Shown here in pieces: positions 1 to 11,429 of a stretch of 11,429 nucleotides of DNA. The stretch comes from Polaromonas sp. Its GTDB lineage: Bacteria; Pseudomonadota; Gammaproteobacteria; Burkholderiales; Burkholderiaceae_C. The number at the start of each line of letters is the position of its first letter. The stretch's first letter is position 1. The notes under the pieces are model-generated. The model did no database searches and was not told where the DNA came from. It saw nothing but the letters and a program-made list of their open reading frames with translations. A program made the translations under genes and the position numbers. Where the stretch lies: positions 1 to 11,429 of the forward strand of contig JACMQR010000378.1 of assembly GCA_014376885.1 (NCBI GenBank), in the 5' to 3' direction.

Positions 1-490
1 CGCGCGCCATCAGCGCGTTGACACGCGGCATGGCGGCCGGCAGGGCCGGCGCATCGTTCAGGGCCTCTTGGGCAGCGTCGCCTTCGGCCAGCAAGGCAAA
101 GTCGAGCAGGCGCTGGGTGTAGTCATAGGTGGCGCCCAGCACCTGGCCGCCGGGCACGTCCTTGAAGGTCGCCGACACGCGGCGCGCCAGCTGCATCTGC
201 GCGGTGTCCAGCGGCTCGCTGTAGGCAAAGCGCGCCAGCGTGGTGCGGTAGGCGCGCAGCAGAAAAATGGCCTCGACCAGATCGCCGCTGGCCTGCTTGA
301 TCGCCAGCGCCGCCAGCTCCGGGTCGTAGAGCGACCCCTCGGACATGACGCGGTCCACGGCCAGCGGCAATTGCGCCTGGATCTGGGCCACCGACAGCGC
401 GGGCAAGGCGGTGTCGCCGCGGCGCTGGGCGGCCAGCAGGCGCCAGGAATTCTCGATGGCGGCCGCGCCACCCTTGACTGCAACATACAT
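1..490 (-). CDS. phnI: C-P lyase core subunit PhnI, N-terminal part (truncated by window edge)
   Basis: The first 163 residues of PhnI are visible; the gene continues beyond position 1. It opens MYVAVKGG and carries the conserved blocks RRGDTALPALSVAQI, LAVDRVMSEGSLYD, AALAIKQASGDLVEAIFLLR and VPGGQVLGATYDYTQRLLDF, which closely match E. coli PhnI as I recall it. PhnI is the nucleosidase-like subunit of the PhnGHIJ core complex. With PhnG, PhnH and PhnL it exchanges the adenine of ATP for a phosphonate, giving a ribose-1-phosphonate 5'-triphosphate. The ATG at 490 follows the phnH stop after one base (TAATATG), and a GGAAG Shine-Dalgarno lies just upstream inside phnH, so translation is coupled. 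It is the third gene of a leftward phnG-H-I operon that presumably continues with phnJKLM. The identification is very secure; only the missing C-terminus cannot be checked. Confidence 0.97.
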   Translation of the reverse strand, partial: MYVAVKGGAAAIENSWRLLAAQRRGDTALPALSVAQIQAQLPLAVDRVMSEGSLYDPELAALAIKQASGDLVEAIFLLRAYRTTLARFAYSEPLDTAQMQLARRVSATFKDVPGGQVLGATYDYTQRLLDFALLAEGDAAQEALNDAPALPAAMPRVNALMAR

Positions 491-491
491 A

Positions 492-1091
492 TTAAATTTC
501 TTCCAGACGGCGCGCGCGGGTGGTGCGCGGCAGGCCCAGCGCCCGGCCCGCGCAGATGAAAACAATGTCCACGCCTTGCGGAAAAGCCGCCTGGTTGGCC
601 TGCCACTGCGCCCAGAAATCGTCTGGCAGGCCAGCCAGCCGCACCGTCTGCGCGCCCTGGATGCCCGGGCCGCGCCACTCGACCGCCGGTCCGGCGTCGA
701 GCGAGGCGACCTTCACCAGCAAGGTGGCCGAGCGCTCGGGGGCTTGGGCAGAACCGGCCGAAAAGGCGGTGAGCGGCGGCAACCCGGCGACGCTGTCCAG
801 CACGGCAAAAGCAGCGCATTCAGGTGTGGCGGCAAGGCTTGCGCCGGTGTGAAAGCGCAGCCAGGATGCCGCGGCAGGGTCGGCTTGCTGCCACCAGACC
901 GCCGTGTCGCCGTCGGTCAGCGCCAGCAGCGCATGCGCCATCGCGGGGCCCAGGGCAAGCCCCGGAACCGGCTGGCCGATGGCAAACGGCCGGCCGGGCC
1001 GCGACAGCGCATCGAGCACCGCGCGAAAAGCGGTTTGCGCGTCATGCACCGGGTCGGCAAAGCCGGCGCTGACCTCAGACAAATGACTCAT
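492..1091 (-). CDS. phnH: C-P lyase core subunit PhnH
   Basis: This 199-residue protein is close to the usual PhnH length (194 in E. coli). Recognisable family blocks are DPVHDAQTAFRAVLDALSRPG near the N-terminus (residues 13-33), LRFHTGASL (78-86), SATLLVKVASL (121-131), RGPGI (140-144), FPQGVDIVFIC (170-180) and the C-terminal PRTT (188-191). PhnH is a PLP-transferase-fold protein without PLP. It forms part of the PhnG2H2I2J2 complex and has no known catalytic role on its own. The start is the ATG at 1091, which overlaps the phnG stop in ATGA (1088-1091) and is preceded by a strong AGGAGAAG Shine-Dalgarno inside phnG. The stop TAA sits one base before the phnI start. No frameshift or missing block was seen. 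Confidence 0.96.
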   Translation of the reverse strand: MSHLSEVSAGFADPVHDAQTAFRAVLDALSRPGRPFAIGQPVPGLALGPAMAHALLALTDGDTAVWWQQADPAAASWLRFHTGASLAATPECAAFAVLDSVAGLPPLTAFSAGSAQAPERSATLLVKVASLDAGPAVEWRGPGIQGAQTVRLAGLPDDFWAQWQANQAAFPQGVDIVFICAGRALGLPRTTRARRLEEI

Positions 1092-1552
1092 GCTTCTCCT
1101 CGCACAAAGGTGAAGAATTCAACCTTGGAACTGGCAGCCTGGCGGCTGGCCGCATCGCGCAGGGCCGCCTGGCGCGCGGCCAGCGGCTCGACCACCGCCT
1201 GCTCAAGGCTTGCCTGGCGCTCAGGGTTCTGCAGCAGCGCATCCAAAATGGCAATCAGTTCGGCCTTGCGGCGATCGCGCCCCAGCGCATAGCCGACCCC
1301 CAGCGCACTGGCGCCGACCCGCAAGGCGCAGCGCGTGACTGTCGCCTCGCCCAGGTTGAAGGCGTCGCCGGTCCCGCCGACACGCCCGCGCAGCATGACC
1401 ATGCCGGGCTCGGACAGCCTGACATGCGCCAGCGGCGCCAGGCTGCCCAGGTCCGTCACTGCCTGTTCAAGCTCCGGCCGGCTGGCGCGCGCCAGCACGG
1501 CCAGCCAGCGGCGGCGGGGCGGGTGGCTGGTGTTGATTGCCTCGTTTGTCAT
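1088..1552 (-). CDS. phnG: C-P lyase core subunit PhnG
   Basis: With the ATG at 1552 the product is 154 residues, against 150 in E. coli. Family landmarks are RRRWLAVLARA (13-23), RVGGTGDAFNLGEATVTR (57-74), GRDRRKAE (91-98) and the C-terminal FFTFVRGE (146-153). PhnG is a core C-P lyase subunit that works with PhnH, PhnI and PhnL in the nucleosidase step. The frame stays open upstream to a TTG at 1615, with another ATG at 1600. Family alignment from recall places the true N-terminus at MTNEAINTSH, so 1552 is preferred even though its Shine-Dalgarno is poor. It is the first gene of the leftward operon, divergent from phnF, whose product is the likely local repressor. The stop overlaps the phnH start by 4 bp. 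Confidence 0.95.
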   Translation of the reverse strand: MTNEAINTSHPPRRRWLAVLARASRPELEQAVTDLGSLAPLAHVRLSEPGMVMLRGRVGGTGDAFNLGEATVTRCALRVGASALGVGYALGRDRRKAELIAILDALLQNPERQASLEQAVVEPLAARQAALRDAASRQAASSKVEFFTFVRGEA

Positions 1553-1648
1553 ACAGATGTCTAAATCAGTCCATAAAGTTAAGCCTGTTTCCGAAAGCAT
1601 CCGCAAGGGCTGCAACGGACCCCTAGTTCAACTGGACAACATGACCGA
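1553..1648. promoter_or_regulatory. phnG-phnF divergent intergenic region
   Basis: These 96 bp separate two divergent transcription units and must contain the phnG promoter and the phnF promoter. The centre (about 1561-1590) is visibly more AT-rich than the surrounding coding DNA. No convincing sigma70 pair was found on either strand; the best candidates matched only about half of the consensus bases. No clear Pho box was seen. Two weak operator candidates for PhnF are present: GTCTAAAT at 1559-1566, which is one base from the HutC-subfamily GT-N-TA-N-AC pattern, and the imperfect palindrome listed separately at 1624-1639. HutC-type repressors next to divergent promoters usually control both sides, so PhnF autoregulation is a reasonable inference. 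Confidence 0.6.
1624..1639. promoter_or_regulatory. Imperfect palindrome, candidate PhnF operator
   Basis: TAGTTCAACTGGACAA has the symmetric form TnGTnCAnnTGnACnA, with five of eight base pairs matching between the half-sites. It lies 10 bp upstream of the phnF start, where a bound repressor could block transcription or initiation. It is not a match to a published PhnF site that I can recall for this group, so assignment is positional inference only. Confidence 0.25.
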
Positions 1649-2410
1649 ATGATGACAAACGCACACCCCTTTTCCAGCGCCCCCGGGCGGCGCAGCGGCC
1701 TGGCGGTCTGGAAACAGATTGCCGACACGCTGAGCACCGAAATCCGCGACCGGGCCTTCACCGAAGCCGGCCGCCTGCCCAGCGAAAGCGAGCTGGCCGC
1801 GCGCTTTGGCGTGAACCGCCACACGCTGCGCCAGGCGGTCGCCGCGCTGCAGGTCGACGGGCTGGTGCGCATCGAGCCGGGCCGGGGCACCTTTGTCCAG
1901 CACGAGCTGCTCGACTACGCGCTGTCGCGCCGCACGCGCTTTACCGAAAACCTGCAGCGCCAGGGGTTGCTGCCCAGCAAGCAGCTGCTGGCAGCGCGGG
2001 AAATGCCCGCACCCGAGCGCGCAGCGCAGCAGCTCAAGCTGGACAAAGGCGCTACAGTGCTGAGGGTCGAAATGCTCGACGAGGCGAATGACCGGCCGAT
2101 TGCGCTGGCCAGCGCCTACTACCCCGCCGAACGGTTTGCCGGGCTGCTCGAAATGCTGGGCGGCGGCACTGGCACCACGGAAATTCTGCGCCACTTCGGC
2201 GTGCAGGACTATGTGCGCGCCGAAAGCCGCATCACCACCCAGATGCCGTCTGCCGAAACCGCCCGCCTTTTAAAGCAGCCCGTGACGCGCCCGGTGCTGT
2301 GCGTGGAATGCCTGGACGTGGACATGGCGGGCCGGCCGATCAAGTACGGGGAAACCGTGTTTTGCGGCGACAGTGTTCAGCTGGTGGTGAGCGCCGGAGG
2401 CCCGGCATGA
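1649..2410 (+). CDS. phnF: GntR/HutC-family phosphonate regulator PhnF
   Basis: This 253-residue protein has an N-terminal GntR winged helix (about residues 17-85), shown by LPSESELAARFGVNRHTLRQ at 43-62 and the wing GRGTFV at 78-83. A C-terminal UTRA ligand-binding domain (about 105-245) follows, with the typical RVEMLDEANDRPIALASAYYP and GRPIKYGETVF segments. HutC/PhnF proteins are repressors released by a small effector; the effector here is unknown. The gene opens a rightward operon and faces phnG divergently. Tandem ATG codons occur at 1649 and 1652, with no good Shine-Dalgarno. A three-codon mini-frame (ATG ACC GAA TGA, 1641-1652) overlaps the start. The stop overlaps the next start as ATGA (2407-2410). 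The name rests on context plus the UTRA architecture. Confidence 0.93.
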   Translation: MMTNAHPFSSAPGRRSGLAVWKQIADTLSTEIRDRAFTEAGRLPSESELAARFGVNRHTLRQAVAALQVDGLVRIEPGRGTFVQHELLDYALSRRTRFTENLQRQGLLPSKQLLAAREMPAPERAAQQLKLDKGATVLRVEMLDEANDRPIALASAYYPAERFAGLLEMLGGGTGTTEILRHFGVQDYVRAESRITTQMPSAETARLLKQPVTRPVLCVECLDVDMAGRPIKYGETVFCGDSVQLVVSAGGPA

Positions 2411-3102
2411 GCGCCCGCTACGCCGTTTTCTTTGCGCCCGACCGGCACTCGCCCTGGCGCGAATTCGGCGCCCGCTGGCTGGGCCGCGACGAACACGACA
2501 GCGCGCTGCTGGCGCAGCCGCTGCTTGCCGGCGTTTCTCCGGAACACTTCGCACGGCTGACGCAGGAACCCCGGCGCTACGGCTTTCACGCGACGCTCAA
2601 GGCGCCTTTTCGCCTGGCCCACGGTATTGACGAGCCGGCCGTGCTGGCGCAGCTGCAAACGCTGGCGCGCCGGCTCAAGCCGGTTCTGCTGGGTCCGCTG
2701 CGAGCCACCACGCTGGGCAGCTTTGTGGCCCTGGTGCCTGAAACCATGCCGGCCGGCCTGCAGGCGCTGGCTGGCGCGTGCGTGACCGAGCTTGACGCCC
2801 TGCGCGCGCCACTGCGCGACGAAGAACTGGCGCGCCGCCGCGCCGCGCCGCTGGACATGCGCGAAGCCGAGTTGCTGGCCCAGTATGGCTATCCCTATGT
2901 CATGGAGCGCTTTCGCCTGCACTTCACCCTGACCGGACCGGCAACGCCTGAGCTGGCGCAGCGCGTCACCGATGCAGTCGCGCCGCAGCTTGACCGGCTC
3001 AATACGGACGCGCCCTTGTGGCTGGACCGCCTGTGCCTGTTCGTCGAGCGCGCGCCGGCAGCACCATTTCACCGGCTTATCGACCTGCGGCTGCAGCCAT
3101 GA
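2407..3102 (+). CDS. DUF1045 phosphonate-operon protein, 2H phosphoesterase superfamily
   Basis: The product has 231 residues and matches the DUF1045 family, often annotated only as a phosphonate metabolism protein. Two HxT motifs, the signature of the 2H phosphoesterase fold, are visible: H61-A-T63-L within YGFHATLKAPF, and H172-F-T174-L within RFRLHFTLTGP. The family N-terminus YAVFFAPD is also present. Members of the 2H superfamily typically act on cyclic or 2',3'-type phosphodiesters. I infer that this enzyme may open 5-phosphoribosyl 1,2-cyclic phosphate, the step that PhnP performs in E. coli; that function is not shown by sequence alone. Supporting context is strong: the gene overlaps phnF by 4 bp and phnN by 4 bp, and PhnN uses the predicted product. 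The start at 2407 has a GGAGG Shine-Dalgarno at 2396-2400. Confidence 0.9.
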   Translation: MSARYAVFFAPDRHSPWREFGARWLGRDEHDSALLAQPLLAGVSPEHFARLTQEPRRYGFHATLKAPFRLAHGIDEPAVLAQLQTLARRLKPVLLGPLRATTLGSFVALVPETMPAGLQALAGACVTELDALRAPLRDEELARRRAAPLDMREAELLAQYGYPYVMERFRLHFTLTGPATPELAQRVTDAVAPQLDRLNTDAPLWLDRLCLFVERAPAAPFHRLIDLRLQP

Positions 3103-3638
3103 GCGGCGCCTGGATTTTTGTCTGCGGCCCGTCCGGCGCCGGCAAAGACAGCGTGATCGCCCTGGCGCAACAAACCATTGGCGAGCACCAGGACATCGTG
3201 TTTGCGCGCCGCCTGGTGACGCGCCCGGCCCAGGCCGGCTCGGACCACGACCCGGTCAGCGAAGCGCAATTTCACGCCCTGCGGCAGGCTGGCGGCCTGC
3301 GCTGGCACTGGCAGGCGCATGGCTTTCATTACGCCATTGCCGCGCGCTATGCCGCCGACGTGCAGGCCGGGCGCCGGGTGGTGGTCAATGGCTCACGCGC
3401 CCATGTCCAGGGCTTGTCGCCCTCAGCCGAGGTGCGACGGGTGGAAGTGACCGCCAGCCCGGCGCTGCTGGCAGCCCGGCTGGCAGGGCGCGACCGGGAC
3501 ACGGCCAGCGCGGTGGCCGACCGGCTGGCGCGCGGCGCGGCCTGCTTTGGCAGCCGGGCCGCGAACTGCGTGATCGTCAACGACGCCGAACTGGCCGTCG
3601 CCGCGCAGCGCCTGGCCGACTACCTGACGGGCGACTGA
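3099..3638 (+). CDS. phnN: Ribose 1,5-bisphosphate phosphokinase PhnN
   Basis: This 179-residue protein resembles E. coli PhnN (185 residues) and the guanylate-kinase fold. The P-loop GPSGAGKDS is at residues 10-18, followed by ARRLVTRPAQAGSDHDPVSE with the family TR...GS(D/E) block, then WHWQAHGFHYA and VVVNGSRAH, all typical of PhnN. The enzyme phosphorylates ribose 1,5-bisphosphate with ATP to give PRPP, the last step of the C-P lyase pathway and its link to nucleotide synthesis. The ATG at 3099 overlaps the DUF1045 stop by 4 bp (ATGA), implying translational coupling. The final 19 bases overlap the end of the convergent HD-domain gene, so no dedicated terminator fits between them. Confidence 0.96.
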   Translation: MSGAWIFVCGPSGAGKDSVIALAQQTIGEHQDIVFARRLVTRPAQAGSDHDPVSEAQFHALRQAGGLRWHWQAHGFHYAIAARYAADVQAGRRVVVNGSRAHVQGLSPSAEVRRVEVTASPALLAARLAGRDRDTASAVADRLARGAACFGSRAANCVIVNDAELAVAAQRLADYLTGD

Positions 3639-4198
3639 GTGCCAACCGGGCAGCGGACGTTTTCCAGAATCGCCCGGTAGTGCGCCCAGCCGGGCGGCCG
3701 GGCAGCCGGGTCCTTGGCCCGGTCGTCCCAGCGGCGCAGGGCCAGCGCATCGGTGGCGAACGCCTGGGCGATGAAGGCCTTGGCCTGCGCGCTTGAAAAG
3801 GGCCCGCCCTGCAATGCCAGGCTGCGCCGGGACGCCGCTGACAGGCTGGCGCCATAGTGGCGGTCAGCCTGGCAAAGATAGCGCTTGGCGTCAACATGCA
3901 GGCGGATCGGCGCCAGCACGGCTTCGGAAAACACGCCGCGCAGAAAGGGCACGGCAAGTAACTGGTGCAGGTCGTCGACGGCGGCGGCGCGCGCCGGCTC
4001 TGCCGCATCGCCGGGGGCGACCAGATGCCCCAGGTCGTGCAACAGCGCCGCCGCCACCAGTTCGGCTGAGGCGCCCGCCTGCTCGGCCAGGTGCGCGCAT
4101 TGCAGCGCATGCTGGCGCTGGCTGATGGCTTCACCGCCATACCGCGCGCCACCCTGGATGTCAAACAACGCGCTAATGTCGTCAAGGGTCAGGGCCAT
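3620..4198 (-). CDS. PhnZ-like HD-domain mixed-valent di-iron oxygenase, phosphonate-associated
   Basis: This 192-residue HD-domain protein belongs to the phosphonate-degradation-associated HD group that includes PhnZ. As I recall the PhnZ ligands, equivalents are all visible: Y20 and E23 (substrate loop), H30, H54-D55 (the HD pair in LLHDLGHL), H78, H101, K105 in LHVDAKRY, and D158 in RRWDDRAKDP. Such enzymes use an Fe(II)/Fe(III) pair and O2 to cleave alpha-hydroxyphosphonates. PhnZ itself converts 2-amino-1-hydroxyethylphosphonate to glycine and phosphate. The hydroxylating partner PhnY is not in this window, so the substrate is unknown. The start at 4198 has a GAAGG Shine-Dalgarno, and the gap to the phnE stop is 10 bp, making it the last gene of the importer operon. 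The family is secure; the exact reaction is inference. Confidence 0.88.
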   Translation of the reverse strand: MALTLDDISALFDIQGGARYGGEAISQRQHALQCAHLAEQAGASAELVAAALLHDLGHLVAPGDAAEPARAAAVDDLHQLLAVPFLRGVFSEAVLAPIRLHVDAKRYLCQADRHYGASLSAASRRSLALQGGPFSSAQAKAFIAQAFATDALALRRWDDRAKDPAARPPGWAHYRAILENVRCPVGTQSPVR

Positions 4199-4208
4199 GG
4201 CAAAGCCT

Positions 4209-5030
4209 TCAGACCAGCGCCTGGCGGATGCGCGCCGACACCAGGTCGATCAGCGTCACGGTAACCACGATGATGACCATCACGGCGCAGGTTTCCGCAT
4301 ACTGAAAGCCGCGGATGATCTCCCACAGAATCACGCCGATGCCGCCGGCCCCGACCATGCCGACAACCGACGCTGAGCGCACATTGGACTCAAAGCGGTA
4401 CAGCGAATAGGAAATCCACAGCGGCAAGACCTGCGGAATGATGCCGTAGACGATTTCCTCCAGCGCATTGGCCCCGGTGGCTCGGATGCCTTCGACCGGC
4501 TGGGCGTCGATCGACTCGACGGCTTCGGAAAACAGCTTGGCCAGCACGCCGGTGGTGTGCACGAACAGCGCCAGCACGCCGGCAAACGGCCCCAGGCCGA
4601 CCGCCACGATGAACAGCATGGCAAACACCATCTCGTTGATCGCCCGGGCCGCATCCATGGCGCGCCGCACCGGCTGGCGCACCCAGGCGGGCGCGACATT
4701 GGCCGACGACAGCAGGCCCAGCGGAATGGCGAAAACCACCGCCAGCGCCGTGCCCCACAGGGCAATCTGCAAGGTGACGATCATCTCTTGCAGGTAGATG
4801 CGCCACTGGCTGAAGTTCGGCGGAAAGAAGTCGGCCGCGTAGGTGGCCATGTTGCCGGAATCTCGCACCAGGTCCAGCGGCCGCAGGTCGGCGCCCTGCC
4901 ATGACGCGGCCAGCAAGGCCGCCACGGCGCCCCACGACAGCAGGCGCAGCACGCCGGGCTTGGGCAGGGAAAGCGCAAGCGCTGCAGCCGGCGCGGCGGG
5001 CAGCGTCACAGGAATGGGTTGGACAGGCAT
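4209..5030 (-). CDS. phnE: Phosphonate ABC transporter permease PhnE
   Basis: The 273-residue inner-membrane protein has several hydrophobic spans, beginning with [14 protein letters not shown] (about 30-43), then [20 protein letters not shown] and [20 protein letters not shown]. The cytoplasmic coupling loop (EAA-type) is seen as [20 protein letters not shown] followed by GIIPQVLP. The C-terminal part [20 protein letters not shown] is characteristic of PhnE. It forms the membrane channel of the PhnCDE phosphonate importer and pairs with the ATPase PhnC. It lies 15 bp downstream of phnD and 10 bp upstream of the HD-domain gene on the same strand. The ATG at 5030 is the first plausible start, but its Shine-Dalgarno is weak, which may reflect coupling to phnD. 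Confidence 0.96.
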
Positions 5031-5045
5031 GTCGGGGAGCGCTGC

Positions 5046-6008
5046 TTATTTACTCAGTTCAGCAAGCTTTTTGTCCAGCTCGGCGAGCTTCACCTGCTTG
5101 TCCGTCGGGCTCATGGCCGCATCGGCTTCGAACCTGCTTTTTTCCTTGAACAGTTCGAGCTGGCGGATAGGGACCAGCTGGGCATTGGTCGAGGGCTTGA
5201 AGCCCGACAGCTTGGACAGTTTCATCAGGTGTTCTTTTTCCTGGGGGCTGCCCGTGCCGTAGGCAAAGAAGAACTCACGGATGCTTTTCTTGGTCGCCTC
5301 TGGCAGGTCCTTGCGCATCACCAGCGGGTCCAGCGGAATCAGGGGCGAGGTCCAGATGATGCGGATGTCGCTGAACTTTTCCGGCAGGCGGTCCTTCAGG
5401 CGGTCGAGTGTTTCGCTGTTCGTCACCGCCACGTCGACCAGCTTGTTGGCCGCCGCCAGCGCATTGGTTTCGTGGTTGGCGCCGCGCACCACCTTGAAGG
5501 CGGTCTTGGCGTCGACCTTGTTCTTGGCGAACACGTAGTAGCCGGGCACCAGAAAGCCCGATGTCGAGTTGGGGTCGCCGTTGCCGAACGACAGGCTTTT
5601 GCTGTTCTTGAGCACGTCGTCAAGCGACTTGAGCGGGCTGTCCTTGTTGACCACCAGGTGCGAGTAGTAGCCCAGGGTGCCGTCGGCATTGACCATCTGC
5701 GCGAACACCTCGCCATTGGCGCGGTCCACCGCCTCCATGGCCGACTTGTTGCCATACCAGGCCACATGCACCTTGTTGAAACGCATGCCTTCGATGATGC
5801 CGGCATAGTCCGAGGCAAAAAAGGCATTGACCTTCAGGCCGGTTTTTTTGGCCATGTCGTCCAGGATGGGCTGCCAGTCGGCCTTGAGGTTTTGCGATGC
5901 CTCGGTGGAGATGATGCCGAAGTTGATTTCCTTCAGCTCCTGCGCTCCGGCCGGCGTGAGGGCGACCAGCGCCGTGGCGGCCAGGCTGGCCAGCAATTTT
6001 TTAAGCAT
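5046..6008 (-). CDS. phnD: Periplasmic phosphonate-binding protein PhnD
   Basis: This 320-residue protein starts with a Sec signal peptide: KK, a hydrophobic stretch LLASLAATALVAL, and an AGA cleavage site after residue 22. The mature protein carries the PhnD ligand-pocket blocks NGDPNSTSGFLVPGYYVF, VRGANHETNALAAANKLVDV and TSPLIPLDPLVMRKDLP, and ends in a long charged helix with repeated lysine and leucine. It captures phosphonates in the periplasm and delivers them to PhnE. The family usually prefers 2-aminoethylphosphonate, but binding range cannot be read from sequence. The ATG at 6008 has a clear AAGGAAA Shine-Dalgarno about six bases upstream. A 41-bp gap separates it from phnC, the largest spacing inside this operon; I saw no terminator in it. 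Confidence 0.97.
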   Translation of the reverse strand: MLKKLLASLAATALVALTPAGAQELKEINFGIISTEASQNLKADWQPILDDMAKKTGLKVNAFFASDYAGIIEGMRFNKVHVAWYGNKSAMEAVDRANGEVFAQMVNADGTLGYYSHLVVNKDSPLKSLDDVLKNSKSLSFGNGDPNSTSGFLVPGYYVFAKNKVDAKTAFKVVRGANHETNALAAANKLVDVAVTNSETLDRLKDRLPEKFSDIRIIWTSPLIPLDPLVMRKDLPEATKKSIREFFFAYGTGSPQEKEHLMKLSKLSGFKPSTNAQLVPIRQLELFKEKSRFEADAAMSPTDKQVKLAELDKKLAELSK

Positions 6009-6049
6009 GAAAATTTCCTTGTCGGTTGCTAAGCAGGTGAATCCGGGGG

Positions 6050-6913
6050 TCAGGCAGCGTGCGCCAGGGGCGCGGGCCAGGCCAGGTGCGGCACCGGCCG
6101 GGTCTTGTCGTCCAGGGTGGAGATGTGGTCGCCAAGCGCCAGGATGTCATCGGCCTGCGCGCCATACAGCCCGCGCAGCACCTCGGGCGTCAGCCCGGCG
6201 GAAGGGCCGTCGTAGACCACCCGGCCGTGGTGCAGGGCAATCGTGCGCGGGCAGTATTTGATGGCCACGTTCACCTGGTGCAGCGACACCACCACGGTGC
6301 AGCGGTCTTCGCGGTTGATGCGCGCCAGCATGTCCATCACCTTGCGCGAGGACTCCGGGTCGAGCGAGGCGATCGGCTCGTCGGCCAGCACCACCCGGGC
6401 GCCCTGCACCATGGCCCGGGCAATGGCGGCGCGCTGCTGCTGGCCGCCCGACAGCGTCGAGGCGCGCTGGGCCCAGCATTCGGCAATGCCGACGCGCCGC
6501 AGCGCCTCGATGCCGCGGGCTTTTTCCGCCGGGGTGAACCAGCGCGTCAGGCTGCGCCACAGCGGCATCTGGTGCAGCATTCCGGCCAGCACGTTGACGA
6601 TCACCGGCAGGCGGCCGACCAGGTTGAACTGCTGGAACACAAAGCCGATGCCCGCGCGCACTGCGCGGATGTCGCCGGCAATCTTGCCGTTGCGCTGCAC
6701 GCTGCGGCCATGGACCTCGATCGACCCGGGGGCATCGGCATCGCCGGCCATCAGTCCGGCCATGTGCCGCAGCAAGGTGGACTTTCCCGAGCCCGACGCC
6801 CCGATCAGCGCGACCATTTCGCCCGCGTCAATGCGCAGGTCGATGTGCTGGAGTGCCTGGCGGCCGTTGCCGAATGTTTTGCTCAGCGTGTTGATTCGAA
6901 TGGCAGCATCCAT
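6050..6913 (-). CDS. phnC: Phosphonate ABC transporter ATP-binding protein PhnC
   Basis: From the ATG at 6913 the product is 287 residues. Motifs in order are Walker [10 protein letters not shown] (38-46), Q-loop FVFQQFN (91-97), ABC signature LSGGQQQR (154-161), Walker B VVLADEP (174-180) with the following ASLDPES, and H-loop H212. It is the cytoplasmic ATPase driving the PhnCDE importer. The frame is open to a TTG at 6925, but the ATG at 6913 is preceded by TTGGAG at proper distance and is preferred. The C-terminal tail after about residue 265 is rich in Pro and Ala and looks unstructured. As the first gene of the leftward phnC-D-E-HD operon, it is expected to be phosphate-controlled through the Pho-box candidate in the adjoining intergenic region. 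Confidence 0.97.
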
Positions 6914-6940
6914 GCAATTCTCCAAGTATTGAATTGTTTT

Positions 6941-6946
6941 AATTTA
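6941..6946 (-). promoter_or_regulatory. Candidate -10 element for phnC
   Basis: On the minus strand this reads TAAATT, four of six bases matching the sigma70 -10 consensus. It lies exactly 10 bp downstream of the Pho-box candidate, the usual spacing in PhoB-activated promoters where the Pho box replaces the -35 element. Transcription would begin near 6934, giving a leader of only about 20 bases before the phnC ATG. A short inverted repeat, CAATTC (6915-6920) with GAATTG (6931-6936), brackets the Shine-Dalgarno, but the stem is AT-rich and weak. Confidence 0.35.
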
Positions 6947-6956
6947 GGCTGGCAAT

Positions 6957-6974
6957 GTGTCGTTTTGATGTCAG
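6957..6974. promoter_or_regulatory. Candidate Pho box between phnC and amn
   Basis: The plus strand reads GTGTCGT-TTTG-ATGTCAG, so two TGTC cores lie 11 bp apart, which is the PhoB direct-repeat period. Against CTGTCAT-N4-CTGTCAC it matches 10 of 14 repeat bases on the plus strand. The minus strand (CTGACAT-CAAA-ACGACAC) also matches 10 of 14, with a strong first half. The -10 spacing supports the phnC direction, while the TGTC cores point toward amn. In E. coli both phnC and amn are known PhoB targets, which makes the site plausible. Orientation is unresolved. Confidence 0.4.
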
Positions 6975-7034
6975 CCTTTGCGGCTCCCGCCTTCATTGCC
7001 GGCGCGGCCCCGGGCTGGCCCGGCGCGTAGCACA

Positions 7035-8543
7035 ATGCCAGGCATGTCCTACCTGCCTGCCTTCATCGCGCCCATCCGCTACACCGACCCGGCGGCTGCG
7101 CTGGCGCAGGTGCGCGCCATCTACGACCAGCAGATTGCTCACCTGCGCCGCGCCATGCAGCGCTATGTCGCCGGCGACACGCTGCCCGGCCATGTGCGCG
7201 CCTGCTACCCGTTCGTGCGCATCCACACCGACACGGTGGCCCGGGCAACGCTGGAAACGCCCGACACCCTGCAGCTGAGCTACGGCTTTGTCGCCGGGCC
7301 GGGGCGCTTTGAAACCACCCTCACCCGGCCCGACCTGTACAGCGACTATTACCTCGAGCAGTTCCGGCTCTTGATGCAAAACCACGAGGTGGCGCTCGAA
7401 GTGGGCACCAGCACGCAGCCGATCCCGATTCATTTCTCGTTCGCCGAGAACGACCACATCGAAGGCACGATGAGCACGGCCCGGCGCCTCTTGATGCGCG
7501 ACGTGTTCGACCTGCCCGACCTGGCGGCCATGGACGACGGCATTGCCAACGGCACCTACGAGGCCCGGCCCGGCGAGCCGCAGCCGCTGGCGCTGTTCAC
7601 CGCGGCGCGGGTCGACTACTCGCTGCAGCGCCTGCGCCACTACACCGGCACCTCGCCGCAGTGGTTCCAGAACTTCGTGCTGTTCACCAACTACCAGTTC
7701 TACATCGACGAGTTCGTGCGCCTGGGCCATGCCGAAATGGCCGACCCGGACAGCGAGTACAGCGCCTTCGTCGAGCCGGGCAATGTCGTCACGCGGCGCG
7801 CCGGCCTGGACGCGGGCAGCGACGACGCGCTGGGCGCTGTGCCGCCGCGCCTGCCGCAAATGCCGGCCTACCACCTGCTGCGCAAAGGCCGCAGCGGCAT
7901 CACGATGGTCAACATCGGCGTCGGCCCGGCCAACGCCAAGAACATCACCGACCATGTCGCCGTGCTGCGCCCGCATGCCTGGATCATGCTCGGCCACTGC
8001 GCCGGCCTGCGCAACAGCCAGCAACTGGGCGACTATGTGCTGGCCCACGGCTATGTGCGCGAAGACCATGTGCTGGACGAGGAGCTGCCGCTGTGGGTGC
8101 CGATTCCGGCATTGGCCGAAATCCAGGTCGCGCTGGAGGCGGCGGTGTCAGAGGTGACGCAGCTCAAGGGCCCGGAGCTCAAGCGCATCATGCGCACCGG
8201 CACCGTCGCCAGCACCGACAACCGCAACTGGGAGCTGCTGCCCGGCAACCAGCCGCAGCGCCGCTTCAGCCAGAGCCGCGCGATTGCGCTGGACATGGAA
8301 AGCGCGACGATTGCCGCCAACGGTTTTCGCTTCCGGGTGCCCTACGGCACGCTGCTGTGCGTGAGCGACAAGCCGCTGCACGGCGAGATCAAGCTGCCCG
8401 GCATGGCCAACCAGTTCTACCGCGACCGGGTCGACCAGCACTTGCGCATTGGCATGCGGGCGGTCGAGTTGCTGCGCGCCGAAGGTGTCACCCAGTTGCA
8501 CAGCCGCAAATTGCGCAGTTTTTCGGAAGTGGCGTTTCAGTAG
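7035..8543 (+). CDS. amn: AMP nucleosidase
   Basis: This 502-residue protein matches E. coli Amn (484 residues) along nearly its whole length from recall. Shared blocks include RVDYSLQRLRHYTGT, FVLFTNYQFYIDEFVR, MVNIGVGPANAKNITDH, MLGHCAGLRNSQQLGDY and the C-terminal LHSRKLRSFSE. The catalytic domain has the nucleoside-phosphorylase fold. D445 in CVSDKPLHGE corresponds to the catalytic Asp428 of E. coli, and M421-E422 lie in ALDMESATIAA. The enzyme hydrolyses AMP to adenine and ribose 5-phosphate in the cytoplasm and helps control adenylate levels. Start choice is uncertain: ATG at 7035 or 7044, neither with a good Shine-Dalgarno; a GC-rich upstream extension to 6978 looks non-coding. It is divergent from phnC and shares the Pho-box-like region. 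Confidence 0.95.
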   Translation: MPGMSYLPAFIAPIRYTDPAAALAQVRAIYDQQIAHLRRAMQRYVAGDTLPGHVRACYPFVRIHTDTVARATLETPDTLQLSYGFVAGPGRFETTLTRPDLYSDYYLEQFRLLMQNHEVALEVGTSTQPIPIHFSFAENDHIEGTMSTARRLLMRDVFDLPDLAAMDDGIANGTYEARPGEPQPLALFTAARVDYSLQRLRHYTGTSPQWFQNFVLFTNYQFYIDEFVRLGHAEMADPDSEYSAFVEPGNVVTRRAGLDAGSDDALGAVPPRLPQMPAYHLLRKGRSGITMVNIGVGPANAKNITDHVAVLRPHAWIMLGHCAGLRNSQQLGDYVLAHGYVREDHVLDEELPLWVPIPALAEIQVALEAAVSEVTQLKGPELKRIMRTGTVASTDNRNWELLPGNQPQRRFSQSRAIALDMESATIAANGFRFRVPYGTLLCVSDKPLHGEIKLPGMANQFYRDRVDQHLRIGMRAVELLRAEGVTQLHSRKLRSFSEVAFQ

Positions 8544-8647
8544 CAGCGCCCCCTGCGGCGAGGAACCAGGCCAGGTCCAGCATCAGGATTTTCAAAAACC
8601 ATAGCAAACTATAGCCGCCGGTATTGCACAAGCGGCCAGTTTGACTC

Positions 8648-8670
8648 AAAAAACCCGCCAGATTCAGCGG
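8648..8670 (-). terminator. Candidate intrinsic terminator of the hybrid kinase gene
   Basis: On the minus strand the RNA would be CCGCUG-AAUC-UGGCGG followed by G and six U. The stem is six pairs with two G-U wobbles and a four-base loop. It lies about 20 bases after the kinase stop. On the plus strand the same hairpin loses two pairs but is followed by six T at 8678-8683, so it might also weakly end the convergent amn transcript. The rest of the 147-bp gap (8544-8690) shows nothing else I can support. Confidence 0.5.
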
Positions 8671-8690
8671 CTGCTTGTTTTTTCCGGCCT

Positions 8691-10628
8691 TCAGCCCATG
8701 CCGGCCAGCAGCAGCGCCAGCTTGGCCGGATCGACGGGCTTGACAAAGTGGTGCTTGAAACCGGCCGCCAGGGCCTTTTGTCGGTCCTGCTCCTGGCCAT
8801 AGCCGGTCACGGCGATCAACACCGCGCCGGCCGTTTCCGGCTGCGCCCGGATGCGCTTGGCCAGCTCGTTGCCGTCGATGTCGGGCAGGCCGATGTCCAG
8901 CAAGAACACATCCGGCGGCTTGGCGCGGGCTTGCTCGAGCGCCTGGCGCGCGCCATACTCCACCCGCACCTCATGGCCCGCCGCCTCCAGAAACAGCGCC
9001 AGCATCTGCGCCGCATCCATGTTGTCATCGACGATCATCACGCTCAGCGGGCGGGGCGCCGGCGCATTCAGGCCGGCAGACTGCGGCATCGCCTTGTCGG
9101 CCTGCGGCGCCAGCAGCGGCAGCCAGACCGACAGCCGGCTGCCCCGGCCCGGGCCGTCGCTGGCGCAGTCGACGCTGCCGCCATGCAGTTCGACCAGGCT
9201 TTTCACCAGGGCCAGCCCCAGGCCCAGGCCGCCCGAAGACCGGTCGGGCGTGCGCTCGGCCTGGGCAAACAGGTCAAACACCCGGCTGGCCAGCTCGGGC
9301 TGCATGCCCATGCCGTCGTCGTCCACCCGGAGCAGCACCTGGCCGTCCTGGGCTTGGGTTTTCAGCACGATGTGGCCGCCGTCCGGGGTGTATTTAGCCG
9401 AGTTGTTCAGCAAGTTGCCGACGATCTGCACCAGCCGCTTGTGGTCGCCCAGCACCATCAAGGCATCGGGCGCCAGCTCCAGCACCAGCTGCTGGCGCCG
9501 GGCGCGCACCAGCGGCGTCACCTGCTCGACCGCATCGGTGACGATGTGGCGGATGTCCAGCGGCTTTTTGTCCAGCTTGACCAGGCCCCGGGTTACCCGG
9601 GACACATCGAGCAGGTCGTCCACCAGGCCGGTCATGTGGTTGACCTGGCGGGCAATGATTTCACTGGTTTTTTGCACCTGCCCGGGGTCCAGCCGGCCGA
9701 TCTTGAGCAACTCGGCCGCCGAGCGGATGGGCGCCAGGGGGTTTCTCAGCTCATGGGCCAGCATGGCCAGAAAGTCGTCCTTGCGGGCATCGGCGTCGCG
9801 CAGCTTGCCAGCCGCCAGGCGCAGCCCTTCGCCGACAGTTTTCAGCTCGTCAATATCGATATTGACGCCGTTCATCACCAGCGGGTCGGCTTCGTTTTCG
9901 CGGTGCCAGTCGGCCTGCATGTAAAACCAGCGGCAGCGGCCATCGCTTTGGCACATCCGGGTTTCCATCACCAGCGCCGAACCCGGGCCGCTGGCCCGGG
10001 CCAAGAGAAATTTATCGGCCACCCGGGATTGCTCGGTCGGGTCGAAAAAGTCCAGCCAGTCGGCAAACGGCAGGGACGTGCTGGCGCTCGGATGGCCCAG
10101 CAGACCGAGAAAATTGGCGCAAACCTCCACCCGGTCGGTTTCCGGATGCCAGGTCCACATGCCGGCGTGGACGGTGCGCAAGATGCGCTGGGTGTCTTGC
10201 CGTTCCTGCACGCAGCTTTCCAGTCGCTTGTGGGCAGTCAGGTCGACGGTGACCTTGGAAAACCCAACCAGCGCGCCAGCCGCATCGTGCAGCGCGGTCA
10301 GGGCAACGCGCGCCCAGAAAAGCCCGCCGTCCTTGCGTCGGCGCCAGGTTTCTTCCTTGTAAAAGCCGGTTTTCCGGGCCTCGTCCAGGTTGCGCTCGGG
10401 CTGGCCTTGCGCTTTTTGCTCGTCCGTGTAGAGCAGGCCAAGCGGGCTGCCGATCGCCTCCTGGGCGGTGTAGCCCTTCATGTCCTCGGCGCCCCGGTTC
10501 CAGACCGTGATCAGGCCCTTGGCGTCCAGAAAAAAAACCGCCACATCGCTGAGTTCCTCGCTCATCAGCCGGTGCAGCTCGGCCACCTGGTGATCGGGCA
10601 AGGACGATGCCATGTAGGGACGGGTCAC
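8691..10628 (-). CDS. Soluble hybrid sensor histidine kinase, PAS-PAS-HisKA-HATPase-REC
   Basis: The 645-residue protein has two PAS domains (about 23-135, with a clear PAC segment ending GFSKVTVDLTAHKR, and a weaker one about 150-262). A HisKA domain follows with phospho-acceptor H292 in LAMLAHELRNPLAP, then a HATPase domain with N-box NLLNNSAKYT (405-414), DDDGMG (436-441) and GGLGLGLALV. The C-terminal receiver domain (about 528-640) has D534-D535, phospho-acceptor D578 in FLLDIGLPDIDG, and K630. No transmembrane segment or signal peptide is seen, so it should sense an internal signal, redox state or gas. The start is taken as GTG at 10628, because AGGAG (10636-10640) lies seven bases upstream; the next ATG at 10613 has no such site. 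No separate output regulator is encoded nearby. The 148 bp to the upstream cupin gene hold no clear promoter or terminator. Confidence 0.93.
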   Translation of the reverse strand: MTRPYMASSLPDHQVAELHRLMSEELSDVAVFFLDAKGLITVWNRGAEDMKGYTAQEAIGSPLGLLYTDEQKAQGQPERNLDEARKTGFYKEETWRRRKDGGLFWARVALTALHDAAGALVGFSKVTVDLTAHKRLESCVQERQDTQRILRTVHAGMWTWHPETDRVEVCANFLGLLGHPSASTSLPFADWLDFFDPTEQSRVADKFLLARASGPGSALVMETRMCQSDGRCRWFYMQADWHRENEADPLVMNGVNIDIDELKTVGEGLRLAAGKLRDADARKDDFLAMLAHELRNPLAPIRSAAELLKIGRLDPGQVQKTSEIIARQVNHMTGLVDDLLDVSRVTRGLVKLDKKPLDIRHIVTDAVEQVTPLVRARRQQLVLELAPDALMVLGDHKRLVQIVGNLLNNSAKYTPDGGHIVLKTQAQDGQVLLRVDDDGMGMQPELASRVFDLFAQAERTPDRSSGGLGLGLALVKSLVELHGGSVDCASDGPGRGSRLSVWLPLLAPQADKAMPQSAGLNAPAPRPLSVMIVDDNMDAAQMLALFLEAAGHEVRVEYGARQALEQARAKPPDVFLLDIGLPDIDGNELAKRIRAQPETAGAVLIAVTGYGQEQDRQKALAAGFKHHFVKPVDPAKLALLLAGMG

Positions 10629-10776
10629 GGTGCTTCTCCTGTTTTCAAGGCGTCTGGCTGACAACCCCGGCCCTGGCATGGTGCCGCGCAAACCAGGCCG
10701 CGCCTGTCAGCAAACCCCAGAGCGGCAGGTAAGACGGGGCGCGGCGGCGCCACCGGAAGGAGCCGCAGGCGGCAAA

Positions 10777-11166
10777 TCAGCGCTCGACTGCGGCGACCTG
10801 CACGGTGGCGAAATCGGCCGGCATGACGATTTCGAGCATTTCGACATCGCTGCTGTGGCCGACCTCGCGGTGCCGTATTTCAGGCGGCTGGTAGACGCAC
10901 GAGCCGGCTTCGAGCCGCACGATGCCCTGGCCCTCGTAGTCGAATTCGATCCAGCCCTTGAGCACATAGACCATCTGAAATGCGGTGGTGTGCAGATGCG
11001 CCTGGCTGGAAAACTCGCTGCCGGCGGCCGCACGAATGACATGGGCATCGATCTGCCCGGCCGTCACGCGCCGGATGCCCAGGTCGCGGTATTCAAAAAA
11101 CGACCGCAAGCCGCGCGTGTAGACCGCCTGCCGGGCATGGGTGACGGTGAATTCGGGCGTGGACAT
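10777..11166 (-). CDS. Small single-domain cupin protein of unknown function
   Basis: The 129-residue protein is a compact cupin. Motif 1 is recognisable around H57-L-H59 and G71 (QAHLHTTAFQMVYVLKGWIEF), and motif 2 as AGSCVYQPPEIRH with H99. In the canonical pattern G(X)5HXH(X)3-4E(X)6G the glutamate falls exactly on Q64, so one of the four usual metal ligands is replaced by Gln. Metal binding may be altered or rely on three histidines. No other domain is present, so this could be an enzyme, a storage-type beta barrel or a small-molecule sensor; no specific function can be given. The start at 11166 has an AGGGAAA Shine-Dalgarno, whereas the open frame to 11304 lacks family-like sequence. It lies upstream of the kinase on the same strand, 148 bp away, and may or may not be co-transcribed. 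Confidence 0.85.
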   Translation of the reverse strand: MSTPEFTVTHARQAVYTRGLRSFFEYRDLGIRRVTAGQIDAHVIRAAAGSEFSSQAHLHTTAFQMVYVLKGWIEFDYEGQGIVRLEAGSCVYQPPEIRHREVGHSSDVEMLEIVMPADFATVQVAAVER

Positions 11167-11295
11167 GGCGCTTTCCCTGAAGTGGTCCGGCGAGCATAGC
11201 GCCAATTTTCCGCCGGGGCAGAGCGCGGCGGCCCGGCAGCCGGCGAAGGCAGCGCGCAAGCGCCCGGCGGGTGCCAAACCGCCTGGCGATAGGTG

Positions 11296-11301
11296 TATAA
11301 C
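11296..11301 (+). promoter_or_regulatory. Possible -10 element upstream of the last gene
   Basis: TATAAC matches five of six bases of the sigma70 -10 consensus and stands out in very GC-rich surroundings. No acceptable -35 hexamer is seen 16-18 bp upstream. It lies about 110 bp before the ATG at 11413. The remainder of the 246-bp gap (11167-11412) shows nothing else I can support; the minus strand has only a weak TATGCT at 11193-11198 as a cupin promoter candidate. Confidence 0.25.
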
Positions 11302-11412
11302 CAAGGCCCTTCCGGTCGAGCGCCGCGCCTGGTGCCGCAGCGCCCGGCCCGCCGGCCGGCTCCCACCCCGTCAGGCGCCTTTGCGCGCCACCACAGTCAA
11401 GGAAACCATCTC

Positions 11413-11429
11413 ATGGGCGCGCAATGGAA
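11413..11429 (+). CDS. Start of a gene, probably YebC/PmpR family (truncated)
   Basis: Only the first five codons and part of a sixth are present: M-G-A-Q-W followed by AA, which would be Lys or Asn. An AAGGAAA Shine-Dalgarno lies upstream at about 11399-11405. The opening MGAQWK is what I recall for the betaproteobacterial YebC/PmpR-family protein, a probable transcription or translation factor. So few residues make this a suggestion. That a gene starts here is likelier than the family name. Confidence 0.45.

Follow-up and report, generated by a model that had tools for sequence, protein, structure and literature searches.

DUF1045, a 2H phosphoesterase family, as a very probable stand-in for PhnP in C–P lyase pathways

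We analysed a C–P lyase locus and three genome samples, and conclude that the DUF1045 protein is very likely a 2H phosphoesterase that opens the product of PhnJ, feeds PhnN and displaces PhnP. The enzyme would cleave 5-phospho-α-D-ribosyl 1,2-cyclic phosphate at the O2–P bond to give ribose 1,5-bisphosphate, which PhnN would then turn into PRPP, and it would replace the unrelated PhnP, which has a metallo-β-lactamase fold, by non-homologous displacement. Enzymes of the 2H family use their HxT motifs as general acid and base and to hold the phosphate, without a metal; the two motifs of DUF1045 would do likewise. We computed the motifs, the fold, the exclusion with PhnP and the co-occurrence with PhnJ and PhnN, and from these we infer the reaction and its regiochemistry. 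The ring-opening step decides whether phosphonate phosphorus (from methylphosphonate or glyphosate, for example) enters metabolism. If the role of DUF1045 is confirmed, the pathway is complete in many alpha- and betaproteobacteria.

The window (the whole stretch analysed, 11,429 nucleotides of a contig from a Polaromonas sp. metagenome-assembled genome (MAG), G000) is a C–P lyase locus with three gene blocks: phnI (cut)-phnH-phnG on the reverse strand, phnF-DUF1045-phnN on the forward strand and Phn-HD-phnE-phnD-phnC on the reverse strand (Table 1). The gene order phnF-DUF1045-phnN and the 4-bp DUF1045/phnN overlap are as the first-pass annotation described them; phnF and DUF1045 share 4 bp as well, both overlaps reading ATGA. 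Phn-HD converges on phnN with a 19-bp overlap, and the frame of phnC is open from 6925 with its first ATG at 6913. Contig C393 of the same MAG continues with phnI-J-K-L-M, and its last 999 bp (G000:C393:4436-5434) resemble the first 999 bp of the window (1-999) at 96.1% identity; with two versions of one stretch, the MAG probably mixes strains. Three genomes of the same taxonomic order have a similar layout, in which F-DUF1045-N separates phnG to phnM from E-D (L071, L072, which has an additional phnM, and L082); none of them has PhnP over the cut-off. The Phn-HD protein also gives below-cut-off matches to the TmpB and PhnZ models, and this oxygenase inside a C–P lyase cluster is a possible second phosphonate route. 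An AMP nucleosidase gene adjoins the phn cluster.

Table 1 Features of the window and of the second DUF1045 copies found elsewhere
Feature	Position	Strand	Basis
phnI, truncated at the window edge (N-terminal part)	1..490	-	open reading frame; comparison with contig C393
phnH, C–P lyase core subunit	492..1091	-	profile matches
phnG, C–P lyase core subunit	1088..1552	-	profile matches
phnF, GntR/UTRA regulator	1649..2410	+	profile matches
DUF1045 / RcsF-type 2H phosphoesterase, 231 aa, proposed 5-phosphoribosyl 1,2-cyclic phosphate phosphodiesterase	2407..3102	+	profiles, motifs, fold
phnN, ribose 1,5-bisphosphate phosphokinase	3099..3638	+	TIGR02322, 157.9 bits (cut-off 156)
Phn-HD, HD-domain oxygenase of phosphonate degradation, accessory	3620..4198	-	TIGR03276, 218.9 bits (cut-off 214.6)
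phnE, phosphonate ABC permease	4209..5030	-	TIGR01097, 298.6 bits
phnD, phosphonate-binding protein	5046..6008	-	TIGR03431, 350.6 bits
phnC, phosphonate ABC ATPase	6050..6913	-	TIGR02315, 284.6 bits
AMP nucleosidase	7041..8543		PRK08292, 773.6 bits
Second DUF1045 copies, ureide cluster	L018:9476-10183; L019:9889-10779; L020:10248-10955; L021:9725-10432

The window protein exceeds the cut-offs of both family models (TIGR03223, 251.6 bits against 248.95; PF06299, 171 bits against 24.3), and a 2H phosphoesterase fold is seen in its structure model (pLDDT 95). Its two HxT motifs lie where the first-pass annotation had placed them, at H61-A-T63 (HAT) and H172-F-T174 (HFT), with one more HxS match at H30. 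Among 94 DUF1045 proteins (from 101 frames, minus 3 duplicate loci, the weak matches L026 and L027, and one relic (L184, L210)), H61 and H172 are each present in 94 of 94, T63 in 91 and T or S at position 174 in 91. Both motifs are retained in 91 of the 94 relatives, and in 90 of 90 outside the ureide clade described below, and such conservation shows that the motifs are not due to chance. R4, R133 and R/K143 are conserved too and are candidates for binding the phosphates. LigT-type Pfam models give borderline scores: with the window protein PF02834 reaches 21.0 bits against a cut-off of 23.3, and with one relative, L191, PF13563 reaches 27.9 bits against 27. Among NCBIfam and Pfam models the protein has no PhnP-type (TIGR03307) match, its fold being 2H instead. 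A PDB sequence search with the window protein and its alignment returned nothing meaningful; matches to BTK were dismissed as chance (E > 1). None of the 101 frames fuses DUF1045 to another phn domain: in the five longer than 300 amino acids DUF1045 occupies the C-terminal end and no further phn domain is present, and L191, the longest, contains no Pfam domain besides DUF1045.

Sample 1 comprised 398 Pseudomonadota genomes, searched genome-wide with profiles for PhnJ, DUF1045 and PhnP. Full-length PhnJ occurs in 83, DUF1045 in 69 and PhnP over the cut-off in 19, all 19 of which carry PhnJ. The 83 PhnJ genomes divide into 62 with DUF1045 only, 19 with PhnP only, none with both and 2 with neither (G374 and G377), yet the gene lists in the consulted sections of PMC8774927 count phnP or phnPP for ring opening. 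Three matches were set aside before counting: that of G040, whose PhnJ is a fragment with stops, and those of G210 and G288, where DUF1045 is weak and partial. The DUF1045 cut-off of 248.95 bits is exceeded in 41 of the 71 genomes with a match; lower-scoring matches were accepted if full length, as was one partial match below the cut-off in sample 2, that of G413 (206.7 bits, 34-227). Absence of PhnP means a score below the TIGR03307 cut-off of 272 bits, the next best match reaching 108 bits. Weaker matches to the PhnP profile at E ≤ 0.001 occur in 311 of the 398 genomes and in 11 of 14 control genomes, and are full length in many DUF1045 genomes (up to 86 bits; for example, G280 and G247); we read them as other metallo-β-lactamase proteins, since matches of this kind, at up to 108 bits, also occur where PhnJ is absent. 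The consulted sections of PMC8774927 use a KEGG number to assign phnP to each of seven Marivita genomes and do not mention DUF1045; that ‘phnP’ may be another metallo-β-lactamase protein. Within the family of the window, two genomes have DUF1045 (G000 and G246) and one has PhnP (G366). A phnP gene elsewhere in the same genome would have spoken against the first-pass annotation, and no PhnP match was found in G000, a MAG that is 78% complete.

Sample 2 consisted of the best 80 PhnJ loci, from named genomes, of a collection scan, with flanks of up to 10 kb; it is biased towards E. coli-like operons, because the query was E. coli-led. By our own profiles these flanks hold PhnP in 53 cases, DUF1045 in 11, neither in 16 and both in none. 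A genome-wide search for PhnP in 27 genomes (the 16 with neither and the 11 with DUF1045) found it in one, Pectobacterium carotovorum. The corresponding search for DUF1045 in 50 genomes, which covered 34 of the 53 PhnP genomes (19 were left out), found it in 9 of the 16 genomes with neither at the locus, G413 among them, and in 0 of the 34. Sample 3 was drawn from the phylum of a Desulfovibrio MAG, G410: PhnJ is present in 16 of 247 genomes, with PhnP in 1, DUF1045 in 3, both in none and neither in 12. Pooled without deduplication and with G410 counted once, the three samples give 159 genomes, of which 85 have DUF1045, 55 PhnP and 19 neither. The mutual exclusion that the first-pass annotation had suggested looking for held in every genome searched for both enzymes, and none of the 85 PhnJ genomes with DUF1045 (62, 20 and 3, not deduplicated) has PhnP over the cut-off.

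On the PhnJ tree the exclusion is clustered, so the raw counts overstate its weight as evidence. The tree, a quick one with several long branches flagged, has 162 rows (78 with DUF1045, 65 with PhnP and 19 with neither); it omits the duplicates L001, L004 and L005, L166 (no PhnJ frame) and genomes with PhnJ outside the fetched loci. Over the 143 rows labelled PhnP or DUF1045, only 2 changes of state are needed. The exclusion thus reflects mostly two operon lineages, each carrying its own solution, and the survey counts fit a stand-in without amounting to many independent tests or replacements. A sign test on independent pairs of the tree had just 2 supported pairs, too few, and the Fisher values of the survey ignore kinship. 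Better evidence comes from DUF1045 genes that left the operon and were kept in the genome: in 17 of the 62 genomes the gene does not lie within 15 kb of PhnJ (one through a contig break), and it was found away from the locus in the 9 of 16 named genomes.

Operon position alone is a weak guide to the role of DUF1045. By our own labels, phnM lies within 250 bp of DUF1045 in 48 of 62 cases and phnM or phnN in 55; at that distance 5 of the 62 have no phn neighbour at all. The coupling of DUF1045 to phnN claimed by the first-pass annotation holds at the window locus but not as a general rule, as 22 of 58 genomes have phnN within 250 bp, and 16 of these have the two genes convergent rather than co-directional. 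The family could instead act mainly on another cyclic phosphate, such as 2',3'-cyclic nucleotides or RNA ends, with the link to phn genes secondary. Other 2H enzymes do work on 2',3'-cyclic phosphates (PMC5283653), 7 of the 69 DUF1045 genomes of sample 1 lack PhnJ (7 among the other 315), and stand-alone DUF1045 genes occur beside a carbohydrate phosphorylase (L012) and a class V aminotransferase (L052). We consider this improbable, given that PhnJ accompanies DUF1045 in the remaining 62 of 69 genomes, that most of the genes have phnM or phnN as close neighbours, and that each of the nine named alpha- and betaproteobacteria carrying neither enzyme close to phnJ proved to have DUF1045 in another part of the genome.

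Ring opening by DUF1045 towards PhnN is further indicated by the distribution of PhnN, for which we searched 80 genomes (79 with full PhnJ, and G040). PhnN exceeds the cut-off in 76 of the 80, and in 55 of the 58 DUF1045 genomes of that set; of the remaining three, G016 and G032 lack PhnN, while in G246 a PhnN scoring 135 bits adjoins DUF1045. In the Desulfovibrio phylum, where only the phn loci were considered and contig ends truncate some of them, PhnN is present in the one locus with PhnP, in 2 of the 3 with DUF1045 and, in G410, beside a DUF1045 relic; the 12 remaining loci of the 16 lack it. PhnN thus accompanies the ring-opening enzyme, which indicates ribose 1,5-bisphosphate as the product. 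It is very improbable that DUF1045 opens the ring otherwise, to ribose 2,5-bisphosphate or, like PhnPP (a route to ribose 5-phosphate cited in the consulted part of PMC8774927), to ribose 5-phosphate and phosphate: G016 and G032 and a further DUF1045 genome whose phn locus lacks PhnN (G699) would suit such a product, but PhnN occurs with DUF1045 in 56 of 58 genomes (one below the cut-off) and the 2H precedent yields a 1-phosphate. At L107:7619-9775, in a DUF1045 genome (G382), PhnN is fused to an AMP-phosphorylase/thymidine-phosphorylase-type domain, an arrangement that fits a shared pool of ribose 1,5-bisphosphate. A long PhnN frame at L080 was rejected as another such fusion, as its first 507 residues match nothing.

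The stand-in idea is not new, having been printed between 2009 and 2014. PMC10574752, in the part consulted and citing Podzelinska 2009, counts 54 phn operons, 27 of them with PhnP, and rcsF in 16 without phnP. The consulted sections of PMC3840354 propose RcsF in place of PhnP and report that a fosmid bearing rcsF and lacking phnP restores growth of E. coli ΔphnHIJKLMNOP on methylphosphonate; the rescue is by a whole cluster rather than a single gene, and that source says RcsF, not DUF1045. DUF1045 is proposed by name as a PhnP substitute, its function being called uncertain, in the passage of PMC8235418 that draws on Hove-Jensen 2014. The RcsF of the phosphonate literature is very probably DUF1045 (TIGR03223), because each name is given to the 2H protein found in phn clusters that lack phnP, and because the gene order phnM, rcsF, phnN, phnL of PMC5649143 is the same as that at L048. 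Our literature search found no enzyme assay of a DUF1045 or RcsF protein. The present finding is therefore a correct rediscovery, with which our survey agrees at a larger scale. The role that the first-pass annotation gave to DUF1045 is well supported by a 2H fold, by the consistent absence of PhnP and by the nearly constant presence of PhnN; the exclusion counts for less once the tree is considered.

Some DUF1045 genes lie outside phosphonate loci. Four genomes of one family (f51, taken for Rhizobiaceae; G043, G107, G253 and G265) have a second copy besides the phn-linked one, with an FAD oxidoreductase gene (beside Methyltransf_30) on one side and allantoinase PuuE and OHCU decarboxylase on the other (527.5 and 203.8 bits; families identified at L018 and L021 and extended to the other loci by similarity). 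The four copies group together in a single clade (SH-aLRT 99). Y162, present in each of the 90 other proteins, has been lost from all four, and in three of them the two HxT motifs have become HxV and HxP; to judge from these residues, their activity is probably changed or lost. A phnM-DUF1045-phnN mini-cluster, followed by a 209-amino-acid frame with no family match, is present at L011:7759-10501 in a genome without PhnJ (G322). Additional phnJ matches occur in G071 (three in total; L053, L063) and G194 (three in total; G194:C103), some with broken DUF1045 or phnN frames nearby.

Some bacteria seem to use yet another ring-opening solution. Genome-wide, neither enzyme was found in six members of sample 2: Rahnella ecdela, Rahnella victoriana, Erwinia persicina, Sodalis sp. 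dw_96, Pantoea sp. AS-PWVM4 and the Desulfovibrio MAG G410. C–P lyase loci with neither DUF1045 nor PhnP over the cut-off include those of the five Enterobacterales (L117, L119, L121, L122 and L127) and, in the class of the window, L009 (G374) and L010 (G377). As these five Enterobacterales and two further genomes have PhnJ and neither enzyme, another enzyme may serve there. A hexapeptide transferase beside phnN in Rahnella and Sodalis was rejected as a phosphodiesterase, as it belongs to the TIGR03308 family (L117 scanned). At L210:13044-13574, in the Desulfovibrio MAG, a degenerate DUF1045 frame lies between phnM and phnN; its second motif aligns as KLT rather than HxT, and the first was not found.

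Twelve PhnJ genomes of the Desulfovibrio phylum have neither PhnP nor DUF1045, and in 7 of them a TIM-barrel gene (PF01261) lies inside the phn cluster, directly after phnM (L211, L212, L213 and L221) or between phnE and phnG (L215, L216 and L217). The six other proteins are 48–71% identical to that of L212. A profile of the seven sequences matches those seven genomes and no other of the 247 at E ≤ 1e-30, and at E ≤ 1e-20 finds just five weaker matches (≤140 bits) among 73 other PhnJ genomes. Across the 16 PhnJ genomes of the phylum, the gene is present in 7 of 12 that lack both enzymes and in 0 of 4 others (Fisher p 0.09). The protein has matches far below the cut-off to the phosphodiesterases CbiR and endonuclease IV, and invariant H, D and E residues that resemble the endonuclease IV metal site. 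Its structure model is of middling quality (pLDDT 75.9), with sugar 3-epimerases and MJ1311 as the best structural matches, and named homologues are annotated as sugar phosphate isomerase/epimerase; a phosphodiesterase role is therefore a guess, and an epimerase or isomerase role is at least as likely. We regard the gene as a candidate third ring-opening solution. According to the consulted part of PMC4046663, Desulfotignum phosphitoxidans can live on phosphonates although it lacks PhnN and PhnP, so such bacteria must have some route; a literature search for a TIM-barrel gene of this kind with C–P lyase found none described. A broader reading, which we offer only tentatively, is that C–P lyase pathways open the ring in at least three unrelated ways—with PhnP, with DUF1045 and with a dedicated phn-cluster TIM-barrel protein of the xylose-isomerase/endonuclease-IV superfamily, without PhnN, in anaerobes of the Desulfovibrio phylum—and that DUF1045 was in addition recruited, with a changed active site, to a Rhizobium-like ureide cluster. 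Finding the ring-opening enzyme of the anaerobes and of some Enterobacterales would close a real gap.

Among known systems, the window protein is no different from the family described as TIGR03223 (Phn_opern_protn), PF06299 or the ‘RcsF’ of phn clusters, which it matches over its full length and which accompanies C–P lyase genes; the window gene is flanked by phnF and phnN, whereas elsewhere the family is more often found next to phnM. E. coli LigT, which differs in acting on RNA-type substrates, and B. subtilis YjcG are also among the closest known systems. The Arabidopsis cyclic phosphodiesterase (PDB 1fsi, 1jh6 and 1jh7) shares the 2H fold of the DUF1045 model and converts ribose 1,2-cyclic phosphate to the 1-phosphate, but belongs to a different family with about 15% identity. 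With E. coli PhnP, a protein of the metallo-β-lactamase fold, DUF1045 would share substrate, product and a place in the pathway ahead of PhnN, but neither sequence nor fold: it would act like PhnP without being a member of its family.
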